From positions 663,001 to 727,000 of the forward strand of contig NZ_CP106679.1 of NCBI RefSeq assembly GCF_025502585.1: a stretch of DNA of 64,000 nt. Reading direction: 5' to 3'. Shown here piece after piece: positions 1 through 64,000 of the stretch; position 1 is the first letter of the stretch; every line of letters starts with the position of its first letter. Position numbers and translations under genes: made by a program. Origin of the DNA: Reichenbachiella agarivorans. GTDB lineage: Bacteria > Bacteroidota > Bacteroidia > Cytophagales > Cyclobacteriaceae. Below the pieces are notes generated by a model. It did not search any database, was not told the DNA's origin, and saw only the letters and a list, made by a program, of their open reading frames with translations.

Positions 1-1368
1 GTTTCCATCAGACAAACATGGCAGGACAGTGTCTTACTTTATGGCAAGTCAGAACTCTTTGCTAGCGAACATGCTGTCAAATTGAACTCTGAAATATTGA
101 ATCAAAAATGGGAGTATGCCATTGCCTCCACGAGAATTGACTCTCGTGTTTCTCTCATGGGTTATTTGCATCTATTTGGAAGGTGCTGCTGGCTAATTGT
201 ATCTATGATCATCATCTATGCCCTACAAATCACCAAAACCAACATCACCAGCAAGCGGAAATATGATATATTGGCCAAGAACATCTCCGATTTCATCTGG
301 ATACACAACTCCACCAAGGGGTATTTCACCTACATGAGTCCTTCACAGAACTTCTATTCAGGCTATAGCAGTGAAGAACTCCGAGATAAAAAATTGGGAG
401 AAACATTGACCCGTGACTCACAGGTCATTTTGCACAATCGTATAGAGGAGGCACGTAAGGAAATAGAAAAAACAGGTCAGAGTGATGGCTTTTTTCTGGA
501 ACTAGAACAGAATCACAAGGATGGACATACAATATGGATAGAAATATCTGCGAAGGTGAGAAAAAACAGCCAAGCTGAAATTGAAATACTCGGTATCAGT
601 CGCAATGTGGACGACCGAAAAAGAGCCCAGATAGAACTCCATGACAGTGAGAAACAACTCATCGAACTAAATGCTACCAAAGACAGGTTTTTCTCCATCA
701 TCGCCCATGACCTGAAGAGTCCATTTATATCCCTGACGAGCATGCTGGATCTGATGCTGGGCAGTTTTGACCAGATCAGCCACGAAGAAAAAATCAAATA
801 CCTCAGCATGTGTCGTGATAGCACGGTCAACACAGCAAAACTCCTCGAAAACCTGCTCACCTGGGCCAGGTCACAATCAGGAGACCTAAATTTCAAACCC
901 GTGCAAGTCAAGCTCTCTGACAGTATCTCCAAAACATTGGGAATATTTGAAATCACTGCCAGCAACAAGGAACAAAAAATAGTTTTTGAGAAGACAGATC
1001 AGTACAGCGTCTTTGCGGACAAATTTATGCTAGAAACCATCCTACGAAACCTCATATCTAACGCTCTCAAATTCACGCCTAGAGGTGGCAGAATCACCAT
1101 TGACTGTACGGCCAAAGAAGATTACGTCACTGTATCGATCATTGATACAGGGGTAGGGATGTCTAGTGAAGCCATGGACAACCTATTTGTAATAACCAAA
1201 AAGACAAGTACCCCTGGTACAGAAAATGAAAAAGGAACGGGATTGGGTCTACTTCTTTGTAAGGAATTGGTTGAAAAAAATGGGGGTAACCTGAGCGTAC
1301 AGAGTACCCAAGGTCAGGGTAGCATGTTCAGCTTTACTGTTCCTTTGGCAGTGGATTGGGAAGGTTGA
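1..1368 (+). CDS. PAS-domain sensor histidine kinase (5' end outside window)
   Basis: The frame is open from base 1, so the gene begins upstream and the TTG at 82 is not a real start. Counting from base 1, the visible protein has the tail of an extracytoplasmic sensor region, one transmembrane helix (about residues 58-77), a PAS domain (about 88-208, ending in the usual PAC-like VDDRKRA), then a HisKA domain with the phospho-acceptor in SIIAHDLKSPF (His236). The HATPase domain follows, with N box (NLISNALKFTPRGG), G1 (DTGVGMS) and G2 (GTGLGL). It is expected to be an inner-membrane autokinase that signals to an unlinked response regulator, as none lies beside it here. The ligand cannot be read from what is visible. 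It converges on rocD. Confidence 0.9.
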   Translation, partial: VSIRQTWQDSVLLYGKSELFASEHAVKLNSEILNQKWEYAIASTRIDSRVSLMGYLHLFGRCCWLIVSMIIIYALQITKTNITSKRKYDILAKNISDFIWIHNSTKGYFTYMSPSQNFYSGYSSEELRDKKLGETLTRDSQVILHNRIEEARKEIEKTGQSDGFFLELEQNHKDGHTIWIEISAKVRKNSQAEIEILGISRNVDDRKRAQIELHDSEKQLIELNATKDRFFSIIAHDLKSPFISLTSMLDLMLGSFDQISHEEKIKYLSMCRDSTVNTAKLLENLLTWARSQSGDLNFKPVQVKLSDSISKTLGIFEITASNKEQKIVFEKTDQYSVFADKFMLETILRNLISNALKFTPRGGRITIDCTAKEDYVTVSIIDTGVGMSSEAMDNLFVITKKTSTPGTENEKGTGLGLLLCKELVEKNGGNLSVQSTQGQGSMFSFTVPLAVDWEG

Positions 1369-1468
1369 AGGTGAGAAAGTGAAAAAAATTGAAAAGCTGA
1401 GATTTCTTCTTAAACAATCCAAACCCAATTTTAACATTTCGTACGGACCGACTTCAACGAACAGATAC

Positions 1469-1496
1469 AAAAAAAGGACTACTCTCGTAGTCCTTT
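1469..1496 (-). terminator. Intrinsic terminator of rocD
   Basis: A perfect 10-bp stem (AAAGGACTAC / GTAGTCCTTT, 1473-1482 with 1487-1496) with a TCTC tetraloop lies 6 bases past the rocD stop. On the minus strand it runs into an uninterrupted T tract. Confidence 0.85.
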
Positions 1497-1502
1497 CAAT
1501 TA

Positions 1503-2738
1503 TTACTTTTTGAATGCTTTGATTGTGTCAATGATGATATCACAACACTCGTGCAGTTGCTCCTCTGTCATCACCAACGGCGGTGCAAATCGGATGATGT
1601 TGCCGTGGGTTGGCTTGGCGAGCAAACCATTCTCCTTCAATGCCACACAAATATCCCATGCGGTAGAGCTGTCCTCAGAATCGTTGATCACGATGGCGTT
1701 CAACAATCCCTTTCCTCTCACCAAAGAGACCACCTCGGTCGTCGCGATGAACTGATTGATTCGCTCTCTGAAGATCACACCCAATCGCTCTGCGTTCTCA
1801 GCTAGTTTCTCATCCTTGATCACATCCAGAGCAGCCATTGCTACCTTGGCAGCCAATGGATTCCCTCCGAAAGTAGACCCATGCTGGCCTGGTTTGATCA
1901 CGTGCATGATGTCATCATTCGCCAATACAACTGATACGGGATACACCCCTCCAGAAATCGCCTTGCCCAAGATCAACACGTCTGGTTTCACTCCCTCGTG
2001 ATCACAAGCCAATAGTTTACCCGTTCTGGCGATGCCTGTCTGTACTTCATCAGCTACGAAGAGCACACCCGCAGCTTTGCATGCTGCGCTAGCTGCTTTC
2101 AAGAATCCTTCTTGTGGCACGTACACGCCTGCTTCGCCTTGGATAGGCTCCATCAATAGACCTGCTACATTTTTATCCTTCAACGCTTCCTTCAATGCAT
2201 CAATATCATTGTATGGAATCTTGACAAACCCAGCTGTGTAGGGACCAAAATTCTTCTGAGCATCTGGATCGTTGGAGAACGAAATGATGGTCGTTGTACG
2301 TCCATGAAAGTTATTTTCACACACGATGATTTTGGCTTCATTCTCTGGAATACCTTTCACCTCATAGGCCCACTTACGGGTCAGTTTGATAGCCGTCTCC
2401 ACAGCTTCCGCACCTGTATTCATAGGTAGCACTTTGTCAAAACCGAAGTATTCCGTGATATATTTTTCATATTCCCCCAAAGCATCGTTGTAAAACGCAC
2501 GAGAGGTCAACGTCAATTTTTGTGCTTGTTCGGTAAGTGCGCCCACGATTTTGGGATGACAATGACCTTGATTGACCGCCGAGTAGGCTGACAGAAAGTC
2601 AAAATACCTCTCGCCTTCTACATCCCAAACATACACTCCTTCGCCTTTGGACAACACTACCGGTAGCGGATGATAATTATGCGCACCGTATTTGTCTTCC
2701 AAGTCTATCGCCTGTTCACTTGTCATTTCTCTTACCAT
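1503..2738 (-). CDS. rocD: Ornithine--oxo-acid aminotransferase
   Basis: Class III PLP-dependent aminotransferase that converts ornithine and 2-oxoglutarate to glutamate semialdehyde and glutamate, linking arginine and proline metabolism. It carries the family opening [21 protein letters not shown], the cofactor region [15 protein letters not shown], the aspartate motif [15 protein letters not shown], and the PLP lysine in [13 protein letters not shown]. The frame runs back to a GTG at 2756, but that lies against a hairpin/T-tract. I therefore chose the ATG at 2738 (M-V-R-E-M-T-S); an ATG at 2726 fits the family's usual N-terminus equally well. Length (411 aa) is normal. The gene is monocistronic, with its own terminator and a possible leader attenuator. 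Confidence 0.93.
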
Positions 2739-2756
2739 GATTCTATATTTATTCAC

Positions 2757-2781
2757 AAAAAAGAGTTCTTCATCAGAACTC
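2757..2781 (-). terminator. Terminator-like hairpin in the rocD leader
   Basis: On the minus strand GAGTTCT and AGAACTC form a 7-bp stem around a 5-base loop, followed directly by six T residues. It sits between a -7 box and the rocD start, so it is either an attenuator or the end of an upstream transcript. Confidence 0.55.
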
Positions 2782-2794
2782 CATTAGATTAGCT

Positions 2795-2802
2795 CAAAAT
2801 TA
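2795..2802 (-). promoter_or_regulatory. Possible -7 box for rocD (TAATTTTG)
   Basis: The minus strand reads TAATTTTG, matching the Bacteroidota TAnnTTTG -7 element, 56 bases before the rocD ATG at 2738. No clear -33 TTTG is visible, so support is partial. Confidence 0.35.
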
Positions 2803-2828
2803 CGAAAAGGAAATCTAATTATCATCCA

Positions 2829-2999
2829 TTGCCAGACAAAGAACCTTCCAACAAAATCTCTCCCTTAGAGCCAGAGAACTCCTATTTCAACGAGGCGGGA
2901 TTCATGGTCTTCACCGAGACCTATCATCGCAAGCGTGGCTACTGCTGCAAAAATGGCTGCAAACATTGCCCCTATGGATTCAAGAAACAAGATGGATAA
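2829..2999 (+). CDS. Small Cys-rich DUF5522-like protein, non-ATG start
   Basis: A 56-residue frame ends in NGCKHCPYGFKKQDG. It has the pattern I associate with DUF5522: Y-F-N-E-x-G-x-M-V-F-T-E-x-Y-H-x-K-R-G-Y-C-C-x-x-G-C-x-H-C-P. Four cysteines plus histidines in the last 25 residues suggest a metal site. The function is unknown. The frame is open from 2793 and holds no ATG before the conserved core. TTG at 2829 is the best start, with ATT codons as alternatives. It may be read from a rare start or may have lost its 5' end. It diverges from rocD. Confidence 0.65.
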   Translation: MPDKEPSNKISPLEPENSYFNEAGFMVFTETYHRKRGYCCKNGCKHCPYGFKKQDG

Positions 3000-3202
3000 A
3001 ACCAAGAGGCAAGACAATGGCATTTATGATCTATGAATCCCAGTTTATACTTGCGCAACATGGGAGTCGACCTTGCGCAACATCAGAGCTGAGGTAACGG
3101 TTAATCTGCATCAAGCCTATAAAGACTTAAAAACCTTGTAGGAGGATGATTGGGTTCGGCAGGCTCATAAGGGCATTGTTGCCTACACCATATTGGATGC
3201 GT

Positions 3203-3355
3203 TTACTTGGTTAGTTGAGGTAGGCCTGTTTTCTTAAGCATCTCGTTTGCCTTGGCTACCTTTTCTGGGAATAAGACCTCAGAAGCCAAAGAATCCAAGT
3301 TCTTGTTGATTCTTACTACAGGTACATTCTTCTTTAGGATCTTCTTTTCGTTCAT
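3203..3355 (-). CDS. Small protein paired with DUF6934 gene (possible antitoxin)
   Basis: A 50-aa frame starts at an ATG 15 bases after the DUF6934 stop and on the same strand, so the two are almost surely co-transcribed. The protein opens with a basic stretch (MNEKKILKKN), then VPVVRINKNLD and FPEKVAKANEMLKKTG. The sequence looks like a short soluble helical protein, not random translation. I recall similar small genes beside DUF6934 in other Bacteroidota, but from memory only. The gene is compact, basic and tightly linked, which fits an antitoxin or accessory partner; no known domain is recognised. Confidence 0.6.
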   Translation of the reverse strand: MNEKKILKKNVPVVRINKNLDSLASEVLFPEKVAKANEMLKKTGLPQLTK

Positions 3356-3370
3356 GTTACAAAGTTAAGG

Positions 3371-3811
3371 TTATTTTCTATAGACTAAAAAACCAAGATA
3401 GTCTCGGTCCTTTTCAAATTTCTCCCAGCCTTTATCGAGTTCTCCGTACACATGAAAGTGCTCCGATATTTCCTCTATATACTTGGTTATTCCGATGCGG
3501 TATAATCGTGTTCTGCTTTCTGTACTTCCGGTAGCATAAATGTTGGCCACTGGATGTTGATCCGTAAAGGCATAAACAGTGCTAACAACTGTGGCTAGAA
3601 TTTTTTCACTATCTCCGTTGTTTGAAATTGTCAGATCGTTGATTTCACCAGTTTGACCGTTCTTATCTCCAAATGCTAGATTGTATACGTTCTTAAGATT
3701 TGTTGGAGAGTACTGAACTAGTTTAACTATCCGCCCATTCGGCCCTTCGCTGACAAATTCGAAGGTTGTGAGTTGAGAATCGGATGACAGGTTGTAGCGG
3801 GGTAATTTCAT
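3371..3811 (-). CDS. DUF6934-like protein (possible toxin of a two-gene module)
   Basis: A 146-aa protein of unknown function, which I recognise as DUF6934-like. It begins MKLPRYNLSSDS. The N-terminal half has beta-type strands (FEFVSEGPNGRIVKLVQYS) and a conserved-looking centre (NVYNLAFGDKN, then ILATVVSTVYAFTDQHP). The C-terminal half, G-STESRTRLYRIGI...W-EKFEKDRDYLGFLV, resembles a small effector fold. The frame extends to an ATG at 3874, but the added 21 residues look non-homologous, so I chose 3811. There is no signal peptide or membrane helix. It precedes a 50-aa gene by 15 bases, and this arrangement is reminiscent of toxin-antitoxin pairs. That role is inference. Confidence 0.7.
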   Translation of the reverse strand: MKLPRYNLSSDSQLTTFEFVSEGPNGRIVKLVQYSPTNLKNVYNLAFGDKNGQTGEINDLTISNNGDSEKILATVVSTVYAFTDQHPVANIYATGSTESRTRLYRIGITKYIEEISEHFHVYGELDKGWEKFEKDRDYLGFLVYRK

Positions 3812-3894
3812 ACACCAAATATAGTCGTGTATATGAGATTTTGAAATACCTCCCCCTTTGAGTCGGATAAGCATCTGACCCTTTAGAAAAAATA

Positions 3895-3953
3895 TCTTGA
3901 ATCTTGAATCTTGAATCTTGAATCTTGAATCTTGAATCTTGAATCTTGAATCT
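3895..3953. repeat. Tandem heptamer minisatellite, 8 x TCTTGAA
   Basis: Eight exact head-to-tail copies of TCTTGAA occupy 3895-3950, and a partial TCT follows. The array ends on the helicase stop codon. Related degenerate heptamers occur near 3002 and 7964-8095. Confidence 0.97.
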
Positions 3954-6207
3954 AAAGAATCCTCAATTTCGCAAAACTCAACAGCAGGGTCTTCTCTCCT
4001 GCTTTTTCAAAGTTGATGCTAGCCTTTTTGTTGGCGCCTTGGATTTCTATGCTAGTTACTTCACCAAACCCGAACTTGGGATGCTCCACCTTGTTTCCGA
4101 CCTCCAATCGGGAGGTATTGCTCGGTTTGAAGTCTGGCGAGGGCTTGTGCACCACCGCTTGGTTGACGGGCTTGCGCACAGGCTGACTCACCTGATTGAC
4201 GAAACTACGGGTGTAATCCGCAGCTGGTGAAGCAGGCGAACTGAACTTTTGATTGATTTTGATGAAATCTGTATCGATCTCGCTGAGGAATCTGCTCGGC
4301 TCGCAAGTTTTCAACCTGCCAAACCTGTATCGGGTCAGGGCATAACTCATGTAGAGCTTGGTCTCTGCACGGGTGATGGCTACATAAAACAAGCGTCGCT
4401 CCTCCTCCAGGTCCTGACGAGAACTGATCATCATCTGGGACGGAAACAAGTCCTCCTCCATCCCCACCACAAACACATTCTTAAACTCCAACCCTTTGGA
4501 TGAGTGAATGGTCATCATCGTGACGTAGTCTTTGTCCTCGTCTTTGTCATTTTCTACATCGGTGAGCAGCGCGATCTCCTGCAAGAAAGCCGACATACTC
4601 TTGTCCTCATTTTCAGAGTTATCCACAAAATCCTTGATCCCATTGAGCAATTCCTGGACGTTTTCGTAGCGGTTGCGCCCTTCGATGGTTTTGTCATCGT
4701 AGAGCTCCTTGAGCAAGCCCGAGTTCTTGGCGATGTGAGAGGCCGCCTCAAAGGCATCTTTCTTCTCCACCGCCAGCTTGAAGCTCTTGATCAGTGTCAC
4801 AAACTCCGTCACAGCAGTAGCTGCACGTCCACTCAATACGTGCTTGGCATTGTCCAGAGCTGTCCATAGATCGGCATTATTTTCAGCGGCAGCCACAACC
4901 AGTTTCTCCACCGAAGAATCTCCAATCCCACGCTTGGGTAGGTTGATAATCCTCCTCAGTGCCTGCTCGTCATTTTGGTTGACTGCAAAACGGATGTATC
5001 CCAGCACATCTTTGATCTCCTTGCGTTGGTAAAAAGATAGACCTCCGATGATTTTGTATTTGATGTTGTTTCGTCTGAGTGCTTCTTCTAGCGCTCTTGA
5101 CTGGCTATTGGTCCGATAGAGGATCGCAAAATCAGAATTGTGGTAGTGATTTTGATTCTTGGATTCAAAAATCGCTGATGCGACCAGCTTACCCTCTTCG
5201 CTGTCCGAGGTGGCTTTGATCAGGTCGATCAACTCTCCCTCCCCGTTGTCTGTCCAGACGCTCTTGCGCAGCTGATTCTTGTTTTTTCCGATGATGGAGT
5301 TGGCAGCTCCCACGATGGTCTTGGACGATCGGTAGTTCTGCTCCAGCTTCACGACATTCAACTCTGGGTAGTCTTTTTCGAAGTTGAGGATGTTTTGGAT
5401 ATCAGCACCCCGAAAAGCATAAATACTTTGTGCATCATCACCCACCACACAGATGTTGCGACGTACTGCCGCCAGTTTTTTGGTGATCAGGTACTGAGAG
5501 ATGTTAGTATCCTGAAACTCGTCGACCATCACGTATTTGAATCGCTGCTGGTACTTGTTGAGTACATCGATGTGGTCCCTGAAGAGCACGTTGGTATTGA
5601 ACAGCAAATCATCAAAGTCCATGGCATCTGCTTTGAAGCAGCGTTGTACGTATTCTTTGTAGATTTTACCCATTTCGGGTTTCCCATTCTCTGTATCGTC
5701 TTGGAGGAAAATGGGGTTGTTCATGTATTCTTGCCACGACACCAATCGGTTTTTGGCAGAGGAGATTCGATTGAGTACGACATTGGGCTTGTACACCTTG
5801 TCGTCCAAACCGTAATATTTGATGATATTTTTGAGCAGGGACTTAGAATCGTCCGTGTCGTAGATCGTAAAGTGACTCGGATAGCCTAGCTTGTCCGCCT
5901 CCGCTCTGAGTATCCTAGAGAACACCGAGTGAAAGGTCCCCATCCAGAGGTTGCGTGCATTGCTCCCCACGACAGTCTCGATCCGCTCGCGCATTTCACG
6001 GGCAGCCTTGTTGGTAAATGTCAGCGACAGAATCGAAAATGGGTCAACATTGTGCTCCTTGATCAAATGCGCAATCCGATAAGTCAATACTCTGGTCTTG
6101 CCCGAACCAGCACCTGCGATGATCATCGTAGGGCCTTCTACCTTCAATACTGCCTCTTTTTGTGGGGGATTTAATTGATCTAAATACGCTTGATCCAAAT
6201 TACTCAT
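3952..6207 (-). CDS. uvrD: UvrD/PcrA-family ATP-dependent DNA helicase
   Basis: Superfamily 1A 3'-5' helicase for nucleotide-excision repair, mismatch repair or replication restart. At 751 aa its length is typical for PcrA/UvrD. Visible motifs are the Q motif (LNPPQKEAV), Walker A (AGAGSGKT, near residue 32), motif Ia (LTFTNKAAREMRERI), Walker B (VDEFQDTN), motif III (VGDDAQSIYAFRGA), motif IV (LEQNYRSS), motif V (MTIHSSKGLEFKNVFV) and motif VI (VAITRAETKLY). The C-terminus carries the Tudor-like tail VGNKVEHPKFGFGEV that is characteristic of PcrA and contacts RNA polymerase in relatives. Its ATG directly follows the DUF3109 stop with no gap, so the two form an operon. Confidence 0.95.
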   Translation of the reverse strand: MSNLDQAYLDQLNPPQKEAVLKVEGPTMIIAGAGSGKTRVLTYRIAHLIKEHNVDPFSILSLTFTNKAAREMRERIETVVGSNARNLWMGTFHSVFSRILRAEADKLGYPSHFTIYDTDDSKSLLKNIIKYYGLDDKVYKPNVVLNRISSAKNRLVSWQEYMNNPIFLQDDTENGKPEMGKIYKEYVQRCFKADAMDFDDLLFNTNVLFRDHIDVLNKYQQRFKYVMVDEFQDTNISQYLITKKLAAVRRNICVVGDDAQSIYAFRGADIQNILNFEKDYPELNVVKLEQNYRSSKTIVGAANSIIGKNKNQLRKSVWTDNGEGELIDLIKATSDSEEGKLVASAIFESKNQNHYHNSDFAILYRTNSQSRALEEALRRNNIKYKIIGGLSFYQRKEIKDVLGYIRFAVNQNDEQALRRIINLPKRGIGDSSVEKLVVAAAENNADLWTALDNAKHVLSGRAATAVTEFVTLIKSFKLAVEKKDAFEAASHIAKNSGLLKELYDDKTIEGRNRYENVQELLNGIKDFVDNSENEDKSMSAFLQEIALLTDVENDKDEDKDYVTMMTIHSSKGLEFKNVFVVGMEEDLFPSQMMISSRQDLEEERRLFYVAITRAETKLYMSYALTRYRFGRLKTCEPSRFLSEIDTDFIKINQKFSSPASPAADYTRSFVNQVSQPVRKPVNQAVVHKPSPDFKPSNTSRLEVGNKVEHPKFGFGEVTSIEIQGANKKASINFEKAGEKTLLLSFAKLRIL

Positions 6208-6774
6208 CTATTCCTGTCCTTGTATTTCTTCTTCTAATCTATCGTACCATTCGCTACCGTATTTTCTAATCAACGGTTCTTTGAGAAACTTGTACACGGG
6301 TACTTTGAGTTGCTCTCCGAGGTTGCATGCCGGCGCACATATCTCCCACTGGTCATAATTCAACGCATCGTAGTGGTCGTACTTAGTGATCCGAATAGGA
6401 TACAAATGGCAAGATATAGGCTTCTGCCAAGTGATTTTTTTGTCCCGATATGCTTGATCGATAGCGCACTTGAGGATGTTTTTTTCGTCATATATCGCAA
6501 AGGCACACTCTCGGTCACCAATAGTTGTCGTCGAGTAATCGCCCTCTTCGTCTAGGATATAAGCTCCCTGATTCTCGATGGCTTCCAATCCTGCCGCAGA
6601 CATATAGGGCTTGACTGCCTCGATCACTCCGTCTAGGATATCCAATTCTTCCTCTTCTAGTGGGGCACCCAAGTCTCCTTCTACACAACAAGCCCCCTTG
6701 CACTTGTTGAGGTCGCACACAAAATGCCGCTCTTTGAGGTCATCAGACAGGACGGCGTTATCCAATATTATCAT
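6208..6774 (-). CDS. DUF3109 family protein
   Basis: A 188-aa cytoplasmic protein of a widespread Bacteroidota family of unknown function. It contains a [15 protein letters not shown] cluster close to the N-terminus, further cysteines in DRECAFA and LKCAID, HLYPIRI, and ICAPACNLG. The spread of Cys residues resembles metal or Fe-S binding proteins of the YkgJ type, so a zinc or Fe-S site is plausible. The stop codon abuts the start of the helicase gene on the same strand. No membrane segment or signal peptide is seen. Confidence 0.85.
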
Positions 6775-6816
6775 CTCCTTAGTTTCGAATCAGCGTGAGA
6801 CCTATGCTATTTTCAA

Positions 6817-7233
6817 TCAGGCCTTCTTGGCCAAATATGTATCCACCTCGATCAGTATCTCTGACGTCAATGGTTTGGTAAACAATTTTTGCACTTCTCT
6901 GTATTGATCAGCCAATTCTGCGTCTTGGTAATATTGCGAAGAGGTCAATACAAAAAGCTTGATTTTTTCAGCATCTACTGCTGTCATCATTTTTCTATAT
7001 TCTCGAATGAAATCCCAGCCACTGATCGTCGGCATATTGATATCCAACAGGATCACGTCAGGCAAATCATCAGGATTGTTTTTTACTTTGTCCTCCAGAT
7101 AGGTCAACCCTCTGGTCGAACTAGTCAGTGATTCCACAATGGTCTCTGGATTGTAATCTTTGATAACCTTGGTACAAATCAGATTGTTAATTTCATCATC
7201 ATCAATTATCAAAATCTTTACGGGCTTGCTCAT
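6817..7233 (-). CDS. Single-domain response regulator (CheY-like)
   Basis: A 138-aa receiver domain with no output domain. The acidic pocket is IIDDDEINN, and the phospho-acceptor aspartate is in PDVILLDINMPTISGWD. The switch threonine/serine is in LFVLTSSQ, and the lysine in LFTKPLTSE. This class in Bacteroidota usually relays phosphate within a phosphorelay or acts by protein contact. No kinase is adjacent, so the partner is unknown. An exact TATATTTG on the minus strand at 7295-7302 could be its -7 element. Confidence 0.92.
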   Translation of the reverse strand: MSKPVKILIIDDDEINNLICTKVIKDYNPETIVESLTSSTRGLTYLEDKVKNNPDDLPDVILLDINMPTISGWDFIREYRKMMTAVDAEKIKLFVLTSSQYYQDAELADQYREVQKLFTKPLTSEILIEVDTYLAKKA

Positions 7234-7294
7234 TTAATACTTCGGGATAAATACTAATACGGATAGGTAATTTCTATAAATATTTTTAGAACCT

Positions 7295-7302
7295 CAAATA
7301 TA
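7295..7302 (-). promoter_or_regulatory. Possible -7 box for the response regulator (TATATTTG)
   Basis: The minus strand reads TATATTTG, an exact TAnnTTTG match, about 60 bases before the ATG at 7233. The -33 position lacks a clear TTTG. Confidence 0.35.
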
Positions 7303-7392
7303 CATTATCGGTAATTTAGTATTGAACTTATTGTGTAAATCCAACCCAAAACATTTATTATTCGTCTAAGAACTATCACTAAATTGAAAATC

Positions 7393-7905
7393 ATGCTTAA
7401 GAAATTCACCTTATACTCGTTTGCACTAGCCTTGGTATGTCTCCTGTCACAGTCTTCACTTTTTGCACAAGAGAAAGCTAGTCCACCTAGAACTGCCGAA
7501 GCAGAGGTCAATGGCAAGACCATCACCATCAACTACAGTAGTCCATCCAAAAAAGATCGTAAAATCTGGGATGGTCTAGTCAAATATGACAAAGTATGGC
7601 GCACAGGCGCCAATGAAGCTACCACTCTGGAGGTATCAGAAGATGTAAAAATCGGTGGCAAAAGTTTGAAAAAAGGCAAATACGCAATCTTCACGATCCC
7701 AAATGAAAACAGCTGGACGATCATCATCAACAGCAACCCAAACCAATGGGGTGCCTACAACTATGACAAAGAAATGGATGTGTTGAGGTTTGATGTCAAA
7801 CCAAACAAAAACAAGTTGACAGAGATGTTTACAATATCTATCTCAGAAGCGGGTCTTGTGACCATGGCGTGGGATGAAGTCAAAGTGGAATTTACAATTC
7901 AGTGA
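7393..7905 (+). CDS. DUF2911 family secreted protein
   Basis: A 170-aa protein with an N-terminal Sec signal peptide (MLKKFTLYSFALALVCLL...LFAQ). The conserved DUF2911 body follows: ITINYSSPSKKDRKIWDGLV, WRTGANEATTLEVSEDV, KKGKYAIFTIPNENSWTIIIN and WGAYNYDKEMDVLRF. The family is common in Bacteroidota and predicted to be periplasmic; its function is not established. ATG at 7393 was preferred to a TTG at 7384 because it starts the signal peptide cleanly. It is followed by a long inverted repeat that probably terminates it. Confidence 0.92.
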   Translation: MLKKFTLYSFALALVCLLSQSSLFAQEKASPPRTAEAEVNGKTITINYSSPSKKDRKIWDGLVKYDKVWRTGANEATTLEVSEDVKIGGKSLKKGKYAIFTIPNENSWTIIINSNPNQWGAYNYDKEMDVLRFDVKPNKNKLTEMFTISISEAGLVTMAWDEVKVEFTIQ

Positions 7906-7926
7906 TTGTAGAGAATCAAGATGCAC

Positions 7927-7980
7927 AAGAGCCAAGAAGCAAGACATCAAACGAACACTTGATTCTTGGCTCTTACTTTT
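7927..7980 (+). terminator. Long inverted repeat after DUF2911 gene, likely terminator
   Basis: A perfect 12-bp inverted repeat, AAGAGCCAAGAA (7927-7938) with TTCTTGGCTCTT (7963-7974), encloses a 24-base loop and is followed by a T-rich tract. Its arms are made of heptamers related to the TCTTGAA minisatellite. Confidence 0.6.
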
Positions 7981-8067
7981 TATAGACCCAAGGTTTGTGA
8001 CACACAAACCTATTCTGATTGAACATGTCTCTCTATCCATAAAAGACTCAAGACAACAAACATTTTT

Positions 8068-8095
8068 TCTTAACTCTTAGCTCTTGCTTCTAAAT
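8068..8095. repeat. Degenerate heptamer repeat (TCTTAAC-TCTTAGC-TCTTGCT-TCTAAAT)
   Basis: Four consecutive 7-base units diverge from TCTTRRC. They lie 10 bases from the rarA stop, and a further pair (TCTTGGC-TCTTACT) is at 7964-7977. Period and sequence match the 3895 array. Confidence 0.7.
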
Positions 8096-8104
8096 ATCTT
8101 CTCC

Positions 8105-9361
8105 CTAATATCCATACTTACTCTTCCACTGCGAGCGCAGTTTCTTCCTCATTTCTTCCTCTCGGGGATTGTTTCCCGGATTGTAGAGTGTCGTACCTTT
8201 GATTTCGCTGGGCAAGAATTCATGCTCTACGAAATTGCCTTTGTGATCGTGGGCATATTGATAGCCTTTCCCATAGCCCAAATCTTTCATCAAACTGGTA
8301 GGTGCGTTCCTGATATCTAAGGGGATGGACAAATCTCCTGTTTTTTGTACAAGCTGCTGTGCATGATTGATCGCCATGTAGGCTGCATTGCTCTTGGCAG
8401 AGCATGCCAGATAGGTCACGCATTGAGAGAGAATGATCCGTGCCTCTGGATAGCCGATGACATTCACCGCCTGAAAAGCATTGTTGGCAATCACCAGTGC
8501 GGTGGGGTTGGCATTGCCAATGTCTTCGGATGCCAAAATCAACAGTCTCCTTGCGATGAATTTGACATCCTCACCCCCCTCTATCATCCGCGCGAGGTAA
8601 TAAACCGCCGCATTGGGATCACTGCCTCTGATGGATTTGATAAAAGCCGAAATGATGTCATAGTGCATCTCTCCGCTCTTGTCATAGATGGCAGCCTTCT
8701 TCTGTGCGATCTCAATGACCAAATCATTGGTGACTTTCTTCTCTTCCTCCGCAATGGACTCCACAACAATCTCCAGCAGGTTGAGTAATTTCCTACCATC
8801 GCCACCAGACAACCTGAGTAGGGCTTGTTCTTCCTCGATACTAATTTTTTGCTTGGATAAAACTTCGTCATGCTTCAAAGCCTTATCTATCAAGGCCAGC
8901 AGTTCGTCCTTTCCCAGGGCGTTCAAAGTATAGGTTTGACATCTCGACAAGAGAGCAGCATTGACTTCAAAGCTTGGATTTTCGGTAGTCGCACCTATCA
9001 AGGTGATTTGGCCTTTTTCCACAGCTGCGAGCAATGCATCCTGCTGCGACTTGTTGAAACGATGGATTTCGTCTATGAATAGAATGGACTTAGACCCGAA
9101 CTTGGCTTTGGTGATCACTTCTCTGATATCCTTGACACCTGCATTGATGGCACTCAAAGCAAAAAATGGCATCTTGGCACTATTGGCAATGATGTTGGCG
9201 ATCGTTGTCTTGCCGACACCCGGAGGACCCCATAGGATCATAGACGGCACTACACCCGACTGAACCGCCCGCTTCAAGATCCCTTTGAGGTGATCTTGAC
9301 CCACGAGATCTTCTAGGACTACAGGTCTCAAACGCTCCGCCAATGGTGATTGATTCATCAT
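8105..9361 (-). CDS. rarA: Replication-associated recombination protein A (AAA+ ATPase)
   Basis: RarA/MgsA/WRNIP1 family clamp-loader-like ATPase that acts at stalled replication forks. It shows PLAERLRPVVLEDLVGQDHL at the N-terminus, Walker A GPPGVGKTTIAN, Walker B LFIDEIHRFNKSQQDALL, sensor 1 IGATTENPSFEVN, the arginine-finger region ALLSRCQTY, and the C-terminal tetramerisation part (SIRGSDPNAAVYYLARMIEGGED). At 418 aa it is of normal length. Two adjacent ATGs (M-M-N) could both be the start; I took the first. Confidence 0.95.
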   Translation of the reverse strand: MMNQSPLAERLRPVVLEDLVGQDHLKGILKRAVQSGVVPSMILWGPPGVGKTTIANIIANSAKMPFFALSAINAGVKDIREVITKAKFGSKSILFIDEIHRFNKSQQDALLAAVEKGQITLIGATTENPSFEVNAALLSRCQTYTLNALGKDELLALIDKALKHDEVLSKQKISIEEEQALLRLSGGDGRKLLNLLEIVVESIAEEEKKVTNDLVIEIAQKKAAIYDKSGEMHYDIISAFIKSIRGSDPNAAVYYLARMIEGGEDVKFIARRLLILASEDIGNANPTALVIANNAFQAVNVIGYPEARIILSQCVTYLACSAKSNAAYMAINHAQQLVQKTGDLSIPLDIRNAPTSLMKDLGYGKGYQYAHDHKGNFVEHEFLPSEIKGTTLYNPGNNPREEEMRKKLRSQWKSKYGY

Positions 9362-9527
9362 AGAAATAGATTGAATAGGAGTTAAAAGTTACAAAGTTGA
9401 AAATTATAAGTCTGATCACCTTAGGCTCTAACACATCATCTACTTACGACCTACCCTTTGATTCACATCAATCAACTCCGACAGGAAATATAAAGGTTAA
9501 AAGAGAGATTGATGACATCAGATGGCA

Positions 9528-10253
9528 CTACTCTTCTTCTGTATCGATGATTTCTTCTTCAGGTTCTTCCGAAATTTCTTCAGATTCGATGGCATTATTC
9601 AAAGTCTCGGTGTCTACTTCAGTCTCGTCGGTATCATCAGTTACCGTTTCATCCTTTTTCTTCTTGAATAAACCCCATTTTCCATTTCCAGATTCAGAGG
9701 TTGTGTCATTTTCCACCTGAGCCTCTGCTTTGGCTGCCAATTCCTCACGTGTAGGTCTGGTATCTATGAACAGCTCACCGTAGTATTTGTTGTAATATTC
9801 CTGTTCCTGGTTATACGGATTCTTGACATTGTAGCGGTACTTGTAGCGCACGACATCTGTTTTTTTGGCTGCCAACAATGGCGCTGCAGACAATGAGTCT
9901 ACTCCTACTGTATCTTGATCCACGAAATCACTTGCCAAGAACTCTTCTTCAACCACATCATCGGCATACAATGGATCCTTTTTAGGCTCTCCCAGTACAT
10001 TGACTTTTGGAGCGGTCATCAAGTCGTAGTTCTTTTTGAATAATGTAGATTTTTTATTGACCCCATACTTGCTTCTGTTGGAAGCTACGGCCATTTTGGG
10101 TGTACTGTCGTTCAAAAACATGGAATACCTAGCCATCCTCATGGAGTCATTGAGGATGTATGTGCTCTGAAATGCAGGGCATACGACATTGTCTTTGCAT
10201 GAGCAAAAAACAACACACATCACGATCAATATAGGAAATAAGGCCTTCCTCAC
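9528..10253 (-). CDS. Putative lipoprotein with acidic C-terminal tail
   Basis: A 241-aa protein of unknown function. The N-terminus is a lipoprotein signal peptide, with FCSC as the most likely lipobox (acylated Cys19). The middle has a Tyr-rich stretch (VRYKYRYNVKNPYNQEQEYYNKYYGE). A WGLFKKKKDE segment follows, and the last 45 residues are dominated by Asp, Glu and Thr. The low-complexity acidic tail is probably disordered. Export to the periplasm or outer membrane is inferred. It stands alone between rarA and the MmcQ gene, separated from the latter by 170 bases in which I see no gene. Confidence 0.7.
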   Translation of the reverse strand: MRKALFPILIVMCVVFCSCKDNVVCPAFQSTYILNDSMRMARYSMFLNDSTPKMAVASNRSKYGVNKKSTLFKKNYDLMTAPKVNVLGEPKKDPLYADDVVEEEFLASDFVDQDTVGVDSLSAAPLLAAKKTDVVRYKYRYNVKNPYNQEQEYYNKYYGELFIDTRPTREELAAKAEAQVENDTTSESGNGKWGLFKKKKDETVTDDTDETEVDTETLNNAIESEEISEEPEEEIIDTEEE

Positions 10254-10423
10254 AAATTTTATTCAGTACACGGGTTTGGCTGGAATCAATAACACTAACC
10301 ACCAAAATTGTACAATATTTCCCTATTTAAGCAATTTATGATCATATTAATGTAACCCCAAGCAAGTCTCCAAATGAAATATTCATATTCAGTCTCTGAA
10401 TAATGCAAGGAGCATGCGAATGA

Positions 10424-10777
10424 TTACAAATTGGCCAATTCCTCTTTGAGCCTTTTGGGAAGCTTGTCTACGATGAGCTGATAGGAATGATCTGTCATTT
10501 TAAGCACCTGTTGATCAGACGAATCCATATCAACAAAGACCGTATTCCAGTGTTTTTTGTTCATATGAAAACCCGGGCGAACGCTCTCATATTGATCGCG
10601 AAGCTCCACTGCCCATGCTGGATCACACTTCAGATTGATGGAAACGAAATTATCCACATTTGTCAGAGCAAAGACCTTTTCCATGACTTTGAAAACCAAT
10701 GTAGATTCATCAAAAGGAAAGCTTTCGGTTACACCAGGTTTGGCCAAACAATAGTCTCTGAACTCTTCGATATTCAT
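10424..10777 (-). CDS. MmcQ/YjbR family protein
   Basis: A 117-aa protein of the YjbR/DUF419 family, with a CyaY-like double-wing DNA-binding fold in solved relatives. Visible family signatures are EEFRDYCLAKPGVTESFPFDE, VFALTNVDNFVSINLKCDP, YESVRPGFHMNKKHWNTV and the final SYQLIVDKLPKR. The biological role is not established. It is the third gene of a minus-strand operon with ispG and the 66-aa membrane protein: the spacing to the latter is 1 base. Confidence 0.9.
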   Translation of the reverse strand: MNIEEFRDYCLAKPGVTESFPFDESTLVFKVMEKVFALTNVDNFVSINLKCDPAWAVELRDQYESVRPGFHMNKKHWNTVFVDMDSSDQQVLKMTDHSYQLIVDKLPKRLKEELANL

Positions 10778-10778
10778 C

Positions 10779-10979
10779 TTAAAAGAAGACTTTTTTACTC
10801 ACAAAATATATGATCGCCAACAAAAAAACGATGATGGAGAATTTGTTAATGAAATGCATCGCTTTCAAATTAAAATCTGGTTTGTTATCAGAATCTTTCT
10901 TCTTGAAATAGTAACCAAACACTTCACTCAAATCGAAAAATTCTTTCAATCCCCCTTTGCTCTTTTTTTGCTCAGTCAT
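10779..10979 (-). CDS. Small single-pass membrane protein (DUF6728-like)
   Basis: A 66-aa protein with a charged N-terminal half (EQKKSKGGLKEFFDLSEVFGYYFKKKD) and one C-terminal transmembrane helix (FSIIVFLLAIIYFVSKKVFF). NLKAMHFINKFSI resembles the signature I recall for DUF6728, a small Bacteroidota family of unknown function; this name is from memory. It overlaps the ispG stop by 4 bases (ATGA) and is followed 1 base later by the MmcQ gene, which supports translational coupling. Confidence 0.75.
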   Translation of the reverse strand: MTEQKKSKGGLKEFFDLSEVFGYYFKKKDSDNKPDFNLKAMHFINKFSIIVFLLAIIYFVSKKVFF

Positions 10980-12979
10980 AGTTCCATGGTTTCTACTGTT
11001 TCTGGTTCTACCCAGTTCTCATCTTCTCTGATGATCTCTATCAATTCATCTACCGCCCTCTCGGATGGAACGGCTCTTTTGACCACCGTTTGTCCTCTGT
11101 AGAGGGTGATTTTTCCTTTGCCAGAGCCGACATATCCATAGTCCGCATCAGCCATCTCTCCAGGCCCATTGACGATGCAGCCCATGATACCAATTTTCAC
11201 TCCTTTGAGATGATCTGTTCGCTTACGAATCTTAGCGGTAGTTTCTTGGAGGTCAAACAAAGTTCTGCCGCAGGAAGGACAAGATATATACTCTGTTTTG
11301 GTCATCCGAGTTCTCGCTGCTTGCAGTATTCCAAATGCCGTGTCGTTTTCTGCTTTTTTGTTACCGTGACCAGACAGCATCACACCATCACCCAATCCAT
11401 CCACCAGCAATCCGCCAATATCCGTCGCTGATGCCAACTGAAACTCCGTATGATCAGTCTCGGTAATTTTTCTTTCTAGCACGACTGGCAAATCCACCTT
11501 TTGGATCATCAATTCAAAAATAAATCGACGCAAGGCTGCCATCGCATGGGCATTCTCTGTGTGGAGCAAAACGACCACCTTTTCTTTGTCAGAGAGTTGT
11601 TTTGCTGCGGACAAATCTGCTGCATCTACTCGTACAAATACTTCTTCACCCTTCCATTCTGACAATTGATCCAAGTTCAGCACGGGGTACTTGTTCTCTT
11701 TAGAGTCCAATTCCTTCCATGTAGCATAATCCAAGATTTCTCTCAAACCATTGGGTAACATGAATGGGACTGGATTGGCCCCAGAATAAATATAATCTGC
11801 ACCAGTATCTCCCATTTTCCACTTGTCCAACTCTGGAAGATAATAGTGACCAATAGGTTTCAAATCTGACATTTGAGTGACAGGATTGGCAGCAAAATCC
11901 GCTACCACTCTCGGTACATTTTGATCTCCGAAATTAAGTACCTCTGTAGTTTTCCTTCTTTCGTAAGTGAAGGGATCAACAGGGGATTGCTCCAAAGATG
12001 CTATGACAGCATGACCTGATCTATTAGTATATCGGTTGATGAGAGATTGCGCTACGGGCGCTTCGAACTCTGGTTCCTCTGTCAATGAAACTCTTACCGT
12101 ATCGCCCAATCCATCCTCTAACAAAGCTCCAATACCAACGGCAGATTTGATTCGGCCGTCTTCTCCATCACCTGCCTCTGTCACACCTAAATGCAAGGGG
12201 TATGGCTTCAAGCCTTCCTCATCCAGCTTGTGCACAAGCAAACGATACGCCTGCACCATCACGCGTGTATTGCTGGCCTTCATGGATAGCACTATGTCAT
12301 GGTAATCTAAATCATCACAAATTCTGAGGAATTCCAGCGCAGACTCTACCATGCCTAGCGGCGTATCTCCAAACCGACTCAAAATCCTGTCCGACAAAGA
12401 ACCGTGATTGGTTCCGATTCGCATTGCCGTGCCATGCTCCTTGCAGATCTCCACCAACGGTATAAATTTTTCGCGGATGCGTAACAATTCAGCCTCGTAG
12501 GATTCGTCCGTATATTCTATCTCTTCAAATTTCTTTTTGTCGGCATAGTTGCCAGGATTGACACGTACCTTTTCTACGATTCTTGCGGCCAATTCAGCTG
12601 CGTTGGGTGTAAAATGGATGTCCGCCACCAAAGGAACATCAATATTCTTGGCTCGCAATTCGTTTCGTATCAGCTCTAGGTTCTGCGCTTCCTTGATACT
12701 GGGCGCAGTGATCCTTACGTACTCACAACCAGAATCTACCATTCGGATGGTTTGCTCCACCGAACCCTGCGTATCCATGGTATCAACAGTGGTCATGGAT
12801 TGAACACGGATAGGGTATTCAGCACCCAGAGGTACTTGACCAATATTCACTTTGATGGCTTGTCTCCGAGAATACTCGGTCAGCGAATTGCAATATTTTT
12901 TTGTGTCCAAAATCTTACGATTATATGAGTAGACAAAAATAACGAGCTTGTTGAAATTATTGAGTGCATTCCTTGACAA
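10976..12979 (-). CDS. ispG: 4-hydroxy-3-methylbut-2-enyl diphosphate synthase (long type)
   Basis: Fe-S enzyme of the MEP isoprenoid pathway that converts MEcPP to HMBPP. The N-terminal TIM barrel shows YPIRVQSMTT, VADIHFTPNAA and NYADKKKFEEI. A large central insertion (about residues 300-560) is typical of Bacteroidota, Chlamydiae and plants. The C-terminal 4Fe-4S domain carries CPSCGRTLFD and the third ligand in GCIVNGPGEMADADYGYVG. The first 26 residues before KKYCNSLTEYSRRQ are not conserved in relatives as I recall them, so translation may begin later, e.g. at a TTG just before the D-T-K-K-Y-C segment. It is the first gene of an operon with two small genes. Confidence 0.95.
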   Translation of the reverse strand: MSRNALNNFNKLVIFVYSYNRKILDTKKYCNSLTEYSRRQAIKVNIGQVPLGAEYPIRVQSMTTVDTMDTQGSVEQTIRMVDSGCEYVRITAPSIKEAQNLELIRNELRAKNIDVPLVADIHFTPNAAELAARIVEKVRVNPGNYADKKKFEEIEYTDESYEAELLRIREKFIPLVEICKEHGTAMRIGTNHGSLSDRILSRFGDTPLGMVESALEFLRICDDLDYHDIVLSMKASNTRVMVQAYRLLVHKLDEEGLKPYPLHLGVTEAGDGEDGRIKSAVGIGALLEDGLGDTVRVSLTEEPEFEAPVAQSLINRYTNRSGHAVIASLEQSPVDPFTYERRKTTEVLNFGDQNVPRVVADFAANPVTQMSDLKPIGHYYLPELDKWKMGDTGADYIYSGANPVPFMLPNGLREILDYATWKELDSKENKYPVLNLDQLSEWKGEEVFVRVDAADLSAAKQLSDKEKVVVLLHTENAHAMAALRRFIFELMIQKVDLPVVLERKITETDHTEFQLASATDIGGLLVDGLGDGVMLSGHGNKKAENDTAFGILQAARTRMTKTEYISCPSCGRTLFDLQETTAKIRKRTDHLKGVKIGIMGCIVNGPGEMADADYGYVGSGKGKITLYRGQTVVKRAVPSERAVDELIEIIREDENWVEPETVETMEL

Positions 12980-13086
12980 TGTGTAGTTTAATTACCGTTC
13001 ATCCTGTCAAACAGCTATTACACAGATACTTCTTGAAGTATTTGTTCACAATCTGCTATTTTAGTTTAAAATAACAACTCCACAAT

Positions 13087-15594
13087 ATGAAAAAAATAAT
13101 TACACTGATTCTGGTCATACTATCGATTGCTACGCTCAGTATTTGTCCTACTCAAGCCCAAAAAAAGAAAGGGAAAAAACAAGAAGAGACTAAAAAAGAT
13201 ACAAAAACAATTTCAGAACTGATCAATGGTCATCAAAAATTGGCAGGTCTCTTTGAGTTTTACCAAGATACGGTCTCTGGGGAAACAAAAATGTTGATCA
13301 AAACAGACCAAATAGGAGAAGAATTCATCCATTGGTACTACATTGAAAATGGTGAAGTATCCGTCTCAACATTTAGAGGTGAGTTTCTTGATTCTAAAAT
13401 CATTAAAATCAACAAACATTTTAACAAGATTGAAATCGTTTCCTTGAATACTTCCTTTTATTTCGATCCTAATAATGCACTAAGCAAATCCCAAGATGCC
13501 AATATCAGCCAAAGCATACTATTCTCAGGTGAGATATTGGGAGGAAATGAAAAAGAAGGTGGCTATCTCATAAAATCTGACCCTTTGTTTCTCAAAGAAA
13601 TTTTAGGCATTGTTGACTTCACTCAATTTAGGGAAGAACCAAAGTCGTTCAAACTAGGTACATTGAGCGACAGCAAAACCAAAATTCAATCTATCAAAAA
13701 CTATCCAGACAATACAGATGTAATCGTAGAGTATGTATTTGAAAATAAAAAAACTAACCTCAATACTTCTAATGCACTCGCAGACTCTAGAAATATTAGT
13801 ATCAAAGTACAACACTCGTTGTTGAAAATACCTGACAATACATATACGCCTAGGTATGATGATCCACGGGTGGGTTACTTTACAACCAAGGTAGATGACA
13901 TGACTAGCACGGATGCTATTACCTACAGAGATCTAATTCACAGATGGGATTTACAAAAATCTGACAGTACAATGTCTGTCTCAAAGCCTGTCACACCTAT
14001 TACTTGGTGGATCGAAAATAGTACACCTATGGAATTTAGAGAAACCATTAAAGAGGCTGTTTTAGAATGGAACAAAGCCTTTGAAGCAGCTGGCTTTAAG
14101 GACGCCATAGTAGTGAAGATACAACCAGACGATGCACAATGGGATGCTGGGGATATCAATTACAACGTATTGAGATGGACATCCTCTCCCGAACCTCCCT
14201 TTGGTGGATACGGACCAAGTTTTGTCAATCCACGAACAGGTCAAATTTTGGGTGCGGATATCATGCTAGAATATGTATATCATACCAATCGTGTCAAATA
14301 TTCCAAACTCTATGAGCAAGACATACCTAATGGCCACATGATATGTAGCGCAGGACATCATTTTCAAACCAATACTATGTTTGGATTGAGCACGCTCAAA
14401 GCTACTGGTGCGTCTGACTTAGAGATGGAAGGGCTAAAAAGAGAAGCAATGAAAGAACTTGTCATGCACGAAGTAGGTCACACCTTGGGACTCAATCACA
14501 ACATGAAAGCCAGTCAAAGATTTACTCCTGATGAATTGGCAAATAAAGAATTGATCAAAAACCAATGTTTGACTGGCTCTGTCATGGATTATACAGCTAT
14601 CAACCTCACCAAGGATAGAGCAAAACAAGGTCAATATTATTCTACAACAGTAGGCCCCTACGACATTTGGGCAATTACTTACGGCTATCATTATGATGGT
14701 AGTCCTACTAGTTTAGATCAGATATTGGGACGTTCGACAGAACCAGACCTGATATTTGGAAATGATGCAGATGATATGCGAGCGCCTGGAGTGGGTATTG
14801 ACCCAAGAGTAATGGTCGGAGATTTATCTAATGACGTTATCGGATATGCAATCAACAGCATAGAAATCTCAATGACAACCATGGGACTACTTAAAGAAAA
14901 GTTTAGTACACCTGGAGAATCCTATGAAGAACTAAAACAAAATTTTGGAATTCTCATGAGAGCCCAGAGCAACATGTGTGCTAATATTTCAAGATTCATA
15001 GGTGGTGTCTATGTGGACAGATCCATGGCTGGACAAAAAAAAGCTGCTAAACCTTACACCCCAGTAGCAGCAGCAGAGCAAAAGAGAGCACTCAATGCAC
15101 TCAATAAATATGCCTTTTCTCCAGATGCTTTCAGTGCTCCAAATGAATTGTATAATTATCTAGCGACGCAGAGGCGAGGATTCAATCTGTATGGAACAAC
15201 TGAAGATCCAAAAATACAAGAAGACATTCTGAATATTCAGAAAGGTATTTTGAATCAAATCATGCACAAAAACACACTGCAAAGATTGAGTGACAGCTAC
15301 CTATATGGCAACACGTATAGCCTATCAAGTTATATGAATGACTTGAACCAAATAATGTTTGGTATAGAAAAGAACAACTCCATCAACACGACTAGACAAA
15401 ACTTACAGATTGAGTACACCAAAAGACTGATCAATATAGTGGATGATAAAAGTGATTATATCTCTGCTGCCAAGTCCATGGCTCTTTACAATCTGCAAAG
15501 TATCAGAAAAATGACCATGAACTCTACTGATCTTTCTACTCTAGCTCACAAACGCTACTTAGACTTTATGATTAGTCAAAGTTTGGACAAATAG
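13087..15594 (+). CDS. Secreted zinc-dependent metalloprotease (DUF5117/DUF4953 type)
   Basis: An 835-aa protein with a Sec signal peptide (LILVILSIATLSI...QAQ). The order is typical of the large Bacteroidota metalloproteases with DUF5118/DUF5117/DUF4953 domains. A beta-rich N-terminal half includes YYIENGEVSVSTFRGEF. The metzincin-like catalytic part has HEVGHTLGLNHN starting at residue 461, which supplies the three zinc histidines and the catalytic glutamate. SVMDY follows as a Met-turn candidate. It probably degrades extracellular or periplasmic protein. An upstream -7/-33 pair is not clear. It ends at a strong bidirectional terminator. Confidence 0.92.
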   Translation: MKKIITLILVILSIATLSICPTQAQKKKGKKQEETKKDTKTISELINGHQKLAGLFEFYQDTVSGETKMLIKTDQIGEEFIHWYYIENGEVSVSTFRGEFLDSKIIKINKHFNKIEIVSLNTSFYFDPNNALSKSQDANISQSILFSGEILGGNEKEGGYLIKSDPLFLKEILGIVDFTQFREEPKSFKLGTLSDSKTKIQSIKNYPDNTDVIVEYVFENKKTNLNTSNALADSRNISIKVQHSLLKIPDNTYTPRYDDPRVGYFTTKVDDMTSTDAITYRDLIHRWDLQKSDSTMSVSKPVTPITWWIENSTPMEFRETIKEAVLEWNKAFEAAGFKDAIVVKIQPDDAQWDAGDINYNVLRWTSSPEPPFGGYGPSFVNPRTGQILGADIMLEYVYHTNRVKYSKLYEQDIPNGHMICSAGHHFQTNTMFGLSTLKATGASDLEMEGLKREAMKELVMHEVGHTLGLNHNMKASQRFTPDELANKELIKNQCLTGSVMDYTAINLTKDRAKQGQYYSTTVGPYDIWAITYGYHYDGSPTSLDQILGRSTEPDLIFGNDADDMRAPGVGIDPRVMVGDLSNDVIGYAINSIEISMTTMGLLKEKFSTPGESYEELKQNFGILMRAQSNMCANISRFIGGVYVDRSMAGQKKAAKPYTPVAAAEQKRALNALNKYAFSPDAFSAPNELYNYLATQRRGFNLYGTTEDPKIQEDILNIQKGILNQIMHKNTLQRLSDSYLYGNTYSLSSYMNDLNQIMFGIEKNNSINTTRQNLQIEYTKRLINIVDDKSDYISAAKSMALYNLQSIRKMTMNSTDLSTLAHKRYLDFMISQSLDK

Positions 15595-15603
15595 AATCAA
15601 TTT

Positions 15604-15644
15604 AACATCTCATAAGAATAGTATCCATGTTCTTATGAGATGTT
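15604..15644. terminator. Bidirectional terminator between metalloprotease and SDR genes
   Basis: A perfect 15-bp inverted repeat (15604-15618 with 15630-15644) around an 11-base loop lies between the two convergent stop codons. A TTT/AAA run on each side suits termination in both directions. Confidence 0.8.
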
Positions 15645-15648
15645 TCAA

Positions 15649-16356
15649 TCAAATATCTCCTAATTGAGGTCTGATCACTATATCTTCAATGACTGTGCTA
15701 TGGGAAAGTCGGTGTGCAGACCAGATTGATTCTGCCACATCCGAAGATTTGATAAAGCGCTCCTCTGGCAAATCCACTCCCTCCCAACTAGCAGTCCATG
15801 TTGCTCCAGGTAAGATGGAGATTACTCTAATCCCCTTTTCTTTAAGTTCGTGTCTCAAATTTTGGGAAAAACCGTAAAGTGCAAATTTGGAAATGCTATA
15901 TGATCCGCCATTATCATAGGCCTTAAGACTCGCGACCGAGCAGATATTGAAGATGTCTCCGCTGGATTGGGCGACCATGCTAGGTACCAACCCTCTTGTC
16001 AGATGATAGGCACTGTACAGGTTGGTTTGAATCATGAATTCCAAATTACCATCCTCCTCTTGGCTAATTTGCCCTGGGATGAATGCTCCTGTATTATTGA
16101 TCAATACATCAATACTTTTAGAATTGGTATTGACCCAGTAAGTAAAAGAGTCAACATCTGATCGCTTGGACAAATCAGCCTGCATCCATTTGATATGCAC
16201 ATTAGAAAACCGCTCTTTGATATCTTCTGTCAATTTTTTAAGATCTGACTCACTCCTTGCACAGGTCAATACCTGATACCCCTCTGAAGCAAAGCGCTCA
16301 ATGATTGCTCTCCCGATTCCCTTCGTCCCACCAGTCACTACTATAGTTCTACTCAT
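15649..16356 (-). CDS. Short-chain dehydrogenase/reductase
   Basis: A 235-aa classical SDR. The Rossmann cofactor motif is VTGGTKGIGRAI, the structural motif is LINNTGAF, the catalytic serine is in NICSVAS and the Tyr/Lys pair is in YSISKFAL. TCARSES after beta-2 suggests NADP(H) preference. The substrate cannot be predicted from sequence. It is divergent from the Mla-like permease gene across 159 bases. No signal peptide or membrane helix is seen. Confidence 0.92.
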   Translation of the reverse strand: MSRTIVVTGGTKGIGRAIIERFASEGYQVLTCARSESDLKKLTEDIKERFSNVHIKWMQADLSKRSDVDSFTYWVNTNSKSIDVLINNTGAFIPGQISQEEDGNLEFMIQTNLYSAYHLTRGLVPSMVAQSSGDIFNICSVASLKAYDNGGSYSISKFALYGFSQNLRHELKEKGIRVISILPGATWTASWEGVDLPEERFIKSSDVAESIWSAHRLSHSTVIEDIVIRPQLGDI

Positions 16357-16515
16357 AGCAACAAAGAAAATAGAAAAATGTACAAACTACCAAGGACAAG
16401 ACTGCGTCCTAGGTTTATGTTCGTCATCAAAATGGATTTTTCGTCAGACTTGACCACATAATCCGACATAGTTGATTTAAAATTATTATTTTGGTGACAT
16501 AATTAAACAAAGTGC

Positions 16516-17244
16516 ATGCGCAGTTTCGGAAAGTTCATCCTGTTTATTTCTTCTATGTTTGCAAGGCGAGAGTCATTTATGACTTATGTCCGTCTCACAT
16601 TCGAAGAATCAACCAAAATTGGAGTTAACTCCATAGTACTAGTAGGTATTGTCTCCACCTTTATAGGTGCGGTGACGACCATACAGACAGCCTACAATCT
16701 AGTCAGTCCCTTCATACCCTCCTATGTGATTGCAATGGTGGTGAGAGACATGACCGTATTGGAGCTAGCTCCTACCGTCATGGCGATCGTGTACGCTGGC
16801 AAGGTCGGATCCAATATCGCTGGTGAACTCGGCACAATGCGGATCACGGAGCAGATCGATGCCTTGGAAGTAATGGGTATCAATGCTACATCCTATCTCG
16901 TATTACCTAAAATCATAGCCTCGTTGATCACCTACCCTATGTTGGTTATCCTTTCTGTATTTCTATCTTTGGTAGGGGGCTATTTGGCAGGTACACTCGC
17001 TGGAGTGATCTCTCCGACAGAGTACGTTTATGGCATCCGATTCGAATTTGTAGAGTTCAATATCTTCTTTGCCTTGACCAAGGCTTATGTCTTTGCTTTT
17101 CTGGTAGCGGCCATCTCTGCGTACAAAGGTTTCTACACCAGCGGCGGGGCACTGGAGGTCGGCATAGCCAGTACTGCTGCTGTGACCAATAGCTGCATAG
17201 CCATACTCTGCGCGGATTTTCTCCTCACCAAACTGATGCTCTAA
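16516..17244 (+). CDS. MlaE-family ABC transporter permease
   Basis: A 242-aa integral membrane protein of the MlaE/Ttg2B phospholipid transport permease family. It shows about five hydrophobic segments and the family motifs GIVSTFIGAVTTIQTAYNL, VVRDMTVLELAPTVMAIVYAGKVGSNIAGELGTM and EQIDALEVMGI. In Gram-negative bacteria this permease works with an MlaF ATPase and an MCE protein to move phospholipids between inner and outer membrane. The ATPase follows after 2 bases. No MCE (MlaD) gene follows in this window. Confidence 0.93.
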   Translation: MRSFGKFILFISSMFARRESFMTYVRLTFEESTKIGVNSIVLVGIVSTFIGAVTTIQTAYNLVSPFIPSYVIAMVVRDMTVLELAPTVMAIVYAGKVGSNIAGELGTMRITEQIDALEVMGINATSYLVLPKIIASLITYPMLVILSVFLSLVGGYLAGTLAGVISPTEYVYGIRFEFVEFNIFFALTKAYVFAFLVAAISAYKGFYTSGGALEVGIASTAAVTNSCIAILCADFLLTKLML

Positions 17245-17246
17245 CG

Positions 17247-18002
17247 ATGATAGAAGTTAACCATTTGACTAAATCCTTTGACGGAAAGGTAATCCTAGAA
17301 GACATCTCTGCCAAATTTAACCAAGGTCAAACCAACCTCATCATTGGTGCTAGTGGTACTGGCAAAAGTGTCCTACTCAAAAACTTGGTCGGTCTGATCG
17401 CGCCAGATTCTGGAGAAGTCCTCTTTGATGGGAGAAATTTTACCTCCGCGGACAAAGATCTAAAAACGGATATCAGGAGAGAAATCGGCATGCTCTTTCA
17501 GGGAGGTGCATTGTTTGATTCCAAAAATGTGGAGCAAAACATCATGTTTCCTCTCGATGTCTTGACAGACATGACCAAAGAAGAAAAGCTGGAGCGCGTC
17601 AACTATTGTCTGGACCGTGTAGGTATGACTGACGTCAACAAGAAAATGCCGTCAGAAATCAGTGGAGGCATGAAAAAAAGAGTTGGTATCGCCAGGGCCA
17701 TCGTCAATCACTCCAAATATCTATTTTGTGATGAACCCAACTCTGGATTGGATCCCCAAACCTCGATCCGGATCGACAACTTGATCAAAGAAATCACCGA
17801 AGAACTCAATATCACAACTATCGTAGTGACACATGATATGAACTCAGTCATGGAGATAGGAGATAACATTATTTTCCTACACAAAGGGCACAAACTATGG
17901 GAGGGCAATAATGAAACGATATTTGATGGTGATTGCACAGAGTTGCAAGACTTTATTTTCGCCAACAAATTGATGCGGGCCGTAAAAAAGAATAGAGGTT
18001 AA
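17247..18002 (+). CDS. MlaF-family ABC transporter ATP-binding protein
   Basis: A 251-aa nucleotide-binding subunit, with Walker A GASGTGKSVLLKN, Q-loop MLFQGGALFDS, the ABC signature ISGGMKKRVGIARAI, Walker B YLFCDEPNSGLDP and the switch histidine in VVTHDMNSVME. The GALFDS sequence after the Q-loop is characteristic of the MlaF/Ttg2A family. It is co-transcribed with the permease (2-base gap). An AGAGGTTA/TAACCTCT inverted repeat spans its stop codon but has no T tract. Confidence 0.94.
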   Translation: MIEVNHLTKSFDGKVILEDISAKFNQGQTNLIIGASGTGKSVLLKNLVGLIAPDSGEVLFDGRNFTSADKDLKTDIRREIGMLFQGGALFDSKNVEQNIMFPLDVLTDMTKEEKLERVNYCLDRVGMTDVNKKMPSEISGGMKKRVGIARAIVNHSKYLFCDEPNSGLDPQTSIRIDNLIKEITEELNITTIVVTHDMNSVMEIGDNIIFLHKGHKLWEGNNETIFDGDCTELQDFIFANKLMRAVKKNRG

Positions 18003-18063
18003 CCACTGGGGGTGTAACCTCTACTCCTGAACATAATAAACCTATAATCTCTATACCAAACTT

Positions 18064-18183
18064 CTATAAAGCAAACCAATACACGCCAAGCATGGTGCAG
18101 TAAGAAATTATCATCGCCACTAACCTCTTCAATCTCCAAGGAAGATTATAGCCATTTTTAACTAGGGTAATTAAAGTTGTCAT
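18064..18183 (-). CDS. Possible 39-aa membrane microprotein
   Basis: An ATG-initiated frame encodes a basic amphipathic start (MTTLITLVKNGYNLPWRLKR), then a hydrophobic helix that ends in VYWFAL. The charge arrangement looks like a genuine small inner-membrane protein. It sits in a 405-base gap between the Mla ATPase and the DUF559 cassette that has no other gene candidate. No family is recognised and no promoter was found, so it may be a chance frame. Confidence 0.35.
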   Translation of the reverse strand: MTTLITLVKNGYNLPWRLKRLVAMIISYCTMLGVYWFAL

Positions 18184-18407
18184 AACGTTTATTAATTAGT
18201 GATATTCGAAGTACCGCATTCTAAACTGAACATCATAATTTATTATATGAACCATAATAGATACTCGATAAGTACCCAATATTCGGCAATAAACGCTTTT
18301 TGAGAGTTGATAGAGCCTCACTGATTTAAACTATCTGAATTAGAATTTATGGCATTTAACCTGAGTTCGATTCTGAAAGATGGTTCATAATACACAAGAG
18401 GACACTA

Positions 18408-18818
18408 TTAATTTGTACCCCGCTGGCGGGGGCTAGGGGGTGGAACTTGTGCATTCTTCTCGATCCAATCAGCGATGCTCTCGCGGACGTGTTCTATGTT
18501 TTGCAGCACCTCTTCGTCTCCATATCTCAACACCGTAAAACCTTCGGATCCTAGTTCCTGTGTTCTCCTTTGATCCTTAATATAAACTCCCTCATAGGAA
18601 TGTGTGATGCCATCAATTTCGATGATGAGGTTTAGTTCTTTGCACATGAAATCAGCAATGTAATCGAGTACAGGTCTTTGTCTTCTAAATTGATAGCCCT
18701 TCATCATCCTTGCTTTGAGTACGTATTTCCATATGCAGGCTTCCGCCTTGGTCATGTCTGATCTTAGTGTTTTTGCAAATGGCTGAAGCCGCTTGTTGTA
18801 ATGACTGTTGTTTTGCAT
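18408..18818 (-). CDS. DUF559 endonuclease-like protein (Vsr/restriction-like fold)
   Basis: A 136-aa protein starting MQNNSHYNKRLQPFAK. It carries the DUF559 order: AKTLRSDMTKAEACIWKYV, YQFRRQRPVLDYIADFMC, LNLIIEIDG, then GFTVLRYGDEEVLQNIE. The E/D residues of DYIADF and IIEIDG, with the QFRRQRP segment, form the PD-(D/E)XK-like centre of this family, which is related to Vsr nicking enzymes. The frame continues upstream to 18923, but that part translates the right inverted repeat, so I took the ATG at 18818. The C-terminus VPPPSPRQRGTN is translated from the left inverted repeat. The cellular role is unknown; a function in moving its own cassette is inferred from the repeats. Confidence 0.85.
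   Translation of the reverse strand: MQNNSHYNKRLQPFAKTLRSDMTKAEACIWKYVLKARMMKGYQFRRQRPVLDYIADFMCKELNLIIEIDGITHSYEGVYIKDQRRTQELGSEGFTVLRYGDEEVLQNIEHVRESIADWIEKNAQVPPPSPRQRGTN
18418..18444. repeat. Left inverted repeat of DUF559 cassette
   Basis: GC-rich 27-base unit starting CCCCGCTGGCGGGG, which is itself an interrupted palindrome. It pairs with 18854-18879 on the opposite strand, with one extra C here. Confidence 0.85.
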
Positions 18819-18853
18819 TGGGTTGGGTTTTAGTAGCTTCAATTTACGAAAAA

Positions 18854-18879
18854 TCCACCCCCTACCCCCGCCAGCGGGG
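18854..18879. repeat. Right inverted repeat of DUF559 cassette
   Basis: 26-base inverse copy of the unit at 18418-18444, ending CCAGCGGGG. Confidence 0.85.
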
Positions 18880-18962
18880 GAAATCGTTTGAATTGATTGG
18901 TTTTGATCGTAACCTGAGTTCAATTCTGAAAAAGGGCAAAATTAAAATCAACATTGATCCAA

Positions 18963-18994
18963 AGGACAGAAAGGCCCTTCAAGGGTTTTCTGTC
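18963..18994 (-). terminator. Hairpin downstream of the 1164-aa outer-membrane gene
   Basis: GGACAGAAA (18963-18971) pairs with TTTCTGTCC (18986-18994), and CCCTT with AAGGG inside. It begins 24 bases after the minus-strand stop. The tail is only weakly T-rich, so termination strength is uncertain. Confidence 0.5.
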
Positions 18995-19017
18995 CAGATC
19001 ATAGACAAAACGAATGG

Positions 19018-22000
19018 TTAAAAAAGGGCCGTTACTTGCATCCGTCCCATGTGGATGGCATCACTGGTGGCTGATTTCCTTCCCTCATATCCGAGGCTAA
19101 GTTGCAGGCCTGCAATCAGTTTTTGACTGTAGCTCAGTTGCCAAGTATAGTTGTCTCCGGGCTGGAGTGCATTGAGCAGTTCGTAGGCCGCAGCGGTATC
19201 GATATCACCATCAAAATCAATCTTCGTATAAGCAAAATTGGCTGTCAGTGCATTTTGGGAACCATTGGACCAGCGAGTTTCTGATTTGATACCGTTGAGA
19301 GACGAGTTTTCTTTGTCTGTCCCCTCTTGGAGGTTGACCTTGCTCGTATAATTATAGGTCAGCGTTTGACGAAAATTGTTTTTAGGCTGCCAGACTATGC
19401 CTGGTGACAACTCATGCGTTTGGATGAGGTAATTCCTGTCTTCCTGAAACTGCGAAGCATTTTGTTTGAGTTTGTCTCCCAAAGCCAATACCAACATCCA
19501 CTCGCTACCCAAGTGATAGCGGATGTTTGATACCCAATCCTTAGAATGTCTCGATTCAATCCCTCGTGAGATTAGCTGCTTAGAATTGCTCGATGCATAG
19601 GTCACATCCAATCCCAAGCCCTTACCGCTGCGGTTATAAAACATGGTACTGCGTACACCATCGCGCAGATAGACAATATTGACATCATCGATCTCCAATG
19701 TGAATGGATTGAACCTCGAATCAAACGAATCATCAGTAGTCTTTTTGTTGATATTGATACTTGAATTGTTGGAGAACTTGCTCAGCCAACCTTTGAATCC
19801 AGAAGCACCCTGCCAAGACTTGGGCATGGTAAAGTTTAGACTGAAAGTAAAAATCGTGTTGAACGCATCCACAAACTCGCTGGTGGGGACAAACACCTTG
19901 ATGTAGTTTCTCTCATCAAAATTGATAGCCTCAAAAAACTCAGTCAAATCCTGTATTCCATCTTTGTTTAAATCACGCCATGTATGTGTTCCCTCTCCAG
20001 TAGCAACCTGGACGTAAATAAATTCTCTCAAAATCTCCCTGCTGCTGGACGTAGTGTAGGACAAATCCGTTCGTATTTGATTCTTGAAGAAACTCCCTCT
20101 ATAATTGAGGTTTCCTAATATCAAATTTTCATCCTCCAATGCCAAAGAATCTACCTGATAAGCCAGTGTCCTGTAGGTGAAATTGACTCCCAAGTCTTGC
20201 CCTTTGGCAAAACTACTGGTGACTTGTGCCCTAGCTGTTTTGGACAAGCTATAGGGCAAGAGCTCCCCTTCTACAATGGCGTTGTCTTCTCGCAAGGTAT
20301 AGTCGACCCTATACCTGGTCTTCAGAGTATCATTGCTCCTGAGATAGAGCTGATGTGAGGCATAATTCATCGCCGTACTGAGCAATGAATCTGTATGGGC
20401 GTTGCTGATTATATTTCTATCGGATTCAAAACGATAACCAGGCACAACAAAAAACGGATCAAAAAATGCTTCGCCGTACCACCGCTTCCATCTGGATTTT
20501 TCTGTCCAACTCTCATTTTCCAAATCAAAGTAGCCTCCTGACAATTTCAACCCAGCCATACTTTTCTTTAGCTCTGTATCAATCTGATAGCCATCAATCA
20601 CATGTTCCTTTTGTCGATGTGATACATTGGCTCGGAGCAGGTTGTATTGATTTTTTTCTGCCAACAATGCCACATTGGCTATATGGTCACTCGTATGAAA
20701 AGTGTCCGCTGTAGGATTGTAACTCCAGTTGCGGTCGTACTCTATGCTCCTGTAGCGGTCAATGGGCTTAAAGTCTCCCCCATCATATTCATAATCCATG
20801 GTAGCAGACAGCGTATACCCAGATGATCCAATAGGCTTTTTACTCAGTTTCAATCCCGATTTGAAAGCCCAGTCCATGTTGTCCTCATTGTCTAGGTCTG
20901 AATACAAGTTTTTGTCCTGATTGGAAAATGCTGCTTCAGTAAACCAAGTCATGTGTTTGCCCAATTTCACATCTGCCCCTAGCATCAATAGCTCCTTTTG
21001 GTTGGGAGCAGGAACGAAACGAACCGCGGCATATTCGCCTTGTTGCGTACCCGAGATGGGAGAAAGCCATTCGTACACTCTGCCGTTGACATCATTTTGT
21101 ACCACTGCATAATCCCCCTCGCCGAGCCCAACATTGGAATAGGTCACACGATACAAAGTGACTGTGGAGTCTCGTGAGTACACAAAGATGGATTGAGGAT
21201 TGCCGTCTATATCTACAGTATCCCGCTGCTCATAGAGTACCAAATCGGGATTATAAGCCGCATCCACAGCACCTGGGATAGGAATGGGTAATTGGTCATC
21301 AGTAGCCCAACTCATCTGCTCCTGATCCGCTGCAGTCAGGGTAAAGGCCAATGGCTTGTTGCGGTTGTCTTTCTCTCGATAGTATCCAGCTCGGACAGTC
21401 GTCCGCCCTAGCTCGATTTCTTGCTGTGCTGCGATGATTGATCGGCTATAGTTCTGATCAGAATATTCGAAAGTCACCCGAATTCTCGAAAACTGCGTAA
21501 TCAGCACACTCGGGTTGAATGTAACCTCTCCCAAATTGTAATCAATCACATAGTCATGGTTAAAGCCTCGCTTGAGCAACTGCCCATCCAAATACACACT
21601 CTCTGAGTTGGCCAATACGACCACAAAACGCTGACCGTCTGGCCCTGATAACTGGTAGGGGCCTTGGAGTCCTTCCTCAGCTTTGACTGTGATATCAGCA
21701 AACTGCCCTTTGGCAGCTGCTATAGCCAGGGTACTTGATGCTTTGTGCTTGTCATTGACACGGTAGTTTATCTTGGCCTGTCCTCCCAGTGCATTTTTGT
21801 AATGTCGCAAAAAGTATGAGTTACCATTGCGCAGCACCACATCCCCAGCCAAGACTGACAAATTCTCATTGTAGATTTCGAAAGTCACATTGTCAAATTC
21901 TCTGACTTGTTGGGTATTTCCTTCTGGCTGAAAAGGCACATTTTGATCCGTGATATCCGCTCTGATATTCAACTCCTCCGTCAACTTGCCTTCCATCTGA

Positions 22001-22512
22001 AAATTGAAACTAGATAGTACATTGACACTTTGGGAATTGCCAAATGACACTCCTCTAGTCAAGCTACCCGTCTTGTATATATCTGGTGTTGAAAACAATT
22101 CTTCCTTCTGATAGCCCATGGCTGAGGGTGGTTTGGCAGCATAAAAACTGACCGTAGAATCGTACACATCCATGGATTTGTGTCGCAGCACTTTGGACCT
22201 ATTGATCGGAAAGCTACGGTAGCATAGCTCCCCCTGGTAGCTCGTCTCAAATGTCAAAACAGTCTGCCCTCCATCCATGCTATATGTGACAGGCGGATCC
22301 AACTCTATACTGGCAGGGTCAATAATCAAGCTATCTGCAAAATGGTACTGGCTGCCATTGATTGGTACACATGTTTTGTTGCTTTGTGCTAAGACGGGGA
22401 GTTGTACCCAACTCAACATCCACAAAATACCATACCCCATCCTCGTGATCGTACTCTTACGAAAAGTCAGCTGACCCAAGTCCCTCAGATATGATAATGG
22501 TGATTTTTTCAA
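19018..22512 (-). CDS. Large outer-membrane protein with SprA-like N-terminal signature
   Basis: An 1164-aa exported protein with a signal sequence near residues 24-43 (MGYGILWMLSWVQLPVLAQ). Residues about 150-215 carry LTRGVSFGNSQSVNVLSSFN, FQMEGKLTEELNIRADITDQN and PFQPEGNTQQVREFDNV. These match the repeated signature I know from SprA/Sov, the giant type IX secretion translocon barrel. The rest is rich in alternating beta-strand sequence (for example YTLSATMDYEYDGG) and ends in an aromatic residue (TALF), as barrel proteins do. It is about half the length of SprA and lacks the full repeat set, so it is a relative, not SprA. The role is unknown; location in the outer membrane is inferred. 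Confidence 0.8.
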   Translation of the reverse strand: MKKSPLSYLRDLGQLTFRKSTITRMGYGILWMLSWVQLPVLAQSNKTCVPINGSQYHFADSLIIDPASIELDPPVTYSMDGGQTVLTFETSYQGELCYRSFPINRSKVLRHKSMDVYDSTVSFYAAKPPSAMGYQKEELFSTPDIYKTGSLTRGVSFGNSQSVNVLSSFNFQMEGKLTEELNIRADITDQNVPFQPEGNTQQVREFDNVTFEIYNENLSVLAGDVVLRNGNSYFLRHYKNALGGQAKINYRVNDKHKASSTLAIAAAKGQFADITVKAEEGLQGPYQLSGPDGQRFVVVLANSESVYLDGQLLKRGFNHDYVIDYNLGEVTFNPSVLITQFSRIRVTFEYSDQNYSRSIIAAQQEIELGRTTVRAGYYREKDNRNKPLAFTLTAADQEQMSWATDDQLPIPIPGAVDAAYNPDLVLYEQRDTVDIDGNPQSIFVYSRDSTVTLYRVTYSNVGLGEGDYAVVQNDVNGRVYEWLSPISGTQQGEYAAVRFVPAPNQKELLMLGADVKLGKHMTWFTEAAFSNQDKNLYSDLDNEDNMDWAFKSGLKLSKKPIGSSGYTLSATMDYEYDGGDFKPIDRYRSIEYDRNWSYNPTADTFHTSDHIANVALLAEKNQYNLLRANVSHRQKEHVIDGYQIDTELKKSMAGLKLSGGYFDLENESWTEKSRWKRWYGEAFFDPFFVVPGYRFESDRNIISNAHTDSLLSTAMNYASHQLYLRSNDTLKTRYRVDYTLREDNAIVEGELLPYSLSKTARAQVTSSFAKGQDLGVNFTYRTLAYQVDSLALEDENLILGNLNYRGSFFKNQIRTDLSYTTSSSREILREFIYVQVATGEGTHTWRDLNKDGIQDLTEFFEAINFDERNYIKVFVPTSEFVDAFNTIFTFSLNFTMPKSWQGASGFKGWLSKFSNNSSININKKTTDDSFDSRFNPFTLEIDDVNIVYLRDGVRSTMFYNRSGKGLGLDVTYASSNSKQLISRGIESRHSKDWVSNIRYHLGSEWMLVLALGDKLKQNASQFQEDRNYLIQTHELSPGIVWQPKNNFRQTLTYNYTSKVNLQEGTDKENSSLNGIKSETRWSNGSQNALTANFAYTKIDFDGDIDTAAAYELLNALQPGDNYTWQLSYSQKLIAGLQLSLGYEGRKSATSDAIHMGRMQVTALF

Positions 22513-22571
22513 CAGCGCCTAGTATAGCTTTACAACAGAGAACAGACGACTAAAATTACAGAATACGTGGC

Positions 22572-25500
22572 TTATTGAACTGATTTGGGATTGAAGTTAT
22601 CCATTTGGATGAAAAAGGTCGCTCCGACTCCTTCTTCGGAGTTGAACCAAATGCTGCCCCCAGCATGTTCGATACCACGTTTGGCAACTGCCAACCCGAT
22701 CCCTGATCCTGTATCTTTGGTACTGAAGTTAGGGACAAAAATTTTGTCACGAATATCCTCGGGAATCCCATCACCATAATCCATGAACGAAATCAAAATT
22801 TTATCATCTTTTGATTTCAATCTCACCTGCAGCCATGGATTTTCTTTGTTTTTCATGGCTTGAAAGGCATTCAGAATCAAATTGTTGAATATTCTTCCAA
22901 ACAACTTTTGATCTCCCAATACAGTATGATCTCCATCGTCGATCTTTAGTTCGATTCGTTTGTCTACATGCAATTCGATAGATTTTTCCAATACATACCC
23001 TATGTCAAATGGCTCTTTCAAAGGCGTAGGCATTTTGGCAAAGTGACTAAATGAAGTCACAATCTCGTCGAGTGTATCGATCTGACTCAGCAATATGTCC
23101 AATGACTTTTTATCCTTCCCTTCCTTGCTCATAATCCGTTGCAGGTGCTGGATGGTAAGTTTCATGGGTGTCAATGGATTCTTGATCTCGTGCGCTACTT
23201 GTTTAGCCATTTCTCGCCAAGCGGCTTCTTTTTCGTTTCTGGCCAATTCCTCTTTGGTAGCTTCTAGTTTACTCAACATGTTGTTGTACTCATGTACCAG
23301 TGTGCCTATTTCGTCATCCGATTCCCATTCTATGGGCTGATTGGCTTGTACAAATCCTGTGTCATGCAACCTATCTGCAATGATCATGATGGGCTTGGTC
23401 AGACGTGAGATCACGTAATAGGCAATCCCAATAGACACCATAAATACAAAAGTAAAAATGATAATGATGTTGGTAAAGACGATCAACTGCTGTCTCTCCA
23501 AATGACTTTTTGATCCAAAATAGGGAGCTGCCAAATATCCCAAAACACTGCCATCGTCGGGTGAATTAATCCCTACGTAAATCGTTTTGTAAAGAAATGA
23601 CCCTATGCGTTCATCCATGGCTACCTGATCTTTCTTCTGATTGGCCAAGACCTCAAAAGCCTGTGGATTCAAATATTCTGAGATAATACCTGATTCAAAT
23701 ATCTCTGGTGTACTGGAAGCCATCAACTTACCCTTGGTGTCATAGACATTGATATCCATCGAGGCATTGGTCGCCAACTCTGCGACACTGTTTTCAAACT
23801 CCTCTTTGCTACTCACTTCTGTCTCGTATTCGATGAAATTATCGTTGAGATTTTCTGCCAGCAAGAGGGTACTTCTCAAGTTGGTTTTATCGATTTCCTT
23901 GCGATAGGAGTTGTCGGTAGATGACAAGATCGCCGCTGCTACGAGCAACAATGGAATCACAAATGACCCTCCCGTAAAGATCAATATCTTGGTAGAAAAA
24001 TTCAGACTTGTCCTGCGATCACTGATCAGATAACGTGCTCCTCCTATGATGCTGGTCAGCATCAGTAGAAAAATAAATAAGAAAGAAAAGTTAGAAACAA
24101 TATCACGTGTATTGTAGAGCGGTGCAGACACCACGGTCACTTGGTCGCCCACCAATGCTGCAAAATGTCGGTAACCGTGTCGATCCAATCCCCGATTGTA
24201 GAGACTCTCCCTTTTGAGCCATTCCATGTCAAAATCCGCCTCATACGAATAATTCCCTGACACATAGATGAACTCACCATTGGTGATCATGGCATAATCA
24301 TAACTCGTAGTAGATTTGATGCTTCGATCGAGCAAAAGCTGTGGCAGTACTCTTCGCGACGAAAACTTCTTAAGTTGCAATTCGATCTCTACATATCCAT
24401 TGACATCACCATAACGCTCCACTTCGGTAAAACAAATGTAGCGTTTGCGTTTGTTGATGTCCATTTCACGGTCATAAAATACGTTTTCATAGGAGGTCTG
24501 AAATTCCTGAGCACTGTACCTCTTCTTGACCCGGTTGATCGACATGCCTCTGTATTTTTTGGACATCCCGATACCATTCTTATCAAAGAGGTGAATATTG
24601 ATTTCGTAATCACTGAAATAGGTATTCAAATATGTACGCTGTATTTTTCTCTCGATGCTCTTTAGTTGACTCTGAGGATTGAGCATCTTGCTATTGACCA
24701 CCAAATCTTGCTTGATTTGACTGAGGATGTTGGATAGCAAATATTCCCCCTCAACATCTCGATCTACTTGTAGATAGGTTGCAAATTTTTGCATCCTATA
24801 TAGATCATTTCGCTCATAGGATTTATAAATCTCAAAAGCTCCCCCAATAGAAATAATCACTACCGTAAATAATAAGTAATTGATACTTTCAAACTTCAGC
24901 GCCTTGAGGCTTTGGGGCATATCAAAAACATAGAGTCCTAAAATGTACACTACATTTAATCCGAAGGCGAGAAAAAAATTAGTGTTCCAAGCCAAAAACA
25001 CAAATGACAGCAAACCACAAATCACATGGGTTCTTTTCATCGACTGAATCGATGACTTGAGAGAAGACAACGAGTGATATGCCAAATAGTGAACGCTAAA
25101 AAAAATAACTGACAGTACACCGATGAGCAAGTATGCAGTAAACCGCTCCAAAGTGAAGTTCATCGTCTCGGCGATATCCAGAGATATCTGTGAATTGCCC
25201 AGCAGCAAACTGATTGAATTCAATATGGCAAATAAGGCTCCATAACTAAAAAACAAGAGAACCGTCCCCAAGGCAACATTCAAGCGCTTAGACAACGACA
25301 ACCTAAATTTCCGTCCATAGAGTATAGCATATACCAGTAGCAATGCCACGATGGTAAAATTGATCAGGCTATCACCCAAAGTATCGTAGAACCAATTGTA
25401 GGTAAAAGTGCTTTGCTCAAAAATGCTTAATTTGACAAAGGAACTCGGCAACACTGTGATGGTCATCACTGCCCTTATGACCAACAAGAATACACCCAAA

Positions 25501-26147
25501 CCAAAAAATCCATAGAGGAATCCCAGCTTCACATTGATCCAATAGGAAAATTGAAAGCCCGAAATGAGGATACCCAAAAATAGAACAAAGAGCAGTCCTG
25601 TGATGATGGTATTGACCTGGGTATTGTAATAGGTATTGCCACTGCATTCAATGCTGAAAAGCTCTTCATCAAGGTACTTGATCGGAATCGAATTGGACTC
25701 GTCCGTGATCTTGACGTTGTGACTGATGATGTCCCTGTTGTAGACATCTTCCAAATAAGTACTGGATTGATTGAATTTTCTTCGAATGCTGATCATCACG
25801 ACCACATACACTTCTTGGTCCTCTAGTGTGATCCGTTTCTTCTGATACAAAAATTCCCCCTGCTCATTGGCGATGATGTATTCGCTGGTTCGAAAGGGGA
25901 AATACTCGAATGGAGGAATATAAGAATTGTCTGTCCAGTACAATACATCACCTCTCACATTGTAGAGGATGTAATCCAGATCACCTGAGAGTTCTGATGT
26001 CTTTCCTTGTTCAATGAGACTTACTCCCTGATTGATTTCAACGAGAGCCTTCTGCACAGATTTGGTAATATCCGCAGCAATTTGTGCTTCATCCTTTTGA
26101 GAATAGGTGAACAGCCCTGCGAGAATCAATCCCGAGAATGCTGCCAA
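22572..26147 (-). CDS. Giant multi-pass NtrY-like sensor histidine kinase
   Basis: A 1191-aa kinase. The N-terminal half has a first membrane anchor, an extracytoplasmic loop, then about seven hydrophobic helices between residues 185 and 420. A second sensor region and further membrane spans follow. A HAMP linker (SRLTKPIMIIADRL) leads to the HisKA domain, AWREMAKQVAHEIKNPLTPMKL, with His986. The HATPase domain has NLILNAFQAM, MDYGDGIPE and GSGIGLAV. AWREMAxxxAHEIKNPLTPM is the NtrY-type H-box. The start is uncertain: the frame begins with a TTG at 26147, and upstream codons remain open without an ATG. No response regulator lies nearby. Confidence 0.9.
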   Translation of the reverse strand: MAAFSGLILAGLFTYSQKDEAQIAADITKSVQKALVEINQGVSLIEQGKTSELSGDLDYILYNVRGDVLYWTDNSYIPPFEYFPFRTSEYIIANEQGEFLYQKKRITLEDQEVYVVVMISIRRKFNQSSTYLEDVYNRDIISHNVKITDESNSIPIKYLDEELFSIECSGNTYYNTQVNTIITGLLFVLFLGILISGFQFSYWINVKLGFLYGFFGLGVFLLVIRAVMTITVLPSSFVKLSIFEQSTFTYNWFYDTLGDSLINFTIVALLLVYAILYGRKFRLSLSKRLNVALGTVLLFFSYGALFAILNSISLLLGNSQISLDIAETMNFTLERFTAYLLIGVLSVIFFSVHYLAYHSLSSLKSSIQSMKRTHVICGLLSFVFLAWNTNFFLAFGLNVVYILGLYVFDMPQSLKALKFESINYLLFTVVIISIGGAFEIYKSYERNDLYRMQKFATYLQVDRDVEGEYLLSNILSQIKQDLVVNSKMLNPQSQLKSIERKIQRTYLNTYFSDYEINIHLFDKNGIGMSKKYRGMSINRVKKRYSAQEFQTSYENVFYDREMDINKRKRYICFTEVERYGDVNGYVEIELQLKKFSSRRVLPQLLLDRSIKSTTSYDYAMITNGEFIYVSGNYSYEADFDMEWLKRESLYNRGLDRHGYRHFAALVGDQVTVVSAPLYNTRDIVSNFSFLFIFLLMLTSIIGGARYLISDRRTSLNFSTKILIFTGGSFVIPLLLVAAAILSSTDNSYRKEIDKTNLRSTLLLAENLNDNFIEYETEVSSKEEFENSVAELATNASMDINVYDTKGKLMASSTPEIFESGIISEYLNPQAFEVLANQKKDQVAMDERIGSFLYKTIYVGINSPDDGSVLGYLAAPYFGSKSHLERQQLIVFTNIIIIFTFVFMVSIGIAYYVISRLTKPIMIIADRLHDTGFVQANQPIEWESDDEIGTLVHEYNNMLSKLEATKEELARNEKEAAWREMAKQVAHEIKNPLTPMKLTIQHLQRIMSKEGKDKKSLDILLSQIDTLDEIVTSFSHFAKMPTPLKEPFDIGYVLEKSIELHVDKRIELKIDDGDHTVLGDQKLFGRIFNNLILNAFQAMKNKENPWLQVRLKSKDDKILISFMDYGDGIPEDIRDKIFVPNFSTKDTGSGIGLAVAKRGIEHAGGSIWFNSEEGVGATFFIQMDNFNPKSVQ

Positions 26148-26220
26148 AGCAGCTATAAGCTTTATGGTTTTTGAACTGAAAATAGGATGACGTGATTTAT
26201 CTCACAAAATACACAAAGAA

Positions 26221-26607
26221 TTACTCTTTTGCATATTTGGAATCAAACCTTATGCCACCAAATATGTGAAGAAAAATAGCTCTGGAATATCGGTACATCA
26301 ATGGCCAAACAAGCCCGACTACACCCAACAAGGTGATCATATACACCCATAGTTCTGGATCATTGAAAAAATTGAAAAGTACAAAGCCTACAACGAAAGT
26401 AATCGCCACCGAAAAAGCATAGCTCACAAACATTGCTCCGTAATAAAAACCTGGCTCTGGTTCAAAAGATTGCTGACACACCGCGCAAGTCGGGAGCATC
26501 TCTCTGTCATACCACTGTTCAAAAAGCTTGGTTTTGAACATGTGTCCTTCCCTGCATCTCGGGCACCTGCATTCAAGCAGCGCTTGACTTGAACTTATTT
26601 TTCCCAT
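26221..26607 (-). CDS. DUF983 membrane protein
   Basis: A 128-aa protein with an N-terminal zinc-ribbon-like CRCPRCREGHMF and a second CAVCQ pair, then two transmembrane helices (SYAFSVAITFVVGFVLF and MITLLGVVGLVWPLMY). This matches DUF983, often found with cytochrome oxidase genes in Bacteroidota. It sits at the end of the oxidase cluster and overlaps the preceding small gene by 35 bases, so co-expression is likely. A role in oxidase maturation is inferred from context. Confidence 0.88.
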   Translation of the reverse strand: MGKISSSQALLECRCPRCREGHMFKTKLFEQWYDREMLPTCAVCQQSFEPEPGFYYGAMFVSYAFSVAITFVVGFVLFNFFNDPELWVYMITLLGVVGLVWPLMYRYSRAIFLHIFGGIRFDSKYAKE

Positions 26608-26833
26608 GTTTCTTGTATTTATAAAACCAGATAGCTCCTACTATCATAATAGCCAAATAGGGTGTGACAAACAAATACATGATACCAAAATTCAACCCCT
26701 CCGCCAATGCCAACTCGCCATTGCTGACATTGTTGACAATAGTCGTCTTGCACATCGCACACTGAGCTAGTACTTCACTGCTCCTAGTGATGAGCATTGT
26801 GACGATAAGGAAGAGAATCTTTTTCATGTCCAT
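26573..26833 (-). CDS. Small membrane protein in the oxidase cluster
   Basis: An 86-aa protein starting MDMKKILFLIV. It has a cleavable signal or first helix ending AQ, a Cys pair in CAMCKTTIVNN, and a second helix (YLFVTPYLAIMIVGAIWFYKYKK). The CAMCK motif just after the signal suggests a metal- or disulfide-binding site outside the membrane. The frame extends to 26878, but the extra residues overlap the DUF420 gene and precede the signal. No named family is recognised. Confidence 0.7.
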   Translation of the reverse strand: MDMKKILFLIVTMLITRSSEVLAQCAMCKTTIVNNVSNGELALAEGLNFGIMYLFVTPYLAIMIVGAIWFYKYKKHGKNKFKSSAA

Positions 26834-26840
26834 ATAAGAA

Positions 26841-27422
26841 TTAAAGTGGATAATACGGACTAGCCATCCAATAGACAATAGGGCCAGTCACGGACACATA
26901 GAGCCAAATCGGCCATGTAAATTTCACGATTTTTACGTGCTTTACAAAGTCTTGAGCCAACGCAAAATAAAAAGCTAGCAGCACAAAGGGAACAACAACA
27001 GCAGAAAGCATAATATGCGACAACAGCAACGTAAGATATGCCGTCCGCATCCCTCCAATAGAGTTCTCCTCTACCTCACTCAGCACCCCGTCCATATTTG
27101 CATCCCCAAAAATGACAGAATCCATTGTGGAATGATAAGTCACATACGCCAACAAAAAACACACACCCAAAAAAAGCGATAAAGACATCGCCAACTTGTG
27201 CAAGGCAATGTTTCCTCTCTTTGCCATCACTCCGCCAAAAATCAACAACACTGCTGTAAGGGAGTTAATGGTCGCGTTGAACCTAGGAATACTTTTTAAC
27301 CACTCATAATCGGCTGATATTTTGTACGGCGAGTATATCAATACTGCGACCAAAGCGGGAACTACTACCGACAAGGTAGCAACAACAATCATGGCAACTT
27401 TCTTATTATTCATTTCATTCAT
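26841..27422 (-). CDS. DUF420 membrane protein
   Basis: A 193-aa protein with about five transmembrane helices. SIPRFNATINSLTAVLLIFGG and HKLAMSLSLFLGVCFLLAYVTYHS are recognisable DUF420 signatures, including the histidines in helix ends typical of the family. DUF420 proteins cluster with SCO and cytochrome oxidase genes and may help in copper or haem delivery to the oxidase. Its start overlaps the end of the SCO-like gene by 8 bases, indicating coupled translation. Confidence 0.88.
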   Translation of the reverse strand: MNEMNNKKVAMIVVATLSVVVPALVAVLIYSPYKISADYEWLKSIPRFNATINSLTAVLLIFGGVMAKRGNIALHKLAMSLSLFLGVCFLLAYVTYHSTMDSVIFGDANMDGVLSEVEENSIGGMRTAYLTLLLSHIMLSAVVVPFVLLAFYFALAQDFVKHVKIVKFTWPIWLYVSVTGPIVYWMASPYYPL

Positions 27423-28002
27423 TCAATAAAATATAAACTTCGGTATTTAGCCTATCAATATCCTCTAGATCGGATGGATTGAAATACCCTCTTATTCTGT
27501 CTTGTTCATCAACCAACACCAATTGTGGGATTTGTTGAAGTATGCCCTCAGTAGACAAGGTAATATGCGAGATCAACTGGCAAGACGAAAATGCTGTTAT
27601 CACAGATGCTTCCGCACGGATGTATTGAATCATGGGGTAACCTTCAATCCTCTGAATCGAATCCTGTGCATACAGAGAAACCAACTGGATCCTATCCTCT
27701 CCCATGTACTTCATCAAAAAACTCATGAGGTTGTTGCGTTCGGATCTAAAACGCGCATCGCTCAGCAAGCCAAAATCATACAGGGTAGTTTTGCGCTTGA
27801 TCAATGAATCTATTGCCACGTTGGGCTCTACATAATATTGCTGAGGAACCATAATCCGACCACAGGTAGTCAGGGTATCTAGTCCTGTCTGATAGTAGAC
27901 TGGAATTTCAAATTTGTTTTCACCAAACCCCTGTAAAAACAAATAAACTCCCGCTGGCAAAAACAGCAACAACGCTAAGGCAATTGATTTGAATAATTTC
28001 AT
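27415..28002 (-). CDS. Degenerate SCO1/SenC-like protein without the CxxxC site
   Basis: A 195-aa protein with an N-terminal membrane anchor (LALLLFLPAGVYLFLQGFGENKF). The C-terminal strand, DEQDRIRGYFNPSDLEDIDRL, matches that of SCO copper chaperones from Bacteroidota, which also begin with the GFGENKF-type stretch and sit next to DUF420. The copper-binding CxxxC of true SCO proteins is absent: the only cysteines are isolated. The thioredoxin-like middle is also divergent. It may have kept only a structural role. A terminator hairpin lies just before its start. Confidence 0.65.
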   Translation of the reverse strand: MKLFKSIALALLLFLPAGVYLFLQGFGENKFEIPVYYQTGLDTLTTCGRIMVPQQYYVEPNVAIDSLIKRKTTLYDFGLLSDARFRSERNNLMSFLMKYMGEDRIQLVSLYAQDSIQRIEGYPMIQYIRAEASVITAFSSCQLISHITLSTEGILQQIPQLVLVDEQDRIRGYFNPSDLEDIDRLNTEVYILLNE

Positions 28003-28006
28003 AGAT

Positions 28007-28036
28007 CAAAAAAAATGCCGTCGTAAAGGACGGCAT
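28007..28036 (-). terminator. Terminator between coxIV and the SCO-like gene
   Basis: ATGCCGTC (28015-28022) pairs with GACGGCAT (28029-28036) around a 6-base loop, and eight T residues follow on the minus strand. It is placed after coxIV and 5 bases before the SCO-like ATG, so it could reduce expression of the four distal genes. Confidence 0.85.
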
Positions 28037-28059
28037 GTATTCAATGTTTTATTATAAAA

Positions 28060-28389
28060 TCAAGCCCCGAATACCGCTTGAAAAATGGCTTCTCCTTGAA
28101 TCAATAGAGCCAAAATAAGCCATGCTACAAAGATGAGTGGAGCGATGATCGCCCAAATCAATCCCTTTTGCTCATGAGACAAGTGCATAAACTCACCTAT
28201 GATATAAAATGCCTTGAAGATCGTCAATACAATAAAGATGGAAGTTTTGAGCACTCCTGCATCCATTGTAAATGCAATGATAAACTCAACTACAGTGGTC
28301 AAAAACAGGATGCCAGTTACCATCCATATCTTCTTGATCTTCGCTTTATCTGCCGGAATTACATCCAACCCTTTAATTTCGTGTTCCAT
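28060..28389 (-). CDS. Cytochrome c oxidase subunit IV
   Basis: A 109-aa protein with three transmembrane helices: IWMVTGILFLTTVVEFIIAF, SIFIVLTIFKAFYIIGEFMHL and LIWAIIAPLIFVAWLILALL. The pattern fits the small CyoD/CtaF-type subunit IV of bacterial haem-copper oxidases. It lies directly after subunit III in the operon (17-base gap), and its family is known to stabilise the subunit I-II contacts. Confidence 0.88.
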   Translation of the reverse strand: MEHEIKGLDVIPADKAKIKKIWMVTGILFLTTVVEFIIAFTMDAGVLKTSIFIVLTIFKAFYIIGEFMHLSHEQKGLIWAIIAPLIFVAWLILALLIQGEAIFQAVFGA

Positions 28390-28406
28390 GTCTTATATCA
28401 ATTTTT

Positions 28407-29153
28407 TTATACCAAGTAAAAGAAGGTAAATACAAATACCCATACCAAATCTACAAAGTGCCAGTACAAACCGACTTTCTCTACCATCTCATAAGTGCCT
28501 CTTTGCTCAAGCTTGCCTACAGTCGCTTGATAGAATATGATGAAGTTCAATACCACACCACTGAATACGTGGAATCCATGGAATCCAGTAATAAAAAAGA
28601 ATAATGCTGCGAAATTAGGAGGTCCGTATTGGTTCAATGACAAATTAGCACCATGGAAGAACGATCCATCCAAAAGCTTGCCGCCTTCTTCAGTACCATG
28701 GATAAAGTGCATCCATTCCCAAGCCTGACACCCTAAGAAAGTCAAACCACCAAGAATCGTCCACAACATCCACTTCTCAACAGCTGCTTTGTCATTTCTA
28801 TGCCCAGCATCCACGGCCAATACCATGGTCACACTACTCATAATCAAGATAAATGTCATGATACCCACAAAAACCAAAGGCAAATGGATGCCATGCAAGA
28901 ATGGTACGGCATTGAATACCATCTCTGGGATCGGCCAATATTCTTGAGAGAAAACATAGTTTTCTAGTTCACCATCGAAAGCAGGGTGTGCAAATCTAAT
29001 CAGACCATACGCCACCAAAAGTGATGAAAATGTAAATGCGTCAGACAGCAAGAAAAACCACATCATCAGTTTTCCATAACTCACCTTCAATGGCTCGGTT
29101 CCTCCGTTCCAAAGATTTTCATTGCTATCTACTACTACCGCCGTTCCAGCCAT
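28407..29153 (-). CDS. Cytochrome c oxidase subunit III
   Basis: A 248-aa protein of the haem-copper oxidase subunit III family, with seven predicted helices. Visible signatures are LSDAFTFSSLLVAYG, CQAWEWMHFI, FFFITGFHGFHVFSG and VGLYWHFVDLVWVFVFTFFYL. The latter two give the conserved His pairs of subunit III. A second subunit III-like gene precedes it in the operon (18-base gap). Confidence 0.93.
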   Translation of the reverse strand: MAGTAVVVDSNENLWNGGTEPLKVSYGKLMMWFFLLSDAFTFSSLLVAYGLIRFAHPAFDGELENYVFSQEYWPIPEMVFNAVPFLHGIHLPLVFVGIMTFILIMSSVTMVLAVDAGHRNDKAAVEKWMLWTILGGLTFLGCQAWEWMHFIHGTEEGGKLLDGSFFHGANLSLNQYGPPNFAALFFFITGFHGFHVFSGVVLNFIIFYQATVGKLEQRGTYEMVEKVGLYWHFVDLVWVFVFTFFYLV

Positions 29154-29171
29154 GATATTATCTAGTTTTAA

Positions 29172-29747
29172 TTAATGATTAAGTGTCAAAAATAAGTATA
29201 AATACAACCAAAGTCCACCTAAAAAATGCCAATATGTTGCACACATTTCCATTTGAACCATGCTCTTTGAATGTACCTTGTATTTGAATGCCGAAAAGGC
29301 AACTATTAATAGAAAAATTACGCCTGTCACTAGGTGAAACCCATGCACACCTGACAGAACATATACAAACGAACCAGCAGGATTACCTACAAAAAAGACC
29401 CCTTCTGCAACCAACTCCTGCCATGCAATCAATTGCCCTGTTAAAAAGCCCAACCCTGTCAAAACAGTCAAAAACAAGAAAATTCGAAGTTTCTTGATCT
29501 CATTTCTCTTGCCAGACAAGTAGGCCATATGCATAAACACACTACTCAATATGACTATACCCGTAGTAATGTCAAACATAAAAGGTAATTCGAAATCTAA
29601 CCAAACACCACTTGACTGCTTCACTACATACGCACTGGTTAATGCTGCGAATAGCATCACGACCGACACGATAAACAACCACAATGCGAATTTTTGTGGA
29701 TGCATTCTAAATGAAGAGCCTGTATTTCCTTTTACTGCCAATTCCAT
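29172..29747 (-). CDS. Cytochrome c oxidase subunit III-like protein
   Basis: A 191-aa five-helix form of subunit III. It has FALWLFIVSVVMLFAALTSAY, TGQLIAWQELV, VYVLSGVHGFHLVTGVIFLL and a final ATYWHFLGGLWLYLYLFL. It begins with few residues before the first helix and is shorter than its neighbour. Both are adjacent in the same operon and likely occupy related positions in one oxidase, or one serves as an assembly form. It starts 2 bases after the ctaB stop region. Confidence 0.9.
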   Translation of the reverse strand: MELAVKGNTGSSFRMHPQKFALWLFIVSVVMLFAALTSAYVVKQSSGVWLDFELPFMFDITTGIVILSSVFMHMAYLSGKRNEIKKLRIFLFLTVLTGLGFLTGQLIAWQELVAEGVFFVGNPAGSFVYVLSGVHGFHLVTGVIFLLIVAFSAFKYKVHSKSMVQMEMCATYWHFLGGLWLYLYLFLTLNH

Positions 29748-29749
29748 AT

Positions 29750-30643
29750 CTATATTTTATCTAGTAAAAATGCGATTTGCACAATAGGCAAATACAAAAA
29801 TGAACCAAACATGATCTTGAGCGCCGCCTTGTCAGAGTAATCTCTCATCAAACTAAAGGTTTGTGCCAAAAACGCGGCTCCACAGATCGTCGCTACAATC
29901 GCAGAATTGATTCCAGTGATTCCAAAATAAGCCGGCAACAACCCCAATGGCAATAGAAACAAGGTATAAACCATGATATTAATCGCCGTATTCAAATCCT
30001 TTTCGCCCTTATTCGGTAGCAGTTTGAATCCTGCCTTTTTATAATCCTTGTCAGATACCCATGCAATCGCCCAAAAATGTGGGAACTGCCAGATAAATTG
30101 AATTCCAAATATGATCAGTGCTTCATGGCTAATCACACCAGTAGCTGCTACCCAGCCCAACAACGGAGGCAATGCCCCAGGTATAGCACCTACAAATACC
30201 GCAATCGGTCCTACTCGCTTCAATGGTGTATAGACAAAACTATACAACACAAACGAGATAAATGACAGCACAGTGGTCAGTATGTTGGTAGTAAAATACA
30301 ATAAACTAAGACCAGCTACCCCTACCAATATTGAAAACACTACTGCTTCCTGCACAGTAATTTTACCAGTAGGCAAAGGTCTATTTTTCGTTCGATCCAT
30401 CAGACGATCATATTCAATCTCTATGATTTGATTGATCGTAACCGAAGCCCCAGAAACCAAAAAACCTCCCAGTGAGAGCAACAATAAGATTGGCCAGTTC
30501 ACAGCAGATGGTGATGCCAATATATATCCAAACCCAGATGAAAATGCCACCAAAAACGAAAGTCTAGGTTTCAACAATTCCACATACGAATGTACTTTAT
30601 TCATACCTATGGTGGCCGCTTGACTACTTACTCCTCTATGCAT
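29750..30643 (-). CDS. ctaB: Protoheme IX farnesyltransferase (haem O synthase)
   Basis: UbiA-family prenyltransferase that adds farnesyl to haem B, giving haem O. A 297-aa integral membrane protein with VELLKPRLSFLVAFSSGFGY, the Asp-rich prenyl motif NQIIEIEYDRLMDRTKNRPLP (binding the diphosphate through Mg2+), and the second Asp motif AIAWVSDKDYKKAG. An internal ATG at residue 14 (30604) begins NKVHSYVELLK and is an equally likely start. The longer frame overlaps ctaA by 8 bases. Confidence 0.94.
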   Translation of the reverse strand: MHRGVSSQAATIGMNKVHSYVELLKPRLSFLVAFSSGFGYILASPSAVNWPILLLLSLGGFLVSGASVTINQIIEIEYDRLMDRTKNRPLPTGKITVQEAVVFSILVGVAGLSLLYFTTNILTTVLSFISFVLYSFVYTPLKRVGPIAVFVGAIPGALPPLLGWVAATGVISHEALIIFGIQFIWQFPHFWAIAWVSDKDYKKAGFKLLPNKGEKDLNTAINIMVYTLFLLPLGLLPAYFGITGINSAIVATICGAAFLAQTFSLMRDYSDKAALKIMFGSFLYLPIVQIAFLLDKI

Positions 30644-31706
30644 CTGATTTCATTAAGTCAACTGACCGTTCAGTGATTACTAAATATAAAAAATACTGCA
30701 GTCCAAAAATAACAATAGCCAACAGCAGATGTACAGGTTGGATGAAATAAGGGAGTGCGAAATATGACAAAACAACTCCAGTCCCAATCTCTAACATCAC
30801 CAACAACACAAGACTCCACACCAAAAATTTTGAAATAGACAAATTTTTGACACTCTTGCTCAATCTGTATATCAAAAAAACATGTACAAACAGAAGTAAA
30901 ATCGAATAAGATCTATGGATATAAAATACTATCCCCAAACTCTCAATCCAATTCCAGCGATTGTCCTCCCCCAGCCTAGTCGCTATCAAATCCACAGCTT
31001 CTCTGACTTGAGTACCTAACAGTACCTGAGCAAAAAACAAAAACATGCAGAAACGAATCAATCTGCGAACTTTGAATGGTTTATAATTGACCACTCCGCT
31101 GTACTCATGCTTACTTGTTTCAAAACGCAGGTAAATCAACAAAGCAATCAATGCTATTGCCAATACCATGTGAAAAGTGATCAAACCAGGAAGTAAATTA
31201 GTACTCACCACAAGCGAGCCAGTCCAACCTTGAAAAACCACCAAAATCAATGCGGCGAATGATAAAAAAACCACTCGCTTATAGTCCTTGAAATAAGCAA
31301 AAGAAAAACCAAAACAGAGCAAGATCAAAAAACCTATCAATACGCCAACGAGACGATTGAGGTACTCTATCCAGGTTTTGGTAAAGTTAAATTCCTGCTC
31401 GGTCTGAATCATTTCACCCTCGACTACTTCCTTTGCCAACTCGCTTAGACCTATCATGTTCAAGACTGACGCCAAACGCTCATTCTTTTGAATCCGTTTT
31501 TGGACATAAATCTCTTTATAATCAGCAGGAAGCTCACTCACATCGGATGGTGGCACATAGTTGCCAAAGCACTTTGGCCAGTCTGGGCAACCCATGCCAG
31601 AACCCGTACTACGAACAATGCCGCCTACTAGTATTAAAAAGTAAACGGCAATGATCGTAATTAAATTAAGTTTTCTAAATAACCCTTTTTTAGGTTCTTT
31701 TTTCAT
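30636..31706 (-). CDS. ctaA: Haem A synthase (COX15/CtaA family)
   Basis: A 356-aa membrane protein with eight predicted helices. It oxidises the methyl group of haem O to formyl, giving haem A. FLILVGGIVRSTGSGMGCPDWPKCFG is the family opening, in which GSGMGCPDWPKC is diagnostic. Later signatures are WIEYLNRLVGVLIGF, QGWTGSLVVSTNLLPGLITFHM, LGTQVREAVD and YIHRSYSILLLFVHV, which supply the histidine haem ligands. It sits between ctaD and ctaB in the cluster. Confidence 0.94.
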   Translation of the reverse strand: MKKEPKKGLFRKLNLITIIAVYFLILVGGIVRSTGSGMGCPDWPKCFGNYVPPSDVSELPADYKEIYVQKRIQKNERLASVLNMIGLSELAKEVVEGEMIQTEQEFNFTKTWIEYLNRLVGVLIGFLILLCFGFSFAYFKDYKRVVFLSFAALILVVFQGWTGSLVVSTNLLPGLITFHMVLAIALIALLIYLRFETSKHEYSGVVNYKPFKVRRLIRFCMFLFFAQVLLGTQVREAVDLIATRLGEDNRWNWIESLGIVFYIHRSYSILLLFVHVFLIYRLSKSVKNLSISKFLVWSLVLLVMLEIGTGVVLSYFALPYFIQPVHLLLAIVIFGLQYFLYLVITERSVDLMKSDA

Positions 31707-31709
31707 TCA

Positions 31710-33551
31710 CTATACCTTTTCATTCTTAGCTTCTTCGGCTTCATGAGGCAGGTTAGATTCAGGTGTATGAGACAACGGAACAGTCTGAGGAATAAAATCA
31801 GCTTCTGATCCAGGCTTGCTATAATCATATGGCCATCTGTACACTGTAGGAAGTTCTCCTGGCCAGTTGCCATGTCCAGGTTCTCTCGGAGTTGTCCATT
31901 CCAATGTGTTAGAATTCCATGGATTCAATGTAGCTTTTCTACCTCTATATATGCTGTAGAAGAAATTAAATAGGAATATAAACTGAGATCCAAATGTAAT
32001 AATCGCAGCTACAGTTACAAACATATTCAAATCTGCAAAATCAGAGAACGCATCAAAATTGGTGAACGAATAATATCTTCTAGGGAATCCTGCGATACCG
32101 ATGTAGTGCAATGGGAAGAAGACCAAATAAACCCCAATAAACGTCAACCAGAAGTGAATATATCCTAGTTTTTCATCCATCATTCGACCAAACATCTTAG
32201 GGAACCAGTGGTAAATACCCGCTACCATCCCAAAAAATGCCGAACTACCCATCACCAAGTGAAAGTGAGCAACCACAAAATAGGTGTCATGCAAGAAAAT
32301 ATCTAGCGCTGAGTTGCCAAGGAAAATACCCGTTACACCACCAGAGATAAACAAGGAAACCAATCCGATTGAGAACATCATAGCTGTAGTGAATCGAATA
32401 TTACCCTTCCACAAAGTAGTGATATAGTTAAATGATTTGATCGCGGATGGTACCGCAATAATCAATGTCAAAATCATAAAGATAGACCCCAAGAAAGGAC
32501 TCATACCTGTCACGAACATGTGGTGAGCCCACACAACGAAAGATAAAACACCAATACCCATCAAAGACCCAATCATCGCTCTATATCCAAAGATTGGCTT
32601 TCTAGAGTTAGTTGAAATAATCTCAGAAGTAATACCTAATGCAGGCATAATAATGATATAAACCTCAGGGTGACCTAAGAACCAGAATAAATGCTGGAAC
32701 AGAATAGGACTACCGCCAGAGTTAGGAAGTGCCTCGCCTCCGATAAAGATATCAGATAAGTAAAAGCTGGTTCCGAATGATCTATCAAACACCAACAGCA
32801 AAGCTGCGGCAACCAATACCGGAAACGACAAAAGACCTAAAATAGCCGTTAAGAAAAATGCCCAGATAGTCAATGGCATTTTGGTAAATGACATCCCCTT
32901 TGTTCTCAAGTTGATCACTGTACTGATATAGTTGATACCACCGAGCAACTGAGAAGCAATAAAGAATACCATAGATACCAACCAAAGAGTCATACCAAGC
33001 CCTGACCCAGAAATGGCTTGCGGCAATGCACTCAATGGAGGATAAATAGTCCAACCACCTGCAGCAGGTCCTGTAGAAATGAAAAGTGAGATGAACATCA
33101 AAACACTAGACAACATAAAGAACCAAAATGACAACATGTTCATGAAACCAGACGCCATATCCCTAGCTCCTATCTGCAGTGGTATCAAGAAATTACTAAA
33201 AGTACCACTCAATCCAGCAGTCAATACAAAGAATACCATAATGGTACCATGCATCGTGACGAGTGCCAGATAAAATTCTGTATCTATTTTGCCAGCCTCG
33301 GTAATCCACCCTCCAAGGATTGGTCTCAACCACTCCAAGTTTAAGTCAGGAAAACCCAATTGCAATCTAAAAATGATAGAAAGACCACCACCAATGATTG
33401 CCCAAAAAATACCAGCCATTAAAAACTGCTTACCAATGACTTTATGATCTTGTGAGAAAATGTAATTCGTCACAAAATTGCCATGATGCTCATGTTCATC
33501 ATGTGCCGCATGATCTACATGCTCATCTAATTGTACTTCAGTAACCGCCAT
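31710..33551 (-). CDS. ctaD: Cytochrome c oxidase subunit I
   Basis: The catalytic haem-copper oxidase subunit of 613 aa with twelve or more helices. Histidine motifs visible are ALVTMHGTIMVFF, FWFLGHPEVYIIIMPALG (with the cross-linked Tyr), WAHHMFVTGM and HDTYFVVAHFHLVMG. These bind haem a, haem a3 and CuB and identify an A-type aa3 enzyme. The N-terminus is rich in histidine (EVQLDEHVDHAAHDEHEHHGN). I chose the ATG at 33551, since the longer start at 33587 would overlap ctaC and add a non-conserved stretch. Confidence 0.96.
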   Translation of the reverse strand: MAVTEVQLDEHVDHAAHDEHEHHGNFVTNYIFSQDHKVIGKQFLMAGIFWAIIGGGLSIIFRLQLGFPDLNLEWLRPILGGWITEAGKIDTEFYLALVTMHGTIMVFFVLTAGLSGTFSNFLIPLQIGARDMASGFMNMLSFWFFMLSSVLMFISLFISTGPAAGGWTIYPPLSALPQAISGSGLGMTLWLVSMVFFIASQLLGGINYISTVINLRTKGMSFTKMPLTIWAFFLTAILGLLSFPVLVAAALLLVFDRSFGTSFYLSDIFIGGEALPNSGGSPILFQHLFWFLGHPEVYIIIMPALGITSEIISTNSRKPIFGYRAMIGSLMGIGVLSFVVWAHHMFVTGMSPFLGSIFMILTLIIAVPSAIKSFNYITTLWKGNIRFTTAMMFSIGLVSLFISGGVTGIFLGNSALDIFLHDTYFVVAHFHLVMGSSAFFGMVAGIYHWFPKMFGRMMDEKLGYIHFWLTFIGVYLVFFPLHYIGIAGFPRRYYSFTNFDAFSDFADLNMFVTVAAIITFGSQFIFLFNFFYSIYRGRKATLNPWNSNTLEWTTPREPGHGNWPGELPTVYRWPYDYSKPGSEADFIPQTVPLSHTPESNLPHEAEEAKNEKV

Positions 33552-33561
33552 ATCTCTTCTA

Positions 33562-34617
33562 TTATAGGGAAGTCTCAGCTTCCACAATCTCTTCTTTTAC
33601 TGCTACCGCCTCAACAGGACTTGTAGCATTTAAATTCGCTAAATAATCTGGATTCTTTGACAACCATGATTCCTGTGAAGCTTTCCACTTCTCGTATTCT
33701 GCTGGTTCGTCCACTACTATCGTAGCTCTCATCGCAAAATGCCCTTTACCACAAATCTTGTTACAAACCAATTCATAAGTAAAATCAGGGTTTCCTGTCT
33801 CGGCTGCCATATCTGCAGTAGACTTGGTAGGCACAAACCAAAACTGTGTTGGCATACCTGGCACAGCATTCATCTGTAATCTAAAATGTGGTACATACAC
33901 ACTGTGAATTACATCTCTTGCTCTGATTTTGAATAGCACAGGTTTTCCTTTAGGAATATGAATCTCTCTTGGAAGAAAGTCATCTTTTGCAAATTGGTTG
34001 GTAAAATCTACCCCCAACTTGTTGTCTGTATCAATCAAACGATAATCGAAAGGTCCCAATTTACCATCAGCACCTGGATATCTTGATGCCCAAGCATACT
34101 GATACCCAAATATCTCAACTACCTCAGCATTGTCAGGAGCCTGATCGGTGATCTTGACCCATGCTCTGAAGCCATCAAAGATCAACAATGCCAACACGAT
34201 CGCTGGAACCACTGTCCACAAAAGCTCCAATTTATCATTGTGAGGATAGAATCTAGCCTTCTGACCTGCCCTGTGCTGGTATTTGAACGCAAACCAAAAC
34301 AAAACAATATGTGTAAGGATAAAAGCAACAGTAGTTACCGCAGTAGTGATCCAAAATAATTTAAAAGTAACTTCTCCGTGTTCTGAGGCTACCGGTACAG
34401 TGTATCTGTCAAACTGAGTATAAGAATACCCGAAGAACAGCACAATACCAGCTACTAAGAAAACAAGAAACAATGCAGCATTGATCTTATTACTCTTCCC
34501 TAAAGACTCACCATCTTTATTCCCTCTTACTACTTGTACCAGCGTATGGGCTCTGAATATGGTAACCAAAATGGCTCCAATCAGAATAACCGATACTAAG
34601 ATTACAAAATTCAGCAT
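33562..34617 (-). CDS. ctaC: Cytochrome c oxidase subunit II
   Basis: A 351-aa protein with three hydrophobic helices (residues 1-20, about 45-65, and about 88-110), then a soluble cupredoxin domain that faces the periplasm. The CuA site is in YVPHFRLQM and ELVCNKICGKGHFAM, giving the two Cys, His and Met ligands. There is no CxxCH, so this subunit has no fused cytochrome c, unlike caa3 oxidases. Electrons would come from ActE or ActA haems. The C-terminal 60 residues after the CuA site are extended and acidic. Confidence 0.95.
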   Translation of the reverse strand: MLNFVILVSVILIGAILVTIFRAHTLVQVVRGNKDGESLGKSNKINAALFLVFLVAGIVLFFGYSYTQFDRYTVPVASEHGEVTFKLFWITTAVTTVAFILTHIVLFWFAFKYQHRAGQKARFYPHNDKLELLWTVVPAIVLALLIFDGFRAWVKITDQAPDNAEVVEIFGYQYAWASRYPGADGKLGPFDYRLIDTDNKLGVDFTNQFAKDDFLPREIHIPKGKPVLFKIRARDVIHSVYVPHFRLQMNAVPGMPTQFWFVPTKSTADMAAETGNPDFTYELVCNKICGKGHFAMRATIVVDEPAEYEKWKASQESWLSKNPDYLANLNATSPVEAVAVKEEIVEAETSL

Positions 34618-34651
34618 GCCTATGATTTAAATTTTAATTTCCTACTTTCTA

Positions 34652-35968
34652 TTAAATATGATGATGTAATGTCTCATTGTACATCGGGTGGTTCTTGGCA
34701 ACCAAAGGATACTTAGCCAATGAATGTAATACCACATACATAAATGCAGCTGCATATACTAGCATCATCCCTACCTCTAAGAAGCCAAACCCACCATTTT
34801 CCTTCAATACACCAGGTGTAACCATGAGGTAAAAATCCATCCAGTGACCAAACAAGATCATAGGACAAACTACCATCAATATTCTAGAATGTCTCTTCGC
34901 ATCTCTTGTCATCAGCAACAAGAATGGTAACACAAAGTTGATAATCAAGTTAAAAAAGAACACTTTAGAGTAGTGATCGCTTTTCAATCTCTCTACAAAA
35001 TAAATGGTCTCTTCTGGAATATTTGCATAGTATATCAACAGGAACTGCGAGAACCAGATATACGTCCAGAAAATACTAAAGCCCCATACGAACTTACCCA
35101 AATCATGCAAGTGATTGGCATTGACAATTGCCAAATAGCCCTTGCTCTTGAGGATGATAGCAATGAATGTAATGAACGCCAAGCCAGATACCCACCAGCT
35201 AGCAAACACATACCAACCAAACATGGTAGAGAACCAATGTGGGTCAATCGACATCACCCAGTCCCATGCAGCGATTGAAGATGAATAACCAAAGAATACA
35301 ATAAATACGGCTGACAAACCAACCAATTTTTTCCATCTGTTGACACCTCCTTCAAGATCTTCCGCCAACATGTGTTTTCTAATTTGTAAAAACAAAACAT
35401 ACCAAACACCAAAGAAACCCACCATTCTGGCCATATAAAAACCAAAGTTCAAATAGCTCTCTTTCCCTTTGATAATAGGATCAAAATCAGGGCTATCTGG
35501 ATCCATCAAACCTGCATGCGTCCAGTGAAATAACTCATGGTTGGAAAACAACCAAACTACTACCATCAATACTGCTGCAATTGGTAAAAAGCTCGCCATT
35601 GCCATAGGGATTCTTTTCACGCCTACTGACCAGCCTGCCTGAGCTACATATTGAATACAAATGAAGAAGACACCAATAATAGCCAAACCTGTAAAAAACA
35701 AGTTGTTGATCCAAAGGTTGGCCTTTAATCTATGTGTCCAATGATAGCCTCCATGATGTCCACCTGTCTCATGCCCAGCCGCGGCTTCTGCATGATGCTC
35801 ACCATGTGCCGCAACAGCCTCAACTGCATGCTCTGCACCATGAGTATCGTGATGCCCTCCAGAATTCAACAAGATAATTCCTAAGACAGCCAAGATAATC
35901 CCCACTGCTAGCGTAATAAAAATGTTCTTCTTAGCTCCTGCTGAAAATATATATTTTTCGTCGCTCAT
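34652..35968 (-). CDS. actF: Alternative complex III integral membrane subunit ActF
   Basis: A 438-aa NrfD/PsrC-like membrane protein with about ten helices, the second quinol-binding-type subunit of the alternative complex III. Membrane signatures include YNYGFYMARMVGFFGVWYVLF-like LNFGFYMARMVGFFGVWYV, DWVMSIDPHWFSTMFGWYVFAS and FSQFLLIYYANIPEETIYF. Between the first and second helices it carries a histidine-rich loop (residues about 38-80) with many His and Ala residues. The last of the six act genes, it precedes ctaC by 34 bases. Confidence 0.93.
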   Translation of the reverse strand: MSDEKYIFSAGAKKNIFITLAVGIILAVLGIILLNSGGHHDTHGAEHAVEAVAAHGEHHAEAAAGHETGGHHGGYHWTHRLKANLWINNLFFTGLAIIGVFFICIQYVAQAGWSVGVKRIPMAMASFLPIAAVLMVVVWLFSNHELFHWTHAGLMDPDSPDFDPIIKGKESYLNFGFYMARMVGFFGVWYVLFLQIRKHMLAEDLEGGVNRWKKLVGLSAVFIVFFGYSSSIAAWDWVMSIDPHWFSTMFGWYVFASWWVSGLAFITFIAIILKSKGYLAIVNANHLHDLGKFVWGFSIFWTYIWFSQFLLIYYANIPEETIYFVERLKSDHYSKVFFFNLIINFVLPFLLLMTRDAKRHSRILMVVCPMILFGHWMDFYLMVTPGVLKENGGFGFLEVGMMLVYAAAFMYVVLHSLAKYPLVAKNHPMYNETLHHHI

Positions 35969-35989
35969 CTTACTTTACTATTTTAAGAA

Positions 35990-36613
35990 TTATTGTTTTT
36001 GAAGAGTTTGAACATAGCGAACGATTTTCCATCGTTCTTCAATACTAAGCTGCGAGGCATGTGAGCCCATTCTGCCTTTGCCATATGTGATCACATGAAA
36101 AATGTGTCCCTCTGGTTTGTCCTTTACAGCACGCGAATTGTAAGGAGTCACCCCTTTGAATTTCTGTCCCACAGGACCATCGCCCAATCCCGCATCACCA
36201 TGACAGTGCCAGCAAAATCTTGTAAACAAAACTTTCCCCTCTGCCAAAACTTCCTCTGAATCAGGTAAAGGGTTCGTTACAACTCTTCCAGCCAGCTCAA
36301 GAGAATCTTTAGGGATTCTATATGGTAATGCATCACCTCTTCTTACTGTATTGGCAACTGGTTCACGCATGTTCATACCGTGGGGGTTGTTGGGATTAGA
36401 GGTATAAAACTCCGCATCGCCTCCTTCTTGAGAGGTCAACCATCTCCCTGCCTCTTTGTCAGTCACCTGAGCCAAACCTTCATAAGGAACTGAGTGGTAC
36501 ATCTGAGGAGCATATTCTACCCCTGTATTGTCTACACCAGCAGCACATGAAGTCAATATATAAGCTCCTGCCACTATTGCAATTCCTTTAATATATGTAT
36601 TCAATTTCATCAT
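35990..36613 (-). CDS. actE: Alternative complex III monohaem cytochrome c subunit ActE
   Basis: A 207-aa lipoprotein: lipobox LTSC with Cys23, then a periplasmic cytochrome c domain with one CWHCH haem site, and GDGPVGQKFKGVTPYNS. Its axial methionine is probably in KGRMGSHASQL. In related complexes ActE passes electrons to the terminal oxidase. The position between ActD and ActF matches the act operons of Rhodothermus and Flavobacterium. Confidence 0.93.
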   Translation of the reverse strand: MMKLNTYIKGIAIVAGAYILTSCAAGVDNTGVEYAPQMYHSVPYEGLAQVTDKEAGRWLTSQEGGDAEFYTSNPNNPHGMNMREPVANTVRRGDALPYRIPKDSLELAGRVVTNPLPDSEEVLAEGKVLFTRFCWHCHGDAGLGDGPVGQKFKGVTPYNSRAVKDKPEGHIFHVITYGKGRMGSHASQLSIEERWKIVRYVQTLQKQ

Positions 36614-36637
36614 TTTGTAATTTCGACTTCAGCTGAA

Positions 36638-37165
36638 TTATTCAAAAACCTTGTTATTCACTTCCTGAGCACCTGATGCAGCTAGAGATTTTTTAATCTC
36701 GTCTTCACTCATAGAATTTTTGTCTATGTCAACCACAATGATGTGTTTATCATCTGTGATTCTAAGGTCAAATATTCTTGGCTTGGCCCATGGTTTCAAA
36801 TTACTCACCACGAAGAAAGTACCACACATTCCAAAAGCACCCAAAAGTACTGTCAACTCAAATGTAACTGGAATGAAAGTTGGGAAAGGGAAAAAATCCT
36901 TACCTCCAATAATCATGGGCCAGTCAAATGTCATCATACCAATCTGCATAGTCAGTGCGAGGGTAGTCCCCAACAGACCGAACATAAATGCTGCGATTGA
37001 CAATCTTGATCTTTTATATCCCAAAACATCATCTATACCATGAACGGGAAATGGAGAAAACACTTCGTAAATCTTCACTCCGCTTTGACGCACCTCTTTG
37101 ATTGCCTTTAGCAACAAATCCTCGTCATCGAATACACCAAGTACAAAATTTTTATTTCCGCTCAT
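36638..37165 (-). CDS. actD: Alternative complex III subunit ActD (DUF3341)
   Basis: A 175-aa protein with two transmembrane helices (SIAAFMFGLLGTTLALTMQIG and FELTVLLGAFGMCGTFFVVSN) and a DUF3341 N-terminus (VLGVFDDEDLLLKAIKEVRQSG and VFSPFPVHGIDDVLG). ActD is a membrane-associated structural subunit of the complex. It overlaps the start of actE-actC spacing closely: it begins 1 base after the actC stop. Confidence 0.93.
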   Translation of the reverse strand: MSGNKNFVLGVFDDEDLLLKAIKEVRQSGVKIYEVFSPFPVHGIDDVLGYKRSRLSIAAFMFGLLGTTLALTMQIGMMTFDWPMIIGGKDFFPFPTFIPVTFELTVLLGAFGMCGTFFVVSNLKPWAKPRIFDLRITDDKHIIVVDIDKNSMSEDEIKKSLAASGAQEVNNKVFE

Positions 37166-37166
37166 T

Positions 37167-38531
37167 TTATTTGCTCGTTTTTTCTCCTGTAGCTTTTACA
37201 ATACTTTTCACCTCTGCCATGTTGATCACTGGGAAAAACTTAGCAAACAGGAAGAAACATGTAAAGAATAGTCCGAATGTAAAAATATAAACCCCTACGT
37301 CTACCCAAGTAGGATAGAACATTGCCCAAGATGAAGGCAAGAAATCTCTGTGAAGTGACGTCACGATGATTACAAATCTCTCAAACCACATTCCGATGTT
37401 TACGATAATCGAAATCACGAAAGTAGCCGCAATGTTGGTTCTAATTCTCTTGAACCAAAATAGCTGAGGAGAGATCACATTACAAGTCATCATAGACCAG
37501 TATGCCCAAGCGTAAGGTCCACTTACTCTGTTCAAAAACGCGTATTGTTCACCTTCGACTCCTGAGTACCAAGCAATGAATAGCTCAGTGATATATGCAA
37601 CTCCTACAATAGATCCAGTGACCATGATGATGATGTTCATCAGCTCCATGTGCTCCATTGTGATGTAGTCTTCTAATTTATAAACCTTTCGGGTAACCAA
37701 AAGAAGGGTCAAAACCATCGCAAAACCTGAGAAGATCGCTCCTGCCACAAAGTAAGGAGGGAAAATCGTCGTATGCCATCCTGGTATTACAGAGGTTGCA
37801 AAGTCAAATGATACAATGGTGTGTACAGAAAGTACCAGCGGTGTAGCCAGACCAGCCAAAACCAATGCGACTGTTTCGTATCTAGACCAAGTCTTCGCAG
37901 CACCATCCCATCCGAAACTTAATACTCCGTATATTTTTTGTCTCAACCCTGTCGCTCTATCTCTGATGGTAGCAAAATCAGGAATCAAACCGATGTACCA
38001 GAAAACCAGTGATACAGAGAAATAAGTTGAAATCGCAAATACATCCCAAAGTAGCGGAGAGTTAAAGTTTACCCAAAGAGAACCGTAAGTATTGGGTAGT
38101 GGCAAAGCCCACAAGCCTCCAATCCAAGGTCTTCCCATGTGTAACAACGGAAACTGCAAAGCACAGATCACGGCGAAAATTGTCATCGCCTCTGCTGCCC
38201 TATTGATAGACATTCTCCATCTCTGTCTGAATAGCAACAAAATGGCCGAAATCAAGGTACCTGCGTGACCGATACCTACCCACCATACAAAGTTGGTAAT
38301 ATCCCAAGCCCATCCTACAGTCTTATTCAATCCCCAGCTACCAATTCCATCCCAAACGAGAGTGAATACAGCATAAGCGCCAAAGGATAATAGACCTAGC
38401 GAAATCGCCATAGCCAACAACCATGATTTGGCTGGTTTTTCCTCTACTCTTTTGCATATATCGTCAGTTACGTCGTGAACTGTTTTCCCACCCGTGATGA
38501 GTGGTTTACGAACTACTGCTTCTGCGTGCAT
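37167..38531 (-). CDS. actC: Alternative complex III quinol-oxidising subunit ActC (NrfD/PsrC-like)
   Basis: A 454-aa integral membrane protein with about ten helices of the NrfD family. Conserved features include [55 protein letters not shown] and [22 protein letters not shown]. ActC is considered the quinol-oxidising membrane subunit, and its DF residues sit close to the expected quinol pocket. It lies 14 bases downstream of actB. Confidence 0.94.
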
Positions 38532-38545
38532 ATTAATCTAATTTA

Positions 38546-41500
38546 TTAACCTTGCGTTTCGTTTTCTTTATTTCTAATCTTGGTGAAGTACCACACGTTT
38601 GGCTTCACAGAAAGCTCTTCCAATACGTGGTATGCTCTTGGCTCCTTTACTTCTGGTCCATTCTCACCTTCTTCCAATTTCAACAACTTAGAAATTCTAG
38701 AATTAGGATCTTTCATGTCTCCAAACACAATCGCCTCAGACGGACAAGCCGCAGCACAAGCAGAGGTAATCTCACCATCAACTGGTCTTCTTCCTTCCAT
38801 TTTAGCATCCAGCTTACCTGCCTGAATTCTCTGAACACAGAAAGAACATTTCTCCATGACACCTCTTGCACGAACAGTCACGTCTGGGTTCAATACCATT
38901 TTACCCAAATCATTGTTCATCGAAGTGTTTTCTGGGAATTGATCATTGTCATGATACTTGAACCAGTTAAATCTTCTTACTTTATATGGACAGTTGTTAG
39001 CACAATATCTTGTACCAATACATCTGTTATAAGCCATTTGGTTGAGACCTTCCGTAGAGTGGTTGGTGGCAGCAACTGGACAAACAGTCTCACAAGGAGC
39101 GTTGTTACACTGCTGACACATCATCGGTTGGAAAGTCACTTCTGGATTTTCGGCAGCTACTTCCATCGCAGCATTCTTCGCCAAAGCTCCACTCTTGCTA
39201 TCCACTATCTCCTCGTCAAAGCTGTAGTATCTATCGATTCTCAACCAAGTCATCTCTCTTCTGTTGAGAACTTCTTGCTTGCCTACAACTGGCACGTTGT
39301 TTTCCGCTTGACATGATACCGTACAAGATCCACAACCTGTACAAGAGTTCAAGTCTATAGTCATCCCCCAATGGTGATTTGGGTATTTGTGACCTGACCA
39401 AAGCGATATTGCACCTGGTTTCTCCTTACCACTGTAAGTTGAAATCATTGGATTGCTTCTACCAGCCCCTGGATCCTTTTGGTATTTAGAAAGAATAGAC
39501 TCTTGAATGACATTCTCTCTACCCATGTATGTCTGGTGAGTCTGTGTCTGAGCAATTCTGTATTCTTCTCCACTCAACTCAACCTTCACACCAGAAGTGA
39601 TACTCATATTTTGAGCTCCTGATTTGTAATCAATCAAAGGATAGGCATTCACACCTACACCGTCGGCTACTTTACCAGCTTTGGTTCTACCAAATCCGAT
39701 AGCGATACCAACAGTTCCTTTGGCCTGTCCTGGCTGAACCAGCGCAGGCAACTTTATCGTTTGATTCCCAACGGTCAAATTGACCAATTGAGTAGTCATG
39801 TCTCCTAATTTCAATCCCAATTCCTCAGCCATAGCTGGAGAAATCGTCAAATAATTATCCCAAACAGCTTTGGTGATAGGATCAGGCATTTCTTGCAACC
39901 AAGGATTGTTGGCCTGAGTACCGTTACCTACTGAATAATTCTCGTAAACTGAAAGTTCAATATCAGATTCTATCGTGGTGATGGCACTAGCTGCTCCTGC
40001 AACATCTCCTGCAAAAGCAGCTGTTTCTGATGCTTCGGTCGGCTTTTCAATCACACCATCCTGCAAAGTCTTATCCCAGAATCCCTGTACATCTCCTGTT
40101 TGATCAGCAGTCCATCTTCCCTTCAAGAAATCAAAGTAAGAAGTAGAATTACCAGCCCAAGCCAAGAAAGATTCTCCAGCTTGTCTGCTATCAAATAAAG
40201 GAGAGATCGTAGGTTGAGAGAAACTGAATTTACCAGTTACTGGCTCAAAATCATTCCAAGATTCTAAAAAGTGAGTATCTGGTGCAATTGCTGAAACCAA
40301 AGAAGCGGTTTCATCTTTTCTTTCAGAAGTAGAAAGCGTAAACTTCGCCTTCTTCAATCCTTCGGCTAGTTGTGATCCTAAAGCGTGATCATAAACTGGA
40401 TTGCAATTAAAAAACAAAACTCCATCGTAGTTGCCTGCATTGAGGCTCTTGATGAAGTTTACCATTTCCTTGTCATTTCCCTTTCTGGTGTTTACAGAAA
40501 CGGATAAATCTATTGTCGTGCCATAACAACCTAATAAATTGTTGATTGCATTGACTATCACTTGTACATTTTCGTCATTCGATCCTGACACGACCAAAGA
40601 CTTGCCTTTGCTAGCCCAAAGGTCATTGGCTGCCTTGGTCAACACAGCTGTATCGGCCAATTTAGCAGCTTTGATAGCTGTTACACCTGCTTTAGCAGCA
40701 AGCAGATTGTAAAGGTTAGCAATGTAACTTGCTTGTTGAGAGGGCTTAATCGCCACTCTATAGTCTGCGTTAGAACCAGTCAAAGAAAGGTTTGATTCGA
40801 AAGAATACAACCTCGACATGGTTTTCTTCTTATCACTCAATCTTCTTGTCTGTGCAAACTGTTTGCTGTGCAAAGTATGATTGATCCAGTTTCCTAAGAA
40901 GTCCGCATCAAAAGATAAAATGGTATCTGCTTTGCTAAAATCGTATGAAGGAACTGTACGCTTACCAAATGACTTCTCATTGGCAGCCAACATTCCGCTG
41001 AATGAAACCTGATCGTATTGGATATGATCTATGCCTGCATACTTCTCCTTCAATTGGTCAATTGCTGCCAAAGTAGATGGAGAGAACACCGAATTGCTAA
41101 TCAAAGCTATTTTACCCGCAGCAGAAAACTTAGATACAACTGCCTTGTCCAATTCCGCCCATGTGACAGACTTGCCATCCAACTCAGGCCCTTTCAGTCT
41201 TTCTTTGTCATATAGAGACAAAACAGATGCCTCTACTTGAGATGAAGTACCGCCTCCACTGACAGTAGAAAGTTTATTTCCAGCCAATTTAATTGGGCGA
41301 CCTTCTCTGGTCTTCACTACTACACTGCAATAGTCACTACCATTGACATAAGTAGAAGCATAATAATTTGGCACACCTGGATCTACATCGACAGGCTTGT
41401 TCAAATAAGGGATTGCCTTTCTTACTGGAGTCTCACAAGCTGCAAGTGATGCCGCAGCAACACCAAAGCCCATCAACTTCAAAAAGTCCCTTCTACTTGC

Positions 41501-41629
41501 TCCGGCTCCTTCTGATTCACCATTAATTGGCAAATACTCAGGAAATTCTTTTTCAGCATTTTTCTCGAATTCTGGATTTTTGGTCAGTTCCTCTAATCCT
41601 TTCCAGTATTGCTTTTTGGTTTCTTTCAT
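38546..41629 (-). CDS. actB: Alternative complex III Fe-S/molybdopterin-like subunit ActB
   Basis: A 1027-aa fusion protein. The twin-arginine motif SRRDFLKLM (residues 45-53) and a lipobox-like LAAC (Cys65) route it across the membrane. The first two thirds resemble a molybdopterin oxidoreductase core that in this family holds no cofactor. The C-terminal third carries four Fe-S motifs: CTGCGSCTVSCQAENN, CQQCNNAPCETVC, CIGTRYCANNC and CSFCVQRI with CAAACPSE. These conduct electrons from the quinol site towards the ActA haems. Confidence 0.95.
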   Translation of the reverse strand: MKETKKQYWKGLEELTKNPEFEKNAEKEFPEYLPINGESEGAGASRRDFLKLMGFGVAAASLAACETPVRKAIPYLNKPVDVDPGVPNYYASTYVNGSDYCSVVVKTREGRPIKLAGNKLSTVSGGGTSSQVEASVLSLYDKERLKGPELDGKSVTWAELDKAVVSKFSAAGKIALISNSVFSPSTLAAIDQLKEKYAGIDHIQYDQVSFSGMLAANEKSFGKRTVPSYDFSKADTILSFDADFLGNWINHTLHSKQFAQTRRLSDKKKTMSRLYSFESNLSLTGSNADYRVAIKPSQQASYIANLYNLLAAKAGVTAIKAAKLADTAVLTKAANDLWASKGKSLVVSGSNDENVQVIVNAINNLLGCYGTTIDLSVSVNTRKGNDKEMVNFIKSLNAGNYDGVLFFNCNPVYDHALGSQLAEGLKKAKFTLSTSERKDETASLVSAIAPDTHFLESWNDFEPVTGKFSFSQPTISPLFDSRQAGESFLAWAGNSTSYFDFLKGRWTADQTGDVQGFWDKTLQDGVIEKPTEASETAAFAGDVAGAASAITTIESDIELSVYENYSVGNGTQANNPWLQEMPDPITKAVWDNYLTISPAMAEELGLKLGDMTTQLVNLTVGNQTIKLPALVQPGQAKGTVGIAIGFGRTKAGKVADGVGVNAYPLIDYKSGAQNMSITSGVKVELSGEEYRIAQTQTHQTYMGRENVIQESILSKYQKDPGAGRSNPMISTYSGKEKPGAISLWSGHKYPNHHWGMTIDLNSCTGCGSCTVSCQAENNVPVVGKQEVLNRREMTWLRIDRYYSFDEEIVDSKSGALAKNAAMEVAAENPEVTFQPMMCQQCNNAPCETVCPVAATNHSTEGLNQMAYNRCIGTRYCANNCPYKVRRFNWFKYHDNDQFPENTSMNNDLGKMVLNPDVTVRARGVMEKCSFCVQRIQAGKLDAKMEGRRPVDGEITSACAAACPSEAIVFGDMKDPNSRISKLLKLEEGENGPEVKEPRAYHVLEELSVKPNVWYFTKIRNKENETQG

Positions 41630-41665
41630 TTTATGATATCTATCCCAAATATTCTTTTCAATTAA

Positions 41666-42940
41666 TTAATAGTGACATTTAGCGCATTCCAAGCCGCCAT
41701 TGTCTTCAACCTTCATAGGCTCCTTGCTATGCTCTGCATGCAATTCTACCAAGTTGTCGTAGTATTCATTGCCTTTGGTATTGACATCTGTCTCTCTGTG
41801 GCAGTTGATACACCATCCCATGGTCAACGGTGCATATTGATACACTACATCCATCTCTTCGATAGGACCATGACAGGTCTGACATTCTATTTCACCCACA
41901 GCGACGTGTTGCGAGTGGTTGAAATATGCCAAATCTGGAAGATTGTGTATTCTTTCCCATTCGATGGGTTGACCTGTCTCTATCGCCGTATAAATTTTCT
42001 GAATCTCAGGAGACTCGGTCTTAATAGCCGAGTGACAGTTCATACATATATTGGGAGAAGGAATGTTAGCATTCTTGCTCTTTCTTACTCCCGTATGGCA
42101 ATAGTTACAGTCTATTTGATTGTCACCTGCGTGTATCTTGTGTGAGAATGCGATAGGTTGAGTAGGCTGATATCCTTGCTGAACACCAACAGTGAATAGT
42201 CCATCGATGACAGATTTCAACACGATAGCTGTAAATATGAAGGCTACCAAACCTAAAAATGCGTTGCTCTTAACCAATGCAACCACATCAAAAGTCTGAC
42301 CGACAATCTCCTGATCTTCTTCAGCAAGCCCATCCTTCTGTGCTAAGTATTTCTTCAACACCGAGATGATCATTGCGAGGACCACCAAGATCAACACCAG
42401 AATGATCAAAATGATGATCATCAAAACATTGACGTAACCTGATGGTTGCTCTGCTGTAGCCTCTACTCCATCAGAAGTTTCGCTAGCTACTGTAGCCTCA
42501 GCAACAGGTTCTTTGTTAGATTCAGATTTGAGATAAGCCACGATCGACAAAATCTCCTCATCGTTGAAATCAAAAGAAGTCATCTCGGTTTTATTGTACT
42601 GCTCGTACAACTTAACCGCATAATCATCTCCACTTTGGATTACCTTTTGCGAGTTTTGGACAAATGCAGTGATCCACGCAACATCTCGTCTCTTGTGCAC
42701 GTCCTTTAATGCAGGACCTACAACTTTCTCTTGAACCGCATGACATACCGTACAATTGGCCTTGAATAATTTTTCTCCACTTGAAATTACTGCCTCATCA
42801 CTCGGAATCCCGTCATCAGCAGCGTCTTGCGCTACTGCTACATTTTGAGTCAATAAAACTGAAAAAATTAGTGAGAGGAACAACACGCATATTACGTTGT
42901 TACGCCCCATAATAGAATTGTAACTATATTTTTTGAACAT
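41666..42940 (-). CDS. actA: Alternative complex III multihaem cytochrome c ActA (six CxxCH)
   Basis: A 424-aa protein with a signal peptide in its first 38 residues. An N-terminal monohaem cytochrome c domain has CTVCH. A transmembrane helix follows (YVNVLMIIILIILVLILVVLAMII), then the usual pentahaem part with CNYCH, CMNCH, CQTCH, CINCH and CAKCH. The expected ActA has five haems, so the extra domain is a fusion. A second ATG (42910) begins GRNNVICVLFL and may be the true start. It opens the respiratory operon directly below a strong promoter. Confidence 0.94.
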   Translation of the reverse strand: MFKKYSYNSIMGRNNVICVLFLSLIFSVLLTQNVAVAQDAADDGIPSDEAVISSGEKLFKANCTVCHAVQEKVVGPALKDVHKRRDVAWITAFVQNSQKVIQSGDDYAVKLYEQYNKTEMTSFDFNDEEILSIVAYLKSESNKEPVAEATVASETSDGVEATAEQPSGYVNVLMIIILIILVLILVVLAMIISVLKKYLAQKDGLAEEDQEIVGQTFDVVALVKSNAFLGLVAFIFTAIVLKSVIDGLFTVGVQQGYQPTQPIAFSHKIHAGDNQIDCNYCHTGVRKSKNANIPSPNICMNCHSAIKTESPEIQKIYTAIETGQPIEWERIHNLPDLAYFNHSQHVAVGEIECQTCHGPIEEMDVVYQYAPLTMGWCINCHRETDVNTKGNEYYDNLVELHAEHSKEPMKVEDNGGLECAKCHY

Positions 42941-42977
42941 CAGTTTTTGCTTTCCTTTTACTACAAAAAAGTGGATG

Positions 42978-43008
42978 CAAATGTAGTGACGGGTTTTTCA
43001 ATTTCAAA
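42978..43008 (-). promoter_or_regulatory. Promoter of the act-cta respiratory operon
   Basis: On the minus strand TTTG (43005-43008), a spacer of exactly 19 bases, and TACATTTG (42978-42985) match the Bacteroidota consensus TTTG-N19-TAnnTTTG. The box ends 37 bases before the actA ATG at 42940. Confidence 0.8.
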
Positions 43009-43288
43009 GGCAGTTTTCTCCCTAAAAAACCGATCTCTACTTTCAGTAGCACAAAAACACACCTTATTTACTGATTTACAGGCTTTTAATATATAATTCT
43101 AAGTAGTAATTAGATGCTATTTAGAACAGTTACAAATAAATCGTTCAGATTCGTTAGGTTTTAGATAGTTCGAGTAAGAAAATTGCCTATAAATGCCCTA
43201 TTCTTAATATAACTTTTCTCAAAAAATATTGGATTGTCCACTCAAAAGAGTTAACCCTGAGTACTCAGTTCATGATCAACCAAAGTCC

Positions 43289-43960
43289 TCAAATCTCACT
43301 GTCATCTGTTTTGATTTTCATCAAAACAGAAAAGGCTTCATTGATATTTTTGGATTCTACCACGATCGAAAACTCATTGGAAGTAGAAATCACCTCTATG
43401 ATATTGATACCATACCAAGCGATCATTTTGAAGATATAATAGTAGAGCCCATATGCTCGAATGTTAGATGCTTTGAGCATCACAGTGGCAGAACTCAAAT
43501 CATGGTTACCTGTGAGATAATTCTCATTCTTAAAAATATGCTCCACCCTATCAATGATGTTTTCACTTACAATCAAGGTACGCTCATACATCCCCTGCGT
43601 AAAAGAGCAATAGGTATCTGGTATGTTTTGAATTTCGTGCAAGAGACGAGTTTGATTTTCTGTCAGAGTAGAAGAATTGATGTAGGTAAACGTACAAAGG
43701 CCAGATCTAACAAAAATATCTCCAATGTGCTTCCTGAAACTTTTGGGGTTCAAGTTCAGAGAATTGGTACCCATAGTTGATCTACGCTTTAATGCCATCA
43801 AGATTGATGCTTCGGTGGCGTCTTTCATGAGTTCTTTGGACACAAAGGGCTGCAACATTCTAGCCAAGGATGAATAATTGATCAAGCCAGCATTCATCGC
43901 TTCCTCCACAAATGGCATCTTGCGAATCCCTTCTTCAACAATGTCTGATATTTTTTTCAT
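43289..43960 (-). CDS. ACT-domain protein of unknown function
   Basis: A 223-aa cytoplasmic protein. The N-terminal two thirds are helical (IRKMPFVEEAMNAGLINYSSLARML) with no recognised family. The last 55 residues (NIRAYGLYYYIFKMIAWYGINIIEVISTSNEFSIVVESK) look like an ACT domain of the aspartokinase type, with alternating beta and helix and the TSNEFSIVV edge strand. ACT domains bind amino acids. It diverges from lysA across 110 bases, so a link to lysine or diaminopimelate control is plausible. An intergenic stretch of 348 bases upstream holds only the act promoter. Confidence 0.75.
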   Translation of the reverse strand: MKKISDIVEEGIRKMPFVEEAMNAGLINYSSLARMLQPFVSKELMKDATEASILMALKRRSTMGTNSLNLNPKSFRKHIGDIFVRSGLCTFTYINSSTLTENQTRLLHEIQNIPDTYCSFTQGMYERTLIVSENIIDRVEHIFKNENYLTGNHDLSSATVMLKASNIRAYGLYYYIFKMIAWYGINIIEVISTSNEFSIVVESKNINEAFSVLMKIKTDDSEI

Positions 43961-44034
43961 TTGTTAAATAATTAACATACTGCAAAGTATATGAAAATAT
44001 TCCACATTTATTTCACATCCGCATCAGTAAAAAA

Positions 44035-44042
44035 TACTTTTG
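44035..44042 (+). promoter_or_regulatory. Possible -7 box for lysA (TACTTTTG)
   Basis: TACTTTTG matches TAnnTTTG and lies 28 bases before the lysA ATG. The -33 region holds only TTTC, so support is partial. Confidence 0.4.
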
Positions 44043-44070
44043 ATCTACCTAAAATGAAAATACGAAAATA

Positions 44071-45243
44071 ATGGCAGTACAAACACCCTTTTACCACTAC
44101 GACATAGAGCTACTAGAAAACACGCTACAGACCCTAACTGCAGCTATTCCTAGTTCAAATTTCAAGGTGCATTACGCCATTAAAGCCAACGCTGAACCTC
44201 GCATTCTACAAACCATTCGCAAATATGGACTCGGAGCAGATTGTGTCAGTGGCAATGAAATCACCAGAGCTTTAGAATGTGGTTATGCTCCATCCGAAAT
44301 TGTATTGGCTGGAGTGGGTAAAAGTGATGCAGAACTCAATACAGCTATTTCTAATGGAATCCACAGCATCAACTGTGAGTCTATCGAAGAACTAGAAGTG
44401 ATCAATGAGATCGCAGAACAAAACAACCGTGTTGCCCACATCTCATTCAGAATCAACCCGAATGTAGATGCCAAAACACATCACAAAATTACCACAGGAC
44501 TGAGTGAAAACAAATTTGGGATTCCGATCAGTGAAGTAAGTAGGGCAATCGCTGAAATAAGAAAAATGAACGCTCTAAAATTGACAGGTGTTCATTTCCA
44601 CATTGGTTCGCAGATTCTATCTATGGATCCGTTTATCAAACTTTGTACGCAGGTCAATACGCTGTTGGACGAAATGGAAGCGGAAGGTGTGGAACTGGAG
44701 CATATCAACGTGGGTGGTGGTTTAGGCATTGACTATCTCAACCCTGATGGCAACCCTATTCCCGATTTTGAAAAATATTTCGCGGTATTCCATGAACACC
44801 TTCAGGTAAGACCAGGCCAGACTGTTCATTTTGAACTGGGCAGGTCAGTAGTCGCACAATGTGGCTCTTTGATCTCCAAGGTACTGTATGTCAAAAAAGG
44901 CGCAACCAAAAACTTCGCCATCATCGATGCAGGCATGACAGAACTCATCAGACCAGCACTGTACGACTCTCATCATGAAATGGAAAATATCACGGCAGAC
45001 GCTGCGATGGGTATGGATACTTACTCTGTCGTAGGTCCAATCTGCGAAAGTTCAGATGTATTTGGACAACTAGAAATGCCCATTACCAAGAGAGGCGACA
45101 TTATCAAAATAAAATCTGCTGGAGCTTATGGTCAGGTACTCAGCTCCAATTACAACCTTAGAGATAGTGCCATTGCGTACTATTCGGATGAAATGACACT
45201 CAATGCTTGCATTGGCAAAGAGGAACAAGTGGCTATCTCCTAA
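44071..45243 (+). CDS. lysA: Diaminopimelate decarboxylase
   Basis: Fold-type III PLP enzyme that decarboxylates meso-diaminopimelate to lysine. A 390-aa protein with HYAIKANAEPRIL (PLP lysine), GADCVSGNEI, VHFHIGSQI, NVGGGLGIDY, FELGRSVVAQCG, and PICESSDVFG, which supplies the catalytic cysteine in its C-terminal barrel. The dimer active-site residues and length are normal. Its own promoter box and terminator indicate a monocistronic gene, divergent from the ACT-domain protein. Confidence 0.95.
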   Translation: MAVQTPFYHYDIELLENTLQTLTAAIPSSNFKVHYAIKANAEPRILQTIRKYGLGADCVSGNEITRALECGYAPSEIVLAGVGKSDAELNTAISNGIHSINCESIEELEVINEIAEQNNRVAHISFRINPNVDAKTHHKITTGLSENKFGIPISEVSRAIAEIRKMNALKLTGVHFHIGSQILSMDPFIKLCTQVNTLLDEMEAEGVELEHINVGGGLGIDYLNPDGNPIPDFEKYFAVFHEHLQVRPGQTVHFELGRSVVAQCGSLISKVLYVKKGATKNFAIIDAGMTELIRPALYDSHHEMENITADAAMGMDTYSVVGPICESSDVFGQLEMPITKRGDIIKIKSAGAYGQVLSSNYNLRDSAIAYYSDEMTLNACIGKEEQVAIS

Positions 45244-45274
45244 AAAACTGAATAAGTAGTTTAACGACTCGAAG

Positions 45275-45301
45275 AGGGCAGAAGAAATTCTGCCCTTTTT
45301 C
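45275..45301 (+). terminator. Intrinsic terminator of lysA
   Basis: AGGGCAGAA and TTCTGCCCT (45275-45283 with 45288-45296) form a 9-bp stem with a GAAA tetraloop and a T6 tail. Confidence 0.9.
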
Positions 45302-45344
45302 AAAAAGCCAACCTCCTATTAGTTTTTGGTTTTGACAAGGCATT

Positions 45345-45379
45345 TTTGAGTATAAAAAAAGAATAAAAAATTATATTTG
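45345..45379 (+). promoter_or_regulatory. Likely promoter of the fatty-acid hydroxylase/ceramide module
   Basis: TTTG at 45345-45348 and TATATTTG at 45372-45379 match the -33 and -7 elements, with a 23-base spacer at the long end of the allowed range. The ATG at 45402 is 23 bases downstream. Confidence 0.55.
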
Positions 45380-45401
45380 CTTCTTAAAATGTTTTTACTT
45401 G

Positions 45402-46109
45402 ATGGCAAAATACTTTGTCTCCGACAAAAATGAAACAGTAAGATTGTTTCAAAATGATTTTTTGGAGTCACTCTCAAGAGTACATTTCACCACTCCTTTA
45501 TTCATCTACATTCCTGTCATTCTTTATCTTTTGTATCTTTCTTTCTTTGAAAGACACTACACAATTGCAGAAGGTATCCTTATCCTCTTGGCTGGCCTCA
45601 TTGTTTGGACCTTCGTGGAATACGTGATGCACAGATTTATCTTTCACTACCACGCCAAAACAAAAATTGGGAAGAAAATCATGTTTCTCATCCATGGGGT
45701 TCATCATGATTATCCCAGTGATTTGAAACGCCTAGTTTTACCTCCATGTATCAGCATCCCTTTAGCTACTGGTTTTTACTTCCTCTTTGGATATACCTTA
45801 GGAGGACAATACTTACCTCTTTTTTTCTCAGCCTTTCTTACGGGATACCTGTTTTATGATATTGGCCATTATGCCATCCATCATTTCAATTTAAAAAGTA
45901 ACTATTGGAAGACTGTGAAAACCAATCACATGAGACATCACTTCATGACTCCAGACAAAGGTTTTGGTGTAAGTACTGTCATTTGGGATTTTGTTTTCTT
46001 TTCCTTAGCCCATAATAAAAAACAAGTAATTTCTCAGGAAGAGAATCAATCTGAGTTCGATAGTGAGCTTAAACATAATTACAGTAGCAAAAGAATAACG
46101 GCTGAATAG
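45402..46109 (+). CDS. Fatty acid hydroxylase superfamily (sterol desaturase-like) protein
   Basis: A 235-aa membrane di-iron enzyme with four hydrophobic stretches. The histidine clusters are HRFIFHYH, HGVHHDYP, HYAIHHF and HMRHHF, the ligands of this family. The size and motif spacing resemble fatty-acid 2-hydroxylases (FA2H/Scs7) and not sterol desaturases. Its place beside an acyltransferase-like gene and a serine palmitoyltransferase supports hydroxylation of the ceramide acyl chain. ATG at 45402 was chosen over TTG at 45399. Confidence 0.88.
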   Translation: MAKYFVSDKNETVRLFQNDFLESLSRVHFTTPLFIYIPVILYLLYLSFFERHYTIAEGILILLAGLIVWTFVEYVMHRFIFHYHAKTKIGKKIMFLIHGVHHDYPSDLKRLVLPPCISIPLATGFYFLFGYTLGGQYLPLFFSAFLTGYLFYDIGHYAIHHFNLKSNYWKTVKTNHMRHHFMTPDKGFGVSTVIWDFVFFSLAHNKKQVISQEENQSEFDSELKHNYSSKRITAE

Positions 46110-46158
46110 TATATCTTTGCCGAATGTGCTAATTCCAATTTTCCACCTATTGTAGCTG

Positions 46159-47280
46159 ATGATATCGATCAAACAAGTATCAAATAAAAAGGACCTAAAG
46201 AAGTTCATCGATTTTCCTCATGAACTGTATGCAAATGACGAGCATTATGTTCCTGAGCTATATATGGCACAAGCGGACATGCTCAATAAGTCAACTTTCC
46301 CTTTCTTTCAACATTCCGAAGCAGAGTTTTTCCTCGCCTATCAAGATGACAAAATAGTAGGTCGAATCGCAGCAATCAAAAACAACAACTATATCGAATA
46401 CACCAATAAACAAGTAGGACAATTCGGTTTTTTTGATACAATCGATGACTATGAAGTAGCTAAGGCACTCCTAGATACAGTCAAAAATTGGATTGCTCAA
46501 CACGGTCTTAACCAAATCACAGGTCCATACAACTACTCGACCAACGAGACTTGTGGTACACTAATTGAAGGATTCGACTCACCCCCGACCTTGATGATGA
46601 CATACAACAAGCCATACTATGCCGACTTTATGGATAGATATGGATTTGAGAAAGACATGGATTTACTATCCTATATCGTCTACACCAAAGATGTCCCAGA
46701 AAAACTGACTCGAATGTCCAATCTTCTGTTCGAAAGACTGAACTCCAAAGGTATTACCATTCGTAAAGCCAATTTGAGCAAATTCAAAGAGGAAGTGGAT
46801 AAACTGTATCAAATCTACAACAGTGCTTGGGAAAAAAATTGGGGTTTTGTCCCTATGACTGAGGCAGAGTTTAAACACTCCGCGAAGGACATGAAAATGA
46901 TCGTAGACCCAGATTTTCTTTTAATAGCTGAGGCCGAAGGGAAACCAATTGCATTCTCTTTGAGTTTACCTGATTTGAATATGCCATTAAAGCATTTGAA
47001 GAGAGGTAGATTATTGCCCTTTGGTCTATTTAAATTACTTTATTATAAAAGAAAGATAAATCGAGTGAGGGTAATCACCCTTGGAATTGTCGAACAGTAT
47101 AGAAAACTAGGGATAGATGCTTACTTCTATGCCAAAGCATTTGAAGAGGCTAAGAATAAAAAGATGCTTTTTGGTGAAGCGTCATGGATTTTGGAGAATA
47201 ATGAAATGATGAATAGAGCCATTACAAATATCAATGGCAAAGTTTACAAAAAGCACAGATTGTATAAAAAGGCAATCTAG
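46159..47280 (+). CDS. GNAT-like acyltransferase (YghO type, possible ceramide synthase)
   Basis: A 373-aa cytoplasmic protein with two weak GNAT-like halves. The N-terminal half has FFLAYQDDKIVGRIAAIKN and the middle has GPYNYSTNETCGTLIEGFDSPP. The C-terminal half has DPDFLLIAEAEGKPIAFSLSLPD and VRVITLGIVEQYRKLGIDAYFYAKAFE, the latter typical of the acyl-CoA binding region. The proteins I remember from this family are YghO-like and lie beside serine palmitoyltransferase. A bacterial ceramide synthase in Caulobacter is also GNAT-like. Function as sphinganine N-acyltransferase is inferred from these points. Confidence 0.75.
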   Translation: MISIKQVSNKKDLKKFIDFPHELYANDEHYVPELYMAQADMLNKSTFPFFQHSEAEFFLAYQDDKIVGRIAAIKNNNYIEYTNKQVGQFGFFDTIDDYEVAKALLDTVKNWIAQHGLNQITGPYNYSTNETCGTLIEGFDSPPTLMMTYNKPYYADFMDRYGFEKDMDLLSYIVYTKDVPEKLTRMSNLLFERLNSKGITIRKANLSKFKEEVDKLYQIYNSAWEKNWGFVPMTEAEFKHSAKDMKMIVDPDFLLIAEAEGKPIAFSLSLPDLNMPLKHLKRGRLLPFGLFKLLYYKRKINRVRVITLGIVEQYRKLGIDAYFYAKAFEEAKNKKMLFGEASWILENNEMMNRAITNINGKVYKKHRLYKKAI

Positions 47281-47342
47281 GAAGATAAAGAAATTAATAA
47301 TATTAGAAGGCAAAGTCTTCTACACATAAACTAACTTATTGA

Positions 47343-48569
<1,227 letters not shown>

Positions 48570-48584
48570 CCCTCCATGTAGAAA

Positions 48585-48634
48585 GTGAAAGCAAAAAGCC
48601 CTGATGAATATTCATCAGGGCTTTTTGCTTTCAC
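48585..48634. terminator. 50-bp perfect palindrome, bidirectional terminator
   Basis: The sequence is an uninterrupted inverted repeat with a 25-base arm from each side of 48609/48610. It contains AAAAAG near one arm and CTTTTTG near the other, so it can end transcription in both directions between the convergent spt and DUF6048 genes. Confidence 0.93.
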
Positions 48635-48651
48635 TCTTCAGCTATTTCGTA

Positions 48652-49362
48652 TTATTCTTCCTCTTCGACTCTTTTCTTTACGATTTTTGGACGAATCGGA
48701 ATAGGCTTGTCTCTCAAGCCAAATCGATAAGTGATGTAGTAATTGAATCCAAAAACGCTATTCTTGGATGCAGCACCAAATCCTGGTATTTCATATGGAG
48801 CAAGCGTACCATCTCCAGTCAATACTTTGGCCATCTTAAACCGTAGTACATAACCCATATATAGGGGGCCTATTATTTTGGCATTCAATCCCATAGTTGC
48901 CTCTAGCCAGTTGGCTCGCAAATCCTCATTGCTATATGAGAGATTGGTTTGATTCCATTGTTGATCTACCCCTGCGTAATCAATTTGATCTGAAAAACTC
49001 GCGTGTGCATACATTAACCCAAAATATATGCTACTTCTATTTTTGTTATAAGGAGTGAAGTTGACCTGAGGACCTACTCTAAAAAAACTTCCTTTACTGC
49101 TGTAATCAAATCCTTCTCCTTTGGAACTCAAATTACTCCTCCCCCAATCTGCGGCGAGATAAAATACATCAAAATCGATTTTACCCTGAAACTCGTTCTG
49201 CACATCTCCATTGAGCAAGCGTGTCAACCCCACTACATCTGCGGACAGATAAATCTCTGAAGGTTTCCAATCCTTCTCTCGCTTTTCTAATACCTGCGCA
49301 ACAGCACTTTGTCCTACGGCCACAATTAGAGAAAGGCTAGTTATATATTTTAATATTTTCAT
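48652..49362 (-). CDS. DUF6048 outer-membrane protein
   Basis: A 236-aa protein with a Sec signal peptide (YITSLSLIVAVGQSAVAQ). The body has alternating strands such as YFGLMYAHASFSDQID, LEATMGLNAKIIGPLYMGYV, and a final FGFNYYITYRFGLRDK, then a basic/acidic tail. It looks like a small beta-barrel. DUF6048 is a Bacteroidota family of unknown function that is often paired with DUF6452, as here. The two overlap by 26 bases, so they are co-translated. Confidence 0.85.
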   Translation of the reverse strand: MKILKYITSLSLIVAVGQSAVAQVLEKREKDWKPSEIYLSADVVGLTRLLNGDVQNEFQGKIDFDVFYLAADWGRSNLSSKGEGFDYSSKGSFFRVGPQVNFTPYNKNRSSIYFGLMYAHASFSDQIDYAGVDQQWNQTNLSYSNEDLRANWLEATMGLNAKIIGPLYMGYVLRFKMAKVLTGDGTLAPYEIPGFGAASKNSVFGFNYYITYRFGLRDKPIPIRPKIVKKRVEEEE

Positions 49363-49792
49363 CTACTGATAAGTCTATTAACGGTTGCACCAAACTCACC
49401 GAATCAAAAGTATGCTCTACAATTTCCAATCTATCATAACTCATGGTCGGTCCACATTTCTCAGACAACCATTCGAGCTTCCTGCTGTACTTTAATTTGA
49501 GGCTATCTATTGTCACCCCTGTTACAAAAAGATAGGTAACAGAATCTACAGAAGGATTGAGATTGAGTTTGAACACAGCCAAAGTATCACTTCTATCATA
49601 AAACAAACTATCGCTACCTTCAGTAGCAACCAAATCGAATTTGAGCTCTGTCTTGGTCAAAGAATCATAATCATAAAAGCCTACATGAACAGCGTCATAG
49701 GGCAATTCTTGGTCACAATCTGGATCATCCGCACAAGAAATCACCCATAAAAGCGGCATCAATTGGAAGGTCAACAACAACAATTTTCTCAT
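49337..49792 (-). CDS. DUF6452 lipoprotein
   Basis: A 151-aa lipoprotein with a lipobox VISC (Cys20) after a hydrophobic signal. CDQELPYDAVHVGFYDYDS and KCGPTMSYDRLEIVEHTFD match DUF6452. Predicted to sit on the outer membrane, probably on the periplasmic face. It overlaps the start of the DUF6048 gene, which supports a shared function in the envelope. Confidence 0.83.
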   Translation of the reverse strand: MRKLLLLTFQLMPLLWVISCADDPDCDQELPYDAVHVGFYDYDSLTKTELKFDLVATEGSDSLFYDRSDTLAVFKLNLNPSVDSVTYLFVTGVTIDSLKLKYSRKLEWLSEKCGPTMSYDRLEIVEHTFDSVSLVQPLIDLSVDENIKIYN

Positions 49793-49801
49793 CTAATCAC
49801 C

Positions 49802-50611
49802 TTAATTTTCGGGGCTAAGATACTGATATATCTGGAATCCATTTGGCTGAATCAAGTATAGCCTGTCTTCATGCACACGGATTTTTCCAGACAATCCTTC
49901 AGGAACATTCCTGACTCTTTCTATCCCTGTGTACAAATTGACAAATACTATTTTATCTCCTTGCAAACTGTAAATTTCATCTTTGTAAAAACCATAATCA
50001 AATCCTGGCAACACATCTAGCTTGAATAAATAATTACCCAAATTATCAAACACAAAAACTCCAGCTGATTGATCTATCCAATAAGTTCTATTCTGATGAT
50101 TGATCAATCGCTGAACATTGTTTGATTTCTGTTTTAATACTTTTGACATGCTCTTTGTTTCGACCACAAGATTACGTCTTGGGTCAAAAAGCTTGAGTGA
50201 AAACTCACTAATGTCTAGCACCCAAATATTCTGCTGTAAGTCAGGAGCTATATCCGAGACAAAGCCCAACCCATAGTCTGCAAAAGAATATTGCACAGGG
50301 TCTGACAAATACCTATTGAGTATCACCGCCCTTTGAAAATCCTGATAGAATAGATAGACTTTAAACTGATTGTTGACCACCAATTGATGGACTTGGTCAT
50401 TGATCGTCGGAGAATATTCTAACAATAAATCTCCTGTTGATGTAAATTTTGCCAAGTTTCCATTCTGCTTCGTCACATAGATAGCTCCCTTTCCATCTAG
50501 TTCCAATTGGTCAAGATCCTTCCATTCGACTGTTCGTACCACCTTGTACTGTCCCTGACACACGACATGCACAAAAACCAATAATAGCACCGTGAAACTC
50601 CAGTTTTTCAT
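49802..50611 (-). CDS. Secreted beta-propeller-like protein
   Basis: A 269-aa protein with a signal peptide ending near GQ. It contains repeated strand-turn units such as QLELDGKGAIYVTKQNGNLAKF, QNIWVLDISEFSLKLFDPR, SAGVFVFDNLGNYLFKLD and IRVHEDRLYLIQPNGFQIYQY. These fit a six-bladed NHL or YWTD-type propeller. No catalytic residue can be named. It overlaps lpxH by 4 bases (50608-50611) and lies 9 bases before DUF6452, so the four genes form one envelope operon. Confidence 0.75.
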   Translation of the reverse strand: MKNWSFTVLLLVFVHVVCQGQYKVVRTVEWKDLDQLELDGKGAIYVTKQNGNLAKFTSTGDLLLEYSPTINDQVHQLVVNNQFKVYLFYQDFQRAVILNRYLSDPVQYSFADYGLGFVSDIAPDLQQNIWVLDISEFSLKLFDPRRNLVVETKSMSKVLKQKSNNVQRLINHQNRTYWIDQSAGVFVFDNLGNYLFKLDVLPGFDYGFYKDEIYSLQGDKIVFVNLYTGIERVRNVPEGLSGKIRVHEDRLYLIQPNGFQIYQYLSPEN

Positions 50612-51363
50612 CCCTCAAATCGCTTTAATTGGAACTCATCCCCATCAAAAACTGCATAAGAAAATTTATCGATCCAATCGCCCAAGTTACAATACAAACT
50701 CGTTTCATTAATCTGCTTTACCCGATCAATATGACAATCGCCATAGACATAATAATCATGGTGTCTATGTTTTTCCAACTTCCTACTGTGAGCCACCAAA
50801 TGCGCGTCATCATTCTGACCAAGTTGTTGCTCGCGGCTACTGCCAGACCACAAATGAGCCAAAGTAATCCCCAAATCTGGATGAAACCAACCAAAAAGCC
50901 ATTGACAAACGGAATTGGTGAAGACACGCTTGATTATTCTATATTTCTTATCTTTTGGATTCAGTCCATCGCCATGTGTGATGTAAAAATCCTTGTCTCC
51001 TAATCGCAGGCTCTGTCCTTCGTGAACGATAGTGGCACCACATAGATCCTTTAGATAATCTTTCATCCATAGGTCATGATTACCTACAAAAACAACGATA
51101 TTGACCCCTAGATCAGCTAGCTCAGCCAGTTTGCCAAGAAACCTTACATACCCCTTGGGTACCACATGACGGTATTCAAACCAAAAATCAAAAAGATCTC
51201 CAACCAGAAAGATAGTTTGGGCATCCTCAGCAATTGTGTCCAGCCATTGCACAATCTTTTTTTCTCTGACAAAGGATTGATCATGGTTTGGTGCACCGAG
51301 ATGAAAATCACTAGCAAAGTATATTTTCTTACCAGGAAGTAATAAGGTCAATTGTTCATCCAT
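50608..51363 (-). CDS. lpxH: UDP-2,3-diacylglucosamine diphosphatase
   Basis: Metallophosphoesterase that converts UDP-2,3-diacylglucosamine to lipid X in lipid A synthesis. A 251-aa protein with metal-binding motifs DFHLGAPNHD, GDLFDFWFEYRHV, GNHDLW, THGDGL and GDCHIDR. The length and the WF-rich motif 2 fit LpxH/LpxG. I chose the ATG at 51363 (DEQLTLLLPGKK) because the longer frame to 51420 runs through a hairpin and a T tract. It is the first gene of an operon with a propeller protein and DUF6452/DUF6048. Confidence 0.9.
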   Translation of the reverse strand: MDEQLTLLLPGKKIYFASDFHLGAPNHDQSFVREKKIVQWLDTIAEDAQTIFLVGDLFDFWFEYRHVVPKGYVRFLGKLAELADLGVNIVVFVGNHDLWMKDYLKDLCGATIVHEGQSLRLGDKDFYITHGDGLNPKDKKYRIIKRVFTNSVCQWLFGWFHPDLGITLAHLWSGSSREQQLGQNDDAHLVAHSRKLEKHRHHDYYVYGDCHIDRVKQINETSLYCNLGDWIDKFSYAVFDGDEFQLKRFEG

Positions 51364-51389
51364 CAAAAAAAATGGGACTATTACGTCCC
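51364..51389 (-). terminator. Terminator after ftsH, against the lpxH ATG
   Basis: On the minus strand GGGAC pairs with GTCCC around a 6-base loop. A run of eight T residues follows and stops one base from the lpxH ATG. Confidence 0.8.
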
Positions 51390-51430
51390 AATTTAATTTT
51401 TTACTATGACTTATGGTCAATCAGATTCTA

Positions 51431-53503
51431 CTAATTCTTGTCAGAAGAAGTCGAAGTAGTTTCTTCTTGTTCTACTTCTGTCTTGATTGTAGATTTCAAA
51501 TCTTCCAAATCCTCTTCATTCTTCATTTCTGCAGGTCCCTTATCAGAACTCCCATTGGTGAAAGCTTGATAATTTGTCTCTCTCTCGAAAGGTCTTTTAC
51601 CAATCAGTTCCTCTAAATCTGATTGGAATATAATCTCCTTCTCTAAGAGTGCTTTGGCAATTTTCTCCAATTCGGCCTTTTTGTCCAAAAGCATTGCCTT
51701 GGTTCTGCCATAAGCTTTGTCGATAATGGCTTTGACCTCACGATCTATTTTCTCGGCAGTTGCCTCAGAATAGGGCTTGTTAAAGTTATATTCTGACTGC
51801 TTAGAGTCGTGATATGAAATATGACCAATCGCATCGTTCATACCATATACTGTCACTATGCTATAAGCCATCTTCGTGATTCTCTCCAAATCACTCAGTG
51901 CACCTGTAGAAATCTTACCAAAAATAATTTCCTCTGCAGCTCTACCTCCGAGAGCCATACACATTTCGTCAAGCAACTGCTCCGTCTGATACAAATACTG
52001 CTCCTTTGGCAAATATTGTGCATAACCTAAAGCGGCCAAACCTCTCGGTACGATACTCACTTTGACCAAGGGATCTGCATGCTCCAAGAACCAACCTGCG
52101 ACCGCATGTCCAGCTTCATGGTAAGCAACTATCTTTTTCTCTTCAGGTGAAATAATCTTGCTTTTCTTCTCCAGTCCGCCTATCACTCTGTCTATCGCAT
52201 CCTGAAAATCTTTTAAATCCACTGCCTTTTTATCCTTACGCGCAGCTATCAATGCAGCTTCGTTACATACGTTGGCAATCTCGGCACCCGCAAAACCAGG
52301 TGTTTGTGCAGCCAATTTCTTCGAATCGACGACATTCTTGTCAATTTTGATAGGAGCCAAGTGCACTTTGAATATAGCATCTCTACCAATAATATCTGGC
52401 TTGTCAATTCCCACCTGTCTATCAAATCTCCCAGGTCTCAACAGAGCCGAGTCTAGCACGTCAGGTCGGTTGGTAGCTGCCAAGATAATTACCCCAGAGT
52501 CAGTAGAGAAACCATCCATCTCCACAAGCAGCGAGTTCAGCGTATTTTCTCTTTCATCGTTTGATCCAGGCATTTGGCCTTTGCCTCTGGATCTTCCTAT
52601 CGCGTCTATTTCATCAATAAATACAATGCAAGGCGCCTTTTCTTTTGCTTGCTTAAACAAATCTCTTACTCTCGCAGCACCAACTCCCACAAACATCTCT
52701 ACAAAATCCGATCCTGAGAGGGTAAAAAATGGTACGCCTGCTTCTCCTGCTACGGCCTTTGCCAACAAGGTTTTACCTGTACCTGGAGGGCCAACTAGCA
52801 ACGCCCCTTTAGGAATTTTACCTCCCAGTTTGGTGAATTTGGTAGGGTTTTTTAGGAAATCTACTATCTCTTTTACTTCCTCTTTGGCTTCATCCAAGCC
52901 AGCCACATTGTCAAAAGTAATCTTCACTTTGTTCTCAGCATCAAACAACGCAGCACGGGACTTACCAATATTGAATATCTGTCCACCAGGACCTCCCCCT
53001 CCAGTCATTCGTCTCATCAACAACCAGAAACCTAAGATGATGATAATGAAAAACCCTGAATTCAGGAAGATATTGGTATAATCTGACTTTTCGTCTACGA
53101 GGTATTCGTATTCTGCTCCATTCTTTAATCTGGCATTCAACTCATCCTTTTTCTTGACAAAAATGTCTTTGCTCTCAATTTTGAAAAAGTACTGGGGACC
53201 AGAAGAAGACACACCAAGGGTGTTTTGCTGATCCAGTTCCATTTTGTACTTGCTATTTTGAAGTGCCTCTTCTTTCAAAGTGACCTCTACTAGATTTTGA
53301 TTTCCAATCAATGTCACTTTTTTGACATCATTACTGAGAACCATACTCTCGAATCGCTTGAAAGAAATCTCCTTCGCAGAATTGTTGTTTGAAAAATATG
53401 ATATGCCAAAGATGAACGTCATCAATCCAATGATCACCCATATTTGGTAATTCGGTTTGTTTGGTTGATTGGCTGTATTTTTAATTTTCGGTTTATCCGC
53501 CAT
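51431..53503 (-). CDS. ftsH: ATP-dependent zinc metalloprotease FtsH
   Basis: A 690-aa membrane protease for quality control of membrane and regulatory proteins. Two transmembrane helices lie near residues 19-38 and 146-164. The AAA part has Walker [13 protein letters not shown], Walker [10 protein letters not shown], the pore motif FVEMFVGVG and the second region of homology [19 protein letters not shown]. The M41 protease domain has the zinc site [10 protein letters not shown]. The C-terminal tail is acidic, with [12 protein letters not shown]. The gene precedes lpxH behind a terminator. Confidence 0.96.
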
Positions 53504-53555
53504 TATGTTATTTTCTTTATAAAAATCTTTGTTAACGCTTAACAGAAATAATTGT

Positions 53556-53927
53556 TTAATCAGCTATTTGGGTTACAGTTGCATCTCCCCAAAGCTTTTC
53601 GAGAGTATAGAATTCTCTCCTGTCTTTTCTAAAGATGTGTACCACCACGTTTGCATAATCAAGCAAGATCCATTCTTTGTTTTCACGGCCCTCCTTGTGC
53701 CAAGGATCTATACGTAATGATTTATATACCGCCTCTTCTACAGAGTCAGCTATTGCGTCTAGTTGGTTATCAGAGTTTCCAGAGCAAATTACAAAATATT
53801 CTGCAACTGCGTTAGAGATGCTCCTCAAATCCATGACGACTATATCGAAAGCCTTTTTTTCCTGCATTCCCTGTACTACCAACTCTTCCAGTTTCTCAGA
53901 TTTCTGGACTTCCTTTATTTCTGTCAT
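53556..53927 (-). CDS. rsfS: Ribosome silencing factor
   Basis: A 123-aa RsfS/Iojap-family protein that binds ribosomal protein L14 and blocks subunit joining in stationary phase. The signature is [22 protein letters not shown], with [26 protein letters not shown] at the C-terminal half. It is divergent from birA across 39 bases and lies upstream of ftsH on the same strand (52-base gap). Confidence 0.95.
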
Positions 53928-53966
53928 CTTTTGTCTCTAATTTTGCACAAAATTAATCAATTAATC

Positions 53967-54719
53967 TTGCATAAATTCTTTGCCAAAACTCATTTTCTAG
54001 GTAAAAAGGTACTCTTTCTGCCACAATGTCACTCCACCAACGAAATTGCCATGTCATTGGTCAATAATGGTCATGCCCCAGAAGGCATCACCATCATAAC
54101 TGCAGATCAAACACGAGGCAAAGGTCAAAGAGGTAACGTGTGGGAATCTGAAGCGGGCAAGAATCTTACCTTTTCTTTTGTCATAAAACCTACTTTCTTA
54201 GCTCTTTCTGTTCAATTTGACCTCCATATAGTAGTTTCTTTAGCCATCTATCAGGCACTTACACCCTACTTAGGTCATGATCTAAAGATCAAATGGCCCA
54301 ATGACATCTATTATGGCAAAGACAAAATCGGCGGCATATTGATTGAAAACACGGTAAGAGGAACAGCCATAGAAAACTCCATTGTAGGGATTGGGTTAAA
54401 CATCAACCAACAGCATTTTCAAACTATACATGCCAATAGTATGAAAAATCTGTGTCAACGAGATCTGGATATTGATCAAATTGCGGAAGAGATACTGATT
54501 CGGGTAGAAAAAAACTACCTGCAACTCAAAACAGGCAACCATCGGTTAAAAAAACAATATGAACAAGCCCTGTATCAAATCAATCAACTCCATACTTATC
54601 AAGATAAAGCCGCAGTGTTCACAGGAACAATTACAGGAATCTCTGAATCAGGTAAATTAATTATTGAATCTCAAAACAAGACTCTTGAATATAATTTCAA
54701 GGAAGTTACATTTCTTTAG
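53967..54719 (+). CDS. birA: Biotin--[acetyl-CoA carboxylase] ligase (TTG start)
   Basis: A 250-aa biotin protein ligase with the LPQCHSTNEIA opening, ADQTRGKGQRGNVW, SFVIKP, the KWPNDIYYGKDKIGGILIE biotin/AMP lysine and aspartate region and GIGLNINQQ. There is no N-terminal helix-turn-helix, so it is not a repressor. The frame continues upstream, but that portion overlaps rsfS; relatives begin about four residues before the FFAKTHFLGKK stretch. The TTG at 53967 is the best start. Its likely target, a biotin carrier, is encoded at 59660-60154. Confidence 0.9.
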   Translation: MHKFFAKTHFLGKKVLFLPQCHSTNEIAMSLVNNGHAPEGITIITADQTRGKGQRGNVWESEAGKNLTFSFVIKPTFLALSVQFDLHIVVSLAIYQALTPYLGHDLKIKWPNDIYYGKDKIGGILIENTVRGTAIENSIVGIGLNINQQHFQTIHANSMKNLCQRDLDIDQIAEEILIRVEKNYLQLKTGNHRLKKQYEQALYQINQLHTYQDKAAVFTGTITGISESGKLIIESQNKTLEYNFKEVTFL

Positions 54720-54771
54720 TCCAAGAATGTATTGAAGAATATTCCTAACACTGATTTTCAATCAATTCCAT

Positions 54772-54779
54772 TAGATTTG
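54772..54779 (+). promoter_or_regulatory. Possible -7 box for ahcY (TAGATTTG)
   Basis: TAGATTTG matches TAnnTTTG, 29 bases before the ATG. The -33 position is weak (TTTT). Confidence 0.4.
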
Positions 54780-54808
54780 CAGTCCTAAATCGAAAAAATA
54801 CAAGAGTA

Positions 54809-56110
54809 ATGTTAGATACACAGCTAAAAAACAAAGTAAAAGATATCTCTTTGGCTGCCTGGGGCAGAAAAGAAATCAAACTAGCCGAAGCAGAAATGCC
54901 TGGCCTCATGTCTCTAAGAGAAGAATATGGTAACAGCAAACCATTGAAAGGTGCTAGGATCGCTGGATGTCTACACATGACTATCCAAACTGCAGTGTTG
55001 ATAGAAACGTTGATCGCTCTCGGTGCTGAAGTATCATGGTCATCATGCAATATATTTTCTACACAAGATCACGCAGCAGCAGCTATCGCAGCAGCTGACA
55101 TTCCTGTTTTCGCTTGGAAAGGAATGAATGAACAAGAATTTGATTGGTGTATCGAGCAAACTCTTTTTGCGTTCGAAGGGGGAAAACCATTGAACATGAT
55201 CTTGGATGACGGTGGAGACTTGACCAACATGGTTTTGGACAGATACCCAGAATTGGTCAAAGACATCAAAGGACTTTCTGAAGAGACCACTACAGGCGTG
55301 CATAGACTGCAAGAAAGAGAAGCAAATGGCACTTTGCCAATGCCTGCAATCAATGTCAATGACTCAGTAACCAAATCTAAGTTTGACAACAAATATGGTT
55401 GTAAAGAATCACTCGTAGACGCAATCAGAAGAGCTACTGACGTCATGATGGCTGGCAAAGTAGCCGTTGTAGCGGGTTATGGTGATGTTGGAAAAGGATC
55501 TGCAGCTTCATTGAGAGGTGCTGGTGCTAGAGTAATCGTGACTGAAATCGATCCAATCTGCGCACTACAAGCTGCAATGGATGGTTTCGCAGTGAAGAAA
55601 ATGGACGATGCTGTCAAAGAAGGTGACATCATCGTGACTACCACTGGAAACAAAGACATCATCGTAGATCGTCATTTCAAAGCAATGAAGGACAAAGCGA
55701 TCGTTTGTAACATTGGCCACTTTGACAATGAAATTGACGTAGCTTGGTTGAATAAAAACGCAAACAAGGACGAAATCAAACCTCAAGTCGATCTTTATAC
55801 CTTAGGAGACAAAGAAATCATCTTGTTGGCAGAAGGTAGATTGGTCAATTTGGGATGTGCTACTGGTCACCCATCATTTGTGATGTCCAATTCATTCACC
55901 AACCAGACCTTGGCTCAATTGGAACTATGGACTAATACTGCAGCATATGAAAACAAGGTGTACATGTTGCCTAAGCATCTGGATGAAAAAGTTGCCATGT
56001 TGCACTTGTCTAAAATCGGTGTAGAACTAGACGTACTGTCTCCAGAGCAGGCCAAATATATTGGCGTAAAAGTAGAAGGGCCATTCAAGCCTGATTACTA
56101 CAGATATTAA
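54809..56110 (+). CDS. ahcY: Adenosylhomocysteinase
   Basis: NAD-dependent hydrolase that splits S-adenosylhomocysteine to adenosine and homocysteine in the methyl cycle. A 433-aa protein with [50 protein letters not shown], the Rossmann motif [18 protein letters not shown], and the C-terminal KPDYYRY. All the usual blocks are present and complete. A TAGATTTG (54772-54779) upstream matches the -7 element. It ends in an intrinsic terminator. Confidence 0.96.
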
Positions 56111-56134
56111 TGATTGATCATAAAATCTAAATTC

Positions 56135-56166
56135 AAAAGCTTCATCGATGAGATGGAGCTTTTTTT
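56135..56166 (+). terminator. Intrinsic terminator of ahcY
   Basis: AAAAGCT/CATC on one side pairs with GATG/AGCTTTT on the other around a short loop, with one mismatch, and a T7 tail follows. Confidence 0.75.
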
Positions 56167-56229
56167 ATATCTTGAGGCCGAGAAGAAATCCAGCAACAAG
56201 AACTTCTGCATGGCAGACACGTAATTTAG

Positions 56230-56847
56230 ATGTCGAAACATGTAAAAATGCCGCCCTCTATCATCATGGAAGAAGCCATCGAGAAAAACAATTATACAGA
56301 TCAGGAAAAGCAACAACTTGTAGATATGGAGTTTATGCCACATCTGCGTGCACTGTATAATTTCGCTTACAAACTGACCTATGACGAAGATGACTCCAAA
56401 GATTTGGTACAGGATACTTACATGAAAGCCTATCGCTTCATCAATTCATTTCAAAAAGGAACTAATGCCAAAGCGTGGTTGTTTAGAATCCTGAAAAATA
56501 GTTTTATCAACGAGTTTAGGAAAAAAAGCAAACAGCCCGCACAAGTAGATTATCAGGAAGTAGAAGGGTATTACAACTCAGAAGGGACAGAAAAACCCTC
56601 ATCAACAACTGATTTACGCGTAGATTCAGTCAAAAACATGATGGGTGACGAAATCACTTCTGCACTCAATAGTCTCGATGTGGATTTTCGAACAGTGATC
56701 ATTCTTTGCGATTTGGAGGGGTTCACCTATGATGAAATGGCGAAAATACTGGACATCCCTATCGGTACAGTTAGATCTAGAATTCACAGAGCTAGAAATT
56801 TGTTAAAAGAAAAACTAGCTGGTTATGCTGCCAGCATGGGTTATTAA
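56230..56847 (+). CDS. ECF-type RNA polymerase sigma factor
   Basis: A 205-aa sigma-70 family protein with region 2 (LYNFAYKLTYDEDDSKDLVQDTYMKAYRFINSFQ, TNAKAWLFRILKNSFINEFRKK) and region 4 (IILCDLEGFTYDEMAKILDIPIGTVRSRIHRAR). It lacks regions 1 and 3, so it is an extracytoplasmic-function-type factor. The downstream gene is a small zinc-binding anti-sigma candidate. The sigma stop and the next frame are 18 bases apart. The genes that it controls are not known. Confidence 0.93.
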   Translation: MSKHVKMPPSIIMEEAIEKNNYTDQEKQQLVDMEFMPHLRALYNFAYKLTYDEDDSKDLVQDTYMKAYRFINSFQKGTNAKAWLFRILKNSFINEFRKKSKQPAQVDYQEVEGYYNSEGTEKPSSTTDLRVDSVKNMMGDEITSALNSLDVDFRTVIILCDLEGFTYDEMAKILDIPIGTVRSRIHRARNLLKEKLAGYAASMGY

Positions 56848-56865
56848 AAGAATAAAATATTAACA

Positions 56866-57144
56866 GTGGGACTCAAACAATACGTGCAAAACGTAAAATT
56901 CCGTACAGGCATGGCCAACTGCAGAGAATACATTGATCTGATATACGATGTGATAGACAATCAATCTTCCCCGTCACAGGAGCAATACCTCAGAAGACAC
57001 CTAAAATTGTGTTTAAAATGTGTAGATGCCTTAAATTTGGAAAAAGAATTGAAGAAAGCCATCCAACTCAAGTCGGTACATCAGGAAGTACCCAAGGACT
57101 TAGCCGATTCAATCAAAAACAAAATTGCAAAGTCTACTCCATAA
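56866..57144 (+). CDS. Putative zinc-binding anti-sigma factor (ZAS-like)
   Basis: A 92-aa protein if read from a GTG at 56866; the ATG at 56911 (M-A-N-C-R-E) gives 77 aa and also fits. The conserved features are a cysteine at the start of CREYIDLIYDVIDNQ and the HLKLCLKC motif (H-x3-C-x2-C), which together match the ZAS zinc site of anti-sigma factors. It has no membrane helix, so it would be a soluble type. The position directly after the sigma gene supports binding to it. The rest is helical and basic. Confidence 0.8.
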   Translation: MGLKQYVQNVKFRTGMANCREYIDLIYDVIDNQSSPSQEQYLRRHLKLCLKCVDALNLEKELKKAIQLKSVHQEVPKDLADSIKNKIAKSTP

Positions 57145-57147
57145 TTC

Positions 57148-57720
57148 ATGAACGAAGGAAAAGCCATTATCTTCTCAGCGCCGTCTGGCTCTGGAAAAAC
57201 CACCATAGTCAAACATCTACTTGCCGAATTGCCACAATTGTCATTTAGCATCTCTGCCTCCACCAGAGACAAACGCGGCAGAAGTGAAGCCGATGGAAAA
57301 GACTACTATTTCCTCTCTCCAGATGAATTTAAAAATAAAATAGACAATCAAGAATTCATCGAATGGGAAGAAGTCTATGAAGGCAACTTCTACGGTACGC
57401 TAAAATCAGAAATCGACAGAATATGGGCCATGGGCCAGCATGTCATCTTTGACGTGGACGTCAAAGGTGGCTTGAATCTTAAAAAATATTTTGGAGACAA
57501 AGCTCTGGCGATATTTGTCAAGGTTTCCAACATCGAAACCTTGTCTGAAAGACTGAAAGACAGAGGTACAGAAGACGAAAAAAGCCTTTCCAGACGCTTG
57601 TTCAAAGCTAAATTTGAGATGTCTTTTGAAAATCAATTTGACCTCACCATTGTCAACGAAGATTTGGAACAGTCCTTTGCTGAGAGTAAAAAAACCGTAT
57701 CGGACTTCTTGGCTTCATGA
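57148..57720 (+). CDS. gmk: Guanylate kinase
   Basis: A 190-aa kinase of GMP to GDP. P-loop [14 protein letters not shown], then [20 protein letters not shown] with the GMP-binding residues, [15 protein letters not shown] and [14 protein letters not shown]. All are complete. It is preceded by the anti-sigma candidate (3-base gap) and overlaps nadD by 4 bases (ATGA). Confidence 0.96.
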
Positions 57721-58301
57721 ACACACAATTGAGAGTAGGATTATTTTTTGGATCTTTCAATCCTATACACATAGGACACATGATCATCGCACAAGCCGTA
57801 GTGGATTCGGGTCAAGTGGACGAACTTTGGTTTGTGGTCAGCCCCCAAAACCCATTCAAGCAGAATAAGAACCTCCTGCACGAGTTTGACCGCTACGACA
57901 TGGTACAAGCTGCGATCCAAGACCAGCCCAAAATGAAAGTGTCAGACATAGAGTTTTCACTCCCCAAACCAAGTTTTACAGTAAAAACACTGGCTGTACT
58001 ATCAGAAAAGCACTTGGACAAAGAGTTCAAATTGATCATTGGTGAAGACAACCTGTCGAATTTTCACAAGTGGAAAAACTATGAACAAATACTGAAGCAC
58101 CATCAACTCATCGTGTACCCAAGACCCAACTCTACTCCTCCCAAGATCGATCTGAGTGAGCAGATAGAAATGATCAACGCGCCGATGCTGCATATCTCAG
58201 CAACTTTTATCCGAGAAGCCATAGAAAAAGGGCACTCGATCAAATACCTAGTGCCCTCTGAAGTAGACTATTTTATCAAGAGTAAAAACCTCTATCTCTA
58301 G
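57717..58301 (+). CDS. nadD: Nicotinate-nucleotide adenylyltransferase
   Basis: A 194-aa enzyme that transfers AMP to nicotinate mononucleotide in NAD synthesis. The nucleotidyltransferase motif [11 protein letters not shown] and the C-terminal [21 protein letters not shown] are complete. The ATG overlaps the gmk stop, which suggests coupled translation. Its stop overlaps the convergent frr stop by 4 bases (58298-58301). Confidence 0.95.
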
Positions 58302-58858
58302 ATAGTCATTATATCTTTCTCTTTAAGCACCACCAAATCATCTATCTTCAGTACATGAGCGTCGGTCATTTTTTGAACCGATGCCTCAGCATCTTTGATT
58401 GAGTCTTCGGATGCACCATCTTTCAGCAACTTTCTAAGAGAATCATTGGTATCCTTTCTGATATTGCGAATACTAATTTTACCATTCTCTGCTTCATTTT
58501 TGACCTGCTTGACCAAATCCTTTCTTCTATCTCCTGTCAACGGAGGAATATTGATTCTGATTTGTTCTCCATCATTTTGCGGATTCAAACCCAAGTCACT
58601 GTTGATAATTGCTCTTTCGATATTGGCTATCACACCTTTTTCCCAAGGCTTGATAGACAGAGTTCTTGCATCTGGGGTATTGATTGTCGCTACTTGGCTG
58701 ATGGGAGTCGGTGAACCATAGTACTCTACCATCAATCCATCCAACATATTGGGAGTGGCCTTACCCGCTCTAATTTTGGACAACTCGTGGTTACAATGGT
58801 TTACAGATTTATCCATCAATTCTTTGGCTTCTTCCAAAAACATTTCGATCTCTTCCAT
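58298..58858 (-). CDS. frr: Ribosome recycling factor
   Basis: A 186-aa three-helix bundle plus beta/alpha/beta domain protein that splits post-termination ribosomes with EF-G. HELSKIRAGKATPNML, VEYYGSPTPISQVATI, RINIPPLTGDRRKDLVK and KDGASEDSIKDAEASVQKMTD are standard. It follows pyrH on the same strand (32-base gap), the usual arrangement in bacteria. Confidence 0.96.
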   Translation of the reverse strand: MEEIEMFLEEAKELMDKSVNHCNHELSKIRAGKATPNMLDGLMVEYYGSPTPISQVATINTPDARTLSIKPWEKGVIANIERAIINSDLGLNPQNDGEQIRINIPPLTGDRRKDLVKQVKNEAENGKISIRNIRKDTNDSLRKLLKDGASEDSIKDAEASVQKMTDAHVLKIDDLVVLKEKDIMTI

Positions 58859-58890
58859 GTCTCGATTATTATTTGATTCTGTTTATTTAA

Positions 58891-59595
58891 TTAAGAAATC
58901 AGGGTTCCGACGTCTTCCCCTTTCACAATTCTGTAAAAATTACCTTCCTTGTTCATATCAAAGACAATGATTGGGAGATTATTTTCTTGACAAAGAGTGA
59001 AAGCCGTCATGTCCATGATATTAAGCCCCTTCTCATAGGCTTCTTGAAATGAAAGGTTGGTGTATCGCACAGCATCTGGGTTCTTTTCTGGATCTGCGGT
59101 ATATACGCCATCCACTCTGGTTCCTTTCAACACCACGTCTGCTTCTACCTCAATCGCTCTCAAGCTTGCCGTAGAATCTGTAGTAAAGTAAGGGTTGCCT
59201 ATGCCGGCTCCAAAGATCACAATCCTGCCTTTCTCTAGATGGCGAACTGCCCGACGTTTGATGAATGGCTCACAAACCTCTTCGATTTTAATTCCCGACA
59301 TCAATCGAGTAAAGAGCCCCGCTTTTTCTAAAGCAGATTGCAACGCCATGGCATTGATCACTGTAGCCAACATTCCCATGTAGTCTCCCTGCACTCTGTC
59401 TATACCTGAGCTCTCTGCCTGTACTCCTCTAAAAATATTTCCACCGCCGATTACTATCGCAATTTCAATATTTTGCTCGTGTACTTTTTTAATGTCTTGG
59501 ACATATTTGTCCAATCTTGAAGCATCTATCCCGTACTGCTTATCCCCCATCAGGGCTTCTCCACTTAGCTTCAACAATATTCTTTTGTACTTCAT
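58891..59595 (-). CDS. pyrH: UMP kinase
   Basis: A 234-aa amino-acid-kinase-fold enzyme that phosphorylates [62 protein letters not shown] and [14 protein letters not shown] are all present. It is upstream of frr as in many genomes. Confidence 0.96.
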
Positions 59596-59659
59596 CTGTC
59601 AGGTATTATTCCTTTTTGTTTTTCAAACCCTACAAATATAGAATGGATTTCTTCACCAT

Positions 59660-60154
59660 TTAAAATATCAATAGAATTTTGCCCTTTTCTACTGTCTCTC
59701 CTTTTGTCACTAGAATAGATGTCAGCACGCCATCACATGGACTCTTGATTATATTTTCCATTTTCATAGCTTCCAAGATCACCAGACTGTCTCCCTTGGC
59801 AACAGATTGTCCCTCTTTCACACATATTTCCAAGATAGTTCCAGGCATAGGTGCTTTGATTTCCTGATCAGTCGCTTCTATATCAGATTCTAATCCGATT
59901 TTTTCGAGCATCAGATCGAGCTCGTCTTGTACATGGGCTTGTATGGCTCTCCCGTCTATGATCATTGACACTGTCTTGGTCTTGGCATCAACCGAAACAA
60001 TCTCTACCAAATGGGATTTACAACCATGCTCTATATGAATACTACCATCATGCCTTTGGTACATATCTAGGCTATATGGCTTTGCATTCAAAAAAAAAGC
60101 ACCTTCGACTTCTTCAAGTTCAAAGGTGCTTTTGTTAATAGTAATTTTTTTCAT
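59660..60154 (-). CDS. Biotin carboxyl carrier protein
   Basis: A 164-aa protein with a C-terminal biotinyl domain: APMPGTILEICVKEG, then the biotinylated lysine in EAMKMENIIKSP. The N-terminal half (EVEGAFFLNAKPYSLDMYQR) looks like the linker part of acetyl- or propionyl-CoA carboxylase subunits. No carboxylase or carboxyltransferase gene is adjacent, so its enzyme partner is elsewhere. BirA is encoded 5 kb away. Confidence 0.92.
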   Translation of the reverse strand: MKKITINKSTFELEEVEGAFFLNAKPYSLDMYQRHDGSIHIEHGCKSHLVEIVSVDAKTKTVSMIIDGRAIQAHVQDELDLMLEKIGLESDIEATDQEIKAPMPGTILEICVKEGQSVAKGDSLVILEAMKMENIIKSPCDGVLTSILVTKGETVEKGKILLIF

Positions 60155-60217
60155 TTTTGGTCTTTGACCTAAAAATAACAGTACTCTTCCAATAATTACC
60201 CAAATGCTGACAATATC

Positions 60218-60682
60218 TTAACCCAATTGAATCGGGCGACTCATACTTTCATCCAGAGAGATCAAGGTTTCGGTTCTTTCTATTCCATCCACCTTTTGGA
60301 TTTTATCATGGAGTACCTCTCTGAGATGATTGGTATCTCTACAATGGATTTTGATAAATATATTATAATTACCCGTCGTATAATGAATCCGTACTACTTC
60401 TGATATCTTCTTCAGTTCCTCTACTACTTGATCATACAAAGAGCTTCGCTGTAGATATATCCCTAAGAAACACGTGACGTCAAACCCAAGCTTGGAATAA
60501 TCAAGCTGAAGGGTCGTACCTAAAACCACACCCATCTCTTCCAACTTCTTCATTCTGACATGGACTGTTCCACCAGAAACGTACACCTTTTTTGCTATCT
60601 CCGTATAGGGAGTTTTAGCGTCAATCATCAGGTGAGATAGGATTTTCAAATCCACTTCATCAATTTCATAATTTTTCGCCAT
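60218..60682 (-). CDS. Lrp/AsnC family transcriptional regulator
   Basis: A 154-aa protein with an N-terminal winged helix (DLKILSHLMIDAKTPYTEIAKKVYVSGGTVHVRMKKLEEMGV) and a C-terminal RAM domain (VVEELKKISEVVRIHYTTGNYNIFIKIHC, TLISLDES). It would bind DNA as an octamer or dimer in response to an amino acid. The target is not visible. It is divergent from the tRNA-like RNA. Confidence 0.94.
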   Translation of the reverse strand: MAKNYEIDEVDLKILSHLMIDAKTPYTEIAKKVYVSGGTVHVRMKKLEEMGVVLGTTLQLDYSKLGFDVTCFLGIYLQRSSLYDQVVEELKKISEVVRIHYTTGNYNIFIKIHCRDTNHLREVLHDKIQKVDGIERTETLISLDESMSRPIQLG

Positions 60683-60792
60683 GATTCACAAGTCATTTTA
60701 TTAAATACTCAACAATTATAAGTATTTGTTAGATCAAGTCTAAATATTTAAGGTTTTTTATGATAAATTTTTAATATTCCGTCTAGTTGTTA

Positions 60793-60800
60793 TAAATTTG
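60793..60800 (+). promoter_or_regulatory. Possible -7 box for the tRNA-like RNA (TAAATTTG)
   Basis: TAAATTTG is an exact TAnnTTTG match, 39 bases before the start of the acceptor stem at 60839. No clear -33 element is seen. Confidence 0.4.
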
Positions 60801-60838
60801 TAATCACAAAGGAACAAAAAAGTAGTTCTTTTCTATAA

Positions 60839-60953
60839 TGTAGGGTGATGAAACAGGCAGCCATGCCCCCCTGTCTCGGGGGTGGAGATAAGGAATAAAT
60901 CCCGATTTATCGGGCCTAACCGCTCCGTGGAGGTTCGAATCCTTCTCCTACAG
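60839..60953 (+). ncRNA. Type II tRNA-like RNA with abnormal anticodon loop
   Basis: A complete cloverleaf can be drawn. The acceptor stem is TGTAGGG (60839-60845) with TCCTACA (60946-60952), then discriminator G and no encoded CCA. The D arm has ATG/CAT with an 11-base loop containing GG. The anticodon stem is CCCCC/GGGGG around CTGTCTC. The T arm has GGAGG-TTCGAAT-CCTTC. The variable region of 46 bases folds as a long arm, with GGAG/CTCC outside and a CCCGAT/ATCGGG hairpin inside. The loop would give anticodon GTC (Asp) in a Leu-like body, with T at position 37 where a purine is expected. It may be a pseudo-tRNA or a tRNA-like regulatory RNA. Confidence 0.7.
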
Positions 60954-60987
60954 CTATCATTTTTGGGTTAATGTTGTTTAATGAAAG

Positions 60988-61011
60988 AGTCTGGTTCTAC
61001 CAGACTTTTTT
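60988..61011 (+). terminator. Terminator of the tRNA-like RNA
   Basis: AGTCTGGT (60988-60995) pairs with ACCAGACT (60999-61006) around a TCT loop and is followed by T6. It lies 35 bases after the RNA and before any CDS. Confidence 0.85.
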
Positions 61012-61142
61012 CATTTACAGACAAATCTAAGTTCTTCTCCTCTTTTTGCCTCCCCATTCTTTGACTATTCCATTTTCTATAGGCATATTTAATCTTCCAT
61101 CTGATCTAATACCGAATTAGAAAGATTAAGCACAACATTACT

Positions 61143-62828
61143 ATGAAAGATTACCCTTGGTTCAAACAATATCCTGAAGGAATTCCACACGAGATCAATC
61201 CCGATTGTTATTCCTCTTTAGTTGATCTACTAGATACAGGATTTAAAAAATACGCAGAGTTGCCAGCAATGGAAAACATGGGCAAAGTGTTGACCTATGC
61301 TGAATTGGAGGTACAGGTAAACCATATGGCCAGCTATTTCCAACATCACACAACACTACAAAAAGGTGACCGCATCGCCATACAAATGCCCAATCTGCTA
61401 CAATATCCCGTAGCGATGTTTGCTGCACTCAAGGCCGGGCTAGTCGTAGTGAATGTCAATCCACTATATACTGCCTCAGAAATGAAACATCAGATCAATG
61501 ATGCTGGAGCAAAAGCCATTGTGATATTAGAAAATTTTGCCAGCAATCTCGAAAAAATACTCCCGGAGACCAAAATAGAGCTCATCATCACAACTGAAAT
61601 CGGTGACCTGTTTGGTGGATTGAAAAAAATCATCACCAACTTCGTAGTAAAACGGATCAAGAAAATGGTTCCCTCCTTCAGCTTACCCAATGTGGTTCAC
61701 TTTAATGACGCATTGAAACTTGGAGCAACCAAAACATTTGAAAATATAGAAATCAAAGGGGCTGACTTAGCATTCTTACAATATACTGGTGGCACGACTG
61801 GTGTGTCTAAAGGTGCCATGCTGACACACAGAAATCTGGTAGCCAATCTCGAACAAGTCAGTGGTTGGCTAGAAGTACTCCTAAAAGAAGGGAAAGAAAT
61901 TGTCATTACTGCTCTGCCATTGTACCACATTTTTGCTTTAACCAGCAATTGCTTTACGATGTTCAAATATGGGGCACACAATGTCCTGATCACCAACCCA
62001 CGTGACATGCCCGCGTTCATCAAAGAGATGGGCAAACATCAATTTACAGTGATTACAGGTGTCAACACGCTATTTAATGGCTTGCTCAACCAAGAGAAAT
62101 TCAAAAGTCTTGACTTTAGCAAACTCAAGGTAGCCATTGGTGGGGGTATGGCCGTACAAAAACCAGTTGCCGAAAAATGGATGAAGGTTACAGGATCTTG
62201 TTTGGCTGAGGGTTACGGACTGACAGAGACCTCACCAGTTTTAACAGTAAACCCACTCAATGGTCATCACAAATTAGGCACCATCGGTGTACCTATGCCT
62301 AGTACCGAAATCAAGTTGATGAATGACGATGGCAATGAGGTAGGCTTCAATGAGCCAGGGGAGTTGTACGCAAAGGGACCACAAGTCATGAAGGGATACT
62401 GGCAGAAACCTGATGAAACAGCCAATGTAATGGATGGTGAATGGTTCAAAACTGGTGATATTGCCATGCTTGACGAAGATGGGTTTATCAAAATCGTGGA
62501 TCGAAAGAAGGAAATGATATTAGTTTCTGGATTCAACGTGTACCCCAATGAAATTGAAGAGACCTTAGCTGCACACCCTAAAATATTAGAGGTGGGAGCA
62601 ATCGGTGTACCTAGTAAAAAATCCACAGAATCTGTCAAAGTTTTCATTGTAAAGAAAGATGACTCTCTCACCGAAGAAGAGGTAATGACCTATGCAAGGG
62701 AAAATCTAACTGCCTACAAATGCCCCAAACATGTGGAATTTTGCAAGGAGCTACCTAAATCCAATGTAGGTAAAATATTGAGAAGAATCCTCAAAGAGAA
62801 TGACGCCAAAGCAAACACCTACGAATAA
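61143..62828 (+). CDS. Long-chain fatty acid--CoA ligase
   Basis: A 561-aa AMP-binding enzyme of the FadD type that activates fatty acids to acyl-CoA. The AMP motif is YTGGTTGVSKGAMLTH. Other motifs are GYGLTETSP, GEWFKTGDIAMLDEDGFIKIVDRKKEMI, and the C-terminal lysine region LPKSNVGKILRRIL. The N-terminus (YPWFKQYPEGIPHEI) is typical of proteobacterial FadD and its Bacteroidota relatives. It could supply acyl-CoA for lipid synthesis or for beta-oxidation. It is preceded by a 130-base leader after the RNA terminator. Confidence 0.94.
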   Translation: MKDYPWFKQYPEGIPHEINPDCYSSLVDLLDTGFKKYAELPAMENMGKVLTYAELEVQVNHMASYFQHHTTLQKGDRIAIQMPNLLQYPVAMFAALKAGLVVVNVNPLYTASEMKHQINDAGAKAIVILENFASNLEKILPETKIELIITTEIGDLFGGLKKIITNFVVKRIKKMVPSFSLPNVVHFNDALKLGATKTFENIEIKGADLAFLQYTGGTTGVSKGAMLTHRNLVANLEQVSGWLEVLLKEGKEIVITALPLYHIFALTSNCFTMFKYGAHNVLITNPRDMPAFIKEMGKHQFTVITGVNTLFNGLLNQEKFKSLDFSKLKVAIGGGMAVQKPVAEKWMKVTGSCLAEGYGLTETSPVLTVNPLNGHHKLGTIGVPMPSTEIKLMNDDGNEVGFNEPGELYAKGPQVMKGYWQKPDETANVMDGEWFKTGDIAMLDEDGFIKIVDRKKEMILVSGFNVYPNEIEETLAAHPKILEVGAIGVPSKKSTESVKVFIVKKDDSLTEEEVMTYARENLTAYKCPKHVEFCKELPKSNVGKILRRILKENDAKANTYE

Positions 62829-62900
62829 TTAACATTAACAAAACAATCCTTTTGGCATTTTGACCTAATTTAGTGGCCTTAATAACAAAAAAATCAACTT

Positions 62901-63839
62901 ATGAAAAAATTCATACTAGGCTTTCTATTGTTAAGTCCACTATTTTCTCAAGCACAATCAGACACTACATATTGGACTAAAGGTGGTAACGTTGGCATCA
63001 CCTTTAACCAAGCTACGCTTAAAAACTGGGCAGCTGGCGGAATTAACTCTTACTCTGGAGGTGCCTACTTCGGTCAATTCTTTGACTATAAAAAAGGAGG
63101 AATCATTTGGATTAATACCATTGATTTAGGATTTGGTTTTATCAAAGAAGACGAGGCAGACAGAAAAAAAGCAGATGATAGAATCGTATTGACATCTCAA
63201 TTTGGAAAAAGTATAGGCGAAGGTAAATGGTATTACAGTGCCATGTTAGACTTCAGAACACAGTTTGCTAAAGGCTTTGAGTCGTCAAACCAAGATAACT
63301 ACATCTCTAGGTTTATGTCTCCTGGCTATTTATTGGCAGCAATTGGTGCCGACTATAAACCTAACGACAATTTCAGTGCATCATTTGGCTTGATCTCAGG
63401 TAAAATGACTTTCGTGACAGATCAAGATTTAGCAGACTCAGGTTCTTTTGGAGTAGATGGTGCAGAACTAGACGGCACTGGCGCTATCATAGCTGGTACT
63501 GGGAAAAACATGCGAGCGGAGTTTGGTGCTACCATCAAGGTATCTTATAACAAAGAAATATTCAAAAACACTACCTATGCAACCAACCTTCTTTTGTTTA
63601 CTAACTACATGGAAAACACTGACAAGATCGATGTAAACTGGGAGAACACCTTGACAATGAAGGTCAACGATTTCCTCTCTGCCATGATCTATATCCAAAC
63701 CATCTATGATTATGACATCAAGTTTTATGATATGGATATCAATGGCGATCCTATTTTATCGACAGAAGAAGATAGATGGCAGTTTAAAAGCATTCTTAGT
63801 CTAGGCCTTGCTTACAAATTCGGAGCAACCAGAGGATAA
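62901..63839 (+). CDS. DUF3078 outer-membrane protein
   Basis: A 312-aa protein with a signal peptide (FILGFLLLSPLFSQAQ). The DUF3078 start WTKGGNVGITFNQATLKNWAAGG is clear. The rest has alternating beta strands (GIIWINTIDLGFGFI, WYYSAMLDFRTQFAKGF, TTYATNLLLFTNYMEN) and ends in an LGLAYKFG barrel-like strand. Predicted outer-membrane barrel of unknown function. It ends in a strong intrinsic terminator. Confidence 0.92.
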   Translation: MKKFILGFLLLSPLFSQAQSDTTYWTKGGNVGITFNQATLKNWAAGGINSYSGGAYFGQFFDYKKGGIIWINTIDLGFGFIKEDEADRKKADDRIVLTSQFGKSIGEGKWYYSAMLDFRTQFAKGFESSNQDNYISRFMSPGYLLAAIGADYKPNDNFSASFGLISGKMTFVTDQDLADSGSFGVDGAELDGTGAIIAGTGKNMRAEFGATIKVSYNKEIFKNTTYATNLLLFTNYMENTDKIDVNWENTLTMKVNDFLSAMIYIQTIYDYDIKFYDMDINGDPILSTEEDRWQFKSILSLGLAYKFGATRG

Positions 63840-63847
63840 AACAGAAA

Positions 63848-63873
63848 AGACCAGTTGAACTGGTCTTTTTTTT
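63848..63873 (+). terminator. Intrinsic terminator of DUF3078 gene
   Basis: AGACCAG and CTGGTCT form a stem around TTGAA, and an eight-base T tract follows. Confidence 0.88.
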
Positions 63874-63890
63874 ACCTTTTCGCTAACACC

Positions 63891-64000
63891 ATGTCTCTCA
63901 AAAGGAAAGCACTTTTCATCACCAATCCTATTTCGGGAGCAGGTGGAAAAATCAATATCACAGAACTCATACAATCCAACCTCGATTCCAGCAAGTTTGA
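63891..64000 (+). CDS. Diacylglycerol/sphingosine kinase family protein (3' end outside window)
   Basis: Only 36 codons are in the window. The frame starts at an ATG 18 bases after the previous terminator. It reads KALFITNPISGAGGKINI, the phosphate-binding NPxSG motif of the DAGK catalytic domain. Members phosphorylate diacylglycerol or long-chain bases. The gene continues past the window edge, so its full domain set is unknown. A link to the sphingolipid module is possible but not shown. Confidence 0.8.
   Translation, partial: MSLKRKALFITNPISGAGGKINITELIQSNLDSSKF

What the first reader, a model, noticed from the sequence alone, without database searches (positions are those of the whole stretch)
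18358..18931. DUF559 endonuclease inside nested inverted and direct repeats
The gene is flanked by near-perfect 26-base inverted repeats and, outside them, by 21-base direct repeats with one mismatch. The repeats form part of the endonuclease reading frame (C-terminal PPPSPRQRG). This fits a small element that is moved or maintained by its own DUF559 nuclease, a class that is not well described.
Basis: partly seen in the sequence, partly recalled or inferred. Interest (0 to 1): 0.75.

Follow-up and report, generated by a model that had tools for sequence, protein, structure and literature searches.

The report
Nuclease genes bracketed by triplex-forming repeats
A small nuclease gene sits between two copies of a hairpin repeat predicted to fold into a triple-stranded DNA knot; the same pairing recurs in several bacterial phyla and beside a gene of laboratory E. 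coli, so it offers a candidate enzyme for a repeat family whose origin was unexplained.

Summary
The window's 136-aa DUF559 (PF04480) gene lies between the only two class II intrastrand-triplex motifs my finder saw in 64 kb: a hairpin, a short linker, and a tag mirroring the hairpin's purine arm in triplex code (G to G, A to A/T, C to T). About 710 bp are absent beside the same downstream gene in 7 of 7 other species of the genus, 6 of which keep both neighbours. The outer direct repeats are unrelated MITE ends.

Such motifs face the gene on at least one side in 88 of 167 deduplicated, mostly Bacteroidota DUF559 loci (control positions 7 of 552), and in 16 of 19 new loci of another phylum (controls 0 of 38). 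Repeat type follows the protein tree. In two species a DUF559 insert with repeats sits in frame inside leucyl-tRNA synthetase, at two different places, where same-genus relatives have none. E. coli K-12 ycjD is DUF559 with a published TM_ECO repeat nearby.

Best reading: DUF559 is the cognate nuclease of triplex repeats, like RAYT and REP. Cleavage is inferred.

The parts
18408..18818 (-). DUF559 (PF04480) nuclease gene, 136 aa from the ATG at 18816-18818; the open frame runs on to 18923 with a TTG start
   Evidence: ORF; PF04480 E 1.5e-31; conserved RRQRP...YIADFMCKEL..IE.DG.TH; PDB 3hrl E 7.4e-27, 3r3p E 9.3e-7
18418..18444 (+). left class II intrastrand-triplex repeat: hairpin CCCCGCTGGCGGGG(G), linker, tag GGGGGTGGA facing the gene; overlaps the codons for PPPSPRQRG
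18854..18880 (-). right class II intrastrand-triplex repeat: on the minus strand CCCCCGCTGGCGGGGG, linker TA, tag GGGGGTGGA facing the gene; upstream of the ATG
18405..18909 (.). stretch shared with the second genomic copy (86% identity): nuclease gene, both repeats and short flanks outside them
   Evidence: (query 156-659 against G000:C1:3328683-3329192)
18357..18404 (+). left end of a MITE (terminal repeat AACCTGAGTTCGATT), a fragment
18910..19021 (+). second MITE copy, same orientation, its far end missing
18304..19017 (.). lineage-specific insertion of about 710 bp between an ABC-transporter ATPase gene and a large surface-protein-like gene (ends approximate)
   Evidence: gap 1021 bp here, 255-309 bp in the six relatives that keep both neighbours

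Best explanation
Standalone DUF559 proteins (Vsr/PD-(D/E)XK-like nucleases) are the cognate enzymes of bacterial class II intrastrand-triplex repeats (PIT, BoxC, TM). The mobile unit is the nuclease gene between inverted copies of the repeat, most often with the third-strand tags facing the gene. When the DNA is single-stranded (inferred: at replication forks or during repair), each repeat folds into a hairpin whose tag lies back along the purine arm. The nuclease recognises and nicks at that structure (inferred), and repair or strand transfer copies the unit, or the bare repeats, to new places (inferred). Solitary repeats and inverted pairs would be the non-autonomous offspring, as REPs and REPINs are of RAYTs. 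SHOWN by sequence: the architecture, mirror covariation, multiple copies, protein-repeat co-inheritance, presence or absence between relatives, and in-frame inserts in leuS absent from same-genus relatives. INFERRED: binding, nicking, mobility by this enzyme, triplex formation in the cell. In the window itself the unit sits amid MITE pieces and may have reached this site with a MITE.
For: (1) Flanks. Inverted-repeat score of at least 13: 42 of 92 family loci against 4 of 352 shifted positions; 40 of 80 against 3 of 391 (these sets hold a few duplicates, see Tried and rejected). Strict motif facing the gene, duplicates removed: at least one side 88 of 167 against 7 of 552, both sides 39 of 167 against 0 of 552. 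Second phylum, criteria already fixed: 17 of 20 and both 9 of 20 against 0 of 38; one of the 20 (L264) had been in the first set as L203, so 16 of 19 are new. No motif in the ten fetched loci of eleven weak, fragment or long-frame matches of that search. (2) Mirror rule, positions after the G-run: 337 of 368; G to G 145 of 158; A to A 64 or T 67 of 143; C to T 61 of 64; before removing duplicates 339 of 370, with 0 of 20,000 permutations of distinct combinations as high. Further loci: 160 of 182, A to A/T 68 of 72, A to G never, 0 of 10,000. (3) Both arms of one gene are of the same type in 34 of 41 loci, shuffled mean 11. Type on the protein tree: 21 changes against 42.4 shuffled, 0 of 200 as low. 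The GC type occurs with this protein subfamily in Bacteroidota, Planctomycetota and Deltaproteobacteria. (4) Genome-wide: the TCC-type repeat occurs in 20 of 148 family genomes, 18 with a strong DUF559 match (76 of 148 overall; Fisher 1.3e-4); 101 of 105 copies are in those genomes; 84 of 105 are away from listed DUF559 hits, four inverted pairs among them. (5) leuS: in G137 (600 bp between conserved motifs against 99 and 120 bp in same-genus G017 and G094) and, at another place, in G065 (522 bp against 78 bp in same-genus G122) a DUF559 insert with repeat arms is in frame. In G137 a stretch with a repeat (TCCCCCTCTCTTTTGGAGAGGGG ... TGAGGTCATTA) stands on both sides of the insert, as if the target had been a repeat. 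(6) E. coli K-12 ycjD is DUF559 with TM_ECO about 165 bp away. (7) Window insertion missing in the genus relatives. (8) A PDB relative by sequence is a 'mobile intron protein'.
Against: No call shows binding, cutting or movement by the protein. In the window the insertion is tangled with MITE pieces, and at L114 a decayed unit lies inside a MITE with a 3-bp duplication, so another transposase can carry the unit. 79 of 167 loci show no strict motif facing the gene, and 47 motifs face outward against 134 inward. Of 16 loci in long open frames (350 aa or more) only 4 have a strict inward motif. In the further set C to T holds for only 1 of 4 C positions. Motif-bearing genomes without a strong DUF559 match exist: G124 and G086 (TCC type), G083 (GC type). 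In E. coli the repeat beside ycjD is on one side only and faces outward, and the copy-number difference is confounded by phylogroup. PMC4666352 reports that its in vivo footprinting did not support a stable triplex.
Confidence: 0.7

Rival explanations
1. DUF559 is a Vsr-type mismatch-repair nuclease serving a solitary cytosine methyltransferase, as proposed for Caulobacter VsrA, and the repeats beside it are incidental.
For: In Caulobacter the SOS response of cells lacking the methyltransferase ScmA depends on the DUF559 protein VsrA (PMC12907096, passages read). Sequence relatives are endonuclease-like.
Against: The window's genome has no C5 DNA methylase match (PF00145, 0 of 1; the same search rings in 10 of 14 control genomes), yet has three strong DUF559 matches. 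Repair does not explain paired repeats, their mirror code, the match between repeat type and protein lineage, or inserts inside leuS.
Confidence: 0.09
2. The repeats are moved by some other enzyme or are fold-back terminators, and DUF559 genes merely land in them because they are permissive spots.
For: Most repeats lie away from listed DUF559 hits (84 of 105). Some genomes have repeats but no strong DUF559 match. MITE carriage is seen at L114. The G137 leuS insert looks as if it landed at a repeat.
Against: Repeat type tracks the protein tree, both arms agree in type, tags mostly face the gene (134 inward, 47 outward), and similar protein-repeat pairs recur across phyla. A chance landing predicts none of these.
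Confidence: 0.12
3. A structure-specific caretaker: the nuclease removes or repairs hairpin-triplex knots that stall replication, and keeps the repeats as a dependency rather than moving them.
For: The repeats are predicted hairpin-triplex formers, and TM_ECO loci are unstable in E. coli (PMC4666352). vsrA belongs to the DNA-damage-inducible genes of Caulobacter; a DUF559 gene, DR_0221, is up in a Deinococcus cytosine-methyltransferase mutant (PMC6712171, one passage).
Against: It does not explain why the gene itself is bracketed by inverted copies, why units form tandem arrays and shortened derivatives, or why units come and go between relatives, even inside leuS.
Confidence: 0.09

Closest known systems
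Intrastrand-triplex repeats: PIT / BoxC / TM_ECO (Holder et al. 2015, PMC4666352)
   Same: Class II layout: C-rich stem, loop, G-rich stem, short loop, G-rich third strand. DUF559 flanks at L243 and L246 fit the published TM_ECO pattern exactly, those at S. meliloti pSymB (L237) and Lelliottia (L241) nearly (judged by eye). Five close inverted pairs among 23 K-12 copies (paper, section 18).
   Different: The sections I read report no link to mobility genes or to a class of flanking genes; the words endonuclease, nuclease and DUF have 0 hits in the main text. The window's GC type has a shorter stem with a C-to-T step.
RAYT (TnpA-REP) with REP / REPIN (PMC3116915, passages read)
   Same: Gene next to or between inverted short palindromes, dispersed solitary repeats, inverted pairs, repeat types that go with enzyme lineages.
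   Different: The enzyme matches DUF559, not a Y1/HUH transposase, and the repeat carries a mirror third strand.
Caulobacter VsrA (DUF559, PMC12907096)
   Same: Same domain, Vsr-like.
   Different: Studied as a functional partner of a cytosine methyltransferase; no such repeats in the passages read. The window's genome has no C5 methylase match.
Mobile-intron (homing) nuclease, PDB 3r3p
   Same: Sequence similarity over profile positions 64-119 (E 9.3e-7); a nuclease of a selfish element.
   Different: No intron or intein recognised here; the gene is free-standing between repeats, or in frame inside a host gene without known splicing.
Rickettsia palindromic elements (recalled, no call)
   Same: Palindromic repeats inserted in frame within host proteins.
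   Different: Here the in-frame insert also encodes a nuclease.

Membership tests
DUF559 (PF04480) | profile match above the curated cut-off | tested here: met
   109 bits against cut-off 20.6
Class II intrastrand-triplex repeat (PIT/TM) | C-rich stem, loop, purine stem, short linker, third strand that mirrors the purine stem in triplex code | tested here: met
   both window arms, with the C-to-T step allowed; rule tested on 153 repeats (152 after duplicates) and 38 further ones
Class II intrastrand-triplex repeat (PIT/TM) | forms a triplex in solution | not testable with these tools
   reported for the TM_ECO sequence in PMC4666352, not for the window's repeat
Class II intrastrand-triplex repeat (PIT/TM) | many copies in its genome | tested here: inconclusive
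   5 exact GC-type copies in the window's genome; up to 25 in another genome (G157)
RAYT / REPIN | Y1/HUH transposase domain | tested here: not met
   Pfam finds DUF559 and a sub-threshold MTES_1575 only
RAYT / REPIN | GTAG-type tetranucleotide at the foot of the palindrome | not tested
   GTAG as a REP tag is known from the listing of PMC3733652; commonest linkers here are TA, TTA, CA and CTA, no formal comparison
Vsr / VSP repair | works with a cytosine-5 methyltransferase of the genome | tested here: not met
   PF00145: 0 matches in the whole genome
Classical IS or MITE | terminal inverted repeats with target-site duplication for the nuclease unit itself | tested here: inconclusive
   matching 3-bp flanks by eye in 6 of 14 MITE-end pairings incl. 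L114; a longer direct duplication around the G137 leuS insert, origin unclear
Homing endonuclease | nuclease encoded in an intron or intein, or inserted in its own cut site | tested here: inconclusive
   in-frame inserts in leuS without recognised intron or intein; cut site unknown

The most novel reading that the evidence does not exclude
A previously unrecognised, widespread class of mobile repeat system: a nuclease that reads a DNA triple helix. DUF559 proteins would recognise single-stranded hairpins by the shape or code of an intrastrand triplex, nick them and spread the gene and its bare repeats, sometimes in frame into essential genes such as leuS. They would be the source of the PIT/BoxC/TM repeats of E. 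coli and many other genomes. Nuclease and triplex code would evolve together, giving lineage-specific codes.
Probability: 0.52. Interest if true: 0.93.

Novelty: new variant of a known kind. Interest (0 to 1): 0.86.

Why it matters
Intrastrand-triplex repeats have been known in E. coli since the 1990s, fold into stable triplexes in vitro and mark unstable sites, yet the 2015 survey reports no mobility gene near them and leaves their spread open. The link to DUF559, including ycjD of E. coli K-12, makes their origin testable in a laboratory strain. It suggests a role for a widespread domain of unknown function, and it would be a second, unrelated invention of the REP and RAYT way of life, in which covariation points to triple-helix pairing as a functional constraint in bacterial DNA.

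Tried and rejected
Considered and rejected: (a) the outer direct repeats as target-site duplication of the DUF559 unit. The left copy stays homologous to the MITE beyond the direct repeat (to 18404), and the family has many copies elsewhere. (b) A known RNA motif: Rfam gives 0 matches up to E 1 over 17900-19200. (c) A phage gene: no relative in a viral-contig scan with the single protein, which reaches close relatives only; 2 of 50,697 phage records with distant matches. (d) VSP repair as sole role. (e) A plain terminator: does not explain tags, pairs or dispersed copies.

Led nowhere: structure prediction (queue full each time). TM_ECO copies could not be counted in E. coli records with the genome search, so the copy-number comparison rests on 59 of the 60 sampled rows (H58, a partial record, dropped).

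Limits: the strict motif finder was written after seeing the first two sets; the set is the cleaner test. keep them within or between the two sets, (both sides 88 of 170 against 2 of 561; at least one side 152 of 170 against 31 of 561) still holds L153, L181 and L187, still hold L153 and L187; one search is deduplicated. L016 (partial hit) was dropped from then on. 6 of 87 typed loci with more than one stop in the translated stretch were left out of the tree. From I took 92 loci, mainly the best-scoring, not all places listed; some near contig ends were skipped. In some searches minus-strand loci of L013-L045 were not turned; this only swaps sides, and was corrected from then on. Control positions are shifted places in the same loci. 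Long-frame DUF559 loci were looked up for 9 frames: 8 of 9 carry another Pfam domain; empty alleles were compared only for leuS. The odds were raised slightly after the leuS result (best explanation 0.68 to 0.7, novel case 0.5 to 0.52).

Full report
WHAT IS THERE. The ORF 18408-18923(-) matches PF04480 (DUF559) at E 1.5e-31. Comparison with relatives puts the likely start at the ATG at 18816-18818, giving 136 aa. Two inverted copies of a short repeat bracket it at 18418-18444 and 18854-18880. Each is a hairpin (C-rich arm, loop, G-rich arm), a short linker and a second G-rich stretch, GGGGGTGGA, that faces the gene. The left arm is translated as PPPSPRQRG at the C-terminus. A finder for this full motif sees exactly these two in the 64-kb window.

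THE OUTER REPEATS ARE SOMETHING ELSE. The outer direct repeats are left ends of a MITE family with ends AACCTGAGTTCGATT and its inverse. In the stretches read, end pairs lie 81 to 386 bp apart (one alternative pairing 558), and by eye 6 of 14 pairings have matching 3-bp flanks (ATA twice, AAT, AGA, CAA, AAG). There are 34 end matches in the genome against 0 for the reversed pattern, and 29 in one relative, G148. At genome position 1007566 (L114) a 291-bp MITE with an AAG duplication holds pieces of the nuclease unit with one repeat arm. So in this genome the unit has been inside a MITE, and the window insertion may have come that way.

EMPTY SITES AND COPIES. The ABC-ATPase gene and the large gene to the right stay neighbours in 6 of 7 other species of the genus, with a gap of 255-309 bp against 1021 bp here; in the seventh (L112) the upstream gene was not found nearby and no related insert is seen. 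In the window's genome a second DUF559 gene (86% DNA identity) sits in a tandem array with shortened derivatives (L002). A pair of arms without an intact gene lies at 3473029 (L012). A third strong DUF559 match has different, 42-bp arms and lies in frame within a 782-aa frame that also holds a type I restriction specificity domain (L015). A fourth, partial hit (L016) lies in a 1462-aa frame.

HOW GENERAL. Among 148 genomes of the family, 98 have a DUF559 match, 76 of them with best E below 1e-9. Of 92 loci analysed, 42 have an inverted-repeat score of at least 13 against 4 of 352 shifted positions. Of 80 loci with named organisms found by protein similarity (best 80 of 120), 40 score so against 3 of 391; they come mostly from Bacteroidota but also from Planctomycetota (Scalindua, Brocadia, Kuenenia), Deltaproteobacteria, Chlorobiota, Ignavibacteriae and KSB1. 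With duplicates removed, the strict motif faces the gene on at least one side in 88 of 167 loci against 7 of 552 control positions, on both sides in 39 of 167 against 0 of 552; motifs face inward 134 times and outward 47 times. As a test with fixed criteria I searched 59 genomes of the phylum of G194 (a Smithellaceae MAG): 20 strong DUF559 matches, 17 with at least one motif facing the gene and 9 with both, against 0 of 38 control positions; one of the 20 (L264) repeats L203 of the earlier set, so 16 of 19 are new. Ten fetched of eleven weak matches of that search (fragments or long frames) held no motif. Nine plasmid-collection loci were read by eye: S. meliloti pSymB, Pseudanabaena, Photobacterium, Picosynechococcus, Sphingomonas and Lelliottia show the motif on one or both sides; Deinococcus shows it facing outward; Synechocystis is doubtful; Azospirillum shows none.

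THE MIRROR RULE. The tag is not a copy of an arm but its mirror image, in the code of a purine-motif triplex: over G comes G, over A comes A or T, over a C interruption mostly T. Examples of mirrored arm and tag: GGGGGCGG/GGGGGTGG (window type), GGGGGAGG/GGGGGAGG, GGGGAGGG/GGGGTGGG, GGGGAGAG/GGGGTGTG, GGGAAGAG/GGGATGAG, GGGAGAGGGG/GGGTGAGGGG. Counting only stem positions after the G-run (at most five per repeat), 337 of 368 obey and 135 of 152 repeats obey fully. Among distinct combinations no permutation of 20,000 did as well (before removal of duplicates). Further loci (20 and 9 plasmid loci; 38 repeats from 21 of the 29) give 160 of 182, and 0 of 10,000; there only 1 of 4 C positions has T. 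Mirror symmetry is not made by simple duplication or inversion of DNA, so I read it as selection on triple-strand pairing, or on a guide-like contact of the same geometry inside the protein.

PROTEIN AND REPEAT GO TOGETHER. Where both arms could be typed they agree in 34 of 41 loci, shuffled mean 11 and maximum 20. On a tree of 81 DUF559 domains the repeat type needs 21 changes, shuffled mean 42.4, 0 of 200 as low; many forks are poorly resolved, and near-copies contribute. The TCC-type repeat occurs in 20 of 148 family genomes; 18 of these have a strong DUF559 match, where 76 of 148 do overall (Fisher 1.3e-4), and 101 of 105 copies lie in them. The GC type occurs in 8 genomes, 7 with a strong match, p 0.04. 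Exceptions are G124, G086 and G083. Of 105 TCC copies, 21 lie within 400 bp of a listed DUF559 hit (11 genes) and 84 are elsewhere, among them four close inverted pairs and one direct pair.

INSERTS INSIDE HOST GENES. In 16 of 167 loci the DUF559 domain lies in an open frame of 350 aa or more. Of 9 frames searched, 8 hold another Pfam domain: leucyl-tRNA synthetase (L024, L048), Eco57I-type methylase (L054, L061, one genus), type I restriction R and S subunits (L078, L015), a type ISP protein (L084), and an N-formylglutamate amidohydrolase followed by DUF559 (L039). In restriction genes DUF559 might be a native domain; I compared no empty alleles there. For leuS I did: G137 has 600 bp where same-genus G017 and G094 have 99 and 120 bp between the same conserved motifs, and G065 has, at a different place, 522 bp where same-genus G122 has 78 bp. 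Both inserts are in frame and carry hairpin repeat arms at their edges, with tags facing outward where readable. In G137 a repeat with its neighbouring TGAGGTCATTA stands on both sides of the insert. So DUF559-repeat inserts come and go without MITE pieces, and may land at repeats.

LITERATURE AND E. COLI. The repeats match published intrastrand-triplex motifs (PIT, BoxC, TM_ECO). Of PMC4666352 I read the abstract, sections 15, 16 and 18, the first parts of sections 3 and 20, and find-passages. It reports TM_ECO 3610 times in 262 proteobacterial genomes, a stable triplex in vitro, no support for a stable triplex in vivo, instability at the sites, and no mobility genes near them; endonuclease, nuclease and DUF have 0 hits in its main text. 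Searches of the held library: DUF559 alone 14 papers (listing; passages read in two), DUF559 with inverted repeats 0, DUF559 with triplex 0, 'endonuclease domain-containing protein' with 'extragenic palindromic' 0. Most subscription journals are not held. In E. coli K-12 MG1655 the DUF559 gene is ycjD, and a TM_ECO motif lies about 165 bp downstream, facing outward. In E. coli, 3364 of 5426 genomes hold a place covering at least 80% of a ycjD-plus-TM query. In 60 sampled rows (one partial record dropped) records with such a place have a median of 22 matching places (14-30, n 36) and records without 10 (2-23, n 23). The difference is strong but confounded by phylogroup. In nine of ten fetched records sampled as lacking the gene there, fabI is followed by a TetR/efflux cluster; the tenth shows another locus.

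MECHANISM. PDB relatives by sequence are 3hrl (endonuclease-like protein, E 7.4e-27), 3r3p (mobile intron protein, E 9.3e-7, partial) and weakly PvuRts1I (0.01). This fits a Vsr-like nuclease that could nick hairpin DNA. I propose that it acts on the hairpin-triplex in single-stranded DNA and that repair or strand transfer spreads unit and repeats. The window's genome has no C5 methylase match, which speaks against a Vsr-and-methylase partnership here. PMC12907096 (passages) reports that a DUF559 protein is needed for the DNA-damage response of a Caulobacter methyltransferase mutant.

STANDING. Each part was known: DUF559, triplex repeats, and the RAYT and REP style of life (PMC3116915, passages). 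The link, the gene-centred architecture, the co-inheritance and the in-frame inserts are new as far as the searches above show. It works like RAYT and REP but is not a member: the enzyme domain test is not met.

Noticed in passing
window 18357-18404 and 18910-19021; L114, L117-L131: A MITE family with ends AACCTGAGTTCGATT and 3-bp duplications in some copies, dozens of end matches here and in G148; no transposase-bearing copy was recognised.
   Followed up: partly
L272 (G137 leuS), L048 (G065 leuS): DUF559 inserts in frame inside leucyl-tRNA synthetase at two different places, giving enlarged synthetase frames (1174 and 1078 aa); whether the protein is processed is unknown.
   Followed up: partly
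L015, L054, L061, L078, L084: DUF559 domains in frame within restriction-modification genes (HsdS, Eco57I-type, HsdR, type ISP), some flanked by inverted repeats; could be inserts or native domains.
   Followed up: partly
L015 (genome 2948976-2949278): 42-bp inverted repeats in which the linker between hairpin and tag is itself a small hairpin (TGCCCGCAGGGC); the tag still fits the triplex code by eye.
   Followed up: partly
L002 1140-1230 and L012 near 1850: Tandem AACCCGCGCGGGTTT palindromes beside two of the nuclease-repeat clusters.
   Followed up: no
L002 550-860: Degenerate tandem repeat (GCGAGTCTTCGTGA... / GCGAGACTTAGTG...) beside the second nuclease copy.
   Followed up: no
L212 5258-5305: Long inverted repeat (CACCTCATTCTGACAAGATT...) between ycjD and sapF in E. 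coli K-12; also a partial hairpin repeat overlapping the 3' end of ycjD.
   Followed up: no
L213 and L223-L231: ycjD is split by an IS1 in E. coli ETEC6; in nine sampled strains the place after fabI holds a TetR/efflux cluster instead.
   Followed up: partly
L090: DUF559 gene flanked by a 62-bp inverted repeat that extends beyond the hairpins, perhaps the trace of a recent duplication.
   Followed up: no
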